The notes: a model not told the origin generated them from the letters alone. Shown: positions 1 to 64,000, counted from the stretch's first letter. The stretch is DNA of 64,000 bases from Demequinaceae bacterium (GCA_016933155.1 JAFGBM010000010.1:1-64000), one strand, 5' to 3'. Program-made: numbers and translations.

Positions 1-125
1 GCCGTCGCCCCATGGTTCCGTTGTCCCGTCATCCCTTCGCGCGACCACCGTTGGCCGTCGTCCCATCGTCGCCGCCTTCTCGCCCCGAGTTGAGTCCTGC
101 ATAGTGGTGTCGGGTTGGGGGGAGC

Positions 126-1712
126 TTGACTGATGTCCCCAGGCTGTCGGGTTCAGATGTTTCTCCACATATGCCCATATTTCGGATATGCGTGTCAGAG
201 GGTCATGATGGGATGAGTGGTATGAGTTTCCAGACCGACTCGTTTCGCCGGGGCGCCGATGCCGTGTGCTCCCGGCAAGGAGTCGACGTCGCGAAGCTTC
301 CAGAACCGGACCTGATCCAATTGTCCAGCGATGTGGCCCGAGTGCGACGGGATGCGGACGTCCTGATGGCCGTCGTCGCCGCCGAGATCCGTCGACGATC
401 CGAAACAGTCGGCACTGGAACCGGACTCGCCTCCCACTATGGGTATCGATCCGCCAGAGACCTCGTAGCCCAAGCAACAGGCGGCAGCCTCGCCGAAGCC
501 CGACGCCTCATGTCCGCAGGCGACCTCCTCGCCGATGGAGAGTCGTTGGCTCTCGCCAATGGAACATCGCTGGCTCTCGCCGACGGAGAAACGGCCACGG
601 GAGGCTCACCCACCGGCGACGCTTCTACCGCCGGTGATTCTTCGCTCGCCGAGTCTCCATCGCCGATGACGCGGTTCCGCTCCGATCTCGCGTTGGCGGT
701 GCGAGAGGGGCATATCGGTATCGACGCGGCGGCACTGTTCACCGACGCAATCGCCGCCCTGTCCCCCGCAGCGACCCAACCCAACCTGCCACCCGATATC
801 ACCCATCCGGTATCCCCAACCGGTGGATCGGATCCCCGTCACGCCGAACGGACCTATGCCCTGTTCACGAAAGCCCTAACCAAAGCCACGGGACTGCCCC
901 TGTATCAAGTACGGAAACTCGTGTGGCAAGCCCAAGCATTCTCCGACCCTGACGCCTGGCGGCAACGAGAAGAACACCAACACGACTCCCACCTCCTCAC
1001 CATCAAAGACGACACCGACGGCATGGTCACCCTCACCGCCCGACTCACCCCCCTGGCCGCCGCCCCGGTGCGAGCCGTCCTCGACGCCGGAGTACGGTCA
1101 GCCATACACGCCAGACGCGACAACCCCGACACCGATCCCCGATCCCCTTGGCAAATGCGGGCCGACATCCTCACCGACCTCTGCCGACACGCCCTGGACT
1201 GCGACCACGCCACCAGCGGAGTGAAAACAACCGTCGTGGTGCGCATGACCCTGGCCGACCTGGAATCGGGATTGGGTCTGGGCGAGATCGACGGAATGCC
1301 TCAACCGGTGAGCGTCGGAGCGCTCCGCCAAGCCGCAGCCGACGCCCAAATCATCCCCGCCGTCCTCGGCGAAGCATCCGACATCCTCGACTGGGGACGT
1401 TCACGTCGCCTCTTCACCCCCACTCAACGTTTGGCCCTCGTCGAACGAGACGGCGGATGCGCCTGGTGCAACTCCCCACCCACCTGGTGCGAAGCCCACC
1501 ACATCCGATGGTGGGAACGAGACGCCGGACCCACGGATCTAGCCAACGCCGTCCTGATGTGCGCGCGATGTCACCATCGAATCCACCGCGACGGCTGGAA
1601 CATCGAGATACACGATCACGTCGTCCACTTCATCCCACCAGCCACCATCGACCCCACCCAAACACCCCACCTCGGCGGACGAACACGCTACGAACTCTCA
1701 ACTCCAGCCTGA
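126..1712 (+). CDS. DUF222 / HNH endonuclease domain protein (13E12-repeat type)
   Basis: Predicted nuclease of the DUF222-plus-HNH architecture that is often multicopy in actinobacteria (the REP13E12 family of mycobacteria). The C-terminal HNH/zinc module is clear: Cys445-x2-Cys448, His458-His459, Asn474, Cys479-x2-Cys482 and His487. The N-terminal half is helical DUF222, interrupted at about residues 140-180 by a low-complexity stretch with a repeated SLALA-type motif. The TTG at 126 has a G-rich Shine-Dalgarno tract just upstream; the in-frame ATGs at 171 and 207 are alternative starts. Codon choice uses more CAA, AAC and other A-ending triplets than the following genes, consistent with a semi-mobile element. 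It stands alone and is convergent with the respiratory operon. Cellular role unknown. Confidence 0.85.
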   Translation: MTDVPRLSGSDVSPHMPIFRICVSEGHDGMSGMSFQTDSFRRGADAVCSRQGVDVAKLPEPDLIQLSSDVARVRRDADVLMAVVAAEIRRRSETVGTGTGLASHYGYRSARDLVAQATGGSLAEARRLMSAGDLLADGESLALANGTSLALADGETATGGSPTGDASTAGDSSLAESPSPMTRFRSDLALAVREGHIGIDAAALFTDAIAALSPAATQPNLPPDITHPVSPTGGSDPRHAERTYALFTKALTKATGLPLYQVRKLVWQAQAFSDPDAWRQREEHQHDSHLLTIKDDTDGMVTLTARLTPLAAAPVRAVLDAGVRSAIHARRDNPDTDPRSPWQMRADILTDLCRHALDCDHATSGVKTTVVVRMTLADLESGLGLGEIDGMPQPVSVGALRQAAADAQIIPAVLGEASDILDWGRSRRLFTPTQRLALVERDGGCAWCNSPPTWCEAHHIRWWERDAGPTDLANAVLMCARCHHRIHRDGWNIEIHDHVVHFIPPATIDPTQTPHLGGRTRYELSTPA

Positions 1713-1831
1713 ACCCGAGACAGCAACCCTGCTCCGGCCAGCCTCACTCCAACTAGAAGAACCGGCCCAAACTAGCCCAGCGGTCTAGGCCCAACCCCAA
1801 CCGGCAACCCCAGGCCGAATGAACCCTAGTG

Positions 1832-2824
1832 CTAAGCCACCCGGGCCACGAGGTGGTCGGCAAAGCCCACGAGCGCCTCGGCCACGCTCCCGGTGGGTAG
1901 ATCCGCGATGGCGGCCTTGGCCAGCCCGGCCCATTCCAGAGCCAACGCGACCGTCTCCTCCGCAACCTCGTGCTCCGCAAGAGCCGCAACCACGTCGCTC
2001 AGGGCCGCGTCGTCGGTCAACTCGCCGTCGATGCGCCGGAGGAGCTCGGCGTCGACCTTGTCCCCACCCTCGGCCACCCGCCGCCGAAGCAACAGGACCG
2101 GCATCGTCGCCACCCGCTCCCTGAGATCTGTCCCCGGAGTCTTGCCCGTGACCTTCCCCGTCGACCGAAGATCGATCACATCGTCGGCGAGCTGAAACGC
2201 CACCCCGGCCTTCTCCCCAAAGCACGCCATCTGCCGCACCACAGCCGACTCGCATCCCCCGAACATCGCACCGAACCGTGCAGACGTCGCGATGAGCGAG
2301 CCGGTCTTGTCGGCCAAAACCCCCAGGTAATGCTCGATGGAGTCCGCGTCATGAGGCGGTCCCACCGTCTCCCGCAACTGTCCCAGGCACAGCCTCTCGA
2401 AGGTCTCCGCCTGAATCCGGACCGCCTCCGGCCCGAGGCCGGCCACCACCCTCGCCGCCCGAGCGAACAGAAGGTCCCCGGTCAGGATCGCCACCGAGTT
2501 CCCCCACACCGAATGAGCCGAGGGAGCCCCCCTCCTCGTCGGAGCCGAATCCATGACGTCGTCGTGGTACAAGGTCGCGAGGTGGGTGAGCTCGACGACG
2601 ACCGCCGCGTCGATGACCTCCGGTCGAGCCCCGTCCCCGAGCTGGGCCGTCAACACGGTCAGGGCCGGCCGGAGCCTCTTGCCCCCCGCGTCCACGAGGT
2701 GTCGGCTCGTGGCGTCCGCGAGCGAATCCCTCTGGGACACGGTATCCCTGAGCCGCTCCTCGACCAGCGCCAACCGCGGCTCGATCACCGCCCGCAGGGC
2801 GTCATCCTTCAGGGGCAGGCTCAC
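1832..2824 (-). CDS. Long-chain trans-polyprenyl diphosphate synthase (menaquinone side chain)
   Basis: Chain-elongating prenyltransferase that condenses isopentenyl diphosphate onto an allylic diphosphate, most likely to supply the isoprenoid tail of menaquinone. Both aspartate-rich motifs are intact: DDVMD at 88-92 and DDVID at 214-218. The GGKRLRP substrate-binding motif lies at 47-53. Length (330 aa) is normal for heptaprenyl- to nonaprenyl-diphosphate synthases; exact chain length cannot be read from sequence. Its GTG overlaps the nuoN stop by 4 bp (GTGA), so it is the last gene of the complex I operon and probably translationally coupled. Linking tail synthesis to the quinone-reducing enzyme fits the men genes further on. 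Confidence 0.9.
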   Translation of the reverse strand: MSLPLKDDALRAVIEPRLALVEERLRDTVSQRDSLADATSRHLVDAGGKRLRPALTVLTAQLGDGARPEVIDAAVVVELTHLATLYHDDVMDSAPTRRGAPSAHSVWGNSVAILTGDLLFARAARVVAGLGPEAVRIQAETFERLCLGQLRETVGPPHDADSIEHYLGVLADKTGSLIATSARFGAMFGGCESAVVRQMACFGEKAGVAFQLADDVIDLRSTGKVTGKTPGTDLRERVATMPVLLLRRRVAEGGDKVDAELLRRIDGELTDDAALSDVVAALAEHEVAEETVALALEWAGLAKAAIADLPTGSVAEALVGFADHLVARVA

Positions 2825-4386
2825 GGAACCAGGATGGCAGCGTTTGACGCAAGGTCAAGCACGACCGACGGGACCACCCCGAGGAGGACCGTGGCCAGCG
2901 CCGTGATCCCGACGACGAGGGATGGCCCCGTCGACTCCGTGACCTCGACCGCATCCTTGAGGTCCTCCGGCACCGGTGTCAAGAACATCAGCACGATGAC
3001 CCGCACGTAGAAGAACACCGCAACAACCGCCGCCAGGACCGCAACGACGACGAGCGGCCAGCCCCCGGAGTCGAAGGCCGCCTTGAAGGCCACGTACTTG
3101 CCGATGAAACCCGCAGTCAGCGGGATGCCCGCGAACGAAAGCAGGAAAACGGCCATGGCCGTCGCCATCCACGGCGAACGGCGACCGAGCCCGGCCCACT
3201 GGCCCAGGCGGGTCGCCTCCGCACCGAGGGAACCGTCCTTGGTCACCTCGCGCACCTGACCGACGACCGCGAAAGCCCCGAGAGTTGCGAGCCCGTACGC
3301 AAGCATGTAGAAGACTGCGGCCGACAGGGCCTCGCGTTCAAACGAGGTGACGGCCACGAGGACGAAGCCCCCGTGGGCGATCGACGAATAGGCGAGCATG
3401 CGCTTGATGTCGGTCTGGACAATCGCCGCCACGGTCCCGACCAGCATCGTCGCGATGGCGATGGTCCAGAGGACGGGCGCGATCTCCCACTCGAACCGAT
3501 GCACGGCGAGGTAGAGGAACCGGATGAGCGCCGCAACGGCGGCGGCCTTCGTCGCGGCGGCCATGAAGGCCGTCACCGGGGTGGGTGCCCCCTGATAGGC
3601 GTCCGGGGTCCAAGCGTGGAACGGCACCGCCCCCAACTTGAACAGGAGACCCACGAGCGCGAGGACCGTGCCGACGAGAACGAGCGCCTCCCGACCGTGA
3701 TACTGCACGATCGCGGTATCGATGATGGTGAACGAGGTCGAGAACGCTCCGCCGTATATGAGGGCCGCCCCGAAGAGGTAGACGGCCGACGCGAACGCCC
3801 CCATGAGGAAATACTTGAGGGCCGCCTCCTGAGAGAGGAGCCGGCGCCGACGCGACAGCGCCACGAGCACATACAGGGGGAGGGAGATCAGCTCGAGGAC
3901 GATGAAGAGGATGAGGGTGTCCGAGACCATCGTGAAAAGCATCATGCCGCCCACCGAGAACAGGGCGAGCGGGAAGACTTCAGTCTGGGCGAGGCCCTTT
4001 TCGGATGCCTCCCTCTCTTCCTCGGAACCCGGAGCGGCGGCCGCGAGCGGTGCGAAGGCGTCGTCCCCCCCGACCCGCGATGAGAAAAGAAGGATCGCCA
4101 AGGCAGCGAAGACGGCGATCATCACCATCCAGATCAGCGAATGGCGGTCGCAGATGATGCGGTCGACGACGACCCTGGTGCCGTCGCCATCGAGGACGCT
4201 CCACTGAAGGGCGGCCGTCGCGGCCGCCGCCAGGGTCGCCACAAGGGCGAGGGCCACCTGAAGGCGTCGTCGTATCCACACCTTGGGGTCGGCCGTCTCA
4301 ATGACGATCCCCAGAACTGCCGCCGCGAAGACGATCAGCACGGGCGCGAGCGGCGCCCATTCGATGATCGGACTCTCGAAGGTCAT
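2821..4386 (-). CDS. nuoN: NADH-quinone oxidoreductase subunit N
   Basis: Antiporter-like, proton-pumping membrane subunit of complex I (521 aa, about 14 transmembrane helices). The Mrp-type motif LFKLGAVPFHAWTPDAY carries the conserved channel lysine, followed by GAPTPVTAFM. Between early helices there is an acidic Glu/Ala-rich loop (about residues 107-135) before QTEVFPL, as in other actinobacterial NuoN. ATG at 4386 overlaps the nuoM stop (ATGA), and its own stop overlaps the prenyl synthase start. Confidence 0.97.
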   Translation of the reverse strand: MTFESPIIEWAPLAPVLIVFAAAVLGIVIETADPKVWIRRRLQVALALVATLAAAATAALQWSVLDGDGTRVVVDRIICDRHSLIWMVMIAVFAALAILLFSSRVGGDDAFAPLAAAAPGSEEEREASEKGLAQTEVFPLALFSVGGMMLFTMVSDTLILFIVLELISLPLYVLVALSRRRRLLSQEAALKYFLMGAFASAVYLFGAALIYGGAFSTSFTIIDTAIVQYHGREALVLVGTVLALVGLLFKLGAVPFHAWTPDAYQGAPTPVTAFMAAATKAAAVAALIRFLYLAVHRFEWEIAPVLWTIAIATMLVGTVAAIVQTDIKRMLAYSSIAHGGFVLVAVTSFEREALSAAVFYMLAYGLATLGAFAVVGQVREVTKDGSLGAEATRLGQWAGLGRRSPWMATAMAVFLLSFAGIPLTAGFIGKYVAFKAAFDSGGWPLVVVAVLAAVVAVFFYVRVIVLMFLTPVPEDLKDAVEVTESTGPSLVVGITALATVLLGVVPSVVLDLASNAAILVP

Positions 4387-5891
4387 TCCGACACCTCCAC
4401 GTTTGCCACCTCGACTACAGGGGCGATGGCCGCCTCCGCGGGTTCGCGAAGCACATCAAGGGCAAGCCCGGGAAGGAATCCCAGAACAAGCAGCAGGGCG
4501 ATCAGGGGGCCGACCGCGATCTTCTCTCGCCAGGAGAGATCCGGAATGGCCGCGGCCTCACCCTCCGGCCGAGGCCCCGTGAAAACCTTCTGGTAGGCCA
4601 GGAGGATGTAGAGGGCGGCAAGGACCGCCCCGGCGGCGGCCACGACGACCGCCGCCCGGGCCCCGTCGAACGAGCCGACGAGCACCATGATCTCCGGCAC
4701 GAAAGGGGCCAGTCCGGGCAGGGCGAGGGCCGAGAGGCCCGCGACGAGGAAGAAGCCCGCCAGCACGGGGGTGACCCTCTGAAGCCCGCCGAAATCCTTG
4801 ACGCTGACGCTCCCTCGACGCGCCGCCAGGAAGCCCACCACGAGGAAGAAGGCCCCGGTCGAGAGGCCATGGGCGAGCATATAGAGGGCGGCCCCCTCCG
4901 CGGCCGTCTGCCGGAAGACGAAAATCCCGAGGACCATCAATCCGAAGTGCGAGATCGAGGCGTAGGCGACCAGCCGAAGCAGGTCTTCCTGGCCGATCGC
5001 CAGCAGCGCCCCATAGATGACGGAAACGACGGCAAGGACGATGATGACCGGGGCCGCCCAGTCCGACGCGTGAGGGAAGAGGGGGAGGCACAGGGTCAGC
5101 ATCCCGAACGTCCCCACCTTGTCGAGGACGGAGACCAGGAGGGTCGTGGTGCCGACGCGGGCGGTCTGGGCCACGGTCGGCAACCAGGTGTGGAGGGGCA
5201 CCATCGGCGCCTTGATCGCAAAGGCGACGAAGAAGGCCAGGAACATCAGCCTCTCGGCGTTCTGATCGAGGCTGAGCCCGGTCAGGTTGTCGAGGAGGAA
5301 GCCCTGCTCCCCCCCGGGGCCGGCGGCGTAGAGGGCGACCACGGCCACGAGCATGACGAGCCCGCCGACGAGCGAATAGAGGAGGAATTTCACGGCCGCG
5401 TAGCGCCGCTGCTCGCCGCCGAACAACCCGATGAGGAAGTACAGCGGGATGAGCATGGCCTCGAAGAGGATGTAGAAGAGGAAGAGGTCCTGAGCGGCGA
5501 AGACCCCGACCATGAAGGACTCGAGGAAGAGGATGAGGGCGAGGTAGTTCCCCGCCCGGACGGGATCCGTGTCCTCCTTCCACGCCGCAAGGATGACGAG
5601 GGGCGTGAGCACGACGGCGAGGAGCACCAGCACGAGCCCGAGCCCCGTGACCCCCAGGGCCCAACTGGCACCGATCTGGGGTATCCAGGAGTGCGTCTCC
5701 CTGAGCTGCGGGATCCCAGCCCGGTCGGGGTTGAACTGGATCGCCATCGCGATCGCGACGGCCGCCTCCACCAGGGCGACGCCGATGGCGACCTCCCGCA
5801 CCCGGGAGCGCCCCCCGAGCGCCTTGACGAGGATGGCCCCGAGGGTGGGAAGGACGACGAGCGCCGTGAGGTAGGGGAACACTAGAACCAC
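4383..5891 (-). CDS. nuoM: NADH-quinone oxidoreductase subunit M
   Basis: Second antiporter-like proton-translocating subunit of complex I (502 aa, about 14 transmembrane helices). The central motif [17 protein letters not shown] with its conserved lysine and [18 protein letters not shown] in the N-terminal half are diagnostic. The GTG at 5891 overlaps the end of nuoL by 10 bp; a second in-frame GTG lies at about 5882. Couples to nuoN through ATGA. Confidence 0.96.
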
Positions 5892-7771
5892 CCCTTCCCA
5901 TTGATTGCGAGTATGACGATCCCCAAGACGACGACCACCCCGACGAGCATCATCGCGGCGTAGGACCGAACCCGCCCTGCCTGAAGCCGGCGGACGAGGC
6001 CGCCGAGGCCGACCGTCCCCGCGGCAACGGCGTTGACCGCTCCGTCGACGACCTTGGCGTCGGCGAAGACGAGCGTGCGGGTGAGGGTCTGCCCCGGGTA
6101 TTCGAGAAGGACCGAGTTGACGGAGTCCTGGTACAGGTCCTTCCGGGCAGCCTGGACGGCAAGGGAGGCCACGGGCGCGGTCTCAGGGACGGGAAGCAGC
6201 GCGTACTGCCGGTATGCCAGGCCGATGCCGAGCGCGACCAGCACCAAGGTCAGGGTCATGATGACGGGGACGGCCAGCACCGGGTCTTCGTGGGTGACGT
6301 GGCCCGTCACGGGTTCGAGCCAGGTGACGAACGAGTCGCCTATCGCGAAGATGAGGCCGAGGGCCGCAGAGCCGACGGCCAGGATAATCATGGGGACGGT
6401 CATGAGGGCGGAAGCTTCGTGGGGGTGTTGGCCCTCGGTCCAGCGCCCCTTCCCGTGGAAGGTCATGAAGAAGAGCCTCGACATGTAGTAGGCGGTCAGG
6501 CCGGCACCAAGCAGCGCAGCGCCGCCGAGCAGCCAGGGCTTCATCCCCTCGCCGATGAACGCCACCTCGATGATCCTGTCCTTCGACCAGAATCCCGAGA
6601 AGGGCGGTACCCCCAGGATCGCGAGCCACCCGAGGCCCATCGTCACCCAGGTGACCTTCATGAGGGTCGCCAAGCCCCCGAATCGCCGCATGTCGACCTG
6701 GTCCCCCATGCCGTGCATGACCGAACCGGCCCCCAGGAACAGCCCCGCCTTGAAGAACCCGTGGGTGATGAGGTGGAAGATCGCGAATGCGAAGCCCACC
6801 GGCCCGAGGCCCGCGGCGAGCATCATGTACCCGATCTGGGAGATGGTCGACGCCGCGAGCACCCTCTTGATATCGTCCTTGGCCATACCGACGACGGCCC
6901 CGAACAGGAGTGTGATGGCCCCCACGATTGCCACGAGCAGGAGGGCGGTCGGGGCTCCCGCGTAGACCGGGCCCGATCGGACGATGAGGTAGACGCCCGC
7001 CGTCACCATCGTCGCGGCGTGGATCAGGGCCGAGACGGGGGTCGGGCCGGCCATCGCATCCCCGAGCCAGGATTGCAGCGGGAATTGGGCGGACTTCCCG
7101 CAGGCGGCAAGCAGGAGCATCAGGCCGATGGCGGTGAGGACCCCTTCGGACGCCGTGGGTGCGGACGCGAAGACCCCCGCGAAATCGACCGAGCCGAGGT
7201 GGGCGAACATCAACCCGAGGGCCAGCACGAGCCCGACGTCTCCGATGCGGTTCACCACGAACGCCTTGTTGGCCGCCGAAGCGAACGGCGGATTCTGGTT
7301 CCAGAACCCGATGAGCAGGTACGAGGCCAGGCCAACCCCCTCCCACCCGACGAAGAGCAGCAGGTAGGAATCGGCGAGCACGAGGAGGAGCATCGCCGCC
7401 ACGAATAGGTTGAGGTAGGCGAAGAAGGTGCGGCGCCTCGGGTCACCCTCCATGTAGGCGACCGAGTACACGTGGATCAGCGTCCCGACGACCCCGACGA
7501 GCAGGAGGAACGACACCGAGAGAGGGTCGACGAGCAACCCGGCGCTCACCTCGAGTTCCCCCCCGGGGATCCAGTCGAACAGGTGCTGCTGGACGGCCCG
7601 ATCCGAGCGCGACAGCAGGTCGGCCATCACTCCGACCCCGACCACGGCGCTCGTGGTGGACGCCGCGACCGCCAGCCAATGCCCCCATCGATCGAGGCGC
7701 CTTCCGCCCAGGAGGAGGACGGCCGCGCTCCCGAGGGGGGCGGCGATGGCGAGCCAGGTCACGGACAGCAT
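5882..7771 (-). CDS. nuoL: NADH-quinone oxidoreductase subunit L
   Basis: Distal antiporter-like subunit of complex I (629 aa). The motif [20 protein letters not shown], followed by [16 protein letters not shown], is the hallmark of NuoL/ND5. The C-terminal part, with a long amphipathic lateral helix and a final transmembrane segment, is present, so the gene is full length. ATG at 7771 lies 2 nt after the nuoK stop. Confidence 0.97.
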
Positions 7772-7773
7772 CC

Positions 7774-8094
7774 TCAGCCCCTCAGGTCCATGGGCTCGTC
7801 AAGGGAGATGGTCTGACGCGAGCGGAACAGGGTGATGATGAGAGCCAGCCCGACGACGACCTCGGCAGCGGCGACGACCATGACGAAGAAGGCCAGAGCC
7901 TGCCCGGAGACATCCCTGTGAGACCTCGCGAAGGCCACGAAGAGAAGATTGGAGGCGTTCAACATCAACTCGACGCCCAGGAGGGCGACAATGGCGTTCC
8001 TGCGGAGCAGAACGGCGACCGCCCCGATGGAAAACAGGATCGTGGCGAGCACCACGAAGTACATGGGATCGACAACGGTGTCTTCAGGAATCAT
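7774..8094 (-). CDS. nuoK: NADH-quinone oxidoreductase subunit K
   Basis: Small membrane subunit of complex I (106 aa, three transmembrane helices) with the two membrane-embedded glutamates used in proton transfer: Glu42 in the VELMLNA motif and Glu78 in helix 3. The reading frame stays open far upstream of the real start. I choose ATG 8094 because it overlaps the nuoJ stop by 4 bp (ATGA) like its neighbours; an internal Met11 is possible, since family members often begin close to the first helix. Confidence 0.94.
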
Positions 8095-8825
8095 TCGGCT
8101 GCCTCGTCCTTCCCGATGGCTCGCCATTCCGAGCCGTCCTTGTCCTGCTTTCGGGCCTTCAACACCCGAGATATCGACGCCGGGACCGGCTTGCCCTCCG
8201 GATCGATGGCGGGGACGTCTAGGGCGTTGCGCCTGGCGTACACGCCCGGCATGGGTTTGTTGACGGGGTTGAGGCGCGCCCGGACGCGTTCTTCGGCCCT
8301 CTCGGCCTGCGAACGCCGGTCCCCGGATCGCGGAAGGTGCGTCAGCACGATGGCGCTCACCGCCGCGCTGATCAGGACCAGCCCCAGGATCTCCATGACC
8401 AGGACCCATTCCCCGAAGAGGGCGTTGGCGATGACCTGCGGGTTGCCCCCATCGTTCATGCCTCCGATGTCCCTGATGGGAAGTTCGATCCTGTAGACCG
8501 TCGTGACGATGAGGACGACAAGTCCGGTGGCGGCGGCCAGGGCGATCCACCGCTGGCCCCGGATCGTCTCGCGAAGGCTTTCCTTCTGATCCACCCCGAC
8601 CAGCATCAGGACGAACAGGATGAGCATCATGATCGCGCCCGTATAGACGATGACCTGGATCATCCCCAGGAAGGGGGCCTCCAGCGTGACGTAGAAGACC
8701 GCGAGGCCGATCATGACGACGATCATGCCAGCCAACACATAGACGGCCTTGCGTGCGAATAGCAGGGTCAAGGACGCCAAGACGATGACGGGCGACATCA
8801 CCCAGAAGAGTTCCTGCTCACCCAT
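8091..8825 (-). CDS. nuoJ: NADH-quinone oxidoreductase subunit J
   Basis: Membrane subunit of complex I with five predicted helices, followed by a charged cytoplasmic tail of about 90 residues. The conserved helix [19 protein letters not shown] is present. The frame is open another 135 nt upstream, but ATG 8825 is chosen because a GGAGGTG Shine-Dalgarno sits just upstream, inside the end of nuoI (8-bp overlap). That gives 244 aa, with the long tail seen in other actinobacterial NuoJ. Confidence 0.94.
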
Positions 8826-9450
8826 GATGCACCTCCGGAAGGCTGGGGTCGTCGGGACGATTCTCGCGCACCCAGTCGATCTGCTTCCTGACCGCTTGAG
8901 TGACGTCCCCGCGATAGTAGTCGGCGTCGGTCGTCCCCGGCACCATGGGGTGTGGGGCAAGGAGCATGCCGGGTGCGAGGGGGGCGAGGAGGTCTTGCTT
9001 CTCGTATATCAGTCCCTCCCTCGTAGGCCCTTGAAGCTCGTAATCGTTGGTCATGGTCAGGGCCCGCGTCGGGCAGGCCTCGATGCACAGCCCGCAGAAG
9101 ATGCACCTGAGGTAGTTGATCTGATAGACGCTTCCGTAGCGCTCTCCTGGCGAGTATTGCGCCTCGGGGGTGTTGGAGTCCGCCTCGACGTAGATCGCAT
9201 CCGCAGGACAGGCCCAGGCGCACAGTTCGCAGCCGATGCACTTCTCCAAGCCATCCGGGTGTCGGTTCAGTTGATGCCGACCGTGATATCGGGGCTCCGT
9301 CGGCAGTTTCTGCCTCGGGTACTGCTCCGTCTTCGGTCGCCGGAAGATGTTCCTCATCGTCACCCCGAAACCCGCGACGGGTGCGAAGAATCGCCCTGCC
9401 GCACCCTTGCGGGGCAGGTTCGAGACGAAAGGAACGTCAGCCCTTGTCAC
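8818..9450 (-). CDS. nuoI: NADH-quinone oxidoreductase subunit I (2x[4Fe-4S])
   Basis: Ferredoxin-like subunit carrying clusters N6a and N6b, which relay electrons through the peripheral arm toward the quinone site. Both CxxCxxCxxxCP motifs are intact: Cys71/74/77 with Cys81, and Cys116/119/122 with Cys126. The GTG at 9450 is preferred: it is preceded by AAGGAGAAGG and gives a 14-bp overlap with nuoH. A start at 9486 would add 12 mostly basic residues and lengthen the overlap to 50 bp. Confidence 0.95.
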
Positions 9451-10816
9451 GGTCGCCCTTCTCCTTCGCCTGCGAACGGGCGTCAACGGTCCGGGTCGAC
9501 CGCGGCGACGGAGGCAACTTCTCCCCGGGCTTCGGGGGAACGGGGAATCCCCCGGCGGTCGCGTCGATCTCCTTCACGCGGCCACGACCCGTTTTCTCCT
9601 CGCCCGGCTTGCTCGGCCAGAACAGGACGACGACCGTGGCCAAGCCCAAGACAATCGCGGCGGGGACGGTCACCTGTTTGACACTCGGCAACCAGTCCTT
9701 GACGTACAGCACCCTGGCGACGCCCCAGAGGACGACCCAGCCGAGGCCGATGGGGATGAGGAGCTTCCACCCCAGGCGCATGAATTGGTCGTAACGGAGC
9801 CTCATGAGGGAGCCTCGGACCCACACGAAGAAGAACATCAGGAGCCACACCTTCGCGAGGAACCACAGCACGGGCCAGTACCCGGTGTTGAGGACCCCAT
9901 CCGAGACGGCGCTCAGGGGCCAGGGGGCCCTCCACCCCCCCAGGAACAGGGTGGTCGCCACGGCCGAGACGTTGAGCATGTTGATGTACTCCGCGAGGAA
10001 GTACCAGGCGAACTTGATCGAGGAATACTCCGTCATGTATCCGGCGACGAGCTCGCCCTCAGCCTCCGGGAGGTCGAAGGGCAGTCGATTGGTTTCCCCG
10101 ACCATCGCGACGATGTACAGGAGGAAGGCCGGGAGCAGGAGAACCCCGAACCAGAGGTCGGCCTGCGCGGCGACGATGTCCTGGGTGTACATCGACGAGG
10201 ACATCATGAACACCGTGACGAGCGACAGCCCCATCGCGAGTTCGTACGAAATGATCTGCGCCGATGACCGGACGGCACCCACGAGTGGATAGGTCGAGCC
10301 CGATGCCCACCCCCCGAGGACGATGCCGTACACCCCGACGGCCGCACAGGCCAGGATGAAGAGGGCCGCAACGGGAAAGTCGGTCAATTGCAGGGGCGTG
10401 ACGTCCTCGGTGAAGGGGATGCGGACGGCGGGCCCTATGGGAATGACGGAGAAGACGAGGAAGGCGCAGATGACCGAAATCAGGGGGGCCGCGATGTACA
10501 GGACCCGATCCCTCTTGGTGACGCTGACGTCCTCCTTGAGAAGAAGTTTGAGGGCGTCTCCGACCAACTGGAAGAGCCCGAAGGGGCCGTGGATGTTCGG
10601 TCCGATCCGTTCCTGCATCCTCGAGATGACCTTGCGTTCGAACCACACGGCGAAGAGGACGCTGAGAAGCAGGAAGACCAGTATCGCGACGGCCTTGATC
10701 GCGACGAGGAGCAGGGAGTCCCCCCGGAGGGTCTGCTCCCAGGGGACGAAGCCCTCCGGGGGTGTCACGGACGGTGAAGGTGTCGGCGAGACGAGGGCGT
10801 TGACGATGTTCACCAT
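9437..10816 (-). CDS. nuoH: NADH-quinone oxidoreductase subunit H
   Basis: Quinone-site membrane subunit of complex I (459 aa, about 8-9 helices). It has the ND1 signature [15 protein letters not shown] and the loop around [19 protein letters not shown], which line the quinone chamber. An extended, charged, Pro/Lys-rich C-terminal tail of about 60 residues follows the last helix, longer than in proteobacteria. ATG 10816 shares one base with the nuoG stop (TGATG). Confidence 0.97.
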
Positions 10817-13323
10817 CAGGACTCACTTCCTTTGACGCTGACCGTGTCGCCGTGCGCGACCCCAAGGGTGCGCGCAACCGTCGAACCGGGCGAGTTCATG
10901 GGCAGCCACACCACTCCGTCGACCATACCGGGAGTGACGGCAAGGGGAAGCGAGATGGTTCCCCGTCCCGGCCCGGATACCTTCAGGACTCTGCCCTCGA
11001 TCCCGAGGGCGGCGACGGTCGCCGGGCTCATGCGGGCCACGGGAACCCTCGCCGTGCCAGCGAGGAACGGTTCTCCGTCCTGCAGTGAACCCTGATCGAT
11101 GAGCGCGTGCCAGGTGGCGAGCGTCGTCGCCTTTGCCCGGCGAGCAGCTTCCGCCGCGCTCGGGCCCGACGCGGAGGGAGGTGGGGGCCGGAGGGAGTCG
11201 TCGATTGGGATACGGGCAAGCTCGGCGGTGACGGCCTCGACCGTCGGGGTTCCCAGGGTCACCCCCATTTCCCGGGCGAGCATGTCGAGCACCCGGTGAT
11301 CCGATAGCGCCGAAGTCTGCAACGCAGCCGTGAACGGTCGGAGACGACCCTCCCAGTTCACGAAGGTCCCCGCCTTCTCCGAGGAGGGTGCGACGGGGAA
11401 GACCACGTCGGCGTGGGCCGTGACGTCGCTTAGCCGAACCTCGAGGCTGACCAGGAACGGCGCCTTCGCGATGCCGTTGGCCAACGTCTTGGGAAGATCG
11501 GAGAGGGTCAACCCGCCGACGACAAGACCGGAAAGCCCTCCGGAACTCGCCAACCCCAGGATGTCGTAGGCGGCCCGTCCGGGAGCAAGCGGAAGACCGG
11601 ACACCCCCCACACACGAGCGACACCCTCCCGGGCCTCCGCGGACTGGGCCGACGAACCGCCTGGGAGCAGCCCGGGAAGGGCTCCGGCCTCGACGGCCCC
11701 TCTCTCCCCGGCCCGTCGAGGGATCCACGCAAGACGCGCCCCCGTCCGGTCCGCGAGGGCGACGGCGGCCGTGAAGCCCCCTGGGACCCCGGCGAGGCGT
11801 TCGCCGACGACCAAGACCGCGCCCTCCTGGGAGAGCCCGTCGAAGACGTCGCCCACGGTCCCGGATCCCCGTCGGATGGAATCCAGGGCGGCCCCCTCCA
11901 GCCCCGGAACGGTCGGGACGAGGGTGGCATCGAGCTTGGCATTCCCGCGCGAGACGAACGGGGCGAACGTGAACACCTTTTGACGACCTCGGGCCTTCCG
12001 GAGCCGGAGGAAGACGACCCCACCCTCGTCCTCCGGCTCGAATCCGATGAGCGCGACGACGGGGGCCGCCTCCAGGTCGGCGAACGTCACCCCCAGCCCG
12101 GAACCCGCCACCCGCGAACCGAGGAAGGCCTCCTCCTCGTCGCCGGCGATCCGGCTCCGCGCGTCGACGTCATTAGTCCCGAGGACCACCCTGGCGAACT
12201 TCTGGTAGGCATAGGCGTCCTCGAGCGTCACCCGGCCTCCGGGAAGGACCCCGACACCCTTCGATCGTGCACCCGACACGGCCTCACGCAGCCCGTCGGC
12301 CGCACGGGCGAGGGCCTCAGGCCAGGTGGCCTCCCTGAGTTCGCCGTCCTCGCCCCTGACCAGCGGTCGGGTGATCCGATCGTCGAGCGATGACCAGGGA
12401 AACGCGAAGCGATCCTTGTCGGTGATCCATTCCTCGTTGACCTCCGGGTCGTTCCCCGCCAGGACGCGGAGAACCTTCCCCCGCCGGTGCTCGATGGCGA
12501 TCGCGCTGCCGGAGGAATCGTGTCCCGCGATCGAGGGGGACGCGACCAGGTCGAAGGGGCGAGCCCGGAACCGATATCCGGCGGAGGTCAGCGCCCCGAC
12601 GGGACAGATCTGGATCGTGTTTCCGGAGAAGTAGGAGGAGAAAGGGCGCCCGGACTCGTCCTCGGCGGCGAGCCCGGTCGGCGCGTATCCGTCGAAGTCG
12701 AGGACCTCCGGGTCGAAAGCCCCGACCTGGGAGCGAGCCCCCCGCTCCTGAAGCTCGATGAAGGGATCGCCCGAGATCTGATCGGAGAAGCGGGTGCACC
12801 GCTGGCAAAGGATGCACCGTTCGCGATCGAGAAGGATCTCCGTCGAAAGGGTGAGGGGCTTCTCAAAGGTCCGCTTGGCCTCCGTGAATCGGCTGTCGGC
12901 CTGCCCCGTGGTCATGGCCTGGTTTTGGAGGGGGCATTCGCCCCCCTTGTCGCACACCGGGCAATCCAGCGGGTGGTTGATAAGGAGGAGCTCCATGATG
13001 CCCCTCTGGGCTCGCTCGGCAACCTTGGACGTTACCTGGGTGCGGACGACCATGCCCTCAGTGAGAACCATCGAGCACGAGGTCTGAGGCTTGAGATAGG
13101 GGCGCAACTTGCCGTCCGGGCCCGGCTCGGCGATCTCCACCAGGCATTGGCGGCATGCCCCTGCGGGCTCCAGAAGCGGATGGTCACAGAATCGGGGAAT
13201 CTCGATGCCGATCGACTCCGCCGCCCGAATGATGAGGGTGCCTGGGGGAACCGTCACCCGTATACCATCGATGATCGCCGTCACGGTCGGGGGGGTCATG
13301 GCCCATTCCTGCTTCACGGTCAC
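10816..13323 (-). CDS. nuoG: NADH-quinone oxidoreductase subunit G
   Basis: Large iron-sulfur subunit of the NADH module (835 aa). The N-terminal ferredoxin domain ligates [2Fe-2S] N1b through Cys46/57/60/83. Next comes the His-Cys3 site (His117, Cys121, Cys124, Cys130), then a [4Fe-4S] site (Cys170/173/176 and Cys240), followed by the molybdopterin-oxidoreductase-like domain that has lost its cofactor role in NuoG. The frame is open for another 153 nt upstream. GTG 13323 is chosen because GGAGG stands 9 nt ahead and the start overlaps the nuoF stop as GTGA. Confidence 0.95.
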
Positions 13324-14636
13324 GCGTCCGCCTCCTTCGCCCCAGGGCTTGAGAAGAGAGCGGTCTGGCGGGGATCGAAGGGGCATCCATGGCCGTCGAT
13401 GTGGGCCGCGTACTCGGCCTTGAAGTGCTCGAGGGAGGACACGATGGTCATGGTCGCCCCGTCCCCGAGGGCGCACAGGCTCCGACCCCGGATCGAGGTG
13501 CAGGTCTCAAGCAGGCGGTCGAGGTCCGCCCGGGTTCCCTTGCCCTTCTCGATCCGGTCGAGGACCTGGGTCAGCCAGAAGGTGCCCTCCCGGCACGGCG
13601 TGCATTTGCCGCACGATTCGTGCCGATAGAAGTCCGTCCACCGGGCGACGGCCCGGACGACGCAGGCAGTGTCGTCGAAGACCTGGATTCCCCGTGTCCC
13701 GAGTTGGGATCCGACGGCCCCGACCGATTCGTGATCGAGGGGGACGTCCAGGTGCTTGACCGTGAGGAGCTCGGACGACGAGCCCCCGGGAGTCCAGAAC
13801 TTCAGACGCCGTCCCGGCCTCATACCCCCGGCGGCCTGGATCAACTCCCGGAGGGTGATCCCGAAGGGCGCCTCGTACTGTCCGGGCCGGTTGACGTGCC
13901 CTGAAAGCGAGAAGAAGGCGTGCCCCTTCGCGTCCCTGGTCCCCATCGAAGCGAACCAGGCCGCTCCCCTGCCCAGGATGCCCGGCAAAGAGGCGATCGT
14001 CTCCACGTTGTTGATGATGGTCGGGCGGGAGTACAGCCCCGAGACCGCCGGATACGGGGGCCGGAGGCGGGGCTGGCCCCGGTAGCCCTCGAGCGACGAC
14101 AACAGCGCCGTCTCCTCCCCGCAGATATAGGCCCCCGCCCCAGCGTGAAGAGTCACCTCGAGGTCCAATCCGCTCCCCAAGATGTTCCGCCCCAGGTATC
14201 CCTTGGCGCGAGCCTCGTCGAGCGCCTGAAGCAGCCTGCGGTGGACGTGGACGACTTCACCCCTCAGATAGATGAAGGCCTGCCGGACCCCGGTCGCGTA
14301 GGCGGCGATCACCAACCCCTCCAGAAGGAGATGGGGAGAGGCCATCAACAAGGGGACGTCCTTGCAGGTTCCGGGTTCGGATTCGTCCGCGTTGACGACG
14401 AGGTACCGGGGGCCGCCGTCGTCCGGAGGGAGATATCCCCACTTCGCCGCCGTGGCGAAGCCCGCCCCCCCGCGGCCCCTCAACCCCGAATCCTTGACGA
14501 CCCTGATCACGTCGGCGGGGGCGGACTTCAGGGCCTTCGCGAGGGCGACGTAGCCCCCACCGGACTCGTATGTCTCGAGGGTCCACGACCGGGGCTCAGC
14601 CCATCGACTACTGAGGACAGGGGTGAGGGCGGTCAC
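13320..14636 (-). CDS. nuoF: NADH-quinone oxidoreductase subunit F
   Basis: NADH-binding flavoprotein subunit (438 aa), entry point for electrons. The NADH/FMN glycine-rich motif [16 protein letters not shown], the [12 protein letters not shown] segment and the [14 protein letters not shown] loop are present. The N3 [4Fe-4S] ligands lie in [13 protein letters not shown], with a fourth Cys further on in the SLCALGD segment. GTG 14636 overlaps the nuoE stop (GTGA). Confidence 0.97.
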
Positions 14637-15283
14637 GATGCCGCCCCCTTCCTGCCGCCATCGGTCTCGAGCCCGGCCAATGAGGCGGGGCCCGCCGAGG
14701 GGCCTTCGTTCGCGCGACCGTCACCGAAGCCGGCGAGGATCCTGGAAACCTCCTTGAAGGTGCAGACCTTGTCGGCTCCCCTCGTGGGTGTCACGTCCTT
14801 GCCCGCCCTCAGGTCATCGACGAGTTCCTTGACGCTCTCCGGAGTCTGGTTGTCGAAGTACTCCCAGTTGACCATGACCACCGGGGCGTAGTCGCAGGCC
14901 GCGTTGCACTCGAGCCGCTCGAGGGTGATCTTGCCATCGCGGGTCGTCCCGTGGTGATCGACCCCGACGTGGTCCCTCAAGGCCTCCCAGATGGCGTCTC
15001 CCCCCATGAGTGCACAGAGGGTGTTGGTGCACACGCCGACGTGATACTCGCCTGCCGGCCTCCGCCGGAGCTGGGTGTAGAAGGTCGCAACCGCGCTCAC
15101 CTCGGCGGTCCCGACGTCGAGCGTCTCAGCACAGAAGGCGATCCCGTCCGGTGAGACGAAGCCTTCCTCCGATTGGACGAGGTGGAGAAGCGGCAGAATG
15201 GCCGACCGCTTCATGGGATAGCGGGCCAGGATTCTCTGCGCGTCTTTGTCCAGGCGAGCCCTCGCCTCGTCCGAATAGGTCAC
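14633..15283 (-). CDS. nuoE: NADH-quinone oxidoreductase subunit E
   Basis: Thioredoxin-fold subunit carrying [2Fe-2S] cluster N1a, ligated by Cys85, Cys90, Cys126 and Cys130 (VCTNTLC and [10 protein letters not shown]). About 216 aa, with a low-complexity Gly/Ala C-terminal tail. GTG 15283 is the real start: it overlaps the nuoD stop as GTGA, whereas the upstream open frame lies inside nuoD. Confidence 0.95.
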
Positions 15284-16602
15284 CGATCCACCCCCCCCAA
15301 GACGGGATCGAGCGAGGCGAGCGCGACGACGACGTCGGCCAACTGGCCTCCCTCGCACAGGAGCGACAGCGCCTGCAGGTTGTTGAACGACGGGTCGCGG
15401 AAGTGGGCCCGATAAGGCTTCGTCCCGCCGTCGGAGACGAGGTGGACGCCCAGTTCGCCCCGTGGGGCCTCGACGGTCTGCCACACCTGCCCGGCGGGCA
15501 CCCGGAAGCCCTGCGTCACCAGCTTGAAGTGGTGGATGAGCGCCTCCATCGACGTGCCCATGATGGTTCGGATGTGCTCAAGGGAGTTGCCCTGCCCGTC
15601 CGGCCCGAGCGTCAACTGGGCCGGCCAGGCGATCTTCTTGTCGGCGATCATCACCGGCCCCGGCTCGGCCTCGAGCCGATCAGCGCATTGGGAGATGATC
15701 TTGAGGGACTCGTAGACCTCCTCGATCCTGAGGACGGTCCGGGAGAAGGCGTCGGCGTCGTCGCTGACGGGCACCTGGAAGTCGTAGGTCTCATACCCAC
15801 AGTAGGGCGTCGCCTTGCGAACGTCGTAGGGCAGACCGGCGGAGCGGAGAAGGGGTCCAGTGATCCCCAGGGTCATGCATCCTGAGAGGTTGAGGTTGGC
15901 GATGCCCTTGGTACGCGAGAGGAAGAAGGGGTTCTTCAGCATGAGGTCGGACAACTCGCCGATCTTGGCCTTCATCTTGCCGTCGAACGCCCGGATCTCG
16001 TCGATGATTGCTTCCGGCGCATCGACGGCGACGCCCCCCGGACGGATATAGGCGTTGTTCATCCTGAGGCCCGAGATGGCCTCGATGATTCGGAGTGCGT
16101 CCTCTCGGGCGAGGAATGCCGTCGTCATGATTGTGGTGGCCCCCAGCTCGTTCCCTCCGGCGCCAAGGGACACGAGGTGCGAGGAGATGCGGTTGAGTTC
16201 CATCATCAGGATCCTGAGAACGCTCGCGCGCGCGGGGACGTCGTCCGTCACCCCGAGGAGTTTCTCGACCCCGAGGCAGAAGACGGTCTCCTGGAACATC
16301 GAGGAGAGGTAGTCCATCCGGGTGCAGAAGGTCGGCCCCTGCGACCAGGTCCTCCACTCCATGTTCTTCTCGATCCCGGTGTGGAGGTAGCCGACCCCGG
16401 CCCGGGCCTCGGTGATGAGCTCACCCTCGATCTCGAGCATGACCCTGAGGACCCCGTGGGTGGAGGGGTGTTGGGGCCCCATGTTGACGACGATCCTCTG
16501 GGCGCCCAGTCGGGCGGCCTCCTCCACCACGTCGCTCCAGTCGGCCCCCTCGGCTGTGAACTCGGGGACCTCATGGGCGGACCCTGTCGCATGAGCCGTC
16601 AT
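15280..16602 (-). CDS. nuoD: NADH-quinone oxidoreductase subunit D
   Basis: 49-kDa-type subunit that forms the quinone-reduction pocket with NuoB (440 aa). It shows [34 protein letters not shown] and the C-terminal [14 protein letters not shown] motif. ATG 16602 overlaps the nuoC stop (ATGA); an open frame continues upstream through nuoC but lacks homology. It is separate from nuoC, not a NuoCD fusion. Confidence 0.97.
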
Positions 16603-17288
16603 CGGGACTGCCTCCGCTCGTCCGGCGGCGGGACAGTGCCCCCTTTGTACTCGACCGGGATCCCCCCCAACGGGTAGTCCTTCCTCTGGGGGTGCCCGAT
16701 CCAGTCGTCCGGCATGGCGATACGCGCCAGAGAGGGGTGGTCGTCGAAGACGATCCCGAAGAAGTCGTAGGTCTCGCGCTCGTGCCAGTTGTTGGCCGGG
16801 TAGACCGAGGTCGTCGACGGGATGTGCGGATCCGCGTCGGGCACCGCCACCTCCAGCCGGAGACGCCGGTCGTGGGTGATGGACGTCAGGTGGTAGACGG
16901 CGTGGAGTTCCCTGCCTGTATCGGCCGGATAGTGGACCCCGCTGACCCCGAGGGAGAGCTCGAACCGCAGATCCTGGTCGTCCCGGAGATGCCGGCAAAC
17001 CTCGACGATGGAGTCCCGGGCGATGACGAGGGTGAGTTCGCCCTGGTCGACGACGACGGCTTCGATCGCCGTCGTGGCATGCTTCCCGAGCAACTCCTCG
17101 AGCACATCGACGACGCCGTCGAACCACTCTCCGTAGGGGCGGGAGGACGGGCCGGGCATCGTCGCACGGCGCACCAGTCCCCCGTATCCCGATGTCGTTC
17201 CCGAGCCCATGCCCTTTCGGACGGGAAGCAAGGTGAGGGGGGGCCTCGCCCCTGGGTCGGGCGCCGAAAGGCCCTTCTCGGCGCTCAC
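16599..17288 (-). CDS. nuoC: NADH-quinone oxidoreductase subunit C
   Basis: 30-kDa-type peripheral subunit of complex I. The family signature is near the C-terminus: [20 protein letters not shown] followed by [16 protein letters not shown] place the start at GTG 17288, where it overlaps the nuoB stop as GTGA, giving 229 aa with a Pro-rich N-terminus. ATG 17210 would also give an intact core domain but leaves a 74-nt gap and has only a weak ribosome-binding site. Confidence 0.93.
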
Positions 17289-17836
17289 CGGAGCAGCCCC
17301 TTCATCTCGGAGGTGGGGAGGGCCGCAAGGGCGGCCTCCTCGACGGCTTTGGCGATCTCCCTGCGGTGAGCCCCGAGGGGGGTCTTCTTCGCGTGCTCCT
17401 TGATCGCCATGAGGGCGCCCAGGAGCATCTCGGGACGAGGCGGACATCCGGGCAGGTAGATGTCCACCGGGACGACGTGATCGACCCCTTGGACGATCGC
17501 GTAGTTGTTGAACATGCCGCCGGACGATGCGCACACGCCCATCGCCAGGACCCACTTCGGCTCGGACATCTGGTCGTACACCTGGCGAAGGACGGGTGCC
17601 ATCTTCTGGCTCAGCCGGCCGGCGACGATCATCAAGTCCGCTTGGCGGGGGGAGCTCCGGAAGACCTCCGAACCGATGCGGGCGATGTCGAAACGGGGAC
17701 CTCCGGTGGCCATCATCTCGATGGAGCAACAGGCCAGGCCGAAGGTGACCGGCCAGATGGACGCGCCCCGCGCCCAGCCGACCACATCCTCGACCGTTCC
17801 GGTCAGGAACGACGGCATGCTCTCCTCAAGACCCAT
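17285..17836 (-). CDS. nuoB: NADH-quinone oxidoreductase subunit B
   Basis: Subunit carrying terminal cluster N2, the direct electron donor to menaquinone. The [4Fe-4S] ligands are the unusual tandem Cys36-Cys37 ([11 protein letters not shown]), Cys102 (MGVCASSGG) and Cys131 ([10 protein letters not shown]). 183 aa, full length. Lies 6 nt after nuoA. Confidence 0.97.
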
Positions 17837-17842
17837 GCGCCC

Positions 17843-18211
17843 CTACCAATCGAACCCCCCGCGTCGCCACTCGTACACGAAGGGCACGGTGATCAACGCG
17901 AGGAAGGACAGGATCGCGACGAGGCCGAATAGGGAGAGGCGTTCATAGGCGATCGCCCATGGGTAGAGGAAGACGATCTCGATGTCGAACACGATGAAGG
18001 TCATGGCGATGAGGTAGTACCTGATCGGGACCCGGCCTCCGCCGGCGGCTCCTGGCGTTGCCTCCATCCCGCTCTCGTAGGGAGACAGCTTGGCCTTGTT
18101 GTACCGATGGGGACCGATGAAACGGCTGACGACAACCCCGGCGACGGCCAGCGCCGTGGCCACGCCGATCATGACGAGGATGGGCACATAGGGATTCATA
18201 TGCTCAGTCAC
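17843..18211 (-). CDS. nuoA: NADH-quinone oxidoreductase subunit A
   Basis: First structural gene of complex I: a 122-aa membrane subunit with three helices and the conserved segments YESGMEATPG and FIVFDIEIVFLYPWA. GTG 18211 has a perfect AGGAGG eight to nine nt upstream. It follows the reductase gene by only 36 nt with no obvious promoter in between, so the complex I genes may be transcribed from the promoter at 19529-19534. Confidence 0.97.
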   Translation of the reverse strand: MTEHMNPYVPILVMIGVATALAVAGVVVSRFIGPHRYNKAKLSPYESGMEATPGAAGGGRVPIRYYLIAMTFIVFDIEIVFLYPWAIAYERLSLFGLVAILSFLALITVPFVYEWRRGGFDW

Positions 18212-18247
18212 GCGGTTCCTCCTATCGCAGTCATCATCGGGACGCCG

Positions 18248-19522
18248 TCATGCCGACGGTGCCATCCGCGCCAGGGTCGCGATCGTTCGGTCCGCCCAGT
18301 CGCCACCACGCGGCTCCCAAACGTCTGACAGCAGTTTATGGGTAAACCGCATCAGGGTTGGACGGGGAAGCCCGTATCTGGTGCACGCCTTCATGATGCT
18401 GGGGTGGTCGATGATCCGGGCGAAGACCCTGCCTAGCGTGTAGTAACCGCCGAGATCGTCCTTCAATGCGCGGGCATATCCCGCCAGCGCCCTGTCCCGC
18501 CGGCGATCATCCCGGGCGCCGTCCGCCTCGACGACCGCCTCGGCCAGGCGCCGGGCGGCCTGCATAGCGTAGGCGATGCCCTCCCCGTTGAACGGGTTGA
18601 CCATGCCCCCGCTGTCTCCGACGAGCGCAAGCCCGTCCCGATAGAAGGGCTGCCGGTTGAAGGCCATGGGGATGGCCGCCCCGGTGACCGTGCCCATCTC
18701 GGACCCCGGCTCGAGGCCCCAATCCCCCGTGGAACTCTCCACCCATCCGCGAAGAAGGGTCCGAGGCTCTATCCTGGGGGGCCGCCCCTTGCCGCTGAGT
18801 GTTCCGAGCCCGACGTTCACGGTGCCGTCCGACAGCGGAAAGATCCACCCATACCCGGGAAGGAGCTTGGATCGTCCGGGCTCCCCCGACCATATCTGGA
18901 GATGCCCCTCCATCCAATCGTCGCGTCTAGGCGTCGGATAGTAGGTCCGGACCGCGACGCCCATGGGCCGTCCCTTCTTGCGCTCCCGGCCGACGCCGAG
19001 GGCCAGGCGGGAGCTGACGCCGTCGGCGGCGACCACGAGCGGGGCCCGAAGGACCCGCTCCGGACCGGAGCGACCGTCTTCGGTGTTGCGGACGGTGACG
19101 CCCACGACCCTGCCCGATCGTTCGTCCCTGACGGTCCCCGTGACGGTTACCCCCTCGCAGAGTTGGGCACCCGTCTTGGACGCGTGCCGGGCGAGCGTCT
19201 CGTCCAGCCGAGTCCGCGGGAAGGTGAGTCCGTACGAGGGAAAAGTCGTCGTTTCCGGCCATGGGAATTCGATCCGGTGCCCGCCCCCCACGATCCTGAT
19301 TCCCTTGTTCGCAAGCCACCCGTCTTCGGGTGGGGTCGGAACGCCCATCAGGTCCAGTTCCCTGACGGCGCGAGGGGTCAGGCCGTCCCCGCAAACCTTG
19401 TCCCTGGGGAATTGTGCCTTCTCCAGGACGACGACATCGAAGCCCTCCTTGGCGAGGTAGTGGGCTGCCGCACTTCCCCCGGGGCCTGCCCCCACGACCA
19501 GCACGTCTGCCTCGGTCCTCAC
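18248..19522 (-). CDS. Geranylgeranyl-reductase-family FAD enzyme (likely menaquinone tail reductase)
   Basis: FAD-dependent reductase of the digeranylgeranylglycerophospholipid reductase / MenJ group (424 aa), which saturates double bonds in polyprenyl chains. Visible are the N-terminal dinucleotide fold GAGPGGS (11-17), the family motif PRDKVCGDG (39-47), and the C-terminal FAD motif GDSGGMVNPFNGEGIAYAM. Beside nuoA and in the same transcription unit as a prenyl diphosphate synthase, the best inference is partial hydrogenation of the menaquinone tail, as by mycobacterial MenJ. Archaeal-type lipid reduction is unlikely in this setting. The GTG start is leaderless: TAGTCT ends 6 nt upstream. 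Confidence 0.85.
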   Translation of the reverse strand: MRTEADVLVVGAGPGGSAAAHYLAKEGFDVVVLEKAQFPRDKVCGDGLTPRAVRELDLMGVPTPPEDGWLANKGIRIVGGGHRIEFPWPETTTFPSYGLTFPRTRLDETLARHASKTGAQLCEGVTVTGTVRDERSGRVVGVTVRNTEDGRSGPERVLRAPLVVAADGVSSRLALGVGRERKKGRPMGVAVRTYYPTPRRDDWMEGHLQIWSGEPGRSKLLPGYGWIFPLSDGTVNVGLGTLSGKGRPPRIEPRTLLRGWVESSTGDWGLEPGSEMGTVTGAAIPMAFNRQPFYRDGLALVGDSGGMVNPFNGEGIAYAMQAARRLAEAVVEADGARDDRRRDRALAGYARALKDDLGGYYTLGRVFARIIDHPSIMKACTRYGLPRPTLMRFTHKLLSDVWEPRGGDWADRTIATLARMAPSA

Positions 19523-19528
19523 CCGCTC

Positions 19529-19534
19529 AGACTA
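19529..19534 (-). promoter_or_regulatory. -10 box for the reductase-nuo operon
   Basis: TAGTCT on the minus strand ends 6 nt before GTG 19522, the geometry of a leaderless transcript. Divergent with the menF promoter. Confidence 0.6.
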
Positions 19535-19596
19535 CGTCTCCGTCGGGCGATGGGAACAATCCTTTGGTCCCGCACCGCTCCCGCCATCGGACGATC

Positions 19597-19602
19597 TAGG
19601 GT
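19597..19602 (+). promoter_or_regulatory. -10 box for leaderless menF
   Basis: TAGGGT ends 6 nt before ATG 19609, with no Shine-Dalgarno in between. Confidence 0.6.
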
Positions 19603-19608
19603 GGACGC

Positions 19609-20880
19609 ATGAGCATTCAAGCCGAGCCGCACCTCGAACCCATCGTGGTGCGATCGGTCGAGATCTCCGATCCCGGCGACCTCATCCAAGCCCTCCCGGT
19701 TCCGGGTATTTCTTGGGTCCGACGCGGGGACGGAATGGTCGCCTGGGGGGAGGCTGCGCGGCTGGATGTCTCGGGGACGTCGCGCATCGTCGATGCGCAG
19801 CGATGGTGGAAGGCAATGTGCTCCCGGGCCATCGTCCGCGATGGCGTCGGGACAAGAGGGAGCGGCCTGGTGGCCTTCGGCTCCTTCTCCTTCTCGGCCG
19901 ACTCCGCGACCGCTGGGGCGATCGTCGTGCCGCAGTACATCCTCGGAAGGAGGGAAGGGCGAGCCTGGCTGACAATCGTCTCGACCGCGGCCACGATCTC
20001 GACCCCCAGCCTCAAGGACCTCCTGGGGGACACCTCCCCCTGTCTCCCCATCGGTCCGGTCGAGTTCTCTCCCGGAGATCCCGAGGCCTGGCGGGTCGCT
20101 GTTCTCAAGGCCGTCGGCCGTATCGAGGCGGGGGAGGTAGACAAGGTCGTCCTCGCCAGGGCCATCACCGCGGTGGCGGCCGCCCCTGTGGACGTGAGAA
20201 CCCTCCTGGCCTCTCTCGCGAGGGAATACCCCACATGCTGGACCTTCCACATCGACGGGATGGTCGGGGCGACCCCCGAGTTACTTGCCCGAGTCGATCG
20301 GGGGCTCGTCACGTCACGGGTCCTCGCCGGAACCATCCGGCCGACGGGGGACGAGACGGCCGACCTCGCCCATGCCGCCTCACTTGCCCGCTCATCGAAG
20401 GACCGAGAGGAGCACGAGTACGCCGTCGACTCCGTCACCCGCGTCTTGAATGAACACTGCAGTTCGATCAACGTGCCGGAGGCCCCGTCCGTCATGCATC
20501 TTCCCAACGTCATGCACCTCGTCACCGACGTCACGGGGGTCCTGGCCGACAACACCACGAGCCTCGACCTCGTTGCCGCCCTCCACCCCTCCGCGGCCGT
20601 CTGCGGGACACCGACGGATACGGCCGCCGCCCTCATCGCGAGGCTCGAGGGGCTGGATCGGGGACGCTACGCCGGGCCGGTCGGCTGGATCGACGCCGAA
20701 GGCGACGGAGAGTGGTGCATCGCCCTCAGGACCGCCGAGATCGACACAGCCGACCCGAGGAGTCTGAGGCTCTTCGCTGGCTGTGGGATCGTCGCCGCCT
20801 CCGATCCGGACGATGAATGGGCCGAGAGCGAGGCCAAGCTCGAACCCCTGCGTTCGGCGTTGGGACCGGATCAATCCTGA
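19609..20880 (+). CDS. menF: Isochorismate synthase
   Basis: Converts chorismate to isochorismate, the first committed step of menaquinone synthesis (423 aa). The chorismate-binding fold is complete: KVVLARAI, GATPELLARV, LAGTIRPTG, SSKDREEHEYAVDSV, LHPSAAVCGTP, and the final GRYAGPVGWID and LFAGCGIVAASDPDDEW segments with acidic Mg-binding residues. The men context favours MenF over a salicylate or siderophore enzyme. ATG 19609 is probably leaderless; the 3' end overlaps the convergent gene by 10 bp. Confidence 0.93.
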   Translation: MSIQAEPHLEPIVVRSVEISDPGDLIQALPVPGISWVRRGDGMVAWGEAARLDVSGTSRIVDAQRWWKAMCSRAIVRDGVGTRGSGLVAFGSFSFSADSATAGAIVVPQYILGRREGRAWLTIVSTAATISTPSLKDLLGDTSPCLPIGPVEFSPGDPEAWRVAVLKAVGRIEAGEVDKVVLARAITAVAAAPVDVRTLLASLAREYPTCWTFHIDGMVGATPELLARVDRGLVTSRVLAGTIRPTGDETADLAHAASLARSSKDREEHEYAVDSVTRVLNEHCSSINVPEAPSVMHLPNVMHLVTDVTGVLADNTTSLDLVAALHPSAAVCGTPTDTAAALIARLEGLDRGRYAGPVGWIDAEGDGEWCIALRTAEIDTADPRSLRLFAGCGIVAASDPDDEWAESEAKLEPLRSALGPDQS

Positions 20881-22241
20881 GGAGCGACAACGATCCGATC
20901 GAATCCCGCCGCCCCTTTGTTTTTCACCAGGACGTAGGACAGTTCCCCCCGCGTCGAGTGGCGGGCGACGACCGAGGGGTATCCGAATCCGGGCCTGGGG
21001 GGAGAATCAGCGTCACCCCAGGAGATGAGGTATTCCCCGGCCCACGCCAAACCCTCCGGCACGGGCTCCCCCGGGGGCATGGACCACGCTGTCTCACCCA
21101 GGGCGCTGACAACGATGGATCCCCGGGCGACTCGGTCACCCCCGCCGTTGAACAGGAGGAAGGCTTCCCCCGGTGGCAAGGTCGTGACGTCAACGAAAGT
21201 GCTCGTCAGGAGGGCGAGGGTGTACAGGACCGTGCTTCCGTCTTCGTGAAGGCAGGCGACGAGGAGCTGGCGACCCTCGGGCCAGGAGACCGGCGCACAA
21301 TCCTCCTCACCCGCCGGCATCCCGTGGCTGAATCGCTCGTATCCGCTCGAGTCGGGCGACTCCGACGGTGAGGGAGACGGCTCGGGGGAGGGCGTGGACA
21401 CGGGGAAGATGGATGTCCCCGGCGCGGAATAGCTGACGATCTGTTGCCCGGATCCCGGGTTCCCCTCGACGGTGACCAGGATGGTGCCGTCGGTCGACTC
21501 CAGGAATCCCCCCAGGGTGACCGACTCGACCGGTGTCGCGATGAGGTCGCCGTCGAATCCGACGAGTTCGATGCTCCTGCTGGTCGCGCCCCCGTGCACC
21601 ACCAGCATCCCCTGATCGTCGTTGGCGATCCGAAGCTCGGGGTCCACCCAGACTCCGGACCCTTTCGGACTCGGAAACCGGTCGGAGAGGGCTCCGGTGA
21701 TGAGGTCGAAGGATCGGAGGGCAGTCCCACCGGCGACCGTCTCCTCAACGATCACGGTCCTGAGATCGGGCAGCCAGAGGGCAAGCCGGATGGTCCTGGT
21801 ATTCCCGAGGTCCCCGGCCTCGTAGGCGGCGCCGCTCGGATCGATCACATAGAGATACCGGGGTCCTGGGATTTCCCACTCCCATGGCCCGGTCCCGGGG
21901 GTTTGGGTGGAAGAAGGCACGACGCCCGGCGCCGAGGGGGCGGGGGTGACGGTGACGAGAGGGGGTCCGTACCGCCCGGCGCTCGAGTCGTACTCCACGA
22001 GGATCCACCCGGTATCGACCGCGTCGAGAACGCCCGGCGTTAGGGGCTCGGCTTCAAGGGGCGCCGGATGGTCGATTGCGGTCGACGGCGGGGAGGCCGT
22101 CACGAAGATGACCGTTGGTTCCGGGTTCGGGGCAACCTCGGGCCAACCCCAGAACGTGAGGATCGTCACCCCGCCGAGAAAGATCGCGGCGAGGATTGCG
22201 GTCAATCCCATCCACCAGCCGGAACTCCGGATCTGCGCCAC
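20871..22241 (-). CDS. Membrane-anchored protein of a local four-member family (GW/LYLxxPxG module), copy 1
   Basis: No recognised function. The 456-aa protein has one N-terminal transmembrane segment (about 8-30), then a Pro/Thr/Ser-rich linker and a large extracytoplasmic, Gly/Ser/Val-rich beta domain. A module shared with three nearby genes is clear: GWILVEYDSS at about 78, followed by LYVIDPSGAAYE at about 130. A second Ser/Pro-rich linker splits the protein near residues 280-300, which may separate two beta domains. GTG 22241 has GGGAGGAC immediately upstream. It lies 33 nt after the next paralog and probably ends the menC-menD transcript. A beta-propeller is plausible but unproven. Confidence 0.75.
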   Translation of the reverse strand: MAQIRSSGWWMGLTAILAAIFLGGVTILTFWGWPEVAPNPEPTVIFVTASPPSTAIDHPAPLEAEPLTPGVLDAVDTGWILVEYDSSAGRYGPPLVTVTPAPSAPGVVPSSTQTPGTGPWEWEIPGPRYLYVIDPSGAAYEAGDLGNTRTIRLALWLPDLRTVIVEETVAGGTALRSFDLITGALSDRFPSPKGSGVWVDPELRIANDDQGMLVVHGGATSRSIELVGFDGDLIATPVESVTLGGFLESTDGTILVTVEGNPGSGQQIVSYSAPGTSIFPVSTPSPEPSPSPSESPDSSGYERFSHGMPAGEEDCAPVSWPEGRQLLVACLHEDGSTVLYTLALLTSTFVDVTTLPPGEAFLLFNGGGDRVARGSIVVSALGETAWSMPPGEPVPEGLAWAGEYLISWGDADSPPRPGFGYPSVVARHSTRGELSYVLVKNKGAAGFDRIVVAPQD

Positions 22242-22274
22242 GTGTCCTCCCTGGATGCCTAGCCGGCTCTCAGG

Positions 22275-23528
22275 CTAACCGTAGACGGGTGGGTGGGGGA
22301 GAATCGTCGTGATGTGGCCGTCCACCCGGGTGAACTCGATGAAGGGCGTACGCTGACCCGTCGCGGGATTGATGAGGGTGAGCCGCTGGAAGTCGTCACC
22401 CACCCGGACCCCCTCGGCGTACTCGATGTCGGACTCCTCCCAAACGACGAGGCTTCCGGTGATCGTAGGCCAACAGGACGGGTAGGAGCAGTCCAGGTCG
22501 ATCATGGGTGTACCGGCCCGATCCGTGATCCGGGTCGCCATCCCCGCGCTGTAGTCATTCCACACGAGCCAGGAGCCCGGGTAATCACCCCAGAACTGCA
22601 GGTAGAAGCTCTCCGGCTGGGCTCCCGGCCAGGGGGTGCTCGCCCCCGACGCGACATCGAGGGTCGTCAACTCCCAGTTGTCGACGTTGCCCCCATAGAC
22701 CAGAAGGGTCCCCTGATCCAGCCACATGAGTTCGTGGTACGTGTCGGTGAGGGGTGACTCCGCCACGGGTGTCGAGTTCCCGTCCAGGTCGGTCACCATG
22801 AAGGTCGTACGGTACGTTCCGCCGACCTCGGACTCCGTCGCATAGGCCAGGGTCAGGCCGTCGGGAGAGAGGCTGGATTGCCCGCAGCCATCGCCGAGAA
22901 GCCGCGTCGTTCCATCGGCATAGTGGACGGTGGTCTCCGAACACCCGCAGCATCCGCCCTCGGTGAGGTAGACGCCCTCCACCGCTGTCGGCTGGCGCGA
23001 TCCGCGGGGCAGGCTATCCTCGCCGACGATCGCGGCCGTTCCATCTTTGAGATCGACGGTCCAGAGGGTCCCGGTGCTCCACTCCCCTTCATAGGCGGTC
23101 GCCTGATAGAGCCACACCTCGGTACCGATCCACGCCTCGATAAACGTCGCCCCCAGCCCCGAGACGTCCGCCCCGAAGTACAGGCTGCCATCCGGGGCCG
23201 CGAGCCAGAGTTCGTCACCGGCGAGGTTCCAGTCCTCCCCCCACTCGGTCTCCTCCATGGCCGCGTCGTAGGCGAGCAGGGTCCATCCCGGTCCGACCTC
23301 GTCCCAGGGGATAGGTTCCCCCCAGGGCAGGTCCCTCGGCCCTTCGGGACTGGCGCTCGGATCTGGGGACGCCTCGGGCCCGCCACCCGGCCATATCGTC
23401 GACGCGGCGACGACCGTGAGCCCGATCACCCCTGCGCCGACGATCGCCCCCCGCAGCCACTGGGGACGCTTCTCGGGGTCCTGTTCGTTACCGATCTCGG
23501 CTGATCCTTCGCCTTCGAGTTTCGTCAT
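22275..23528 (-). CDS. Membrane-anchored protein of the local four-member family, copy 2
   Basis: 417 aa with a short cytoplasmic N-terminus, one transmembrane helix (about 25-45), a Ser/Pro linker and an extracytoplasmic beta-rich domain. The family module appears as GWTLLAYDAA at about 81 and LWLAAPDGSLYF at about 107. A Cys cluster (GGCCGCSE and GDGCGQSS) and another pair near the C-terminus suggest disulfides outside the cell. Repeating blades such as LDGNSTPVAESPLT and LTTLDVASGAS resemble propeller-type repeats. ATG 23528 overlaps the menD stop (ATGA), so it is translationally coupled to menaquinone synthesis. Function unknown. Confidence 0.8.
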   Translation of the reverse strand: MTKLEGEGSAEIGNEQDPEKRPQWLRGAIVGAGVIGLTVVAASTIWPGGGPEASPDPSASPEGPRDLPWGEPIPWDEVGPGWTLLAYDAAMEETEWGEDWNLAGDELWLAAPDGSLYFGADVSGLGATFIEAWIGTEVWLYQATAYEGEWSTGTLWTVDLKDGTAAIVGEDSLPRGSRQPTAVEGVYLTEGGCCGCSETTVHYADGTTRLLGDGCGQSSLSPDGLTLAYATESEVGGTYRTTFMVTDLDGNSTPVAESPLTDTYHELMWLDQGTLLVYGGNVDNWELTTLDVASGASTPWPGAQPESFYLQFWGDYPGSWLVWNDYSAGMATRITDRAGTPMIDLDCSYPSCWPTITGSLVVWEESDIEYAEGVRVGDDFQRLTLINPATGQRTPFIEFTRVDGHITTILPHPPVYG

Positions 23529-25216
23529 GTCTCAATCGTGCCATCTTGCGAGGGCTCGAACGCCTCTGCGGAATCGGAGTCTGGGCAATCGGGCAATAGG
23601 TCGGCCTCGATGACCTCGATCCCCTGCGGAGGCGATGACAACGCCGACGCCAGGTCCTCCCGGCTCCTGACGGCAGCATGGCTCGCTCCATACGCCTTGC
23701 AGAGGGCGGACAGCCCCACCCCATGGGGGGCGGTGAACATCCGCTCGAGCACATCGGCGGGGGCCACTCCGTGCTCGAGACCGGCGAAAATCGTCCCGCC
23801 GCCGTCGTTGACGACGACGATGCGGATGTTGGGCCGTCTCTCGTGCGGACCTATCAGGAGTCCCCCGACGTCGTGCAGGAAGGTCAGGTCCCCGATGAGG
23901 GCTGTCACCGGTCCGACCCCCGCAAGCGCCACCCCAACAGCCGTCGAAACCGTGCCGTCGATGCCGGACAGTCCCCTGTTGGCGAGGATCCTCGGACGTT
24001 CCGACATTCGAAGCGGGGGGAGGACGACGTCGACGGCTCGGATCGGTCCGCTCGAGCCGACGACGAGAAGGGTTTGGGAATGGGCGGAAGCCACCACCTC
24101 CTGGGCAACCGCCCTCGGCCCCCAGTCCTCGACGATGGGCTCGCGGCTGAGTTCGAGCCACCTCCCGAGCCAGGAATCCGCCTCGGGCTCCACCGGGGTC
24201 CCCCTCACCCATTCGAACGGAATCTCACCGCAGACGACCTCGGCATCCGCGGGTGCCTCCTGCCATCGCGCGCCGTGCCGGGCGACCCAGAGCCTGGGCG
24301 CCTCAAGGATGAGTCGGGCAACCTCTCTCGACAGGGTGGGTCGCCCGATGACGAGGACGAATCCCACCTCGTCAAGAAGGGCGCGCGCCCGGTCTCCCTG
24401 GAGCACCTCGGCGTATCCCGTGATGCAACATGGACCCCTCCTGGAGTCGGAGGTCGGTTCGGCGAAGAGGGGCCACCCGCGCGACGAGGCGATGGCAGTG
24501 GCGGCCGGCCCGGCCCCGTGTCCGGCCACAACAATCGCCTTCTCGATGGAGGGCAGAGGCGGCACCGGCGCCTCCTCGGGAATCGTGAAGGCGGCCTCCT
24601 GGGCCGTAGGCCACGGCCCATGGTCGTGGCCCAAAGGCGGCCGGAATTGCAGGTTAAGGTGCACGGGGCCCACGGTGTCTGAGGCCGGATTGGAGGCGGG
24701 GACGGCCCCGGCCGCATGGGCGAGGGCCTCGGCGACGATCGCCTCCGCCTCTGCTGCAAGGGCTCTTCCCCGGGTGGGGGGCAACACGTCGCGGGAGAAC
24801 TGGACGAAGGACCCGAAGAGGCGCCTCTGGTCGGTCGTCTGGTTGGGTCCGGTTCCCCTGGCGTCGAAGGGGCGATCCGCGGTGAGGAGGATGAGCCGGT
24901 GTCCGCCGTGATGGGCCTCCATGACAGCCGGAAGGAGGTTGCCGACGGCGGTTCCGGAGGTCGTCACGATCGCGACGGGTTCGCCGGTCGCCATCGCCAA
25001 TCCCAGGGCGAGGAAACCGGCGGATCGTTCGTCGATGCGGACGTGAAGGTGGATGTCGGGGGCGTTGATCGGGGGCTCCGCCTGCGCGGCGTCCGCCAGG
25101 GCGTAGGCGAGGGGCCCCGAGCGTGAGCCTGGACAGAGGACGAATCGGGTCACACCGTTGGCAGCCAGGTGGGCGACGAGGGCCCTGGCGAACGTGCCGT
25201 TCGGGCTGGGATTCAT
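23525..25216 (-). CDS. menD: SEPHCHC synthase (2-succinyl-5-enolpyruvyl-6-hydroxy-3-cyclohexene-1-carboxylate synthase)
   Basis: Thiamine-diphosphate enzyme that adds succinic semialdehyde (from 2-oxoglutarate) to isochorismate (563 aa). Features: N-terminal VLCPGSRSGPLAYALAD; the ThDP glutamate region HVRIDERSAGFLALGLA; TTSGTAVGNLLPAVMEAHH; a C-terminal ThDP-binding region around GDLTFLHDVGGL, then IVVVNDGGGTIFAGLEH. The frame is open further upstream, but ATG 25216 has a perfect GGAGGTGAT and overlaps the menC stop as ATGA. Confidence 0.95.
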   Translation of the reverse strand: MNPSPNGTFARALVAHLAANGVTRFVLCPGSRSGPLAYALADAAQAEPPINAPDIHLHVRIDERSAGFLALGLAMATGEPVAIVTTSGTAVGNLLPAVMEAHHGGHRLILLTADRPFDARGTGPNQTTDQRRLFGSFVQFSRDVLPPTRGRALAAEAEAIVAEALAHAAGAVPASNPASDTVGPVHLNLQFRPPLGHDHGPWPTAQEAAFTIPEEAPVPPLPSIEKAIVVAGHGAGPAATAIASSRGWPLFAEPTSDSRRGPCCITGYAEVLQGDRARALLDEVGFVLVIGRPTLSREVARLILEAPRLWVARHGARWQEAPADAEVVCGEIPFEWVRGTPVEPEADSWLGRWLELSREPIVEDWGPRAVAQEVVASAHSQTLLVVGSSGPIRAVDVVLPPLRMSERPRILANRGLSGIDGTVSTAVGVALAGVGPVTALIGDLTFLHDVGGLLIGPHERRPNIRIVVVNDGGGTIFAGLEHGVAPADVLERMFTAPHGVGLSALCKAYGASHAAVRSREDLASALSSPPQGIEVIEADLLPDCPDSDSAEAFEPSQDGTIET

Positions 25217-26115
25217 GCGATCACCTCCGGAGGCGTCGAGCAGAGGACCCCGTCTCGTGGGCGAAGGGGCCGGGTAACGGTGTCGCGCACGAGAAGGGAG
25301 GCCGTGCCGAGGCCCGATGCATATTCCAGTTGGGGAAGCGCCAGGGCCAGTGCCAGCCCGGCGGCCAGTCCGACCGAGGTTTCCATCGCGCTGGAGACGA
25401 CGACGGGAAGCCCAGCCTCCTCCGCGATCCTCAGGCAAGCTCGCACCCCTCCGAGGGGAGCGACCTTGAGGACGAGGATGTCTGCCGCATCAGACCTGGC
25501 CACGGCAAGCGGATCCTCCGGCAGTCGGACGGATTCGTCGGCGGCGATGGGAACCCCGACCTTTCGTCGCACGGCAACCAGGTCCTCGATGGCCGCGCAC
25601 GGCTGCTCGACGTACTCGAGCTCGCCGACGCCTCCCGCGACAGCCGCGCGATTAAGGGCGTCGATGGCTGAGACCGCCTCGTCCACCCCCCACGCCCCGT
25701 TGGCATCGATCCGCACCTTCGCCTCCGGGCTTCCAGAAGCCGCAACCGCCTCGGCCGCCGCTTCAACCCGTCGGCAGTCTCGGTCAAGCGTCGAGCCTCT
25801 GCCCGCGACCTTGACCTTGGCGACGATGCACCCTCCGGCCGTCGCATACCCGGCAACCTGCCCGGGTTCGACATCGGGGACGATCGAGTTGACGGCTACG
25901 GCATCCCTGACAGGTTCCGGCCATTCCCCCCTTGCCGCCTCCATCGCTGCGTTCCACCAGAGGGAGGCTCGCCGGGCGTCGTAGTCCGGGAAGGGTGAAT
26001 ACTCCCCCCAGGCCTCCGACCCGTCCGGCCTCCGTCCCCTGACCAGGACGCCGCTCCGCTCGGTCAACCCCCGGAAAGGTATGACGAGCGGGACCCTGAA
26101 TGGGCGGAACTCCAT
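25213..26115 (-). CDS. menC: o-Succinylbenzoate synthase
   Basis: Enolase-superfamily dehydratase that converts SHCHC to o-succinylbenzoate (300 aa). Catalytic elements: the KxK motif in IVAKVKVAG, metal ligands in VRIDANGAW, YVEQPC and AADESV, and the second catalytic lysine in ILVLKVAPLGG. The ATG is leaderless (TAGCCT 6 nt upstream). Heads an operon with menD and two membrane-anchored proteins. MenH, normally between MenD and MenC in the pathway, was not found. Confidence 0.93.
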   Translation of the reverse strand: MEFRPFRVPLVIPFRGLTERSGVLVRGRRPDGSEAWGEYSPFPDYDARRASLWWNAAMEAARGEWPEPVRDAVAVNSIVPDVEPGQVAGYATAGGCIVAKVKVAGRGSTLDRDCRRVEAAAEAVAASGSPEAKVRIDANGAWGVDEAVSAIDALNRAAVAGGVGELEYVEQPCAAIEDLVAVRRKVGVPIAADESVRLPEDPLAVARSDAADILVLKVAPLGGVRACLRIAEEAGLPVVVSSAMETSVGLAAGLALALALPQLEYASGLGTASLLVRDTVTRPLRPRDGVLCSTPPEVIA

Positions 26116-26121
26116 GGCTTG

Positions 26122-26127
26122 AGGCTA
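26122..26127 (-). promoter_or_regulatory. -10 box for leaderless menC
   Basis: TAGCCT on the minus strand ends 6 nt before ATG 26115. Confidence 0.6.
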
Positions 26128-26140
26128 TTGCCTTATGCAC

Positions 26141-26182
26141 GCGAAAGGGAGCGGCGGACCGAAGCCCACCGCTCCCCTTCGC
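26141..26182 (-). terminator. Strong stem-loop ending the sigma-factor operon
   Basis: Arms 26141-26154 and 26169-26182 form a 14-bp stem with one A-C mismatch and a 14-nt loop. It starts just after the stop of the 455-aa membrane protein (26191) and lies before the menC promoter on the same strand. No U-tract follows, as is common in high-GC actinobacteria. Terminator role inferred from position. Confidence 0.6.
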
Positions 26183-26190
26183 CCATGCCG

Positions 26191-27558
26191 CTAGGGGTGG
26201 ATGATGGCGCCCCCCTCGGCCGCACCGACCCAGACCCCGTCATCCCCAGGCTCGGGAACGGGCAGGAGGGTCACCGTGATCCCGGATGCAGCATCCCAAG
26301 TCCACAGCGGCCCGACCCCGGTCACGAGGACCGTGCCGCCGACACCGCCGAAGCACCAGGTTGCCCGGTACTCCCCGTTCGTCACGACGACCGGCGAGCC
26401 TTCGTCCAGCACCACCACCGCAGGATGCGAGGTGATGAGGGCCTCCTGATCACCGGCGAGGCAATACCCCGTCACCACGGCACCCTCGGCCGGAAGCGAC
26501 CCGCCGCTCGCCGCCTCGATCGCCCCGATCGTCGCGGAGGTCGTGATCGGTGTCGCCGGTCCCCCGTCGAGGTCGAGGTTCCAGTAGGTGACGCTGTCAC
26601 CCTCGGCCCAGCATTGAACCGCCAGGCCTCCGGAAAGCGACGGCCCCATCGGGTAGCAGGCGATGTACTCTCCCACCGGCTGCATCGCGACCTCCGTCCC
26701 GTCCGGGTGGTAGGCCCGGAAGGACTGGGCGGGAGTCATCTCGAACTCGTAGCGCACCTGGACATCGCCCACATCCATGACGGTGATGCCCTCCCCGCCC
26801 GTGACGATTCCGTCATCCGTCACGAAGGTGAAGTCATCGGTGTAGATCCCGTCGAGTGGCTCACCCGAGCAGAAGCCCCGGAGCAGCCATTCCTCCCCAG
26901 GACGGTCTTCCGCCTTCATATAGCCGCCCTCGCCGCAGAACTGCCACTCGTGCGTGACCTCACCGGACGCGAGGTCCAAGGTCAGAGCGACGTAACGTCC
27001 CTCGACGATGAGCGCCACCTGCCGCTCGGTGTCCCACGCCGCAAGATAGGGCGCTCCGTACCGGGTGAGGTTGGCGACCTCGAATCGTTCACCCGCAGGC
27101 GAGACCAGGTACAGGACCCGCTCGCCCTCCACGGGATCGCTGACATTGCTCCGCTTGGTGGAGTCGAAGATCGCCAGGACCCATCCGGTGTCGGCCGTCG
27201 CGTACGCCTCGCCGGTCAGGGCGACGGCGTCGGGAAGTCCGACTCCCGTCGTCACCTCCCGGTCCGCGACCTCGGGCCAGTCGACGTTACCCGTCGGGCT
27301 TGGGTTCGGCGCATCCGTCACGCTCGGAGTCACCACAGGCGTCACATCCTGGAAGTGGTCGTACGCCAGGAAGCCGACGAGCCCGAGAGCACCGATCGAC
27401 GTCGCTGCGAGCAGCCCCGTTCCCGCTTGACGCATCCCCCGGCGCCTCTTAGCCCTCCGGGTCACACCCTTGGCCATGACCACATGGTCGAAAGCGGGAA
27501 GGCCCCGCTCCGTTGCCGCCTCGGCAGCCCCGAGGACATCGCTCAGTTCCTTCGTCAT
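26191..27558 (-). CDS. Membrane-anchored protein of the local family, copy 3; candidate sigma-factor partner
   Basis: 455 aa. A cytoplasmic N-terminus of about 46 residues ends in a very basic RRAKRRRGMR stretch, then comes a transmembrane helix (about 47-66), a Thr/Pro linker and an extracytoplasmic domain of about 370 residues. The family module is GWVLAIFDST at 125 and LYLVSPAGERFE at 149. Six cysteines are in register with the gene upstream of the sigma factor (e.g. FCGEGG, GFCSGE, ACYPMG, QCWAEG, GYCLAG, TWCFGG). ATG 27558 overlaps the stop of the ECF sigma gene (ATGA), the usual position for a cognate membrane regulator. No HxxxCxxC zinc anti-sigma motif is seen, so anti-sigma function is inferred from arrangement only. 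Confidence 0.8.
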   Translation of the reverse strand: MTKELSDVLGAAEAATERGLPAFDHVVMAKGVTRRAKRRRGMRQAGTGLLAATSIGALGLVGFLAYDHFQDVTPVVTPSVTDAPNPSPTGNVDWPEVADREVTTGVGLPDAVALTGEAYATADTGWVLAIFDSTKRSNVSDPVEGERVLYLVSPAGERFEVANLTRYGAPYLAAWDTERQVALIVEGRYVALTLDLASGEVTHEWQFCGEGGYMKAEDRPGEEWLLRGFCSGEPLDGIYTDDFTFVTDDGIVTGGEGITVMDVGDVQVRYEFEMTPAQSFRAYHPDGTEVAMQPVGEYIACYPMGPSLSGGLAVQCWAEGDSVTYWNLDLDGGPATPITTSATIGAIEAASGGSLPAEGAVVTGYCLAGDQEALITSHPAVVVLDEGSPVVVTNGEYRATWCFGGVGGTVLVTGVGPLWTWDAASGITVTLLPVPEPGDDGVWVGAAEGGAIIHP

Positions 27559-28091
27559 CGCACACCTCCCGTCGGACGCACCGGCGCCCGCTCCTCGTCC
27601 GTCACGACCGTTCCCAGCATCGTGTTGAGCGCCCGAATGCCATCGGACACATATCGTTTGACCGCCCCCGTCGACAGCTTCAGGGCGTCGGCCGTTTCCG
27701 CCGTCGATTGATCTGCGAGGAAACGCAAGGCCACGCACGCCCTCACCCGCGGGGGCAATTCGGCCAGGGCCGAAGCCACATCGACCCGACCCACCGCCTC
27801 GACCTCGTGCCCGGGCTCGAACCCGCGGATCTCCACACGGTCGACCCGCGCCTTGTCCCGTTCGCGCTTGCGTCGGCTGTCGACGAATCGTGACGCGATC
27901 GCGCGCCTGACATAGGCCTCCGCGTGCCCGATCGACTCGAACCGGGCGCGGCCGGAAAAGGACGCGACCAGGGAGTCCTGGACCAGATCCTCGGCGTCGC
28001 CCACATCACGAGTGAGCAGATAGGCATAAGCGATGAGCGCGCGGTGGCGTTCCCTGACCAGCCTCTCCAGCATTGGTTCCCATGTCGCCAT
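27555..28091 (-). CDS. ECF-type RNA polymerase sigma factor (SigE-family)
   Basis: Group 4 sigma factor of 178 aa. Region 2 covers about residues 10-78, with the core-binding helix GDAEDLVQDSLVASF and a basic DNA-contacting end SRRKRERDKAR. Region 4 covers about 105-158, with LPPRVRACVALRFLADQST and the helix-turn-helix AETADALKLSTGAVKRYVS. ATG 28091 has a perfect AAAGGAGGAG seven nt away; an upstream in-frame start would add eight residues. It sits between two paralogous membrane-anchored proteins on the same strand and overlaps the downstream one by 4 bp. Its regulon is unknown. Confidence 0.92.
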   Translation of the reverse strand: MATWEPMLERLVRERHRALIAYAYLLTRDVGDAEDLVQDSLVASFSGRARFESIGHAEAYVRRAIASRFVDSRRKRERDKARVDRVEIRGFEPGHEVEAVGRVDVASALAELPPRVRACVALRFLADQSTAETADALKLSTGAVKRYVSDGIRALNTMLGTVVTDEERAPVRPTGGVR

Positions 28092-28125
28092 GGCTCCTCC
28101 TTTCGGAAGCCTCAACGACGCCGGG

Positions 28126-28138
28126 AACCGATTCGGTT
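28126..28138. promoter_or_regulatory. Perfect inverted repeat upstream of the sigma factor gene
   Basis: AACCGA-T-TCGGTT (6-bp arms, 1-nt centre) lies 34 nt before the sigma factor start codon and just after the previous gene's stop. It could be an operator or a small attenuating structure; no -10 box is obvious beside it. Confidence 0.35.
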
Positions 28139-28142
28139 GGGT

Positions 28143-29438
28143 CTACGGCAACCTCAGCGCGGTGTATCCGTTGGCGTCGATCAGGTATCCGTCCGTGCCG
28201 ACCGTCTGGATGGCCGATCCTGAACCCATGGGGGGAATCATGACGACGGTGCCGCCGTTGTCGATGTCCGCCCACCACAATCCGCCGCCGCCGCTCATGA
28301 GAGCCGAGGTGCCTGACACTGTGTGGCACCTGCGGAACGGGTAGGACACGTCCGCACCGACTCCCTCCACGCTTCCCCCGTACAAGACACCCAACCGATT
28401 CTCGTCCCCCAGGGAGAACTGGACGATCCGGAGCGCGCTGTCCGAGCAGTACCCCGAAACCCAGTAATCGTTCGGGCCGAAGCCCCCATGGCTCGCCGCA
28501 AAGTCCTCGAGCTGACCGCTCGTCACCACCTCTATGGGAGGCATGCCGTCGACGGGAAGTTCCCAGACACTCAGGCGCCCGGCGTCGGAATAGCAGTTCA
28601 TGGCGAGCGTGTCCCCACGCCCTTTGCCCAAGGGATAGCAGTCACCTGCGCTGCTCCAGGGGAGGGGGGCCGAACCCCCATTGGGATAGAAGGCGATGAA
28701 CTTGTCGTCGATGAGCCCCTCGGACTCATATTGCACCTGGACGTCGCCCACATCTTTGACCGTCAGGAAGGGGCCGGCGCCGACGATACCGCTCGGCACG
28801 AGGATCCCCGCGTCGGTGTACAGGCCGTCGAACCCGTCTCCCTCGCAGTTGCCCCGGACCAGCCAGTTCCCCCCGCGCGCCTCGCCGTACAGGACTCCGC
28901 CCTCGCCCGCGCAGGGCGTCCACGACGAATCGACCGTCCCGGTCGCCATGTCGAAGACCTGAAGCTCGTGGCGGTCCTCGACGAGGAGAAGGAGGTCCCG
29001 CGTGTCGTCCCACGCCACGAGGTTGGGCTCCGTCAGGCCGATGCCGTCAAGGTTGGCGAGTTCGTAGCGGATACCCGTCGGCGAGATGAGGTATAGGAGT
29101 CTCTGATCCGGGGTCACGGTGTGCGGGTCGACGGCCGTATTGATCTGTGTGGTGTCGTCGATCGCGACGACCCATCCGCTGCCCGCTGACGCAAGGACGG
29201 CCTCCGTCAGTACCTCAGCGGGCGGAACGTACGGGCCGACGGTCACGGGACGCGCAACAAACGCTGGAGTCACCGTCGGCGCTACAGTCGGGCTCGACGA
29301 GGTGCTGGGCGCGGGTGTGGGGCCGGGCGAGGCCGTCCCCCCTCCCCACCATTCGAGGAGCACCCCGAGGAGCAGGGCGATGATCGCGAGCAGCAGGACG
29401 ATGATCCAGGTCACCGCGTTGGACAGTATCTTGGCCAC
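28143..29438 (-). CDS. Membrane-anchored protein of the local family, copy 4 (upstream of the sigma factor)
   Basis: 431 aa: only about 8 cytoplasmic residues, one transmembrane helix (about 10-28), a Pro/Thr/Ser linker, then an extracytoplasmic beta-rich domain. The family module is GWVVAIDDTT at 88 and LYLISPTGIRYE at 115. It is the closest relative of the 455-aa protein on the other side of the sigma gene: both contain FDGLYTD or LDGIYTD, VGDVQVxYE, and six cysteines in the same order. The GTG is preceded by GGAAGGAG. Function unknown; extracellular ligand sensing is a reasonable hypothesis. Confidence 0.8.
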   Translation of the reverse strand: MAKILSNAVTWIIVLLLAIIALLLGVLLEWWGGGTASPGPTPAPSTSSSPTVAPTVTPAFVARPVTVGPYVPPAEVLTEAVLASAGSGWVVAIDDTTQINTAVDPHTVTPDQRLLYLISPTGIRYELANLDGIGLTEPNLVAWDDTRDLLLLVEDRHELQVFDMATGTVDSSWTPCAGEGGVLYGEARGGNWLVRGNCEGDGFDGLYTDAGILVPSGIVGAGPFLTVKDVGDVQVQYESEGLIDDKFIAFYPNGGSAPLPWSSAGDCYPLGKGRGDTLAMNCYSDAGRLSVWELPVDGMPPIEVVTSGQLEDFAASHGGFGPNDYWVSGYCSDSALRIVQFSLGDENRLGVLYGGSVEGVGADVSYPFRRCHTVSGTSALMSGGGGLWWADIDNGGTVVMIPPMGSGSAIQTVGTDGYLIDANGYTALRLP

Positions 29439-29466
29439 GGCGGACTCCTTCCCCTCTGACGCTGGA

Positions 29467-29472
29467 AGCCTA
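29467..29472 (-). promoter_or_regulatory. -10 box for the sigma-factor operon
   Basis: TAGGCT on the minus strand, about 28 nt before GTG 29438, leaving a short leader that holds the GGAAGGAG ribosome-binding site. Divergent with the menB promoter 20 bp away. Confidence 0.45.
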
Positions 29473-29493
29473 CGCCGGACGGCGATCGACGGC

Positions 29494-29499
29494 TAGGCT
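29494..29499 (+). promoter_or_regulatory. -10 box for leaderless menB
   Basis: TAGGCT ends 7 nt before GTG 29507. Confidence 0.6.
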
Positions 29500-29506
29500 C
29501 GGACAC

Positions 29507-30433
29507 GTGAGCGACCTTCCCCCTCAAGTCTCGGAGATCTTCGATCCCTCGCGGTGGCGGAGCATCGAGGGATTCCCCGCCGGGGACGTCACCTACCACC
29601 GCTGGGTCGACCGCGCGTCGCCCGATGGGGAGCGCGATCTTCCGGCCGTCCGCATCGCCTTCAACCGACCCGAGGTCAGGAACGCCTTCCGCCCCCAGAC
29701 CGTGGATGAGCTCTATCGAGCCCTGGACCACGCCCGTCAGACCCCGGACGTGGCCGCCGTCATCATCACGGGAAACGGGCCCTCTCCGAAAGACGGGGGC
29801 TGGGCCTTCTGCTCGGGCGGCGATCAGGGTGTACGGGGCTCCGATGGGTACCTCTACGAGGGGGGAGGCCCCGCTCAGGGGGGACGCCTCCACATCCTCG
29901 AGGTGCAGCGGCTGATGCGGACCTCCCCCAAGGTCACCATCGCGGCCGTCAGCGGATGGGCGGCGGGGGGTGGACACAGCCTGAACGTCGTCGCTGACCT
30001 GTCCATCGCCAGTCGCGAGCACGCCCGGTTCAAGCAGACCGACGCCGCGGTCGGATCGTTCGATGCCGGCTACGGGAGCGGACTGCTCGCCCGTCAGGTT
30101 GGAGACAAACGCGCGAGGGGGATCTTCTTCCTCGGCCGGGAGTACTCCGCCGCCGAGGCCCTCGCCTGGGGGGCGGTCAACGAGGTCACCGACCATGCCA
30201 ACCTCGAGTCCCTCGGGCTCGACTACGCCGCACGGATCGCGGCCCAGTCACCCCAGTCGATCCGTATGCTCAAGTTCGCCTTCAACCTCGTCGACGACGG
30301 CTTGGCTGGGCAGCAGGTATTCGCCGGCGAGGCGACGCGCCTCGCGTACATGACGGACGAGGCCATGGAGGGGCGGGATGCCTTCCTCCAGAAACGCCCT
30401 CCCGACTGGACACGATTCCCGTACCTCTACTAG
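29507..30433 (+). CDS. menB: 1,4-Dihydroxy-2-naphthoyl-CoA synthase
   Basis: Crotonase-fold enzyme that cyclises o-succinylbenzoyl-CoA to DHNA-CoA (308 aa). Diagnostic parts: FNRPEVRNAFRP, the oxyanion segment WAFCSGGDQGVRG, VSGWAAGGGHSLNVVADLS, and GSFDAGYGSG with the catalytic aspartate, ending FLQKRPPDWTRFPYLY. The insertion before the CSGGDQ motif and the C-terminal swap segment separate it from fatty-acid enoyl-CoA hydratases. Leaderless GTG. Convergent with the DUF3048 array. Confidence 0.95.
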   Translation: MSDLPPQVSEIFDPSRWRSIEGFPAGDVTYHRWVDRASPDGERDLPAVRIAFNRPEVRNAFRPQTVDELYRALDHARQTPDVAAVIITGNGPSPKDGGWAFCSGGDQGVRGSDGYLYEGGGPAQGGRLHILEVQRLMRTSPKVTIAAVSGWAAGGGHSLNVVADLSIASREHARFKQTDAAVGSFDAGYGSGLLARQVGDKRARGIFFLGREYSAAEALAWGAVNEVTDHANLESLGLDYAARIAAQSPQSIRMLKFAFNLVDDGLAGQQVFAGEATRLAYMTDEAMEGRDAFLQKRPPDWTRFPYLY

Positions 30434-30442
30434 CGGGGCGCG

Positions 30443-31567
30443 CTACTGCACCTCGCTGTCGAACTTGATGACCGCGTTGCTTTGGGCCCCTGAGAGCGGG
30501 GCGAGTTCGATCCACGTCTTCCCGGGGGCGAGGAGCACCGGATCGCCGTCGAGCGTCTTCAGGTGGTAGGCGTCGCGTTGGTCCGCCTTGGTCCACCTGA
30601 TGGGGATGATCTTCCCCCCCGTCGCGACGTATCCCGGGGCGTCCTTGACGACGACGAACGACTCCGGGTTGTACCCCTGCGTATAGGCGACCTTCACCTT
30701 GAGGATGATGACGTTCATGGCCGTGATCTGGTTGCCATCCATAGTCATGTGGGGATCCTCGAATTCGAATCGATCCCACCGTCCCGTCGTCTCATTCCAG
30801 GTCCAGTGCGGGTGACCGCAGTCGGAATACCTGATGTCGATCGTTCCCACCGCGTTGCCCTCGACGGTTGCCGTTGCTCCGCTGGCTGGGTAGGCGTAAT
30901 CGAATTGCTGGGGCGTCGGGCCCATCCCTTTCTCGGAGGCCTCTGCAGAGAACGTTGCGGGATGGCCCCAGAGCCGGAACTCCTGATTCTTGTCCACGAC
31001 ATCCCTGGTCATGAAACTGAAGCCCTCAGAACCCTGGAGGTACCCCTCCGTGGATGTGAAGTTCCTGCCCAGAAACAACTGCTTCATCCTGACGAAGGCC
31101 CTCTGGACGTCGAAGTTGCTTCCCGAGGCGACGAGAAGGGTGTCGAAGGACCCCATGATGTTGGGATCCATGTTCCGGGCCGAGCGGATCGGCCCGACGT
31201 CGTCTGGGAACTCCGTCTGGTAGAACGCCATAAGCCGGAGACAACTCCCGTTGATGTATTGCTCGAAGACGATGTCGGCGTATTCGAGGCCCTTCTGTGG
31301 GCGGCCATACGCCGTGTTCTCGATCTTGATGCCCACCGAGGGACGCTCAAGGTGTTCTGGCGCCACACCCTCCGCGCCCAGACCGGTGAGCGGCCACACA
31401 ATGGTGGGTATCGGGTCCTCAGGTGGAGACGGGGCGACCAACCGAGCCTCGCGGGGCACGTCGGTCAACGTCACCGTTGGCTGCGTGAGAACCTCGGGCG
31501 CGCATCCGCCCACGAGGGCGGTGATCACGATCACCGTGACCAGGCCACCGAACCTCCTCCGGCTCAC
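30443..31567 (-). CDS. DUF3048 (YerB-like) lipoprotein, array copy 1
   Basis: Predicted lipoprotein of 374 aa: an N-terminal signal with lipobox VGGC (Cys22) followed by APE. The DUF3048 N-terminal domain shows WPLTGLGAEG, GIKIENTAYGRPQKGLEYAD and VGPIRSARNMDPNIMG. The C-terminal domain shows the KVAYTQGYNPESF strand and the conserved end DGDPVLLAPGKTWIEL. Biochemical function of the family is unknown. The GTG is leaderless with TAGACT 6 nt upstream. It is the last of four paralogs in a row, 9 nt from menB, to which it is convergent. Confidence 0.9.
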   Translation of the reverse strand: MSRRRFGGLVTVIVITALVGGCAPEVLTQPTVTLTDVPREARLVAPSPPEDPIPTIVWPLTGLGAEGVAPEHLERPSVGIKIENTAYGRPQKGLEYADIVFEQYINGSCLRLMAFYQTEFPDDVGPIRSARNMDPNIMGSFDTLLVASGSNFDVQRAFVRMKQLFLGRNFTSTEGYLQGSEGFSFMTRDVVDKNQEFRLWGHPATFSAEASEKGMGPTPQQFDYAYPASGATATVEGNAVGTIDIRYSDCGHPHWTWNETTGRWDRFEFEDPHMTMDGNQITAMNVIILKVKVAYTQGYNPESFVVVKDAPGYVATGGKIIPIRWTKADQRDAYHLKTLDGDPVLLAPGKTWIELAPLSGAQSNAVIKFDSEVQ

Positions 31568-31573
31568 GATTCC

Positions 31574-31579
31574 AGTCTA
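31574..31579 (-). promoter_or_regulatory. -10 box, DUF3048 copy 1
   Basis: TAGACT on the minus strand, 6 nt before GTG 31567; upstream context TGCC is shared with copies 2 and 3. Confidence 0.6.
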
Positions 31580-31607
31580 GGCAGGAGTCGACATTGAGGT
31601 CGGCCCG

Positions 31608-32735
31608 TCACTTCTGGACGACGCCGTCGAACTTGACGGTCGCGATGACCGCCCCCGAGGACGGGACGAGTTCGACCCAGGTTTGGCCGGGGGCGAGGTA
31701 GACCGGGTCGCCGTCCAGGGTCGTGAGGTGGTAGAGGTCACCCCGGCTGGACTTGGTCCACCTGATGGGGATGACCTTTCCGCCCGTGGCGACGAACCCG
31801 GAGGCATTCGACACGACGACGAAGGCCTCTGGGTTGTACCCCTGCGTGTAGGACACCTTGACCCGGAGGAGGATGACGTTCGTCGCCGTGACAGGGTTGC
31901 CATCCATCGTCACGAGGGGATTCTCGAACTCGTAGCGGTTCCACACCCCCCCGTCCTCGTCCCACACCCAGTGGGGATGGCCGCAACTGGAGTACCTGAT
32001 GTCGATCGTCCCCACCGCGGAGCCCTCGATGGCCGCCGTCGCGTCGCTGCCTGGGTAGGTATATTCGAACTGCTGGGGTGCGGGCCCAAACCCCACGTCG
32101 GCCGCCTCGTCGGCGAATACCTCCGGGTGCCCCCACAGCCGGAACTCGAAATCCTTGTTGACGATATCCCTCGTCACCCGCTCGAAACCGTCGGAACCCC
32201 GGAGGTAGCCGGTCGTAAGGGAGAAGTCGTCGGCGAAAAGCATCTGATTGAGCCTGTTGAAGGTGTATTGGACCTGGTAATTGCACCCCGATGCGAACAA
32301 GACGGTGCTGAACGATCCCATGATGTTCGGGTCCTGAGTCCTGGCCGACCGGATGGGGCCCACACTCTCCGGGAGGTCGGAGTGAAAGACCGCGACGAGT
32401 CGGAGGCATCTGCCGTTGATCATCTCGTCGAATACGATGTCCGCGTGCTCGATCCCCTTCTGCGGTCGACCCCGAGCCGTGTTCTCGATTTTGATCGGAA
32501 CCGCTGGGCGATCGAGATCGGCCTGAGGGACGCCTTCGGCGCTCAACCCCGTCAACGGCCAGATGACGGCAGGCCTCGGATCCTCGGGAGGACTGGGGAC
32601 AATGGCGCGGTCCTCGATGGGAATGGCGGACAGGGTCTCCGCAGGGCCGTCGACCACCGCGGGCGCGCATCCACCCACCACGACGACGGCCGTCGCCGCC
32701 AGGATTCGGCTTCTGAGCCGTCTCGACCGGATCAC
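31608..32735 (-). CDS. DUF3048 (YerB-like) lipoprotein, array copy 2
   Basis: 375-aa lipoprotein with lipobox VGGC (Cys23). DUF3048 landmarks: WPLTGLSAEG, PIKIENTARGRPQKGIEHAD, VGPIRSARTQDPNIMG, and a C-terminal DGDPVYLAPGQTWVEL. The frame stays open 90 nt upstream, but GTG 32735 is chosen: it directly precedes the basic signal-peptide n-region, and a TAGACT box sits 7 nt before it. Substitutions such as TQ for NM after SAR suggest specialisation relative to copies 1 and 3. Confidence 0.9.
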   Translation of the reverse strand: MIRSRRLRSRILAATAVVVVGGCAPAVVDGPAETLSAIPIEDRAIVPSPPEDPRPAVIWPLTGLSAEGVPQADLDRPAVPIKIENTARGRPQKGIEHADIVFDEMINGRCLRLVAVFHSDLPESVGPIRSARTQDPNIMGSFSTVLFASGCNYQVQYTFNRLNQMLFADDFSLTTGYLRGSDGFERVTRDIVNKDFEFRLWGHPEVFADEAADVGFGPAPQQFEYTYPGSDATAAIEGSAVGTIDIRYSSCGHPHWVWDEDGGVWNRYEFENPLVTMDGNPVTATNVILLRVKVSYTQGYNPEAFVVVSNASGFVATGGKVIPIRWTKSSRGDLYHLTTLDGDPVYLAPGQTWVELVPSSGAVIATVKFDGVVQK

Positions 32736-32742
32736 GGCGTTC

Positions 32743-32748
32743 AGTCTA
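32743..32748 (-). promoter_or_regulatory. -10 box, DUF3048 copy 2
   Basis: TAGACT on the minus strand, 7 nt before GTG 32735. Confidence 0.6.
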
Positions 32749-32785
32749 GGCACACACGAATCGAGCGGGGCGACACCGCGCCTCC

Positions 32786-33913
32786 CTATTGCTGTTGGAC
32801 GCCGTCGAACTTGATGTATGTCCATTCTCCGGAACCCGACCTGGGCACCATTTCAACCCAGGTGGTTCCGGGGGCGAGATGGACCGGTTCTCCTTCGAGG
32901 GTCGTGAGGTGGAAAGTGTCTGTACGATCCGCCTTGCTCCACAGAATAGGGATGACCTTCCCTCCCGACGCGACGAATCCGGGATCGTTGGTCCGAATGA
33001 CGAAGGATTCGGGATTGACGCCGTTGGTATAGGCGACCCTGACCTTGAGGATGACGATATTCGCAGCGCTGATCTGATTCCCATCCTTGGTCAGGTGGGG
33101 ATCGTCGAACTCGAATCGTTTCCACAGGCGGCTCTCGGCATCCCAGTTCCAATGCGGGCGGGCGTTGCCGGAGAACCTGATGTCGATCGTCCCGACCGGG
33201 GTGCCCTCGATCGTCGCCGTTGCGGTGTCGGCTGGATAGGCGTAGTAAAACTGCTGGCTCGCCGGGGAGGCCCCTTTCTCGACGGCCGATTCCGCCAGCG
33301 GACCCAGGTCGACCCTCAGGCTGTGCATGGAGATCGTCGGCGATACCCGGAAGAAGCCCTCGGAGTACCAAATGTATCCCTTGGTGACACCGCTGTACTT
33401 CGCATCCTCCATGAATAGGTATTGGTGGACGTTCTGGAACACGTACTGAACCGCGAAGTTGCATCCCGAGGCGACAAGGGCCGTGTCGAACGACCCGATG
33501 ATGTTGGGATCCATGTTCCGCGCCGATCGGACGGGTCCGACCTCTTCCGGGTAGTAGGTGTGGAAGACCGCCAGGAACCGTGTGGCGCTGTTGTTGATGT
33601 ACTCCTCGAAGACGATATCGGCGTACTCCAGGCCGGTCTGCGGACGCGCGTAGTACCCGTTCTCGATCTTGACCCCGATGGCGACCCGGTCGAGATTCGC
33701 CTGGTCCACCCCCACGGCGCCCAAACCGGTGAGCGGCCACACGATCTCCGGGATCGGATCCTCGGGCGGGGCGGGAACGACGATCCGATGCTCGGCAGGT
33801 ACCGCCGACACGGTCTCCGCTGGAGGCGAAAGAACCTCGGGCGCGCATCCGCTCACGAGGGCGGAGATCGCGGCCAGGAGGGCAAGGCCCCCCAGCCGTT
33901 GGGTCCGATTCAC
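32786..33913 (-). CDS. DUF3048 (YerB-like) lipoprotein, array copy 3
   Basis: 375-aa lipoprotein, lipobox LVSGC (Cys23). Motifs: WPLTGLGAVG, GVKIENGYYARPQTGLEYAD, VGPVRSARNMDPNIIG, and a C-terminal EGEPVHLAPGTTWVEM. GTG 33913 is preferred over an upstream in-frame start because TACACT lies 7 nt before it and the signal peptide begins there. Most similar in layout to copy 1. Confidence 0.9.
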   Translation of the reverse strand: MNRTQRLGGLALLAAISALVSGCAPEVLSPPAETVSAVPAEHRIVVPAPPEDPIPEIVWPLTGLGAVGVDQANLDRVAIGVKIENGYYARPQTGLEYADIVFEEYINNSATRFLAVFHTYYPEEVGPVRSARNMDPNIIGSFDTALVASGCNFAVQYVFQNVHQYLFMEDAKYSGVTKGYIWYSEGFFRVSPTISMHSLRVDLGPLAESAVEKGASPASQQFYYAYPADTATATIEGTPVGTIDIRFSGNARPHWNWDAESRLWKRFEFDDPHLTKDGNQISAANIVILKVRVAYTNGVNPESFVIRTNDPGFVASGGKVIPILWSKADRTDTFHLTTLEGEPVHLAPGTTWVEMVPRSGSGEWTYIKFDGVQQQ

Positions 33914-33920
33914 GGCGTCA

Positions 33921-33926
33921 AGTGTA
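33921..33926 (-). promoter_or_regulatory. -10 box, DUF3048 copy 3
   Basis: TACACT on the minus strand, 7 nt before GTG 33913. Confidence 0.6.
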
Positions 33927-33974
33927 GGCATGCTCAGGCCGGATGGGTGAACTCGCCCGACCCGGCCGGTCCTC

Positions 33975-35069
33975 CTAATCCTGGGCAACGTCATCGAACT
34001 TGATCACCGCAGTGTGCTTGGCCCCCGAGATGGGGACCAACTCGACCCAGGTCTGCCCCGGGGCGAGGTATACAGGACCCCCGTCGAGGGTGGTGAGGTG
34101 GATGGCGTCCCTCCGGCTTGACTTGCTCCATCTGATCTCCGTGATCCTGCCGTCGGTGGCGACGTATCCAGGGGCATCGTCGACGATCATGAGGGACTCG
34201 GGAAGGTAGCCGTAGACGTATCGCACCTTGACCCGGAGGATGACGACATTCGTCGCCGAAATCTGAATATCGTCGAGGGAGACGTGGGGCTTGTCCTTCT
34301 CGAAGCGCATCCAGAGCCGCTTCGACTCGTCCCAGTCCCAGTGGGGATGGGCGTCCGGGGAGAACTTGATATCGATGGTGTCGATGGCGGAACCCTCTGT
34401 GGCCGCAGTCGCCGTCTCGACCGGGTAGGCGTAGTCGAACTGCCTCGTGGCCGGAGGGAGGTCGGCTTCAAGGGCCTGCGCGACGAATTCACTCATCGTC
34501 CCATGCAAGTTGTGAGGGGCCGGCCTGACCCTGACCCGGAAGAACCCATCGTCTTGGTTGTCGTCGTATATCAAGACCTGGTCGGTCTTCTGCACCGCCC
34601 GCAAGACGTCCCGAGAAGCCCCGGAGAACACCAGCGGCGCGTAGAGCGAACCGACGATGTTCGGATCCATCGGCCGCATGGATCGAATCGGGCCGACCTC
34701 TTCCGGATAGACGGAATGGAAGACCGCCACGAGTCTGGAGATTCCGAACTCGACGTACTCCTCGAAGACGATATCCGCAGCTTCGAGGTTCTTAGGCGGC
34801 CGGGCGTGGGGATGGTTGTCGATCTTGACGGCGATCGCCACCCCCTCGAGGTCGGCGGCTGAGACTCCTTCCGCGTCCAGGCCCGTCAATGGCCACACGA
34901 TCGTCGGGGCCGGATCCTCGGGAGGTGAGGGAACGACGACCCTGCTCTCTCGGGGGACGTCCGTCACCGTCACAGCCGGAGAACCAAGGGTCTCCGGAGC
35001 GCAGGCGCTGAGGAGAACGATGGCCCCGATTACCAGGGGTATCCCTCGAAGACGGGGGGTGGGGGCCAT
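33975..35069 (-). CDS. DUF3048 (YerB-like) lipoprotein, array copy 4 (most divergent)
   Basis: 364-aa lipoprotein, lipobox LLSAC (Cys23). It keeps WPLTGLDAEG, AVKIDNHPHARPPKNLEAAD, VGPIRSMRPMDPNIVG and the C-terminal GPVYLAPGQTWVEL. The KIDNHPHARP wording is closer to the Firmicute YerB family than that of copies 1-3, so this may be the ancestral copy. ATG 35069 is leaderless (TAGACT 7 nt away) and shares a 33-bp gap with divergent menE. The longer open frame upstream runs through menE on the opposite strand and is rejected. Confidence 0.9.
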   Translation of the reverse strand: MAPTPRLRGIPLVIGAIVLLSACAPETLGSPAVTVTDVPRESRVVVPSPPEDPAPTIVWPLTGLDAEGVSAADLEGVAIAVKIDNHPHARPPKNLEAADIVFEEYVEFGISRLVAVFHSVYPEEVGPIRSMRPMDPNIVGSLYAPLVFSGASRDVLRAVQKTDQVLIYDDNQDDGFFRVRVRPAPHNLHGTMSEFVAQALEADLPPATRQFDYAYPVETATAATEGSAIDTIDIKFSPDAHPHWDWDESKRLWMRFEKDKPHVSLDDIQISATNVVILRVKVRYVYGYLPESLMIVDDAPGYVATDGRITEIRWSKSSRRDAIHLTTLDGGPVYLAPGQTWVELVPISGAKHTAVIKFDDVAQD

Positions 35070-35076
35070 GGGTAGA

Positions 35077-35082
35077 AGTCTA
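35077..35082 (-). promoter_or_regulatory. -10 box, DUF3048 copy 4
   Basis: TAGACT on the minus strand, 7 nt before ATG 35069. Its edge is only 8 bp from the menE box on the other strand. Confidence 0.6.
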
Positions 35083-35090
35083 GGCTTGCC

Positions 35091-35096
35091 TAGGCT
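35091..35096 (+). promoter_or_regulatory. -10 box for leaderless menE
   Basis: TAGGCT ends 6 nt before GTG 35103. Confidence 0.6.
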
Positions 35097-35102
35097 AGGG
35101 GG

Positions 35103-36155
35103 GTGACCTATGCGAGACTGGCCGACGGACCGGAGTCGGCCGTGGCCGAAGCCCTCCACGGCGATGCCGCTGGCCTCCTGGTCGCGACCTCCGGCTCGTC
35201 CGGGACGCCCCGTGAGGTCCTCCTCGGCACCGAGTCCTTGCGGGCCTCCGCCGAAGCCACCCATGCCCGCCTTTCTGGGCCGGGCCGTTGGTTGCTTGCC
35301 CTCCCTGAGAACCGGATCGCAGGCGCTCAGGTGCTCGTCCGGTCCTTCCTCGCGGAGACCACCCCTGTTCGGCTTGTATCCGGCCCATTCGATCCGGCCG
35401 CCTTCGCCTCCGGCGTCGCTGCCCTTACCGCCACGACGGATCCCGGTGTGCCGCTGTACACTTCCCTCGTTCCCACCCAACTGCACCGGATTCTGGCTTC
35501 CGAATCATGCCGCGAGGACTTGGACCGCTTCAACGCCGTCCTCGTGGGCGGCGCCCCCCTCGGCCTCCCCCGGGAAGCCCTGCCCCCGTCGGTCATCGAG
35601 ACCTATGGGGCGACGGAGACTGCTGGCGGCTGCGTGTACGACGGCATCCCCCTCGATGGAGTCCAAGTGGAGGTCGACGACTCCGGACGGGTGACCATCG
35701 GCGGGATGGTGATCGCGGACGGGTATGCCGACGACGCTGATTCTGACACAGACATCGGCACCGGCCCCGGCCTCTTTCTTCGTGATGACGTGCGGTGGTA
35801 CCGCACCCCCGATGCCGGTGTCTGGGCGGGCGGATCCCTCGCCGTCGTCGGTCGGTTAGACGATGTGATCGTCTCAGGCGGATTCAAGGTGCATCCCACG
35901 ACCGTCGAAACCGCCCTCCTGACCCTTCCCGGCATCGAGCAGGCGGTCGTCGTCGGCGTCCCCGACTCCGAATGGGGGGAGCGGGTCGTCGCCCTCGTCG
36001 TCGGCTCCGCCGTCCCGACGATCGAGCGGGTCAGGGGGGACCTGCTCAAGACCCTTCCCCGCTTTGCCCTTCCGAGGGAAATCAGGCCTGTTGGCGCCCT
36101 GCCCCTCCTGGAGAGTGGGAAGATCGATCGGAAGGCGGCCCGGCGGCTCGCTTGA
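35103..36155 (+). CDS. menE: o-Succinylbenzoate-CoA ligase
   Basis: ANL-superfamily adenylating enzyme that activates o-succinylbenzoate with CoA. Motifs: phosphate loop LVATSGSSGTPREV; IETYGATETAGGCVYDG; RTPDAGVWAGGSLAVVGRLDD; and the C-terminal catalytic lysine in LLESGKIDRKAARRL. At 350 aa it is compact compared with firmicute MenE of 450 or more residues but matches short actinobacterial forms. Leaderless GTG; followed 18 nt later by menA on the same strand. Confidence 0.93.
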   Translation: MTYARLADGPESAVAEALHGDAAGLLVATSGSSGTPREVLLGTESLRASAEATHARLSGPGRWLLALPENRIAGAQVLVRSFLAETTPVRLVSGPFDPAAFASGVAALTATTDPGVPLYTSLVPTQLHRILASESCREDLDRFNAVLVGGAPLGLPREALPPSVIETYGATETAGGCVYDGIPLDGVQVEVDDSGRVTIGGMVIADGYADDADSDTDIGTGPGLFLRDDVRWYRTPDAGVWAGGSLAVVGRLDDVIVSGGFKVHPTTVETALLTLPGIEQAVVVGVPDSEWGERVVALVVGSAVPTIERVRGDLLKTLPRFALPREIRPVGALPLLESGKIDRKAARRLA

Positions 36156-36173
36156 CTCGGGATCGGAGGTGAC

Positions 36174-37052
36174 GTGACGGCCACGGTGGGCGACTGGATA
36201 GCGGGGGCACGCCCCCGGACCCTCACGACGGCGATCGCCCCGGTTGCGGTCGGGACGGCATCTGCGGGGGCTCTTGGGTCGTTCCGCCCGTTGTATGCCC
36301 TTCTGGCCCTCGGGGTTGCCCTTTCCCTTCAGGTGGCCGTCAACTACGCCAATGACTACTCGGATGGGGTTCGCGGTACCGATGTCGACCGGGTGGGCCC
36401 CGAACGGCTGGTGGCGTCGGGCAAAGCCGGTCCGTCCGCCGTCCGTGCCGCCGCCACGATGTCCTTCGTCATCGGTTCCCTCTTCGGCCTCGCCCTGACC
36501 GCCCTTTCCGGTGAGTGGATCCTTCTCTCCATCGGGGTCGCGGCCATCGTCGCCGCCTGGACCTACACGGGCTCCTCGCGTCCTTATGGATATGCGGGTT
36601 GGGGAGAGCTGAGCGTCTTCGTGTTCTTCGGCTTGGTCGCCACCCTGGGCACCATGCTCTCCCAGGCTGGCCAGATCACCTCATGGGCCGTCGTCGCCTC
36701 GGTCGGAGTCGGGCTTCACGCCGTCGCGATGTTGCTGGTCAACAACATCCGCGACCTGAAACACGACTCCCTGGCCGGAAAGCGGACCCTGGCCGTCCGG
36801 CTGGGTGATCGGCTTGCCCGCCACCTCTTCGCAGCCTGCGTCACCCTCCCTCTGATGGCATCGACGATCGTCGCCTTTTCCAAGCCATGGTCGCTACTCA
36901 CGTTGCTCTTGCTCTTGCCCTCGATCCTGATGGCCACTCTCACCGTCGTCGCCAACCCTCGAGGCCGAGCCCTTGGGGCGATATTCGCGGCCGAGAGCAT
37001 CCTCGGGCTCTGCTACGGGCTGCTCCTGGCGCTGGGCATCGCCCTCGGGTAA
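36174..37052 (+). CDS. menA: 1,4-Dihydroxy-2-naphthoate polyprenyltransferase
   Basis: Integral membrane UbiA-type prenyltransferase (292 aa, 8-9 helices) joining DHNA to the polyprenyl tail. The first aspartate motif is NYANDYSDGVRGTD and the second NNIRDLKHDSLAGKRTLA. GTG 36174 has a GGAGGTGAC just upstream, so unlike menE it uses a normal ribosome-binding site and is probably cotranscribed with menE. The methyltransferase for the next step (MenG/UbiE) is not in this window. Confidence 0.95.
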   Translation: MTATVGDWIAGARPRTLTTAIAPVAVGTASAGALGSFRPLYALLALGVALSLQVAVNYANDYSDGVRGTDVDRVGPERLVASGKAGPSAVRAAATMSFVIGSLFGLALTALSGEWILLSIGVAAIVAAWTYTGSSRPYGYAGWGELSVFVFFGLVATLGTMLSQAGQITSWAVVASVGVGLHAVAMLLVNNIRDLKHDSLAGKRTLAVRLGDRLARHLFAACVTLPLMASTIVAFSKPWSLLTLLLLLPSILMATLTVVANPRGRALGAIFAAESILGLCYGLLLALGIALG

Positions 37053-37058
37053 AGCCCT

Positions 37059-37292
37059 CTACCCCTTGGCCTCTCCGCTCGGGCCTCTCCGGTCGGCCCT
37101 CCCATCGAAGTACCGCTCCAGCCACTGGGAAAGCAAGTCGTGCTGGGTACCGAAGACCGCATAGGCAACCAGCCACGATACGCACAAAGCCCCGATCGAT
37201 GCGGACCAGTTCCGCCATCCCACCGCCCAGAGGGCCAGCAACACACATAAGAAGAGGGCCGCCCGCACGATCCAATAGCCCAGGGTCCTCAC
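37059..37292 (-). CDS. DUF4229-type small membrane protein
   Basis: 77-aa protein with two hydrophobic helices (about 5-25 and 31-50) and a charged C-terminus, resembling the DUF4229 proteins often found next to menA in actinobacteria. Function unknown. Leaderless GTG with TACACT 6 nt upstream. Tail-to-tail with menA, 6 nt apart. Confidence 0.75.
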   Translation of the reverse strand: MRTLGYWIVRAALFLCVLLALWAVGWRNWSASIGALCVSWLVAYAVFGTQHDLLSQWLERYFDGRADRRGPSGEAKG

Positions 37293-37298
37293 GCGGCC

Positions 37299-37304
37299 AG
37301 TGTA
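37299..37304 (-). promoter_or_regulatory. -10 box, DUF4229 gene
   Basis: TACACT on the minus strand, 6 nt before GTG 37292; 8 bp from the opposing box. Confidence 0.6.
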
Positions 37305-37312
37305 GGACCGGA

Positions 37313-37318
37313 TACAGT
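37313..37318 (+). promoter_or_regulatory. -10 box, PLDc_N gene
   Basis: TACAGT ends 6 nt before ATG 37325. Confidence 0.6.
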
Positions 37319-37324
37319 GCCAGC

Positions 37325-37600
37325 ATGCGCTACCTTGTCGCGTTCCTCTTCGAGGTCGCCTTGACGACCTACTGCATAGTCGATGTCGTTCGTCACCGAG
37401 AGGAGAGCCCTCACGGGCTTCAGAAGGTTTTCTGGGTGCTCATCCTCCTGTTCTTTCCCTTCGTGCCCGACCTCGTATGGCTCTACCTCCAGTGGGGAAC
37501 ACGCGGCCAGTCCAAGCCTCGCCCCCGGGGACCCCTCGCCCCGGATGACGACCCGGAATACCTGAGATGGCTCGGCGAGCAACAGCGCCGCCGCGAATGA
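37325..37600 (+). CDS. PLDc_N domain small membrane protein
   Basis: 91 aa. Two transmembrane helices (about 2-20 and 35-55) with the pattern of the phospholipase-D-nuclease N-terminal domain: a YCIVDVVRH stretch, GLQKVFWVLILLFFPFVPDLVWL, then a polar tail ending RWLGEQQRRRE. No catalytic HKD motif, so not an enzyme by itself. Often located beside men genes in actinobacteria. Leaderless ATG. Confidence 0.8.
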   Translation: MRYLVAFLFEVALTTYCIVDVVRHREESPHGLQKVFWVLILLFFPFVPDLVWLYLQWGTRGQSKPRPRGPLAPDDDPEYLRWLGEQQRRRE

Positions 37601-37602
37601 AG

Positions 37603-38718
37603 CTAGCCCCGGTAGAAAGCCTCGATCTCGGCCCCGACAACCTCGATGTCGAATCGTCTGACCCGTTCGCCCTGCTCTGCATGAATCCGTTCTCGGAGGT
37701 CGGGCGTCGTGACGAGTCGGGTGAGGAGGCCCGCGAACGCCTCGACATCGCCGGGATCGACCAGTGTGTCCGGATCGTCCCCGAGGACGCTCCGGTAGCC
37801 GGGGTTGTCCCCGCCGATGACGGCACCCGCTCCCGCAGCCATCGCCTCGGCGAGGACGATTCCGAAGGATTCCCCTCCCGTCGCAGGGAAGACGGCCACA
37901 TCGGCCTCGGCCAGAAACCTGGGCTTGTCCTCCTCTGAGACGAAGCCCGGCATGGTGACGACGTCACCCAGGTGGTGTTCCTCGATCCGGCGGCGCACCT
38001 CATCGGTGAGCGGACCACGACCGGCGAGTCGAACCTCCATCCGAGGCCGAAGCCCGAAAGGCATGCGCGCAAGCGCCTCGACCAACTCCAGAGCCCCCTT
38101 GCGCTCGACCATCCGTCCGAGGAACGCCACGATGACCCGGTCCCGATCGCCCCTATTCCGCCCCAGCGCCCCGGCCGCGGCGATCCCCGTGACGTCCACG
38201 GCCGCCGGGATCATCTCGCACTCGATGCCGAAGGCCGTGCGGGCGAACTCGACGGCGGGGGGGGAGATCGCGCAGAACCGATCGAAGAGCCGGAGATTGC
38301 GACGGAGGGCCCGCCCCAGCATCCGGGTCCCCAACCTGGAGAGGGCGCCGCTCGGCATGATGAGGAACGTTCCCACGATCGTGGCGTTCAGCCGTCGCGC
38401 CTCCCTGACCACCCTTCCGGCGAACAAGGGGGAATGGGGGGTCTGGACATGGATGACGTCGAACCTCTCCCGACGGAGAAACTCCCCGAGTCGGCGTCGG
38501 GACGTGGGCAAGGGAATCCGGAGGGTGTTCCCATTGAAGGAGACCCCGGCGTTCCGCGCCAGGGAGTGGACATTCTGAAGGTCCGTTCGGGTTGTGCCGG
38601 AGCAGAGGAAGTGGACCTCATGGCCCTTCCGAGCCAGGTAGCCCCCGATCGTGAGCACATACTGTTGGACGCCGTCGGGCCGATCCAGGCTGTCATCGAG
38701 GACGAAGGCGACCTTCAC
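37603..38718 (-). CDS. GT4 glycosyltransferase, PimA-like (phosphatidylinositol mannosyltransferase family)
   Basis: GT-B fold glycosyltransferase (371 aa). N-terminal domain begins KVAFVLDDSLDRPDGVQQYV; the C-terminal nucleotide-sugar site is FPATGGESFGIVLAEAMAAG, nearly the PimA signature, with GRMVERKGALELVEAL before it. Likely transfers mannose from GDP-mannose to a phosphatidylinositol or glycolipid acceptor at the inner membrane face; acceptor not provable here. GTG 38718 overlaps the stop of the upstream phosphatase gene as GTGA. Confidence 0.85.
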   Translation of the reverse strand: MKVAFVLDDSLDRPDGVQQYVLTIGGYLARKGHEVHFLCSGTTRTDLQNVHSLARNAGVSFNGNTLRIPLPTSRRRLGEFLRRERFDVIHVQTPHSPLFAGRVVREARRLNATIVGTFLIMPSGALSRLGTRMLGRALRRNLRLFDRFCAISPPAVEFARTAFGIECEMIPAAVDVTGIAAAGALGRNRGDRDRVIVAFLGRMVERKGALELVEALARMPFGLRPRMEVRLAGRGPLTDEVRRRIEEHHLGDVVTMPGFVSEEDKPRFLAEADVAVFPATGGESFGIVLAEAMAAGAGAVIGGDNPGYRSVLGDDPDTLVDPGDVEAFAGLLTRLVTTPDLRERIHAEQGERVRRFDIEVVGAEIEAFYRG

Positions 38719-39335
38719 CGCGGCACCGCGACGTGCACCGCGGGCTCTGAGTAGTCCAGGCGCACCACCTTTCCATCCTCGATCGACAGGCTCGTCAGGG
38801 AAGCGAGGCTGCACCTCCGGCGCCTCGGGTCGTGTGCCAGGCGACGCCCCTCCACCGAAAGCCGGGTGACCCAGATGGGCAGCTGGTGGCTGACCAAAAC
38901 GCTCTCCCGGTTCGGTTCCTTTTGAGCGGCATCCATCACGGCCGCCATCACCCTGTCGCGTTGTTCGACGTAGGGCTCCCCCCAGGAGGGTTTGAACGGG
39001 TTCCTGAGGGACCAGAGGCGCTTCGGCTGAAGGAGGTATTTGGCAAATGGGTGGACGTCCTCGCCCTCGAAGGAGTTCTGGGATTCAATGAGGCGCTCGT
39101 CCGTCTCGACCTTCAGGCCGAAGGCATCGGCGATGGCCTCGGCCGTCTGCTGTGCACGGAGGAGGGGAGAGGAGACTAACCTCCCGATGTCGTGTCCATT
39201 CGTGCGGAGATGCCCCGCGACCACCCTCGCCATCTCCTCCCCCGCCTCCGACAGCCGAAAGCCCGGAAGGCGTCCATACAGGATCCCCTGGGGGTTGTGG
39301 ACGTGACCGTGACGGAGCAGGTGGATGATCGGCAT
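38715..39335 (-). CDS. Histidine phosphatase family protein (phosphoglycerate-mutase-like)
   Basis: 206 aa. The catalytic RHG motif is at 8-10 (LLRHGHVHNP), then GRLPGFRLSEAG, SSPLLRAQQTAEAIA and the second catalytic histidine in LVSHQLPIW. The sequence is closer to broad-specificity phosphatases than to glycolytic mutases. ATG 39335 is chosen because the protein begins directly with the first beta strand; the upstream frame has no matching residues. Coupled to the downstream PimA-like gene. Confidence 0.88.
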   Translation of the reverse strand: MPIIHLLRHGHVHNPQGILYGRLPGFRLSEAGEEMARVVAGHLRTNGHDIGRLVSSPLLRAQQTAEAIADAFGLKVETDERLIESQNSFEGEDVHPFAKYLLQPKRLWSLRNPFKPSWGEPYVEQRDRVMAAVMDAAQKEPNRESVLVSHQLPIWVTRLSVEGRRLAHDPRRRRCSLASLTSLSIEDGKVVRLDYSEPAVHVAVPR

Positions 39336-39435
39336 CCCTCTAGTGTCCCAAATCCCTGGGGATCGAGAACCAAGACGCAGGAATGGCGCATCAATCCCCT
39401 TGGCCGGTCGTGTCGGACTCTTCCTCCACACGTCC

Positions 39436-39441
39436 TAATGT
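39436..39441 (+). promoter_or_regulatory. -10 box, HAD-IB gene
   Basis: TAATGT ends 6 nt before ATG 39448. A GGAGGA abuts the ATG with no spacing, so it cannot act as a normal Shine-Dalgarno. Confidence 0.55.
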
Positions 39442-39447
39442 GGAGGA

Positions 39448-40281
39448 ATGGATTCGGCGGCGGCCTCGCCCGGACGGGCAAACGGCGTTGCCGCCTTCTT
39501 CGATGTCGACAACACCATCATCCGCGGGGGAAGCGCGTTTCACATCGCAAGGGGCCTCCACCGCCGAGGCTACCTCCGGAATGGTGCGATCCTGAGGTTC
39601 GCCTGGCAGCAGGTGAAGTACCAGCTTTTCGGCGAGAAAGCCACCCAGTTCGATCAGATCCGAACGGAGGCCCTCTCGATCATCAAGGGGTGGAGCGTCG
39701 CGGAGATGACCTCGATCGGGGAAGAGGTCTACGACGAGGTCATCACCCACCGGATCTTCCCCGGCACCAAAGGCCTCCTGGACGCTCACCTGGCCAGGGG
39801 GCACGAGGTCTGGCTCATCACCGCCAGCCCCGTCGAGGTGGGAAGAATCATCGCCAGGCGCCTGGGGGCGACGGGGGCGCTCGGGACTCTGGCGGAGCAC
39901 TCCCGCGGCTACTACACGGGCGCCCTCATTGGGGACATGCTTCACGGGGAGGCGAAGGCCACGGCCGCTCGGAGCTTGGCGGCGGAGAGAGGGCTCAGCC
40001 TCGAAGACTCCTTCGCTTACGGGGATTCGACCAACGACATCCCGATCCTCAGGTCCGTGGGCTTCCCGTGCGCAATCAATCCCGAACGGCGCCTCAGGAG
40101 GTTCGCCCGAAGGAATGGGTGGGCCATCCGGGACTTCAGGGGGAAGAAGAGCAATGGGAGACGTGGCCTGATGGCCGCAACCGGCGCAGGGGCGCTGTGG
40201 GTGGTCATCATCATCCTGAGAGGGCTCACCGCCCCCATCAGGGGCATCTTCCGCAGGCTCCTGTGGTGGCGTCGCCGATAG
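39448..40281 (+). CDS. HAD-IB family phosphatase (SerB/PSP-like) with C-terminal membrane helix
   Basis: 277 aa. HAD motifs: DVDNT at 19-23 (nucleophile Asp19, acid Asp21), TAS at 125-127, Lys170, and GDSTND at 192-197. A small helical cap lies between motifs I and II, as in subfamily IB. After the catalytic domain a hydrophobic helix (about 240-262) and a basic tail suggest membrane attachment. Similar proteins act on lysophospholipid or serine phosphates; the substrate here is unknown. Confidence 0.88.
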   Translation: MDSAAASPGRANGVAAFFDVDNTIIRGGSAFHIARGLHRRGYLRNGAILRFAWQQVKYQLFGEKATQFDQIRTEALSIIKGWSVAEMTSIGEEVYDEVITHRIFPGTKGLLDAHLARGHEVWLITASPVEVGRIIARRLGATGALGTLAEHSRGYYTGALIGDMLHGEAKATAARSLAAERGLSLEDSFAYGDSTNDIPILRSVGFPCAINPERRLRRFARRNGWAIRDFRGKKSNGRRGLMAATGAGALWVVIIILRGLTAPIRGIFRRLLWWRRR

Positions 40282-40305
40282 CGACCCCCCTGATGACGAA
40301 GGCGT

Positions 40306-40404
40306 CTACTTCTTGTTGCGGCGCTGGTGGCGGGTCTTCCGAAGCAACTTGCGGTGCTTTTTCTTCGACATGCGCTTGCGACGCTTCTTGATGATCGAAC
40401 CCAC
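40306..40404 (-). CDS. Small ribosomal subunit protein bS22 (AURKAIP1/COX24-type)
   Basis: 32-residue, extremely basic peptide beginning MGSIIKKRRKRMSKKKHRK and ending RRNKK. This is almost identical in pattern to bS22, the small extra protein of actinobacterial 30S subunits. The start is GTG 40404, the stop TAG. It lies 62 nt downstream of a BldC-like gene, the usual actinobacterial neighbour. Too short for most ORF callers. Confidence 0.93.
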   Translation of the reverse strand: MGSIIKKRRKRMSKKKHRKLLRKTRHQRRNKK

Positions 40405-40466
40405 GGAACCTCACTCGATGACGCTGATTGGACAAGCCCGCCCGGCAGGGCGCGCAGGACGGCTCC

Positions 40467-40706
40467 CTAGCCTACCGCGCCCGCGGACCTTTCTTCGCTC
40501 TCGATCGGCAGGCCACCGTGAAGGGCGGCGTTCTGCATGAAGACCTCGACGGCTTGTTGGGGGACCCTGAACGACCGCCCGAAGCGTACCGCTGGGAGGT
40601 CCCCGGCGTGGACCCACCGATACACGGTCATGCGGGATACCCGGAGCAGGTCGGCGACTTCGGCGACCGTCAGGAAGGTCGTCCGGTTGTTCGGCGTCGC
40701 GGTCAT
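40467..40706 (-). CDS. BldC-like / excisionase-family helix-turn-helix DNA-binding protein
   Basis: 79 aa. The single winged-helix domain FLTVAEVADLLRVSRMTVYRWVHAGDLPAVRFGRSFRVP is the MerR/BldC-type HTH that excisionases share. Position just upstream of bS22 matches BldC of actinobacteria rather than a phage Xis. Probably a developmental or housekeeping transcription regulator. A sigma-A-like promoter lies at 40763-40791. Confidence 0.88.
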   Translation of the reverse strand: MTATPNNRTTFLTVAEVADLLRVSRMTVYRWVHAGDLPAVRFGRSFRVPQQAVEVFMQNAALHGGLPIESEERSAGAVG

Positions 40707-40762
40707 GAATCGTTCCCGTCCTTCGATGCTTCTGACTCAGGTATCGGCGTGATGTGCTCCCC

Positions 40763-40791
40763 ACTGTAGGGGCTGTTGTGACGCATGTGAA
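40763..40791 (-). promoter_or_regulatory. Sigma70-type promoter of the BldC-like gene
   Basis: On the minus strand TTCACA (40791-40786), a 17-bp spacer, then TACAGT (40768-40763). The predicted leader is roughly 50 nt. Confidence 0.55.
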
Positions 40792-40818
40792 GGCCGGGGC
40801 TGCGGGGTGGACGCCCGG

Positions 40819-41448
40819 TCACCTACGAAGGGCCGCGACGACCTCGTCGTCTGTGGTCTGGGAGAAGTCCTCGTACCATTGGCCGACTGCCTGCATCCAC
40901 AAGGGGGCGATGACCACGACCACCTCGTCCGCCTCCTTCGCCAGGAGTTTGGCGGCATCGAGAGCGGCGACCCCCGCCGCCACGACCACCTTGGTCGCGA
41001 GCATGGCGCGTGCGACCCCCACCGCCGCGAGCATCGTGCCTCCGGTCGCCAGGCCGTCGTCAACGAGGATGACCGTGCGTCCCGTGATGTCCGGGCCGGG
41101 ACCACCCTCCCGATAGGCGGAAATGCGTCGCTCGAGTTCAGCCCTCTCCCTGGCCTCGATCTCGGCCACCGTCTCGTCGTCGATCTTGAGCATGATGAGG
41201 ATGTCGTCGTCGATCACGCGGATGCCGCCTTCGCCGATCGCCCCGAACCCGAACTCCTCCCGTCCGGGGACTCCGAGTTTGCGGACACCCAGCACGCCGA
41301 GGGGGGCTTCGATGGCTTTGGCGATCTCGGCTGCGACGATGACCCCGCCCCGGGGAATGCCCAGGACGACCGGGTATTCCTCGCGCAGGTGGGTCAATGC
41401 CCCGGCCAGTTTCTGGCCTGCGTCGACCCGATCCCGAAGCACCTCCAT
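40819..41448 (-). CDS. Phosphoribosyltransferase-family protein
   Basis: 209 aa, type I PRTase fold. The PRPP motif VILVDDGLATGGTM is exact. The hood region VLGIPRGGVIVAAEIA and the flexible loop FGFGAIGEGG match the stand-alone PRTases often annotated with dienelactone-hydrolase fusions or ComF relatives. Substrate unknown. Leaderless ATG with TAGCCT 6 nt before it. Confidence 0.88.
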   Translation of the reverse strand: MEVLRDRVDAGQKLAGALTHLREEYPVVLGIPRGGVIVAAEIAKAIEAPLGVLGVRKLGVPGREEFGFGAIGEGGIRVIDDDILIMLKIDDETVAEIEARERAELERRISAYREGGPGPDITGRTVILVDDGLATGGTMLAAVGVARAMLATKVVVAAGVAALDAAKLLAKEADEVVVVIAPLWMQAVGQWYEDFSQTTDDEVVAALRR

Positions 41449-41454
41449 GACCCC

Positions 41455-41460
41455 AGGCTA
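41455..41460 (-). promoter_or_regulatory. -10 box, phosphoribosyltransferase gene
   Basis: TAGCCT on the minus strand ends 6 nt before ATG 41448. Confidence 0.6.
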
Positions 41461-41518
41461 GGACGGTCGGGAAGGATGCGCGAGAAGACCGGGCCTCGTG
41501 AATCCCGAAGCCGTAGGG

Positions 41519-41530
41519 TGGGTGCACCCA
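41519..41530. promoter_or_regulatory. 12-bp perfect palindrome upstream of the DUF4349 gene
   Basis: TGGGTGCACCCA, 31 nt before the ATG and overlapping a possible TAGGGT -10 box at 41514-41519. Size and position would suit an operator; the binding protein is unknown. Confidence 0.35.
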
Positions 41531-41561
41531 ACGCTAGACGTCTGCCACGCGTTACTCCACT

Positions 41562-42527
41562 ATGAACATCATGAGCACATACACCCACACAATGCCCAGC
41601 CGCGCCCGCCGCGGCGGACTCGTCGCCTCGCTCCTCGCCGTTGCCGCGGTGCTGGCTGGCTGCTCCGCGGCCGACTCTCCGGCTGCAGGGGTCGAGAACG
41701 ACGCGGCCTACGCTCCAGCCGAGGAGTTCGGAGGCGACGCGGCCTACGCCGATGCGGACACCCGCGAGGCCGCCCAGTCATCGACCGGCGACCGCTCCGT
41801 GATCATCACGGGCTCCATGTACATGACGGTCGAGGACCCGATCGTGGCCGCCGACCGGGCAGCGGGCATCGTCCAGAGAGCGGGCGGACGCATCGACGCG
41901 CGCAGCGAGACCGCGCCGGACGAGCACTACGGCGGCTCGGCCTGGCTCACGCTGCGAATCCCCTCGGGCGACCTCGACGCGGTGGTCGACGACCTGCGCG
42001 AACTCGGCACGGTGGACCGGTTCAGCACCGATTCCTACGACGTCACGACCGAGGTGACAGACCTCGAGGCCGAGATCTCGACCCTACGCTCCTCGACCGC
42101 GCGCATCGAGGCCCTGCTGCTGGAGGCCAAGGATATCTCCGACATCATCACGCTCGAGAATGAATTGGACTACCGACAGGCGCGGCTCGAAAGCCTCGAG
42201 GCGCGTCAGCGCGGCCTCGACGACCAGGTATCGATGTCCACGATCGACCTGTCGCTCACCACCGAGCCGGTCGTGATCGTCGACGACTCACCAGAGTCGT
42301 TCTGGGACGCGTTGGTCTCCGGATGGGAGACACTCGTGGGATTCCTCTCGGGTGCGCTGATCGTCATCGGCGTGGCGCTGCCCTGGATCGCGCTGCTAGC
42401 CCTGATCGCCCTCGCGGTGGTCATCCCGATCCGCGCGAGGAAACCCCACACCGCTACCAAGAAGCCCAGCACCGCCCCGACGAAAGCCCGCGCCACTTCG
42501 GCCAAGACCCCAGCGGTCCGAAAGTAG
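41562..42527 (+). CDS. DUF4349 lipoprotein
   Basis: 321 aa. Signal peptide with lipobox VLAGC (Cys34). The DUF4349 domain covers about residues 80-245: ITGSMYMTVEDP, AGGRIDARSETAP, LRIPSGDLDAVVDDLRELG, then a coiled-coil region LEAEISTLRSSTARIEALL. A transmembrane helix (about 262-288) and a basic tail end the protein. Role unknown, envelope located. No clear Shine-Dalgarno; Met4 or Met11 could be the start. Its codon use (few homopolymer C/G runs, strong C-ending) differs from genes on the left. Confidence 0.85.
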   Translation: MNIMSTYTHTMPSRARRGGLVASLLAVAAVLAGCSAADSPAAGVENDAAYAPAEEFGGDAAYADADTREAAQSSTGDRSVIITGSMYMTVEDPIVAADRAAGIVQRAGGRIDARSETAPDEHYGGSAWLTLRIPSGDLDAVVDDLRELGTVDRFSTDSYDVTTEVTDLEAEISTLRSSTARIEALLLEAKDISDIITLENELDYRQARLESLEARQRGLDDQVSMSTIDLSLTTEPVVIVDDSPESFWDALVSGWETLVGFLSGALIVIGVALPWIALLALIALAVVIPIRARKPHTATKKPSTAPTKARATSAKTPAVRK

Positions 42528-42582
42528 GCTGTAAGGCCCCGCGAGCCCTCCGGGTACCTCGCGAGTCAGGATTCAACTGGAT

Positions 42583-42651
42583 AAGCCCCGTCGAAGAGGG
42601 ATGGCGTACGACTTTCTCACAGGAGTGAGCCAGCCCTCTTCGACGGGGCTT
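42583..42651. terminator. Long stem-loop between convergent genes (bidirectional terminator)
   Basis: 18-bp perfect stem: 42583-42600 pairs with 42634-42651. The 33-nt loop contains an inner hairpin CTCAC-AGGA-GTGAG (42616-42629). It sits between the stops of the DUF4349 gene (42527) and the GH94 gene (42658), so it can serve both strands. There is no U-tract on either side. Confidence 0.7.
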
Positions 42652-42657
42652 TCGAGT

Positions 42658-45081
42658 TCAGACGGTCGCGGTCACCCGCACGGTCGCTCCGGCCGGAGCG
42701 TACGGCACGGTTGAGCCCTCGATGGCGACCCCGTCGACCGTGAGCTTCGCGCCCTTGCCGCCGGAGTTCTTGACCGAGATGACGTAGGTCGCGCCGCGGG
42801 CCTTGCGGGTCACGGTGAACTCCGGGAGGTCGGGCCCGAGACACGGGTCCACGACAAGGCCGTCCCAGTCGGGTCGAATACCCAGCAGGAACTGGGACAC
42901 CGCGACAAAGTTCCAGGATGCCGTCCCCGTCAGCCACGAGTTCTTCGCCTCGCCGTGCCGGACCGCGTCCTTGCCCGCGATCATCTGGGCGTAGACGTAC
43001 GGCTCAAGCCGGTGAACCTCGGAGATCTCCTCGCGGTACGCGGGGGCGATCTGCTTGTAGTACTCGAAGGCGCGCTCGCCCCGGCCGACCACGGTCTCGG
43101 CGATGATGATCCACGGGTTGTTGTGACAGAAGATGCCCGCGTTCTCCTTATAGCCCGGCGGATAGGACGTGACCTCACCCATCTCCAGGTGATACCGAGT
43201 GTAAGCGGGGTTGAGGAGCACGATGCCGTGCGGGGTGTTCATCCGCTCGCGCGTCGCGTCGAGGGCCTGGACGGCCTTCCCGTCCTCGACCCCGATGCCG
43301 GCCATGACGCAGTACCCCTGGGGCTCGATCCAGATCTTGCCCTCGTCGTTGTCCTTCGATCCGATCTTCTCGCCGAAGAAGTCGTACGCCCGGAGGAACC
43401 ACTCGCCGTCCCAGCCGTCCCGGAGCACGGTCTCCCGCATCTCCGCGACCTCGGCCTCGGCGCGCTTGGCCTCCGCCTCGTCGCCCCGGCGCCTCGCGAG
43501 CGCGATGTAGTCCGGACCGATGCCGACGAACATGCCGGCGATGAAGATGGATTCGGCCGTCCCGCCCGCCTTGTTCTCGGTGATCTGGAAGGACTCGCCC
43601 GGGGTGTCGGAGAAGCAGTTGAGGTTGAGGCAGTCGTTCCAGTCGGCGCGGCCGATGAGCGGCAGCCCGTGGGGACCCTTGTTGTTGACCACATGGTCGA
43701 AGGAGCGCTTGAGGTGCTCCATGAGGGTCGCCTTGTTGGACTCGTCGTTGTCGAACGGCACCATCTCGTCGAGGATCGAGAAGTCGCCCGACTCCTTGAT
43801 GTAGGCCGCGACACCGGAGATGAGCCAGAGCGGGTCGTCGTTGAAGCCCGAGCCGACGGCGTTGTTCCCGCGCTTGGTGAGCGGCTGGTACTGGTGGTAG
43901 GCGCTCCCGTCCTCGAACTGGGTCGAGGCGATGTCGACGATGCGCTCGCGTGCCCGCTCGGGCACGAGGTGGACGAAGCCCAGGAGGTCCTGGTTGGAGT
44001 CGCGGAAGCCCATGCCCCGGCCGATGCCCGTCTCGAAGTACGACGCGGAGCGCGACATGTTGTAGGTCACCATGCACTGGTACTGGTTCCAGATGTTGAC
44101 CATCCGGTTGAGTTTCTCATCCGGCGAGGAAACCGTGTACGAGCCGAGGAGCTTGTCCCAGTACGCCTGGAGTTCCGCGAAGGCGGCGTCGGTCGCCTCC
44201 TCCGTCGAGAAGCGCTTGAGGAGCGCTTTCGCCCCGTCCTTCTTGATGACACCGGGGGCGGCCCACTTGTCGTCCTTGGGGTTCTCGAGGTAGCCGAGGA
44301 CGAAGGTGAAGGACGTGCTGGCACCGGGCTCAAGAGTGACGTCGAGCGAGTGTGAGCCGATGGGATACCAGCCGGACGCGATCGAGTTCCCACTCTTGCC
44401 CGCGCGCGGCACGGCCGCCTCGCCCCAGCCGTTCTGGAACCCGAGGTAAGTGTCGCGGTCCGTGTCGAAACCGGCTACACGCGCATTCACGCCGTAGACG
44501 GCGTAGTGGTCGCGCCGCTCGCGGTACTCGGTCTTGTGGTAGATGACGCCATCCTCGACCTCGACCTCGCCGATACTCAGGTTCCGCTGGTAGTTCGTCT
44601 GGTCGTCCTCGGCATTCCACAGGCAGAACTCGACGAACGAGAAGAGGGCGAAGGACTTGGCGGCCTTGGAGGTGTTGGTGATCGTCACCTTCTGGATCTC
44701 CGCGTTTACCCCGGGCGGCACGAAGAACAGCGCCGAGGCCTCGAGCCCGTTGCGGGAGCCCGTGATGCGGGTGTACCCGAGGCCGTGTCTGCACTCGTAC
44801 GAGTCGAGTTCGACCTTGTAGGGGAAGAATCCCGGCGACCACACGTCACCAGCCTCATTGATGGTGAAGTAGCGGCCACCGGAGTCCGTGGGGATGTTGT
44901 TGTAGCGATACCGGGTGAGGCGGCGCAGTTTGGCATCACGGAAGAAGCTGTACCCGCCAGCCGTGTTGGAGATCAGCGAGAAGAACTCCTCGGAGCCCAG
45001 GTAGTTGATCCAGGGGTACGGGGTCTTGGGGGTCGTGATGACGTACTCGCGGGCGTCATCGTCAAAGTGTCCGAACTGCAT
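42658..45081 (-). CDS. Cellobiose phosphorylase (GH94)
   Basis: Inverting phosphorylase that cleaves cellobiose with phosphate to alpha-glucose-1-phosphate and glucose in the cytoplasm. 807 aa, the usual GH94 size. The N-terminus [20 protein letters not shown] and [21 protein letters not shown] is typical of cellobiose phosphorylases. The general acid lies in [12 protein letters not shown] (Asp480/Asp483). The open frame continues 441 nt upstream, but ATG 45081, preceded by GGAAGG, is clearly the family start, and the extension runs over a divergent gene. No sugar transporter is adjacent, so chitobiose or another disaccharide cannot be excluded. Confidence 0.9.
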
Positions 45082-45147
45082 GATCGCGCCTTCCAGGAGA
45101 GTGAATAGACGGGAGTTTAGCCTAGCCCCGGAGTACGGGTGCGCTGA

Positions 45148-45153
45148 TAGCGT
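45148..45153 (+). promoter_or_regulatory. -10 box, two-domain membrane protein gene
   Basis: TAGCGT ends 6 nt before ATG 45160. Confidence 0.6.
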
Positions 45154-45159
45154 GGGCTC

Positions 45160-46407
45160 ATGGCCACGCCTCCGGCGTCCGACGACGCCCCTCCACCTAC
45201 AGGTTCGCCTTTGTTCGTCCGCAAGAGAAGACGGGCGCGCATCATCGTCGGCGCTATCGGCCTCGTCGGGGTGGCCACCCTGCTCGTCGTCTTCCTCCTG
45301 ACGAGGGAGCCCGCCGAGGAGGGCTTCCAATCTGGAGACGAGTTCACCTGCTCCGACGGTACTTTCACCATGACCCTTCCCGAGGGGTGGGTCGACTACA
45401 CCGACGAATACCGCACGGCGTATCTCGAAGACAGCGGTACCGAGAGCGGCATTGAAGGCTTCATCAGCGTGGATGGGCTCCCGTTCTTCGCCGCCGGCGA
45501 TTTCGTCACCATCTCCGGCCACCCCGTATTGACGGCGATGCCGGCATCGGGGGACTTCCTCCTTGAGGATAGTTCTTCCTACTGGGCGGGACGCTTCGAC
45601 GACCTCGAATCGTCGGTTTCGGGCGAGTCGACCTCCGATGCGGGTGACGAGATCCTGTATACGACTCTTCGCGGCACGGAGGGCAGCCGGGATTGGCAGG
45701 TGGTGCTCGTTTTCGTCATGGGAGAGGATTCATACGCCGAGTTCATCCTCGAGAGCCGAGAAGACCACGACCTGGTGAAAGATGCTCTGCTCGCGAGCGT
45801 GAACACCCTCATCTTCAATCCCCTCGACTCGATCGACACAGAAATCGACCACGAATGGTACTTGCCCCACGACGATGGCAGGACCTACTCCTCCGAAGGC
45901 GGGGCGTCCATCGTCATCCCCGAATCCTGGATCTTCATCGGCGAGATGTGGGACGCCGATGCCCTCAATCCCACGATCAAATTCGACTTCCTCGGCCTGT
46001 GGCAGATCGGGGAAACCGAGAACGACAATCCCATGGAAATCCAGTCCGCATCGATACAGGTCTCCCTGAACGGCTATCCCGAACTGACCGCGGTTGAGCA
46101 GCTCATGGGGCAGTTCGGCGCCGTCGGAGAGACGACCACCGATTCGGGCGGGGTGAGGTACACCGTCGAGGCGATCGAACCATGGACGGCGCCTGGGGCG
46201 GAGGATGCCGCATGGATTCGTCTCCTGGCGGATTATGAAGCCACAGGCGAAACCTTCTTCGAGGGCCGAATCGTCGATCGGATCGGATACCTCCTGATTC
46301 ATGACAACTACAAGATCGTGGCCTTCCTGGAGTTCCCCGGCTCCCTCGACGAAACCGTCCTTTCCTCGTTCGAGGAGACCCTCAAGACGATCGAGTTCCG
46401 GCCCTGA
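45160..46407 (+). CDS. Membrane-anchored protein with two tandem PsbP/DUF1795-like domains
   Basis: 415 aa, function unknown. Pro-rich cytoplasmic N-terminus, basic RKRRRAR, one transmembrane helix (about 28-47), then two related extracytoplasmic halves. Half 1 starts [12 protein letters not shown] (about 69) and ends [12 protein letters not shown]. Half 2 starts [13 protein letters not shown] (about 247) and ends [12 protein letters not shown]. Both have the PsbP/Mog1-like pattern: a strand, a conserved W, and a final helix plus strand. The fold is inferred. Leaderless ATG. Confidence 0.75.
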
Positions 46408-46473
46408 GGGGATCAGCGAATCACAGCCTCCGCCAATCCATAGGAAGGTGCGTCGTGAGGACCGGTGTCCGGG

Positions 46474-46479
46474 TAGCGT
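46474..46479 (+). promoter_or_regulatory. -10 box for leaderless dcd
   Basis: TAGCGT ends 6 nt before ATG 46486. Confidence 0.6.
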
Positions 46480-46485
46480 AGCCTC

Positions 46486-47061
46486 ATGCTTCTTTCCGAC
46501 CGGGACATCCGAACCGAGATCGACTCTAGGCGTATCGTCATCACTCCCTACGACCCCGAGATGATGCAGCCCTCGTCCATTGACGTCCGGCTGGACCGCT
46601 TCTTCCGCGTATTCGACAACCACAAGTACGCGGCCATCGATCCGGCCATCGAGCAGGACGAACTGACCCGGCTGGTCGAAGTTGAGAAGGGGGAACCCCT
46701 CATCCTCCACCCCGGGGAATTCGTCCTCGGCTCCTCCTACGAGTCGATCCTCCTCCCCGACGACATCGCCGCCCGACTCGAGGGCAAGTCGAGCCTCGGC
46801 CGCCTGGGCCTCCTCACCCACTCAACGGCGGGTTTCATCGATCCCGGGTTCGAGGGTACGGTCACACTCGAGCTCAGCAACGTCGCCACCCTGCCCATCA
46901 ACCTCTGGCCGGGCATGAAGATCGGGCAGATGTGCTTCTTCCGGCTCTCATCCCCGGCCGAGCACCCCTACGGCTGGGGCAAGTACGGGTCGAGATACAG
47001 CGGACAGCGCGGCCCGACGGCGTCCCGGAGCCACGTGAACTTCCACCGGACGGACGTATAG
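46486..47061 (+). CDS. dcd: dCTP deaminase, bifunctional dUMP-forming type
   Basis: Trimeric dUTPase-fold enzyme (191 aa) that makes dUMP (and diphosphate) from dCTP for thymidylate synthesis. The motif [20 protein letters not shown] with Ser102 and Arg106, the catalytic Glu129 in TLEL, and [15 protein letters not shown] match mycobacterial Dcd:dut. The [11 protein letters not shown] wording favours combined deaminase-diphosphatase activity over plain dCTP deaminase. Leaderless ATG; ends 22 nt before the next gene. Confidence 0.95.
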
Positions 47062-47071
47062 GGCGCCCCGA

Positions 47072-47077
47072 TACACT
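47072..47077 (+). promoter_or_regulatory. -10 box, GT2 gene
   Basis: TACACT ends 6 nt before GTG 47084. Confidence 0.6.
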
Positions 47078-47083
47078 GCCCCC

Positions 47084-48070
47084 GTGAGTGATTCCGGCGG
47101 GAAGAGGGTTTCGGTCGCCCTGTGCACCTACAACGGCGAGGCCTTTCTCGGCGACCAGCTCCGGTCCATCCTGAATCAGGACGCCCCCGCACTCGAAGTC
47201 GTAATCTCCGACGACGGCTCGACCGACGGGACGCTCGCCGTCATCGAGGACGTCACCGAGCACTACTCGGGCCCGACAGAAATCCGCCTGATCCATACCA
47301 CACGAGTGGGCGGCGTCACCCAGAACTTCGATCGGGCGATCGGCCAGTGCCGGGGCGAGATCGTTGCGCTCAGCGACCAGGACGACACCTGGGAACCCCA
47401 CAAGCTTCGCGTTCTTGGCGAGTACTTCGTTGATGCGTCAACCCCCCATCTGGTCTTCTCCGACGCAGCCCTCATCGACGACGCCGGAGCCCGCCTTTCC
47501 GGATCCCTCCACGGCAGCCTCCGACTTGGGCGTCGCGAGAGGCATGAACTCCGTTCCGGCCGGGCCTTTGAACTTCTCATCCGCCGCAACGTGGTCACGG
47601 GTGCCGTCGCCGCTTTCTCCCGCGACCTCTACACCCTGGCGACGCCCTTCCCCACATCCTGGGTGCACGACGAGTGGCTCGCCATCCTCGCGTCGGCGAT
47701 CGGTGACGTGGCCCTCGTCAACGAGACCCTCGTGAACTATCGTCTTCACGCCGCCAACCAGATCGGCGTCGCGGACCCAGGCGTGACCTCCCGGATCGGC
47801 CGCATGCTTGAGCCGCGAGGGGACCGATACTCGCGCCTGGAAGAGCGATCGAGGGACCTCGTTCTCGGACTTGAGCGCCTCGCAGTGCCGGACCCCCTCC
47901 TGGCGCTCGCGCGAAGGAAGCTCGCCTTCGAGGAGATCCGCGCCGCGTACCCGAAAACCCGCCTGGGGCGGATCGGCCCCATCGCCAAGCAGTGCTTCCA
48001 CGGGTCGTACGCGCGGCTATCCAGTCAGAGGAGGCTCGACACGATCCGCGACCTCCTGCAGTCGGCCTAG
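47084..48070 (+). CDS. GT2 glycosyltransferase (rhamnosyltransferase-like)
   Basis: 328 aa, GT-A fold. ALCTYNGEAFLGDQLRSIL, ISDDGSTDGT and the metal-binding SDQDDTWEP are typical of GT2 rhamnosyl- and related transferases of O-antigen and cell-wall glycan loci. No transmembrane segment, so a cytoplasmic enzyme at the membrane. First gene of the surface-polysaccharide region. Sugar donor not determinable. Confidence 0.88.
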   Translation: MSDSGGKRVSVALCTYNGEAFLGDQLRSILNQDAPALEVVISDDGSTDGTLAVIEDVTEHYSGPTEIRLIHTTRVGGVTQNFDRAIGQCRGEIVALSDQDDTWEPHKLRVLGEYFVDASTPHLVFSDAALIDDAGARLSGSLHGSLRLGRRERHELRSGRAFELLIRRNVVTGAVAAFSRDLYTLATPFPTSWVHDEWLAILASAIGDVALVNETLVNYRLHAANQIGVADPGVTSRIGRMLEPRGDRYSRLEERSRDLVLGLERLAVPDPLLALARRKLAFEEIRAAYPKTRLGRIGPIAKQCFHGSYARLSSQRRLDTIRDLLQSA

Positions 48071-48136
48071 CACTAAGGGGTCGGGAGCCTCGCCCTGTGT
48101 GAGAGTCTGTATTCGTTCGACGACCATGGAGGCCAA

Positions 48137-49549
48137 GTGACCGAGCCAGCGCATCGCCGCCGCATCGTCGTGGTGACGGGTGACCCCGTGGGCGCGAAGA
48201 TGGCGGGGCCTGCCATCCGCGCATGGAAGATGGCGATGGCGCTGTCCCGGGAGCACGAGGTTCGGCTGGTGTCTCTGACCCGTGCCGAATCCGTCGACGC
48301 CCCTTTTGAGACTCACGTCGTCCGACCTGGAGACGACAGGCTGTTCCGCCGGTTCGAACGATGGGCCGACATCATCGTCTTCCAGGGGCACGCGCTCGAA
48401 TTCTTCCGTTCCCTGCGGAGGTCGTCCAAGTTCGTTGTCGCCGATGTCTACGCCCCGATGTACCTGGAACGACTGGAGCAGTCCCGCAAGTCGTCCCAAC
48501 GGGCTTGGGATGCGGAAGTGCGCTACGGAACGGCATCCGTCAACGAGCAACTCGCCGGATGCGATTTCTTCCTCTGCGCCTCCGAGCGGCAGCGGCACCT
48601 CTATCTTGGACAGTTGGCCGCCCTCGGCCGCGTCAATGTCTCCACCTACAGCGATGACCCCCTACTCACCCGGCTCATCACCGTCGTCCCCTTCGGCCTC
48701 GACGAGGAACCTCCCCGCCACACTCACGACGTCTTGCGAGGCGTGCGAAAGCACATCAACAAGGACGACAAGATCATCTTGTGGAGCGGGGGGCTGTACA
48801 ACTGGTTCGACCCCAAGACGCTCATCACCGCCGTGGCGATACTGGCGACGCGTCGTCCCAAGGTGAGGCTCTTCTTCATGGGCACCAAGCACCCGAATCC
48901 TGGTATTCCCGAGATGGCGATCGTGTCCGAATCACGCGAACTCGCCAAGAGGCTCGGAGTAGAAGGCACGAATGTCATCTTCAACGACGCCTGGGTGGAC
49001 TTCGACGACCGGCAGAACTACCTTCTCGAGGCCGATGTCGGTGTGAGCACCCACTACGAGCACATCGAGACGACCTTCTCCTTCCGGACCCGGATACTCG
49101 ACTATCTTTGGGCGGGCCTGCCCATGGTACTGACGCGGGGAGATGCCTTGGCTGAATTAGTCGAGCGGGAGGGTCTCGGCGTGGCCGTCCCCGAACAGGA
49201 CCCGGAAGCTCTCGCCGATGCGCTCGAGAAGGTGCTTTTCGACGACAATTTCAGCAAGCATGCCCGTCGAAACATCGCCCGCGTCCGTGAGGGGCTTTCC
49301 TGGGGCCGGACACTCGAGCCGCTACTCGAGTACGCCCGCGACCCTTTCCATGCGCTCGATCGAGCCCGGGGCACGCGACGGCTACACCCTCGGGCCATCC
49401 CACGCCTCAGGTACGGAATCCTCCGGGACATCGGCAAGGTCTGGACCCACCTGCGCTCACGGGGCATCGGAGAGGTCTTCCAGCGGGGCTGGCAGACCAT
49501 CCGGCGCCGTTCCGGACTCGAACGCGAATCGAGGCGATCCAAGGCGTGA
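48137..49549 (+). CDS. GT4 glycosyltransferase
   Basis: 470 aa, GT-B fold. The N-terminal half starts VVTGDPVGAKMAGPAIRAW; the C-terminal half has LWSGGLYNWFDPKTLI, the EADVGVSTHYEHIETTFSFR segment with its glutamate, and LWAGLPMVLTRGDALAEL. A basic C-terminal tail of about 90 residues follows. The GTG at 48137 is preceded by GGAGG within a four-codon ORF (ATG 48126, stop 48138-48140) whose stop overlaps it. Overlaps the flippase gene by 4 bp. Confidence 0.88.
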   Translation: MTEPAHRRRIVVVTGDPVGAKMAGPAIRAWKMAMALSREHEVRLVSLTRAESVDAPFETHVVRPGDDRLFRRFERWADIIVFQGHALEFFRSLRRSSKFVVADVYAPMYLERLEQSRKSSQRAWDAEVRYGTASVNEQLAGCDFFLCASERQRHLYLGQLAALGRVNVSTYSDDPLLTRLITVVPFGLDEEPPRHTHDVLRGVRKHINKDDKIILWSGGLYNWFDPKTLITAVAILATRRPKVRLFFMGTKHPNPGIPEMAIVSESRELAKRLGVEGTNVIFNDAWVDFDDRQNYLLEADVGVSTHYEHIETTFSFRTRILDYLWAGLPMVLTRGDALAELVEREGLGVAVPEQDPEALADALEKVLFDDNFSKHARRNIARVREGLSWGRTLEPLLEYARDPFHALDRARGTRRLHPRAIPRLRYGILRDIGKVWTHLRSRGIGEVFQRGWQTIRRRSGLERESRRSKA

Positions 49550-50805
49550 CTGTTCCCTTCGTGGATCCATCAACAGTTGACACAGTGGGGAAAGCCGCCC
49601 TGACCCGACGCATCCTGGCATTCGCCGGGGTCCCATTCCTATCGCTCATTGCCCCGTTCATCTTCCTCCCTGTACTGGCACGCCTGGCGGGTGCGGACGT
49701 GTGGGTTGCGATCGCTCTCGGTCAATCAGTAGGCGGATTCGTGGCCCTGCTTGCGGGGCTGGGCTATCCGACCCTCGCCCCACCGATCGTCGCTATCGCC
49801 TCCGCCCAGGAGCGTCGTCGCCTGCTTGCCACGAGTCTGCATGTCCGCCTGCCGGTCTGGGCCGTCGCCAGCTCCCTCGGCGTGGTCGTCTCCACGATCC
49901 TGGCCCCAGCGGCAAACCGTGGGGAAGCGGCAGCCATGGCTGCCGCCATGAGCATTGCCGCGCTTGCTCCAACGTGGTTCTGGATCGGCGTGGGCAGGGC
50001 GCTGCCGATTCTGTGGACCGAAGTGCTCCCCCGCATGGCCGCAACCCTGGCAGCCACCGGGATCCTCATCGCCGGCGGTGGGGCGATCTGGTACCCGGCG
50101 CTCCTTGCCGTGGCGATGATTGTCGGGCCTGCCGTGGTCTATATCCAGATCGTGGGTTCCGAACTCAAGCACGTTGTAAAGGCTGAGGTAGTAGGGGTGC
50201 TGAGACGGCACCCGCCCGGGGTGATCGCAGAAACCGCAGCTGGTCTCTACAACGCTTTGGCCGTGGCCATCGTCACCTCCGTCACCCCCGTGGCCCAGGC
50301 TGCCCGGTACGTCTCGGGAGACAAGGCCTACCGCATCGGCCAATATTCGGTGTCCGCGCTCGGAAACGCGCTTCAGGGCTGGGTGGTTGAGGCCCGCGAG
50401 GCGGCGATCGCCCGTCGTATGCGTATCGTCATCCTTCTACACGTCGGCTTGGGCTTCGTAGGGCTCACCGCCTTCGGGACGATCGGCCCATGGCTCACGC
50501 GTACGCTGTTCAAGTCGGATGTCGCGATCGACAGGGCGACCGCATTCGGGTTCGGTATGGCAATTCTGGGTATCACCCTGGGTACGGCGTTCGGTCGTAT
50601 CGGCTTGATCACGATCGGAGCGCGCAAGGCGTTCATGTACTGCGTGATCGCCGCTTCCGCCACAGGTGTCGCTGGCCTCCTTGCGGGTGGTGCCCTATGG
50701 GGTGCGGTGGGTGCGGCATGGGGGCTCGGTATCACGGAGGTGCTCTCCGGGCTTGCTCAAGGAGCGGTGCTCTTGACGCTGTGGCGCAGGCGGAATGGCA
50801 GGTAG
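49546..50805 (+). CDS. Polysaccharide flippase, Wzx-like (first of two)
   Basis: 419-aa polytopic membrane protein, about 12 helices, with the general look of the MOP/PST family that flips undecaprenyl-linked oligosaccharides (N-terminal FAGVPFLSLIAPFIFLPVLARLAG). No identifying catalytic residues exist in this family, so substrate is unknown. GTG overlaps the preceding GT4 stop (GTGA), suggesting a matched transferase-flippase pair. Distinct from the second flippase at 52510-53967. Confidence 0.8.
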   Translation: MTVPFVDPSTVDTVGKAALTRRILAFAGVPFLSLIAPFIFLPVLARLAGADVWVAIALGQSVGGFVALLAGLGYPTLAPPIVAIASAQERRRLLATSLHVRLPVWAVASSLGVVVSTILAPAANRGEAAAMAAAMSIAALAPTWFWIGVGRALPILWTEVLPRMAATLAATGILIAGGGAIWYPALLAVAMIVGPAVVYIQIVGSELKHVVKAEVVGVLRRHPPGVIAETAAGLYNALAVAIVTSVTPVAQAARYVSGDKAYRIGQYSVSALGNALQGWVVEAREAAIARRMRIVILLHVGLGFVGLTAFGTIGPWLTRTLFKSDVAIDRATAFGFGMAILGITLGTAFGRIGLITIGARKAFMYCVIAASATGVAGLLAGGALWGAVGAAWGLGITEVLSGLAQGAVLLTLWRRRNGR

Positions 50806-50854
50806 CCTTCGGTGTTTCCTTGTCCCGGGTGGGGGGCGAACACACCGGTTGCGC

Positions 50855-50860
50855 TAGCGT
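50855..50860 (+). promoter_or_regulatory. -10 box, DUF2142 gene
   Basis: TAGCGT ends 8 nt before ATG 50869. Confidence 0.45.
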
Positions 50861-50868
50861 GGGATTCC

Positions 50869-52413
50869 ATGAGAGAGAGATGGCGGTTCATTCGTCGATT
50901 CCGATCGATTCACCTCGTACCAGTCCTTGCGTTCTTGTCGCTTGCCGCTTGGGCGATGGCTTCGCCAGTAGGGGCCTCCCCGGACGATGATTTCCATTTG
51001 GTCAGCACGTGGTGTGCGAATGGGGATCCAACGTATTGCCAACCTGGTGAGGATTCGAAGACGAGGATCGTGCCGGAGAGTCTCCTCCGGTCATCGTGTT
51101 ACGCCTTTCACGACGAGGCAAGCGCGAGTTGCCAGATCCCATTCCTGGAGACGGGGGCCAAGGCCGACACTCTCAGCAAACGAGGCAACTTCCAAGGAAC
51201 CTATCCACCCTTGTTCTACGAGACGATGGGCACCATGGCGGGCCCGGATATCGAGCGTTCCGTCATGATCATGCGCCTGTTCAATTCCGCGCTCTTCGTC
51301 GCCCTCGCATCCCTTCTCTATTGGCTGCTCCCCCTCGGGAGGAGGCCCATGCTTGTCTGGGCGTGGCTCCTCACGACCGTTCCCCTGGGGCTCTTCCTCA
51401 TCGCATCAACCAACCCCAGCGGATGGGCGATCATCGGGGTGGGCATGGCATGGATCGCCCTTCTGGGTTACTTCGAAACCGAAGGGAGACGCCGAATCGC
51501 CCTCGGCGCCCTATTCCTGTTGTCCGTCTTCATGGCTTCAGGCTCCCGTGGAGACTCGGGCGTGTACGTGATCATAGCCATCGGCATCGTCCTCTTCCTG
51601 ACGTTCAGACGCGAGAAGTCCTACTACCTTGCGGCCATCCTCCCTGTGACGGCCGTGGTCATCCCCCTCGCTTTCGTCCTCACCTCTCGGATGATCGGGT
51701 CCGGGGTCCAAGGCTTGGGCGGCGCAGGCCCGACGGTCTTGGATGAACACCCGGATCTCGGGACCTTCGGGCTGTTAGCCTACAATCTTCTGAACATTCC
51801 TTTCCTATGGGCAGGTGCCTTCGGTGGGTGGCCCCTCGGATGGCTGGACACCAGCCTTCCGGACATCGTCCTCTGGACCGGAGCCGCGGCGTTCCTCGGG
51901 GCCGGATTCGTCGGGCTTGCCAGCATCAATCGCCGGAAGCTCATCGCCATTGGAGGCGTATTCTTCCTACTCGTCGCCATCCCGGTCTATGTCCTGACCA
52001 AGGGAGGCGACCCCATTGGAGCGAACGTCCAGCCCCGATACATCCTCCCGTTGATCGTGCTCTTCGGAGGCCTCCTCCTCTTCGACCCACCAGGGAAACG
52101 CATCCGCTTCAGCCGCGGCCAGGTTGTGCTCATCGCGTTCGCCCTTGCCGTCAGCAACTTCGTCTCCCTTCAGACGAACATCCGTCGATACGTGACGGGC
52201 ATCGATGAGGCCGGGCTCAACCTCGATAGCGGCCGCGAGTGGTGGTGGGACAGTCCAATCACCCCCAATGCCGTGTGGCTTCTAGGTTCGCTCGCCTTCG
52301 CCGGAACCCTCATCCTTGTTGTCCGGGAGATCGCATGGAAACCCCTCGATGCAGTGGTGGAAGAAACAGCCGTCGGATCTCCGGCGAAGAAGCCTTCCCT
52401 CCCTCGCCGATAA
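50869..52413 (+). CDS. DUF2142 polytopic membrane protein
   Basis: 514 aa with about 11 helices. Starts with a basic stretch and helix 1, then the DUF2142 hallmark PDDDFHLVSTWCANG with an acidic cluster and cysteines in the first external loop, as in GT-C-type transferases. DUF2142 proteins sit in surface-glycan loci and are suspected polymerases or lipid-linked sugar transferases. ATG 50869 is used rather than an in-frame start 57 nt earlier because TAGCGT precedes it and the helix follows immediately. Confidence 0.82.
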   Translation: MRERWRFIRRFRSIHLVPVLAFLSLAAWAMASPVGASPDDDFHLVSTWCANGDPTYCQPGEDSKTRIVPESLLRSSCYAFHDEASASCQIPFLETGAKADTLSKRGNFQGTYPPLFYETMGTMAGPDIERSVMIMRLFNSALFVALASLLYWLLPLGRRPMLVWAWLLTTVPLGLFLIASTNPSGWAIIGVGMAWIALLGYFETEGRRRIALGALFLLSVFMASGSRGDSGVYVIIAIGIVLFLTFRREKSYYLAAILPVTAVVIPLAFVLTSRMIGSGVQGLGGAGPTVLDEHPDLGTFGLLAYNLLNIPFLWAGAFGGWPLGWLDTSLPDIVLWTGAAAFLGAGFVGLASINRRKLIAIGGVFFLLVAIPVYVLTKGGDPIGANVQPRYILPLIVLFGGLLLFDPPGKRIRFSRGQVVLIAFALAVSNFVSLQTNIRRYVTGIDEAGLNLDSGREWWWDSPITPNAVWLLGSLAFAGTLILVVREIAWKPLDAVVEETAVGSPAKKPSLPRR

Positions 52414-52509
52414 CCCGGTGAGCGACGTCCGGCTAGGTTTTAAGCGATGCGCCTCACGGAGCTAATCACGTGGATCGCTTGGGGCCTCGACTAACTGATC
52501 CTCCGTTGG

Positions 52510-53967
52510 TCATCGGGCTCGAAGTATTCGGAGGAATCGGGCAACACCGATCGCAGCCGCCCCCAAGGCCATACCGATCCGAACGACCAAGCCGAACCCG
52601 ACATCGGGAAGGAGCGCACCCAAGAGCCCGCCCGCGACTGCGAACACGAAAGGCCCCCACAGCGGCCAGGGGATCCAACGCTGATCCGACACGCGCAGAC
52701 ACCAGAATCCCGTCAGAGTGGCCAGAACGGCATAGGTGACCACGAATCCTGCCGATGCCCCCAGCAATCCCCACCGATCGACAAGGACGATCGCAACCCC
52801 CATCCCGCAGGCGACACTCAACGGTGAAATGAGGGCGAGGCCGCTGGTTTTCCCCGCGATAAAGATGAGATGCGAATTGGATAGGTACAGAACCGACAGA
52901 ATAGCCACCACTGACGCGAGACCCACCACAGGGACCAGCTCGCTGACGCCATAGGACGAGGGCGCCACGACTGCGAGGATCCATGGGGACAACAGGGCTA
53001 CTCCGACGGATCCAGCCGCAGCGATCCAGCCGACTTCTCGTGAAGTCGCGGCCAACGTAGTCAGGCGCGCCCTGGGGGCGGCCCGCATGATCAACGGGAC
53101 CCAAGCGTTGTTGAGTGATGACGTCACGACCGTCGGAATCATGCCGACGAAGAGCGCGACCTGCAGTCGAGCGCTGCTCTCCAGGCCGAGTCGGTGGGAA
53201 GTGATCAGAATCATCGAACCGATTGCCAAGGAGAGCGCCAGTTGATGCGGAATGGTGGGGATCCCGACGCGCAGCGCTGATCGGAATTCTCGGGCCGTCA
53301 CGCGTCGAGCGCCCGACCTCGTCACTATCGTCAGTCCCGTGACAGCCGCCCCACAATAGGCCAATGCCAAACCCGAAACATATCCGAGAGCGGACGGCCC
53401 AAAGGCCAGGATCGCCAAGATTCCCAAAGCCGGACCGATGAGTGTTCCCCCACTTGCGAGAAGAACGTACGTCCACGCACGGTCCACAGCCCTGAGATAC
53501 GCCTGGACGCAGGCAACGACGGCACCCCCCCCGGCCGCGAGTAGCGCAACCATGGGCACAGAACTCCACGGTTGACCGAGAGCGAGCTCGCTCCACCAGA
53601 AACCGGTTGCCAAGGCTACGAGAGTGACGAGACCGGCCGTACCCATGGACGCGAAGACCAAGCCGCGCGCACCCTCCAGCGCTGATCGTTCAAGCAGGGC
53701 ATGCCTCGTGATCGAAATCGTCAAGCCCGTCGCCGCCAGGATGACGCCGAACTGAATCAGTACCAGGCACACCGATACCAGCCCGAATGCCTCTTGCGAG
53801 AGCATTCGCGTGGTGACGGGCAGGATGAGGGTTCCGGACAGTGCGGGGGCCGCCGTCGCCAGGGTGTAAATGGATCCTCTACCCAGCAGTTGTCGACTGG
53901 CTGTGTGCGGCGATTCGGCTTGGGACGGATCGGCTTCGCCCGCCACCAGCTCTTCCTCGAATGTCAC
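52510..53967 (-). CDS. Polysaccharide flippase / Wzx-like transporter (second)
   Basis: 485 aa, about 14 helices, MOP-superfamily pattern (LLGRGSIYTLATAAPALSGTLILPVTTRMLSQEAFG at the N-terminus, split by a polar acidic leader of about 25 residues before it). Same strand as wbpA and 105 nt after it, so it may be the last gene of the wbp operon and export its product. GTG 53967; no clear Shine-Dalgarno. Confidence 0.85.
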   Translation of the reverse strand: MTFEEELVAGEADPSQAESPHTASRQLLGRGSIYTLATAAPALSGTLILPVTTRMLSQEAFGLVSVCLVLIQFGVILAATGLTISITRHALLERSALEGARGLVFASMGTAGLVTLVALATGFWWSELALGQPWSSVPMVALLAAGGGAVVACVQAYLRAVDRAWTYVLLASGGTLIGPALGILAILAFGPSALGYVSGLALAYCGAAVTGLTIVTRSGARRVTAREFRSALRVGIPTIPHQLALSLAIGSMILITSHRLGLESSARLQVALFVGMIPTVVTSSLNNAWVPLIMRAAPRARLTTLAATSREVGWIAAAGSVGVALLSPWILAVVAPSSYGVSELVPVVGLASVVAILSVLYLSNSHLIFIAGKTSGLALISPLSVACGMGVAIVLVDRWGLLGASAGFVVTYAVLATLTGFWCLRVSDQRWIPWPLWGPFVFAVAGGLLGALLPDVGFGLVVRIGMALGAAAIGVARFLRILRAR

Positions 53968-54072
53968 GGTGAAACCACTACCCCGGTGGGGGCAACGGAA
54001 AGCAGGTCCCGATTCTGGTCGAGATCTGCCTTCACTGTTGGAGCCTTTCAGGAAGTGGGTCAGGGCGAAAGT

Positions 54073-55380
54073 CTAGTGGACGCCCCCGAAAGAGCCTTCG
54101 CCGATGACCCGGTAGGTCACGCCTACCCAGTCCTCGGCGGACGTGATGCGGCGTCCGTCAACCAGCGTCGTGACGCCCGGGATGTCGGCTGGGCGGAGGC
54201 CACGGTACTCGTCGTGGTCGGCCTGGATGATAGCTGCGGCGGCTGGCTCTCCCAGGTGATACGGCGCGAATCCTAACGCGTCGAGTTCTGCATCGGTGAA
54301 CATCGGGTCGTGGACGAAAACCATCGCCCCGCGCGCGCGTAGAGCCTCTACGGTGGCGAAGACTCCGGAGAACGCCGTCTCCTTGACCCCGCCGCGATAG
54401 GAGGCACCGAGGACGACGACCCGGGCGCCCTTGAGGGCTCCATGAGCTACTTCGAGCAACGCGATTGCGTACTCCGGCATCGAGGCATTCGCCTCACGCG
54501 CCGCGCGCACGATGGTGGCGTCAGGGTCGTTCCACAGGTACAGGCGCGGGTACACGGGGATACAGTGGCCACCGACCGCGATTCCGGGACGGTGGATATG
54601 GCTGTACGGCTGCGAGTTGCACGCGTCGATGACGGCATGGACATCGATCCCGTGCCGGTCCGCGAAGCGCGCGTACTGGTTCGCGAGCCCGATGTTGACG
54701 TCTCGGAAGGTTGTCTCAGCGAGCTTGGCAAGCTCGGCAGCCTCGGCCGACCCCAAGTCCCACACCCCGTTCTGGCGATCAAGGTCTGGGCGATCGTCGA
54801 ACTCGAGGACTGCGTTGTAGAAGTCGATCGCCGCCGCGGCGCCGTCGTCGGAAAGGCCTCCCACAAGTTTCGGATACGCACGGAGGTCCCGGAAGACGCG
54901 GCCCGTGAGCACGCGCTCCGGCGAGAAGACAAGGTGGAAGTCGGTCCCCTCCTTGAGGCCCGAGACCTCCTCGATCAGGGGCTTCCAGCGATTCCGGGTG
55001 GTGCCGACGGGAAGGGTGGTCTCGTAGGACACGAGTGTCCCGGGCGTCAGGTGCGTGGCGAGAGATCGAGTCGCGCTCTCCATCCATCCGAATTCGGGCT
55101 TCGCGTCATCGTCCACGAAGAGGGGGACGACCACGACCACGGCATCGGCGCGGGGAACGGCGTCGGAATAGTCGGTCGTCGCGCGGAGGTTCCCGGAGGG
55201 AACGAACTCAGAGAGCTTCTCTTGGAGATGGGCTTCTCCTGGGAATGGTTCGCGAGCGGCGTTGACATCGGCGACGACGCGCTCGTTGACATCGACCCCG
55301 ATAACCTCATGGCCTCGGGAAGCGAATTGGACCGCAAGGGGCAAACCGATCTTGCCCAGTGCGACTACTGCGATCTTCAT
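54073..55380 (-). CDS. wbpA: UDP-N-acetylglucosamine 6-dehydrogenase (WbpA-like)
   Basis: NAD-dependent UDP-sugar 6-dehydrogenase (435 aa) oxidising the C6 hydroxyl of UDP-GlcNAc to UDP-GlcNAcA. N-terminal Rossmann fold VVALGKIGLPLAVQFA; catalytic Cys273 in GIAVGGHCIPVYP; Lys219 and Asn229 of the active site in LAETTFRDVN. The FSPERV segment and lack of an extended C-terminus fit the UDP-GlcNAc/ManNAc group rather than UDP-glucose dehydrogenase. Context (wbpB, wbpE, wbpD on the same strand) supports UDP-GlcNAc as substrate. Confidence 0.85.
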   Translation of the reverse strand: MKIAVVALGKIGLPLAVQFASRGHEVIGVDVNERVVADVNAAREPFPGEAHLQEKLSEFVPSGNLRATTDYSDAVPRADAVVVVVPLFVDDDAKPEFGWMESATRSLATHLTPGTLVSYETTLPVGTTRNRWKPLIEEVSGLKEGTDFHLVFSPERVLTGRVFRDLRAYPKLVGGLSDDGAAAAIDFYNAVLEFDDRPDLDRQNGVWDLGSAEAAELAKLAETTFRDVNIGLANQYARFADRHGIDVHAVIDACNSQPYSHIHRPGIAVGGHCIPVYPRLYLWNDPDATIVRAAREANASMPEYAIALLEVAHGALKGARVVVLGASYRGGVKETAFSGVFATVEALRARGAMVFVHDPMFTDAELDALGFAPYHLGEPAAAAIIQADHDEYRGLRPADIPGVTTLVDGRRITSAEDWVGVTYRVIGEGSFGGVH

Positions 55381-55423
55381 GGTGGAGTCCCTCGCTGTTC
55401 CAAGGCAGGTGTAGTGGGTCGAT

Positions 55424-56410
55424 TCAGAGGCGAATCGTGGTGCCGGTACGGGCGGACTCGAGTGCAGCCACGGCCACCCTCACGGTCTCCAACCCCTGTC
55501 GCATGGTCACGATCGTGCTCTCCTCACCCCGGACAGCATCCCTGAAAGCCAGGTGTTCGGCCAGGAGAGGCTCCACTTTGGGGATAGCAAAGCGAATCAT
55601 GTCGCCCTCGCTGACCCCCCGGAAGCCCGCGATGGCATCCCATGTGGTCGCGACCGTGCCATTGGCGAAGAAGGTCAGGTCCGCGGCTAGGGTATCGGCG
55701 ACAAAAGCCCCGCGCTCTCCCGTCACGACGGTGACGCGCTCTTTCATGGGGGACAACCAGTTGACCAGGTGGTTGGCGATCGCACCGCTGGCGAATCGTC
55801 CGGTGATGGCGATGAGGTCCTCGTGTTCGCGACCGCTGCGGTGCGCCGTCTGAGCGGCAACGGACACGTAGGTCGACTTCGTCACCCACGAGGCGAGATC
55901 GATGTCGTGGGTGGCGAGGTCCTTGACGACACCCACGTCGGCGATCCGATTGGGGAACGGCCCCTGTCGACGGGTGACGATCTGGTAGACGTCGCCCAAA
56001 TCGCCGTTCTCGAGCCGTGCCCGAAGGCTCTGGACCGCAGGGTTGTATCGCTCGATGTGTCCGACCCCTCCGACAAGTCCCGCAGACTCGAAGGCGTCGG
56101 CGATCCGCTCGGATGACTCCACGTCGAAAGCGAGGGGCTTCTCAACGAGCGCGTGGACTCCTGCCTCGGCGAGGGCAAGTGCCACCCCCTCGTGGAAGGC
56201 TGTGGGAACGGCGACCGTGACGTAGTCGACCCCGAGGCCAATGAGGTCCGCAACCTCCTTGAGGACCTTTGCGTCCCCGGCCGCATGGTGTTTGTCCCCT
56301 TCGGGATCAACGACCCCTACAAGGTCGACGCCGTCGAGGGATCTCAGGACCCTGGCGTGGTGCCGCCCCATGCTCCCGATACCGACAAGGCCTGCCCGGA
56401 GATTTGCCAT
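55424..56410 (-). CDS. wbpB: UDP-GlcNAcA 3-dehydrogenase (Gfo/Idh/MocA family, WbpB-like)
   Basis: 328-aa Gfo/Idh oxidoreductase. NAD-binding GIGSMGRHHARVL, the EKPLAFDV loop and catalytic-region HIERYNPAVQ, all characteristic of WbpB/WlbA, which oxidise the 3-hydroxyl of UDP-GlcNAcA. ATG 56410 overlaps the wbpE stop by 1 bp or more (ATGA); the open frame upstream lies inside wbpE. WlbA-like enzymes recycle NADH with 2-oxoglutarate, which pairs well with the adjacent aminotransferase. Confidence 0.88.
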   Translation of the reverse strand: MANLRAGLVGIGSMGRHHARVLRSLDGVDLVGVVDPEGDKHHAAGDAKVLKEVADLIGLGVDYVTVAVPTAFHEGVALALAEAGVHALVEKPLAFDVESSERIADAFESAGLVGGVGHIERYNPAVQSLRARLENGDLGDVYQIVTRRQGPFPNRIADVGVVKDLATHDIDLASWVTKSTYVSVAAQTAHRSGREHEDLIAITGRFASGAIANHLVNWLSPMKERVTVVTGERGAFVADTLAADLTFFANGTVATTWDAIAGFRGVSEGDMIRFAIPKVEPLLAEHLAFRDAVRGEESTIVTMRQGLETVRVAVAALESARTGTTIRL

Positions 56411-57501
56411 CACGCACCCGCCTTCGCGACCGCGTTGACGCCGTCGACGATGCGGTCGATATCGGCGTTCGTGAGGCTCGGATACACGGGAAGGGACAAC
56501 GCCTCCTGCGTGGCCTTTCGCGTCACCGGAAGATCCATGCCGACTCGGAATGACGGCAACTCGTGGCAAGGAATGGGGTAGTAGACGCCCGTGCCGATCC
56601 CGTACTCGTCGAGCAGCGCCTTAGCGAATCCATCACGATCGTCTGCCACACGGATCGTGTACTGGTGATAGACGTGGGTGGCCTTGGGATGGGCTGGGGG
56701 AACCACAACACCCTCGAGCCTCGCCTCGAACTCCGCCGCGATGGCACGCCTCCGTTCGGTCCACGCCGGAAGCTTCCCGAGTTGAACCCGCCCAATGGCG
56801 GCGTTGATGTCGGTCATCCTGACGTTGAAGCCGACGACCTCGTTCTCGTACTTCTTCTCCATGCCCTGGTTGCGAAGCAGGCGAATCATGCGAGCCGTCT
56901 CCGGGACGGCGCAACTCACCATGCCGCCCTCAACCGAGGTCATGTTCTTCGTCGGGTAGAGACTGAACATCGCGAAAGCCCCGAAGGAGCCGACCGGGGC
57001 ACCGTCCCACGCGGCTCCATGAGCTTGGGCGGCATCCTCGAAGACCTGGATCCCGGTCTCCGAGACTAGGGCCCCGAAACGATCCATGTCCGCCGGGTGC
57101 CCATAGAGGTGGACGGGCATGACCCCTGCCGTTCGCGAGGTGATCGCGGCCTTGGCAGCGTCAGGGTCCATGCAGAAGGAATCGCCCTCGATGTCGACGA
57201 AGACGGGCGTCGCCCCCGTGAGGGCCACCGAGTTCGCCGTTGCCGCAAAGGTGAAGGAGGGGACGATCACCTCATCCCCTGGCCCGATGCCCGCCGCGAG
57301 CAGCCCCAGGTGAAGGCCTGCGGTGCCGCTCGAAACCGCGACGCATTCGCGTCCGCCGACGAGTTCATCGGCAAACTCCCTCTCGAACGCTGCAACCTCT
57401 GGGCCCTGGATGATGAAGCCCGATCGCAACACCCGATCAACGGCCGCGCGCTCATCGTCACCGATGGCAGGCTTCGCTGCGGGGATAGTGGTTTCAGCCA
57501 T
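56410..57501 (-). CDS. wbpE: UDP-3-keto sugar aminotransferase (DegT/DnrJ/EryC1, WbpE-like)
   Basis: PLP-dependent aminotransferase (363 aa). Schiff-base Lys185 in SLYPTKNMTSVEGGM; EDAAQAHGA holds the PLP-ring-binding aspartate region; N-terminal SGFIIQGPEVAAFE. Full length. Predicted to convert the 3-keto product of WbpB to the 3-amino sugar using glutamate. Follows wbpD by 31 nt with AAGGAG 11 nt before the ATG. Confidence 0.9.
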   Translation of the reverse strand: MAETTIPAAKPAIGDDERAAVDRVLRSGFIIQGPEVAAFEREFADELVGGRECVAVSSGTAGLHLGLLAAGIGPGDEVIVPSFTFAATANSVALTGATPVFVDIEGDSFCMDPDAAKAAITSRTAGVMPVHLYGHPADMDRFGALVSETGIQVFEDAAQAHGAAWDGAPVGSFGAFAMFSLYPTKNMTSVEGGMVSCAVPETARMIRLLRNQGMEKKYENEVVGFNVRMTDINAAIGRVQLGKLPAWTERRRAIAAEFEARLEGVVVPPAHPKATHVYHQYTIRVADDRDGFAKALLDEYGIGTGVYYPIPCHELPSFRVGMDLPVTRKATQEALSLPVYPSLTNADIDRIVDGVNAVAKAGA

Positions 57502-57532
57502 GACTGTTGTGTCTCCTTATCGGCTTGGTGGC

Positions 57533-58129
57533 CTACTCGCCAATCGGTTCGAGGCCACCATCGACCTCGCGATAGGTCTGATCCGTTCGCGGACAGCGCC
57601 AGACGCCTGCGCCCTCATCGACGAGGGGCATCCCGGCCTTGCCCACCCAGCCGACCCTGCGGGCGGGAACACCGAGGACGAGGGCAAAATCGGGGACGTC
57701 GCGTGTCACAACCGACCCAGCGGCAACCAATGCCCATCGACCGATCGTCACGGGAGCGACGCACACCGAGCGCGCCCCGATTGAGGCCCCCTCCCGCACC
57801 GTCACACCAACGGCATGCCAGTCCGATGCGGACTTCGGCGTCCCGTCCGGGTTGATGGCACGCGGAAACTCATCGTTGGTCAAGACGACAGCGGGTCCGA
57901 TGAACACCCCGGGCTCCAGTACCGCAGGCTCGTATACCAGGGCGTAGTTCTGGATCTTGCATCCATCACCGATCGAGACACCGGTCCCGACGTAGGCTCC
58001 CCGCCCGATGATGCAGTTCTCCCCGATCACCGCGCCCTCTCGAACCTGCGCGAGGTGCCAGATGGATGTCCCCTCGCCGACAGAGGCGTTACCCGAAACG
58101 TCGGCGGTGTCGGAGATCCTGGTGGCCAC
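57533..58129 (-). CDS. wbpD: UDP-3-amino sugar N-acetyltransferase (WbpD-like, left-handed beta-helix)
   Basis: 198 aa hexapeptide-repeat acetyltransferase: IGENCIIGRGAYVGTGVSIG repeats give the beta-helix, with the loop LTNDEFPRAINPDG typical of WbpD/WlbB. The C-terminal VPARRVGWVGKAG closes the CoA site. Acetylates the C3 amine with acetyl-CoA. First gene of the wbp operon; leaderless GTG with TAGTGT 6 nt upstream. Confidence 0.9.
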   Translation of the reverse strand: MATRISDTADVSGNASVGEGTSIWHLAQVREGAVIGENCIIGRGAYVGTGVSIGDGCKIQNYALVYEPAVLEPGVFIGPAVVLTNDEFPRAINPDGTPKSASDWHAVGVTVREGASIGARSVCVAPVTIGRWALVAAGSVVTRDVPDFALVLGVPARRVGWVGKAGMPLVDEGAGVWRCPRTDQTYREVDGGLEPIGE

Positions 58130-58135
58130 GGTCCG

Positions 58136-58141
58136 ACACTA
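58136..58141 (-). promoter_or_regulatory. -10 box for leaderless wbpD operon
   Basis: TAGTGT on the minus strand ends 6 nt before GTG 58129. Confidence 0.55.
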
Positions 58142-58247
58142 CCTCACTCGATATCGGACTATGGATGACCAATGTCACCTCCCGAAACCGGGCCCGCCCC
58201 TGAGGAATCCGTTGGGCCCAGCCCGACGCGCGGTATCTGGACCGCCG

Positions 58248-59678
58248 CTACTTCGAACCTCGCCAGGAGTCGAGTAGACCCACGAAGGTCTCAACGGCGC
58301 CGGGCTTCCAGATCTCGGCAACCTCACCTGAGGGCAACTCCGATGCCTTCTCATCCTCCAAAATCTCGACCAGCAGTCTGATGGATTCCGGCCCCGACAC
58401 TGGCTCTCCAAATGCCGGGTGTCCCACAACCTCCGAGAAGGCGCTCTCCTTCACGAAAGTCCTGCAGCCGAAGGCGAGCGCCTCGAAGAGCACGGTGCTC
58501 TGCACCCCCACGACCGCCCTCACCTCTCGCAAGGACTCAAAGACGTCGGAACGATGGTCAAGGAAGACGCCTGAGGCGCCCATGAGGCGCGAGTACCGCT
58601 CCCCGACGTCGGCCCGTTCGGAGGGGTGAGGCCGGAAAGCCACACGCCACGAATCGGGCAGGGCCTGACGCAGGGCAAGGGTGAAGTCCGTCATCTCATC
58701 TGGATCGGTAACGCTGGACACCACCAAGATCTCCTTCGACCGTTCCCCCAAGGACGGAGCCCCGGCGGTCATCTCCTCGATGTGGGGTTTGCCCACCGAG
58801 ACGACCTCGGCGGGAAACCTGATCTGGGACGACCAGAAGTCACCGAAGGTCAGGAGCGCATCGGGGAAGGTACGCTGGAGGACGGGGTCCTTCATTGCCC
58901 GGCCGAAGTTGTAGGCGGGGTGCGCCAGACCGATCCAACCGTGCTGCGGCTCAACGACCCGAATTCCGCGATCCTTCATCATCGCTATCTGGCCAGCCAT
59001 GTTCCCGTACGCGGCCCCGTCAACGAAGACGATCTCCGGGCGGACCCTGTCGAGGACCCGCGCGAAACTCGACTCGATCCCCTTGGCCCGGGCAAGTTGG
59101 AAAAGGGTGAGGTGCTCGATTCTCCCCGCCTGCTCCTGGTCGATCGGAAACGTGAACTCGTCGAGGATCGCCCTCACGACGTCCCTGACCAAGGATGCCT
59201 CTCCACCGCGAAGAGGCCTCAGGCGGGCGTTGACCTCAGCCTTCGCGAGCGCACGGTCGAACCTGAAGGTCTGGGGAAATTCCGTTCTGGAGCTGAAGCG
59301 AAACGGGGCCTTCTGGAGAACCACGGCCCGGTCCCCGATCGACAGCGCATAGTCATCTACCAGCCAGTTCTTCTGTCCCCGCTCCGTTCGTTGCACGGTG
59401 ATGCCGCTCGTATAGAAGAGGTACCTTGACGGCGGCATCGCCGACAACCTGCTCCCGCCGTGTCGCAGGGCGTCTCGAAGGAAGGCGACAACCTGCTGCC
59501 GACGGAGCTTGGGGCCCGCCCGGTAGTGGGAGAACTCGTTCTTCCAGACAGCCGAGGCGAGCGGAATGCGCATGTATGGCCAGATCGGCCGGGGCTCCCG
59601 GAGGATCTGGGCCTGGAGCGCCTCAGGAGCCGCATCCTCAAGGGCAACGAGGGCCTCGGTGCCACGGGCTTCGGCCAC
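58248..59678 (-). CDS. GT-B-type surface polysaccharide transferase (capsule/CDP-glycerol transferase-like)
   Basis: 476 aa, not firmly assigned. The C-terminal half resembles capsule-synthesis and poly-glycerolphosphate transferase GT-B domains: VVEPQHGWIG, a VSVGKPHIEEM turn, ILVVSSVTDPDE, FRPHPSERADVGERY, and VGVQSTVLFEALAFGCRTF. The N-terminal half has aromatic, basic patches that may contact membrane or acceptor. GTG 59678 is chosen for its AAAGGAG seven nt upstream; further upstream the frame runs into the divergent gene. Likely adds or polymerises a sugar or phosphate unit of the local glycan. Confidence 0.75.
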   Translation of the reverse strand: MAEARGTEALVALEDAAPEALQAQILREPRPIWPYMRIPLASAVWKNEFSHYRAGPKLRRQQVVAFLRDALRHGGSRLSAMPPSRYLFYTSGITVQRTERGQKNWLVDDYALSIGDRAVVLQKAPFRFSSRTEFPQTFRFDRALAKAEVNARLRPLRGGEASLVRDVVRAILDEFTFPIDQEQAGRIEHLTLFQLARAKGIESSFARVLDRVRPEIVFVDGAAYGNMAGQIAMMKDRGIRVVEPQHGWIGLAHPAYNFGRAMKDPVLQRTFPDALLTFGDFWSSQIRFPAEVVSVGKPHIEEMTAGAPSLGERSKEILVVSSVTDPDEMTDFTLALRQALPDSWRVAFRPHPSERADVGERYSRLMGASGVFLDHRSDVFESLREVRAVVGVQSTVLFEALAFGCRTFVKESAFSEVVGHPAFGEPVSGPESIRLLVEILEDEKASELPSGEVAEIWKPGAVETFVGLLDSWRGSK

Positions 59679-59828
59679 CGTCGTCTCCTTTGATCGTAGG
59701 GCGCCAACCGCCGGAGGTACATGGAGAGGTCCGCTTCGCGATCTCCCGCCCATCTTGGCCCTCCTGACGCATGATAACGTAGCGCGAAACGTGGCCCCGT
59801 TCCTTCGACACCGATGAGGCCTTCCGCA

Positions 59829-59834
59829 TAGAGT
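59829..59834 (+). promoter_or_regulatory. -10-like box, GT4 gene
   Basis: TAGAGT ends 10 nt before ATG 59845, leaving at most a few nt of leader. Confidence 0.35.
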
Positions 59835-59844
59835 CCGGACCCAG

Positions 59845-61023
59845 ATGCACATCGTCATTGTCAGCCGTATCTTCGCTCCCGAGGCCTCGGCAGCCACCCC
59901 GATCCTGACGTCGATTGCTCTTTCGTTCCAACGAGCGGGGCATCGTGTGACGGTTCTGACGGCCCGCCTTCCTGCGGGGACCGCGGACATCGATCTCCCT
60001 GGAGTCACCATCAAGAGGGCCCGGGTGTTGCGCGACCGTCAAGGCTACGTGCGCGGGTACCTGCAGTACCTCAGCTTCGATCTTCCTCTCGCCCTCCGGA
60101 TGCTTGCCCGGCGCCGAGCGGATGTGTACTTCGTCGAGCCTCCTCCGACAACCGGTGCCGTCGTTCGGGTCATCACCTGGTTCCTTCGCCGTCCCTACTT
60201 CTACCGAGCGGCGGACATCTGGTCCGACGCCGCCCAGATGGCCACGGGTTCTCGGATCGTCATCGGGTTACTTCGCTCCGTGGAACGGTTCGCCCTTCGG
60301 GGATCCCGGATCGCATTCGCAACATCCGACGGGGTCGCGGATCGCATGCGAGAACTGGGAGTGCAGTCGCCCACCATCGTCACGGGGTGGGGCGTCGATA
60401 CCACGACCTTCCACTTCACTCCACGACGAGTCCAGAAGGACCGCCCCTACCTCATCTACGCGGGAACGCACTCCGAATGGCACGGTGCCGGCATCTTCAT
60501 CGATGCATTCGCCTCGATATCGAAGGACCATCCAGATGCGCGGCTCATCTTCGTGGGAAACGGATCCGAACGCGGAGCCCTCATGGCCAGAGTCGAGTCT
60601 TTCGGATTGACGACCGTCGAGTTCAAAGACGCCGTCGTCGGGTCCGAACTCGCCCCGCTCCTCGCCGGAGCGACGGCTTCCCTAGCTAGCCTGAAGCCGG
60701 GCCAGGGGTACGACTACGCCTTTACAACCAAAGCCTTCCCTTCACTTGCGGTCGGGTGCCCGGTCGTCTTTTCTGGGGTGGGGCCCACGAGAGGCTTCAT
60801 CGATGCGGCAAGGAATGATCATGCCATTGGTGAGGCCGTGCCCTACGACGTCGACGCCGTCGCGAAGGCCCTTGATCGCGCTCTTCGGTATCCGGTCGAC
60901 GACAAGGATCGTCGCGTGACCTCCGACTGGACGGCTCAGCACTATTCAGTCGAGAGTATCGCCCAGACGATCCTCCACATGGTCACCTCGACCGCCACCA
61001 CCCCCGACGATTCGGACACATAA
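59845..61023 (+). CDS. GT4 glycosyltransferase (WbuB-like)
   Basis: 392 aa, GT-B fold. The N-terminal SRIFAPEASAATPILTSIA matches WbuB-type L-fucosamine or amino-sugar transferases. Further landmarks are FVEPPPTTGAVV, IVTGWGVDTTTF and LIYAGTHSEWHGAGIFIDAF in the donor domain, with TTKAFPSLAVGCPVVFSG at the sugar-nucleotide site. With the wbp genes nearby, an amino-sugar donor is plausible. Confidence 0.87.
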   Translation: MHIVIVSRIFAPEASAATPILTSIALSFQRAGHRVTVLTARLPAGTADIDLPGVTIKRARVLRDRQGYVRGYLQYLSFDLPLALRMLARRRADVYFVEPPPTTGAVVRVITWFLRRPYFYRAADIWSDAAQMATGSRIVIGLLRSVERFALRGSRIAFATSDGVADRMRELGVQSPTIVTGWGVDTTTFHFTPRRVQKDRPYLIYAGTHSEWHGAGIFIDAFASISKDHPDARLIFVGNGSERGALMARVESFGLTTVEFKDAVVGSELAPLLAGATASLASLKPGQGYDYAFTTKAFPSLAVGCPVVFSGVGPTRGFIDAARNDHAIGEAVPYDVDAVAKALDRALRYPVDDKDRRVTSDWTAQHYSVESIAQTILHMVTSTATTPDDSDT

Positions 61024-61097
61024 CCTCCTCGATCGGCCTCGGCCCCGGACTCGGGACGAGCCGGTCCAAGACCGTCAACTCTCTTGGGGCGTATTGG

Positions 61098-61103
61098 TAG
61101 GAT
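61098..61103 (+). promoter_or_regulatory. -10 box, GT2/DUF2304 operon
   Basis: TAGGAT ends 6 nt before ATG 61110. Confidence 0.6.
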
Positions 61104-61109
61104 CGCGTC

Positions 61110-61844
61110 ATGCCTTTCACGGCTAAGCAGACCCTCGTCGTCGTTCCCGCGTTCAACGAAGAACCGACCGTGGGGGCCGTCGTTCGCGAGATCCGGACCA
61201 CGGTGCCCGGGTCGACGATACTCGTCGTTGATGACGGATCGACCGACGACACCGCAGGGGTCGCCGCGCGGGCCGGAGCCCTCGTGGCCCGGTTGCCCTT
61301 CAACCTTGGCGTCGGCGGGGCGATGCGAGTGGGGTTCGACTACGCACTCCGGAAGGGATTCCCCGTCGTCGTCCAGGTCGACGCGGATGGTCAGCACGAT
61401 CCGGCCAACATCCCCTCGATGCTCAGGGAACTCGGTGACACCGATCTCGTCCTTGGGGCGAGATTCGCCGGGACCGGCGACTACAAACTCCGAGGGCCGC
61501 GTCGCTGGGCCATGAGGATCCTCGCCCTCGTGCTCAGCCGCACCTCCCACACCAAATTGACCGATACGACTTCGGGTTTCAGGGCTTCGGGGCCACGAGC
61601 CGTAGCCCTTTTCGCCAAGCACTATCCCGCTGAGTACCTCGGGGACACCATCGAATCCCTCGTCATTGCCTCCCGCGCGGGTCTGAGAGTCCGACAGGTT
61701 CCCGTCGCCATGCGGGTGCGCGCCTCTGGGGTCTCGTCGCATCGGCCCTTCAAGGCAGCCATCTACCTTGGCCGAGCGGCGATCGCCCTGACTATCGCGC
61801 TCGCCCAACCTTCGTCGCTCTACCGGGTATCGGCACAGCGATGA
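61110..61844 (+). CDS. GT2 glycosyltransferase, polyprenyl-phosphate sugar synthase-like
   Basis: 244 aa, DPM1-like GT-A enzyme. VVVPAFNEEPTVGAVV, VDDGSTDDTAGVAA, NLGVGGAMRVGFDYAL and QVDADGQHDPANIP are the family blocks. No transmembrane segments, so the cytoplasmic-release type. Likely makes polyprenyl-phosphate-linked hexose for transfer outside the membrane by a GT-C enzyme. Overlaps the DUF2304 gene by 4 bp (ATGA). Confidence 0.9.
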   Translation: MPFTAKQTLVVVPAFNEEPTVGAVVREIRTTVPGSTILVVDDGSTDDTAGVAARAGALVARLPFNLGVGGAMRVGFDYALRKGFPVVVQVDADGQHDPANIPSMLRELGDTDLVLGARFAGTGDYKLRGPRRWAMRILALVLSRTSHTKLTDTTSGFRASGPRAVALFAKHYPAEYLGDTIESLVIASRAGLRVRQVPVAMRVRASGVSSHRPFKAAIYLGRAAIALTIALAQPSSLYRVSAQR

Positions 61845-62218
61845 GTCGAGGAAGCTACATCTTCGCCATCGCTATGGCGGTGCTGGTCCTTTTCGTCGTC
61901 ATCCACCTACTCCGGCGTCGACGACTCCGGGAGCGTCACGCCATCTGGTGGATGGTCGCCGCCCTGCTCGCCCTTCTTGCCGGGGTCTTTCCCGGTGCCG
62001 TCGTCCGGGTGTCCTCCTTCCTCGGGATCGAGGTCCCTCTCAATCTTCTGTTCTTCACCTCCATCGCGATACTCTTCCTGATCAACCTCCAGCATGCGTC
62101 AGAGCTGACTTCGCTTGAGGAGAAGACCCGCATCCTTGCCGAGAGAGTCGCCCTTCTGGAAATGGGTCGCCCAGAGGAATCCTCTGACCCCAAGGGACCC
62201 CCAGCCGGGACCCCGTAG
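61841..62218 (+). CDS. DUF2304 membrane protein
   Basis: 125 aa, three hydrophobic helices (about 5-24, 36-56, 66-84), then a heptad-like coil LTSLEEKTRILAERVALLE and a polar tail. DUF2304 proteins regularly follow GT2 polyprenyl-sugar synthases and are thought to help lipid-linked sugar transfer or anchoring; function not established. Coupled to the GT2 gene. Confidence 0.85.
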   Translation: MSRGSYIFAIAMAVLVLFVVIHLLRRRRLRERHAIWWMVAALLALLAGVFPGAVVRVSSFLGIEVPLNLLFFTSIAILFLINLQHASELTSLEEKTRILAERVALLEMGRPEESSDPKGPPAGTP

Positions 62219-62352
62219 CCCCGAGCCCCAAGCCCCGGATCGTGGGGCAGGGAATCCTGGTGACCCTCTGCCCACCGCCCAGGGACTCAACCCGCGAAGG
62301 GTGTCGAGCCTCCGACCCGCGGGAGCCAAGGCCGGATCGCCACGCAGCCAAC

Positions 62353-63996
62353 CTACTGGGGGTGTTCCCGAGACGTATCCAAGGTTGCGGTCATCGAGGT
62401 GACGCGAATGACGGGGTTCCCAACTAGCAGGTCCCACCACGACGCCTGCGGATCCAACTCAATCCGCACGCCGATTTGGCCGCCGTCGGAATCCCAATCG
62501 GGGAAGCCATAACGCACGCCTTCGATGATGAGTGAGTCAAACGTGCCAGAAACAAAGGCTTCAATGTCGGCGTCTACTATTGCGAATCGTGTTCGGTCGC
62601 CGTATGCCGCATGCAGCCACCCGATCGGTTCGTAGAACCGATACTGTCGGCTGTCGAAGTTCAGGTAGTCGACGTCGTCGGCCACGATGACGGTCGACGC
62701 CGCGCGCACATCGTCCATCTGGCGAAGTGCATCGATGATCTGAACTTGCTTGTGCCAGTCGGCCACGAACATCAGGCCGGCAACGACGACGGCCGCCGCA
62801 GAAACGCCGACGGTGACGGCGCTCGCTACCCGGATGGCAACGACGCGAAACGCGCTGGGTCCGCCAGCCGCCACAACTGCGGCCACCGCGAGGAGGGCGG
62901 TCCCGACAGGAAGCAACAGTTGATGGCGCGTCTCCCAATCAACGAACTCCGGGATTTTTCCGACGAGTAAGTACGGGAGGGCCCCGATCGCAAACGCCAC
63001 GAGCCCCGCTGAGGCCAGGAACGCCGACTGCCCGATCCTTTGCGGAAGTCGGGGACTCCGTGTAGCCGCGAGGGCCGTGACGACGATCACGATCCCGGCG
63101 GCCGCCACAATCGCGATGACGATGATCGCGTCTGCGGATGTCGCCCCGCGTAAAAACCAGACGACGGGAGCAAGAGCGATGGTGCCGACTCCCGCGATCA
63201 TGGCCGTGGTGAGGTCGACGACGCGCTGATGTTGGTGCATGATTGCCCGCACACCGAGCAGAACTATGCCTCCGGCGCCAGCGGACACCATGAGAAACGC
63301 ACCGACATTCGCTTGGGAGAGGGGCCACGTCCACTCGACGAAGTTGTTGTAGTTGGCGTACACGCCACGTGGATGGAAGAACGCGGTACGGACAGACCAG
63401 AACAACACAGGCGTCGCGAGCAGATACCAAGATCGCCCCACGAACCCGAGCAGTTGCTTCCCAAGCACGCGAGAGCGGTCGATTTCAAGCAGCGCGAGGT
63501 GGGCAACGGGTATGGCGATGAAGGCTAGAAGCGAAGCCGTCGTGAACGATGCGAAAAACAACGCTGAGGCGACAGCCGCCCGGGCGTGGCGACGCGGGCC
63601 GGCCTTGACCAGAAGCCACCAGGCGAGAAAAAACACCGCAAGACTGATCGAGTAGGTACTCAGGACCGCGACAGAGACCCGCGCGATGTTGAACGGCAGG
63701 AGGACCACTAGGGCGGCCGCGAACCAGGTCTGGGTCGGACTCAGCCCCAGTCCGCGGGCAGCGATTCCACGCGCGGCAAGGGCCACGACGACAGCGCAGA
63801 TGACACCGATGATCTTGAACGCGACCGGTCCAACCACCGAGATCGCAGCGGCGACATGGCCAATCCACGGTATACCGAGGTCGTTATAGAGGCTCTCAAT
63901 ATCGCCGCCTTCGGTGACCCAGTCGTCCCAGAAGAGCGCATCGGGAGCGAGCAGAATAACCCCCCAGCACGCTACGGTGAGGAGGGCTAGCGCCAC
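62353..63996 (-). CDS. Polytopic membrane protein, possible GT-C glycosyltransferase (5' end may lie outside window)
   Basis: 547 aa visible, at least 11 helices. The first external loop has an acidic pair (FWDDWVTEGGD) right after helix 1, as in GT-C transferases that use polyprenyl-phosphate sugars. C-terminal soluble domain of about 110 residues after the last helix. The GTG at 63996 is only 4 bases from the window end, so the true start may be further on. Codon use is less GC-biased than its neighbours (more AT-ending codons), suggesting foreign origin. Pairs functionally with the GT2/DUF2304 genes, though convergent with them. Confidence 0.7.
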   Translation of the reverse strand: MALALLTVACWGVILLAPDALFWDDWVTEGGDIESLYNDLGIPWIGHVAAAISVVGPVAFKIIGVICAVVVALAARGIAARGLGLSPTQTWFAAALVVLLPFNIARVSVAVLSTYSISLAVFFLAWWLLVKAGPRRHARAAVASALFFASFTTASLLAFIAIPVAHLALLEIDRSRVLGKQLLGFVGRSWYLLATPVLFWSVRTAFFHPRGVYANYNNFVEWTWPLSQANVGAFLMVSAGAGGIVLLGVRAIMHQHQRVVDLTTAMIAGVGTIALAPVVWFLRGATSADAIIVIAIVAAAGIVIVVTALAATRSPRLPQRIGQSAFLASAGLVAFAIGALPYLLVGKIPEFVDWETRHQLLLPVGTALLAVAAVVAAGGPSAFRVVAIRVASAVTVGVSAAAVVVAGLMFVADWHKQVQIIDALRQMDDVRAASTVIVADDVDYLNFDSRQYRFYEPIGWLHAAYGDRTRFAIVDADIEAFVSGTFDSLIIEGVRYGFPDWDSDGGQIGVRIELDPQASWWDLLVGNPVIRVTSMTATLDTSREHPQ

Positions 63997-64000
63997 CGTT

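Follow-up and report, generated by a model that had tools for sequence, protein, structure and literature searches.

A SigE-like ECF sigma factor, its candidate beta-propeller anti-sigma factor and a sensor-only paralogue in a Demequinaceae genome

Gene arrangement at the locus

We analysed a stretch of 64,000 nucleotides (hereafter the window) from a Demequinaceae bacterium (GCA_016933155.1 JAFGBM010000010.1:1-64000; host assembly of 1.885 Mb in 15 contigs), in which the gene of an ECF sigma factor, P0001, lies between those of two paralogous membrane proteins, P0003 upstream and P0002 downstream (Table 1). The coordinates agree with an earlier sequence-only reading of this DNA, which had described a 178-aa sigma factor, an upstream paralogue and a downstream protein overlapping the sigma gene by 4 bp; the sigma stop and the P0002 start share these bases as ATGA. 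The single transmembrane (TM) helix claimed for each paralogue was likewise recovered by hydropathy, with one hydrophobic segment per protein.

Table 1. Features of the sigma factor locus and of related genes in the window
Feature	Position	Strand	Remarks
P0003, sensor-only paralogue, 431 aa	28143..29438	-	TM residues 9-27 and propeller, without N-terminal module
Putative autoregulatory promoter of sigma-P0002	28114..28140	-	-35 CCAACC, -10 CGTT, 18 bases after CCAAC
ECF sigma factor P0001, 178 aa	27555..28091	-	Regions 2 and 4
P0002, membrane anti-sigma candidate, 455 aa	26191..27558	-	Two-helix module, one TM helix, Pro/Thr linker, beta-propeller
Putative minimal anti-sigma domain, P0002 residues 1-46	27421..27558	-	Conserved columns and two-helix prediction
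P0002 transmembrane segment, residues 47-65	27364..27420	-	Hydropathy; inside model helix 25-71
P0002 extracytoplasmic beta-propeller, approx. residues 105-455, six cysteines	26194..27246	-	Structure comparison
P0005, 417 aa, diverged short-N-terminus relative	22275..23528	-	Iterated profile match
P0004, 456 aa, diverged sensor-only relative	20871..22241	-	Iterated profile and TBLASTN

The outer parts of P0002 and P0003 share 37% identity, far above chance (BLASTP E=7e-53). P0002 possesses exactly six cysteines (208, 230, 301, 316, 366 and 402), each of which aligns with one of the six in P0003 (176, 198, 267, 282, 331 and 371), and the blocks DG(I/L)YTD and VGDVQVxYE are common to both proteins, so that the conserved cysteines and blocks noted earlier stand in the alignment. 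Both outer domains, whose fold the sequence-only reading had left to structure prediction, are beta-propellers by comparison (Z 11-14, rmsd 4-6 Å, approximately 270-290 residues), that of P0002 reaching VIA-align Z values of 11-13 against 7- and 8-bladed propellers; this common fold does not tell the ligand. In the AlphaFold model of P0002 (mean pLDDT 71, some propeller stretches below 50), an all-beta domain is preceded by helices at residues 3-19 and 25-71. A sizeable N-terminus is confined to the downstream protein, as had been claimed: just 18 codons separate the GTG start of P0003 from the stop before it, and this frame therefore cannot encode the N-terminal module.

Elsewhere in the window, P0005 and P0004 (20871-23528) are located directly behind a menD-like gene, the stop of which P0005 overlaps by 4 bp. 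P0004 is similar to the P0003-like gene of a congener, G001 (TBLASTN E=1e-7). The place behind the menD-like gene is taken in genome G032 by a second sigma/partner pair instead of P0005/P0004. A tandem of four DUF3048 (PF11258/PF17479) lipoprotein-like genes occupies positions 30443-35486.

The sigma factor and its membrane partner

P0001 is a member of the ECF sigma-70 family with regions 2 and 4 (Pfam Sigma70_r2 39.4, r4 39.1 and r4_2 40.7 bits, all over cut-off) and scores 55.7 with TIGR02937 (sigma70-ECF) against a curated cut-off of 42.9. Its best named subfamily model, TIGR02983 (SigE family), covers nearly the full length of the protein, but the score of 112.1 bits lies under the curated cut-off of 141.55 and P0001 is thus not a formal member; no sigma copy of the host genome reaches that value. 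The host genome contains approximately 12 strong SigE-family-like sigma genes, most of them followed by a membrane protein of the P0002 kind, and about 10 further sigma/partner pairs besides that of the window; at such numbers in 1.9 Mb, the pair is among the commonest signalling layouts of this bacterial group. At one locus (L034, G000:C3:129000-148500), a stretch of approximately 15 kb contains five sigma genes of the SigE type together with membrane partners.

Relatives of the sigma factor were found in Demequina, Cellulomonas, Actinotalea and the unclassified MAG HGW-Actinobacteria-4, which places the host genome with Demequina and its neighbours. The survey set comprised 235 non-redundant sigma genes (score >150), 230 of them not cut by a contig end. 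At 220 of these 230 loci the sigma gene is directly followed by that of a protein with an early membrane segment, whose start falls between -14 and +15 nt from the sigma stop in approximately 220 loci (at -4 in 130) and whose Arg-rich cytoplasmic N-terminus has a median length of 43 aa. Nearly all loci sampled class-wide have the same layout of a sigma factor and a one-TM partner. Among actinobacteria the two-gene switch occurs commonly, the extra sensor copy being a rarer add-on, and the sigma/anti-sigma core is an already known kind of system; no ligand for the pair was found described in the open-licence papers searched.

The N-terminal module is kept across the partners while the outer domains vary: in the column profile of 147 partners, positions 4 and 8 are Leu and there is a Val/Leu spacing, with R-R-R-R-x-x-R at the membrane, where the RRAKRRRxxR of P0002 is also placed. 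Residues 1-46, for which the sequence-only reading had looked to anti-sigma profiles, found no match in Pfam or PDB sequences, known anti-sigma families included; neither P0002 and P0003 nor the module gave anything over cut-off in Pfam, NCBIfam, PADLOC or PDB sequences, and no relatives were detected in viral contigs. The presumed 45-residue clamp of so common a pair matches no curated domain. The first cysteine of P0002 is residue 208, hence the N-terminus has no HxxxCxxC, as had been noted. A zinc anti-sigma (ZAS) identity was ruled out by the cysteine-free cytoplasmic domain.

It should be noted that P0002 shares several features with Tt-TolB of Thermoanaerobacter tengcongensis, residues 1-39 of which bind the sigma factor Tt-RpoE1 and which inhibits it at full length (PMC3397946). 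In both cases, the partner gene lies immediately downstream of the ECF sigma gene and encodes a cytoplasmic N-terminus of approximately 39-46 aa, without zinc motif in P0002, one TM helix and a TolB/propeller-type outer domain, TolB chains being among the Foldseek matches of P0002. There are differences as well: a TolB domain is recognised in Tt-TolB, but P0002 has only the propeller fold in common with it, with no match to the TolB sequence family in Pfam; the Tt-RpoE1 and Tt-TolB genes are 2 bp apart, whereas those in the window overlap; and no extra sensor-only copy is reported in the accessible part of that paper. Given this precedent and the pairing in 220 of 230 related loci, the earlier proposal of a zinc-free anti-sigma factor gains support, and it is highly probable that P0002 acts as an anti-sigma factor at the membrane, with a beta-propeller sensor joined to a two-helix domain. 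In a mean-field DCA of 218 pairs, the top couplings fell at plausible places, between helix 1 and sigma region 4 and between helix 2 and region 2.2; however, control columns from the TM segment and linker score as high, and these couplings are therefore not evidence of an interface between the N-terminus and the sigma factor.

Among other known systems, the class II anti-sigma factor CnrY (CnrH/CnrY) resembles P0002 in that a membrane protein with a single helix bears a minimal cytoplasmic domain of two helices (PMC7406223). The class II feature of a two-helix domain shorter than 50 aa is present in P0002 (model helices 3-19 and from 25 onward; family median 43 aa). As regards sequence homology to CnrY, a profile search of PDB sequences with the module found no relative, though the module is short. 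CnrY is not known to have a large propeller sensor. RsbN, the class III partner of BldN in Streptomyces venezuelae, is likewise an actinobacterial membrane anti-sigma factor without zinc, but its anti-sigma domain has three helices, compared with two in P0002 (PMC7406223). The SigI/RsgI systems of Clostridium thermocellum are similar in that one genome encodes several membrane anti-sigma factors with varied outer sensing domains, but belong to other sigma and anti-sigma families, and the RsgI ligands are known polysaccharides (PMC12203970).

Promoter and upstream paralogue

The motif CCAAC-N17/18-CGT was found upstream of 178 of the 235 sigma genes, with approximately one occurrence expected (shuffles: mean 1.25, maximum 3; reverse complement: 2; inside genes: 1), which is consistent with autoregulation by the sigma factor. 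The site in the window (28140-28114) sits between the P0003 stop and the sigma start, and the motif was not detected upstream of P0003, P0004 or P0005. A classical GGAAC/CGT promoter was not enriched upstream of the sigma genes, CCAAC-CGT being found instead. Autoregulation is usual among ECF sigma factors (PMC3817407), and the conserved sigma-type promoter expected upstream of an autoregulated ECF operon is present here. Taken together, the sigma gene and P0002 look like one autoregulated unit, with P0003 outside it.

The sequence-only reading had proposed P0003 as a co-sensor or decoy of this sigma factor and had expected the three genes to co-occur in related genomes. At the syntenic menB-menC place, genomes G059 and G032 have the sigma factor and its partner without P0003, whereas G001 has a P0003-like gene with neither sigma factor nor P0002. 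The pair is thus seen at this locus in relatives and the triple is not; an obligate three-gene system is not supported, and the position of P0003 outside the putative sigma promoter also speaks against an obligate role. The sandwich as a conserved triple at this locus was ruled out by synteny. P0003 groups with the two G001 copies in a single clade (support 95/96), with NG86 dN/dS values of approximately 0.31 (nearest relative) and 0.37, a method that is crude at high GC; these values argue against neutral decay and indicate purifying selection on P0003.

We consider it likely, at a probability of about 0.78, that the sigma factor and P0002 constitute a sigma/anti-sigma operon with clamp, sensing propeller, release and autoregulation, and that P0003 is a selected but non-obligate gene outside this unit. 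This reading builds on gene order, overlap, topology, fold, promoter enrichment and the absence of the module from P0003, all features of the sequence itself; from the binding and inhibition of Tt-RpoE1 by Tt-TolB (PMC3397946), we infer the same clamp, tether, sensing and release for P0002. The cytoplasmic N-terminus, with its two helices and the Arg cluster at the membrane, would clamp the sigma factor there, and the outer propeller would sense an envelope or extracellular signal. Such a signal would free the sigma factor, probably via proteolysis of P0002, and the free sigma factor would in vivo transcribe its own operon from the CCAACC-N-CGTT element at 28140-28114, together with a small regulon. 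P0003 would be a sensor-domain paralogue without the anti-sigma module, kept by selection outside the sigma-dependent unit. A site-2-protease homologue (Peptidase_M50) is present in the host genome; M50 proteases are near-universal and its presence therefore argues only faintly for proteolytic release.

Sensor-only copies, rival readings and candidate regulon

A paralogue was found directly upstream of the pair in 16 of 154 cases, mostly in tandem sigma/anti-sigma arrays, and most apparent sandwiches elsewhere were rejected as such arrays. True sensor-only copies adjoin a pair at L093, L112, L143, L188, L215, L273, L306 and in the window. Three of these loci, from three Demequina species (L143, L306 and L273), are syntenic, with promoter, sigma factor, anti-sigma factor and, 10 nt later, the sensor-only gene; at L273 (2519-7972), sensor-only copies flank the pair on both sides, an independent case of the layout in the window. 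D. maris (L093) and D. rhizosphaerae (L112) also have a copy beside a pair, and those of the Cellulomonas group (L188 and L215) are lipoproteins by lipobox. The looser form of the earlier co-sensor proposal thus stands in that sensor-only copies do occur beside other sigma/anti-sigma pairs, and is not supported as regards an obligate partner at the window locus. Neither such copies nor their recurrence were found described in the open-licence papers searched, and they apparently represent an undescribed variant.

The sensor-only proteins might be true third components that determine the threshold of the switch, either through mixed assemblies with the anti-sigma factor or as competitors for its ligand or protease. 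Their position beside pairs in the three syntenic species (on both sides at L273) and at L093, L112, L188 and L215 speaks for this role, but only a small minority of the approximately 220 pairs has such a copy, tandem duplication alone puts copies side by side, and P0003, whose clade remains in G001 without a sigma pair, is not under a sigma-type promoter; we regard it as possible, yet unlikely. Another tentative and rather doubtful explanation is that the copies are outputs, i.e. envelope proteins that bind the ligand of the anti-sigma factor and have a function of their own, comparable to the domains common to enzymes and RsgI. The copy is the next gene after the anti-sigma gene at L143, L273, L306 and L093, and may share its promoter there, a motif match lies 53 nt before the open frame of the copy at L112, and lipid anchors in some copies and purifying selection would fit as well; P0003, however, has neither a sigma-type promoter nor a catalytic or binding domain recognised by Pfam.

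Divergence is much faster in the outer domains than in the sigma factors paired with them. Across 52 pairs whose sigma factors share at least 90% identity, the median identities are 92% for the sigma factor, 81% for N-terminus and TM segment and 64% for the outer domain, the extremes being 96 to 29 (L092/L099) and 97 to 39 (L209/L210). L092/L099, L209/L210 and L095/L098 combine near-identical sigma factors with partner outer domains merely 29-50% identical. Between G036 and G028, dS is 0.22-0.32 in flanking genes, 0.35 in the sigma gene, 0.40 in the N-terminus and 0.71 in the outer domain, and in the tree the outer domain of the G036 anti-sigma factor groups with sensor-only copies, apart from other anti-sigma factors (91/95 support). 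The identity gradient, the raised outer-domain dS and this grouping would all suit an origin of the copies as duplication by-products that serve mainly as a recombination pool renewing the anti-sigma sensor. Misalignment, however, inflates dS in diverged parts; with well-aligned codons only, outer dS is over sigma dS in 32 of 48 pairs, a modest excess that leaves sensor exchange a hypothesis rather than a result, and loci without sensor-only copies diverge equally strongly (L092/L099); we think such a pool improbable. Speculatively, and with little credence on our part, the pairs could form a class of switches in which a conserved sigma factor and clamp are combined with exchangeable, fast-evolving propellers, and membrane- or lipid-anchored sensor-only copies act as rival receptors or as an exchange pool. 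If such copies do tune or renew sensors, this would be an unusual means for bacteria to alter the signal that is detected by a conserved switch.

That the sigma factor is simply co-transcribed with P0002 and not controlled by it is very unlikely: the literature searched contained no direct experiment on this family and the N-terminus matches no known anti-sigma domain, but the pairing is near-universal, its cytoplasmic module is conserved while the outer domain varies, and there is the Tt-TolB precedent (PMC3397946), all of which argue against mere co-transcription.

For the favoured sigma/anti-sigma operon, the conserved promoter motif makes regulons predictable from sequence. The host genome contains 14 exact promoter-like sites, of which three are at sigma genes and most others are intragenic, and intergenic candidates were limited to L231, L236 and L227. 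At L231 (1444-641) and L236 (1501-1526), the intergenic motif precedes a 268-aa lipoprotein without Pfam match and a small membrane protein, respectively, which are candidate regulon members.
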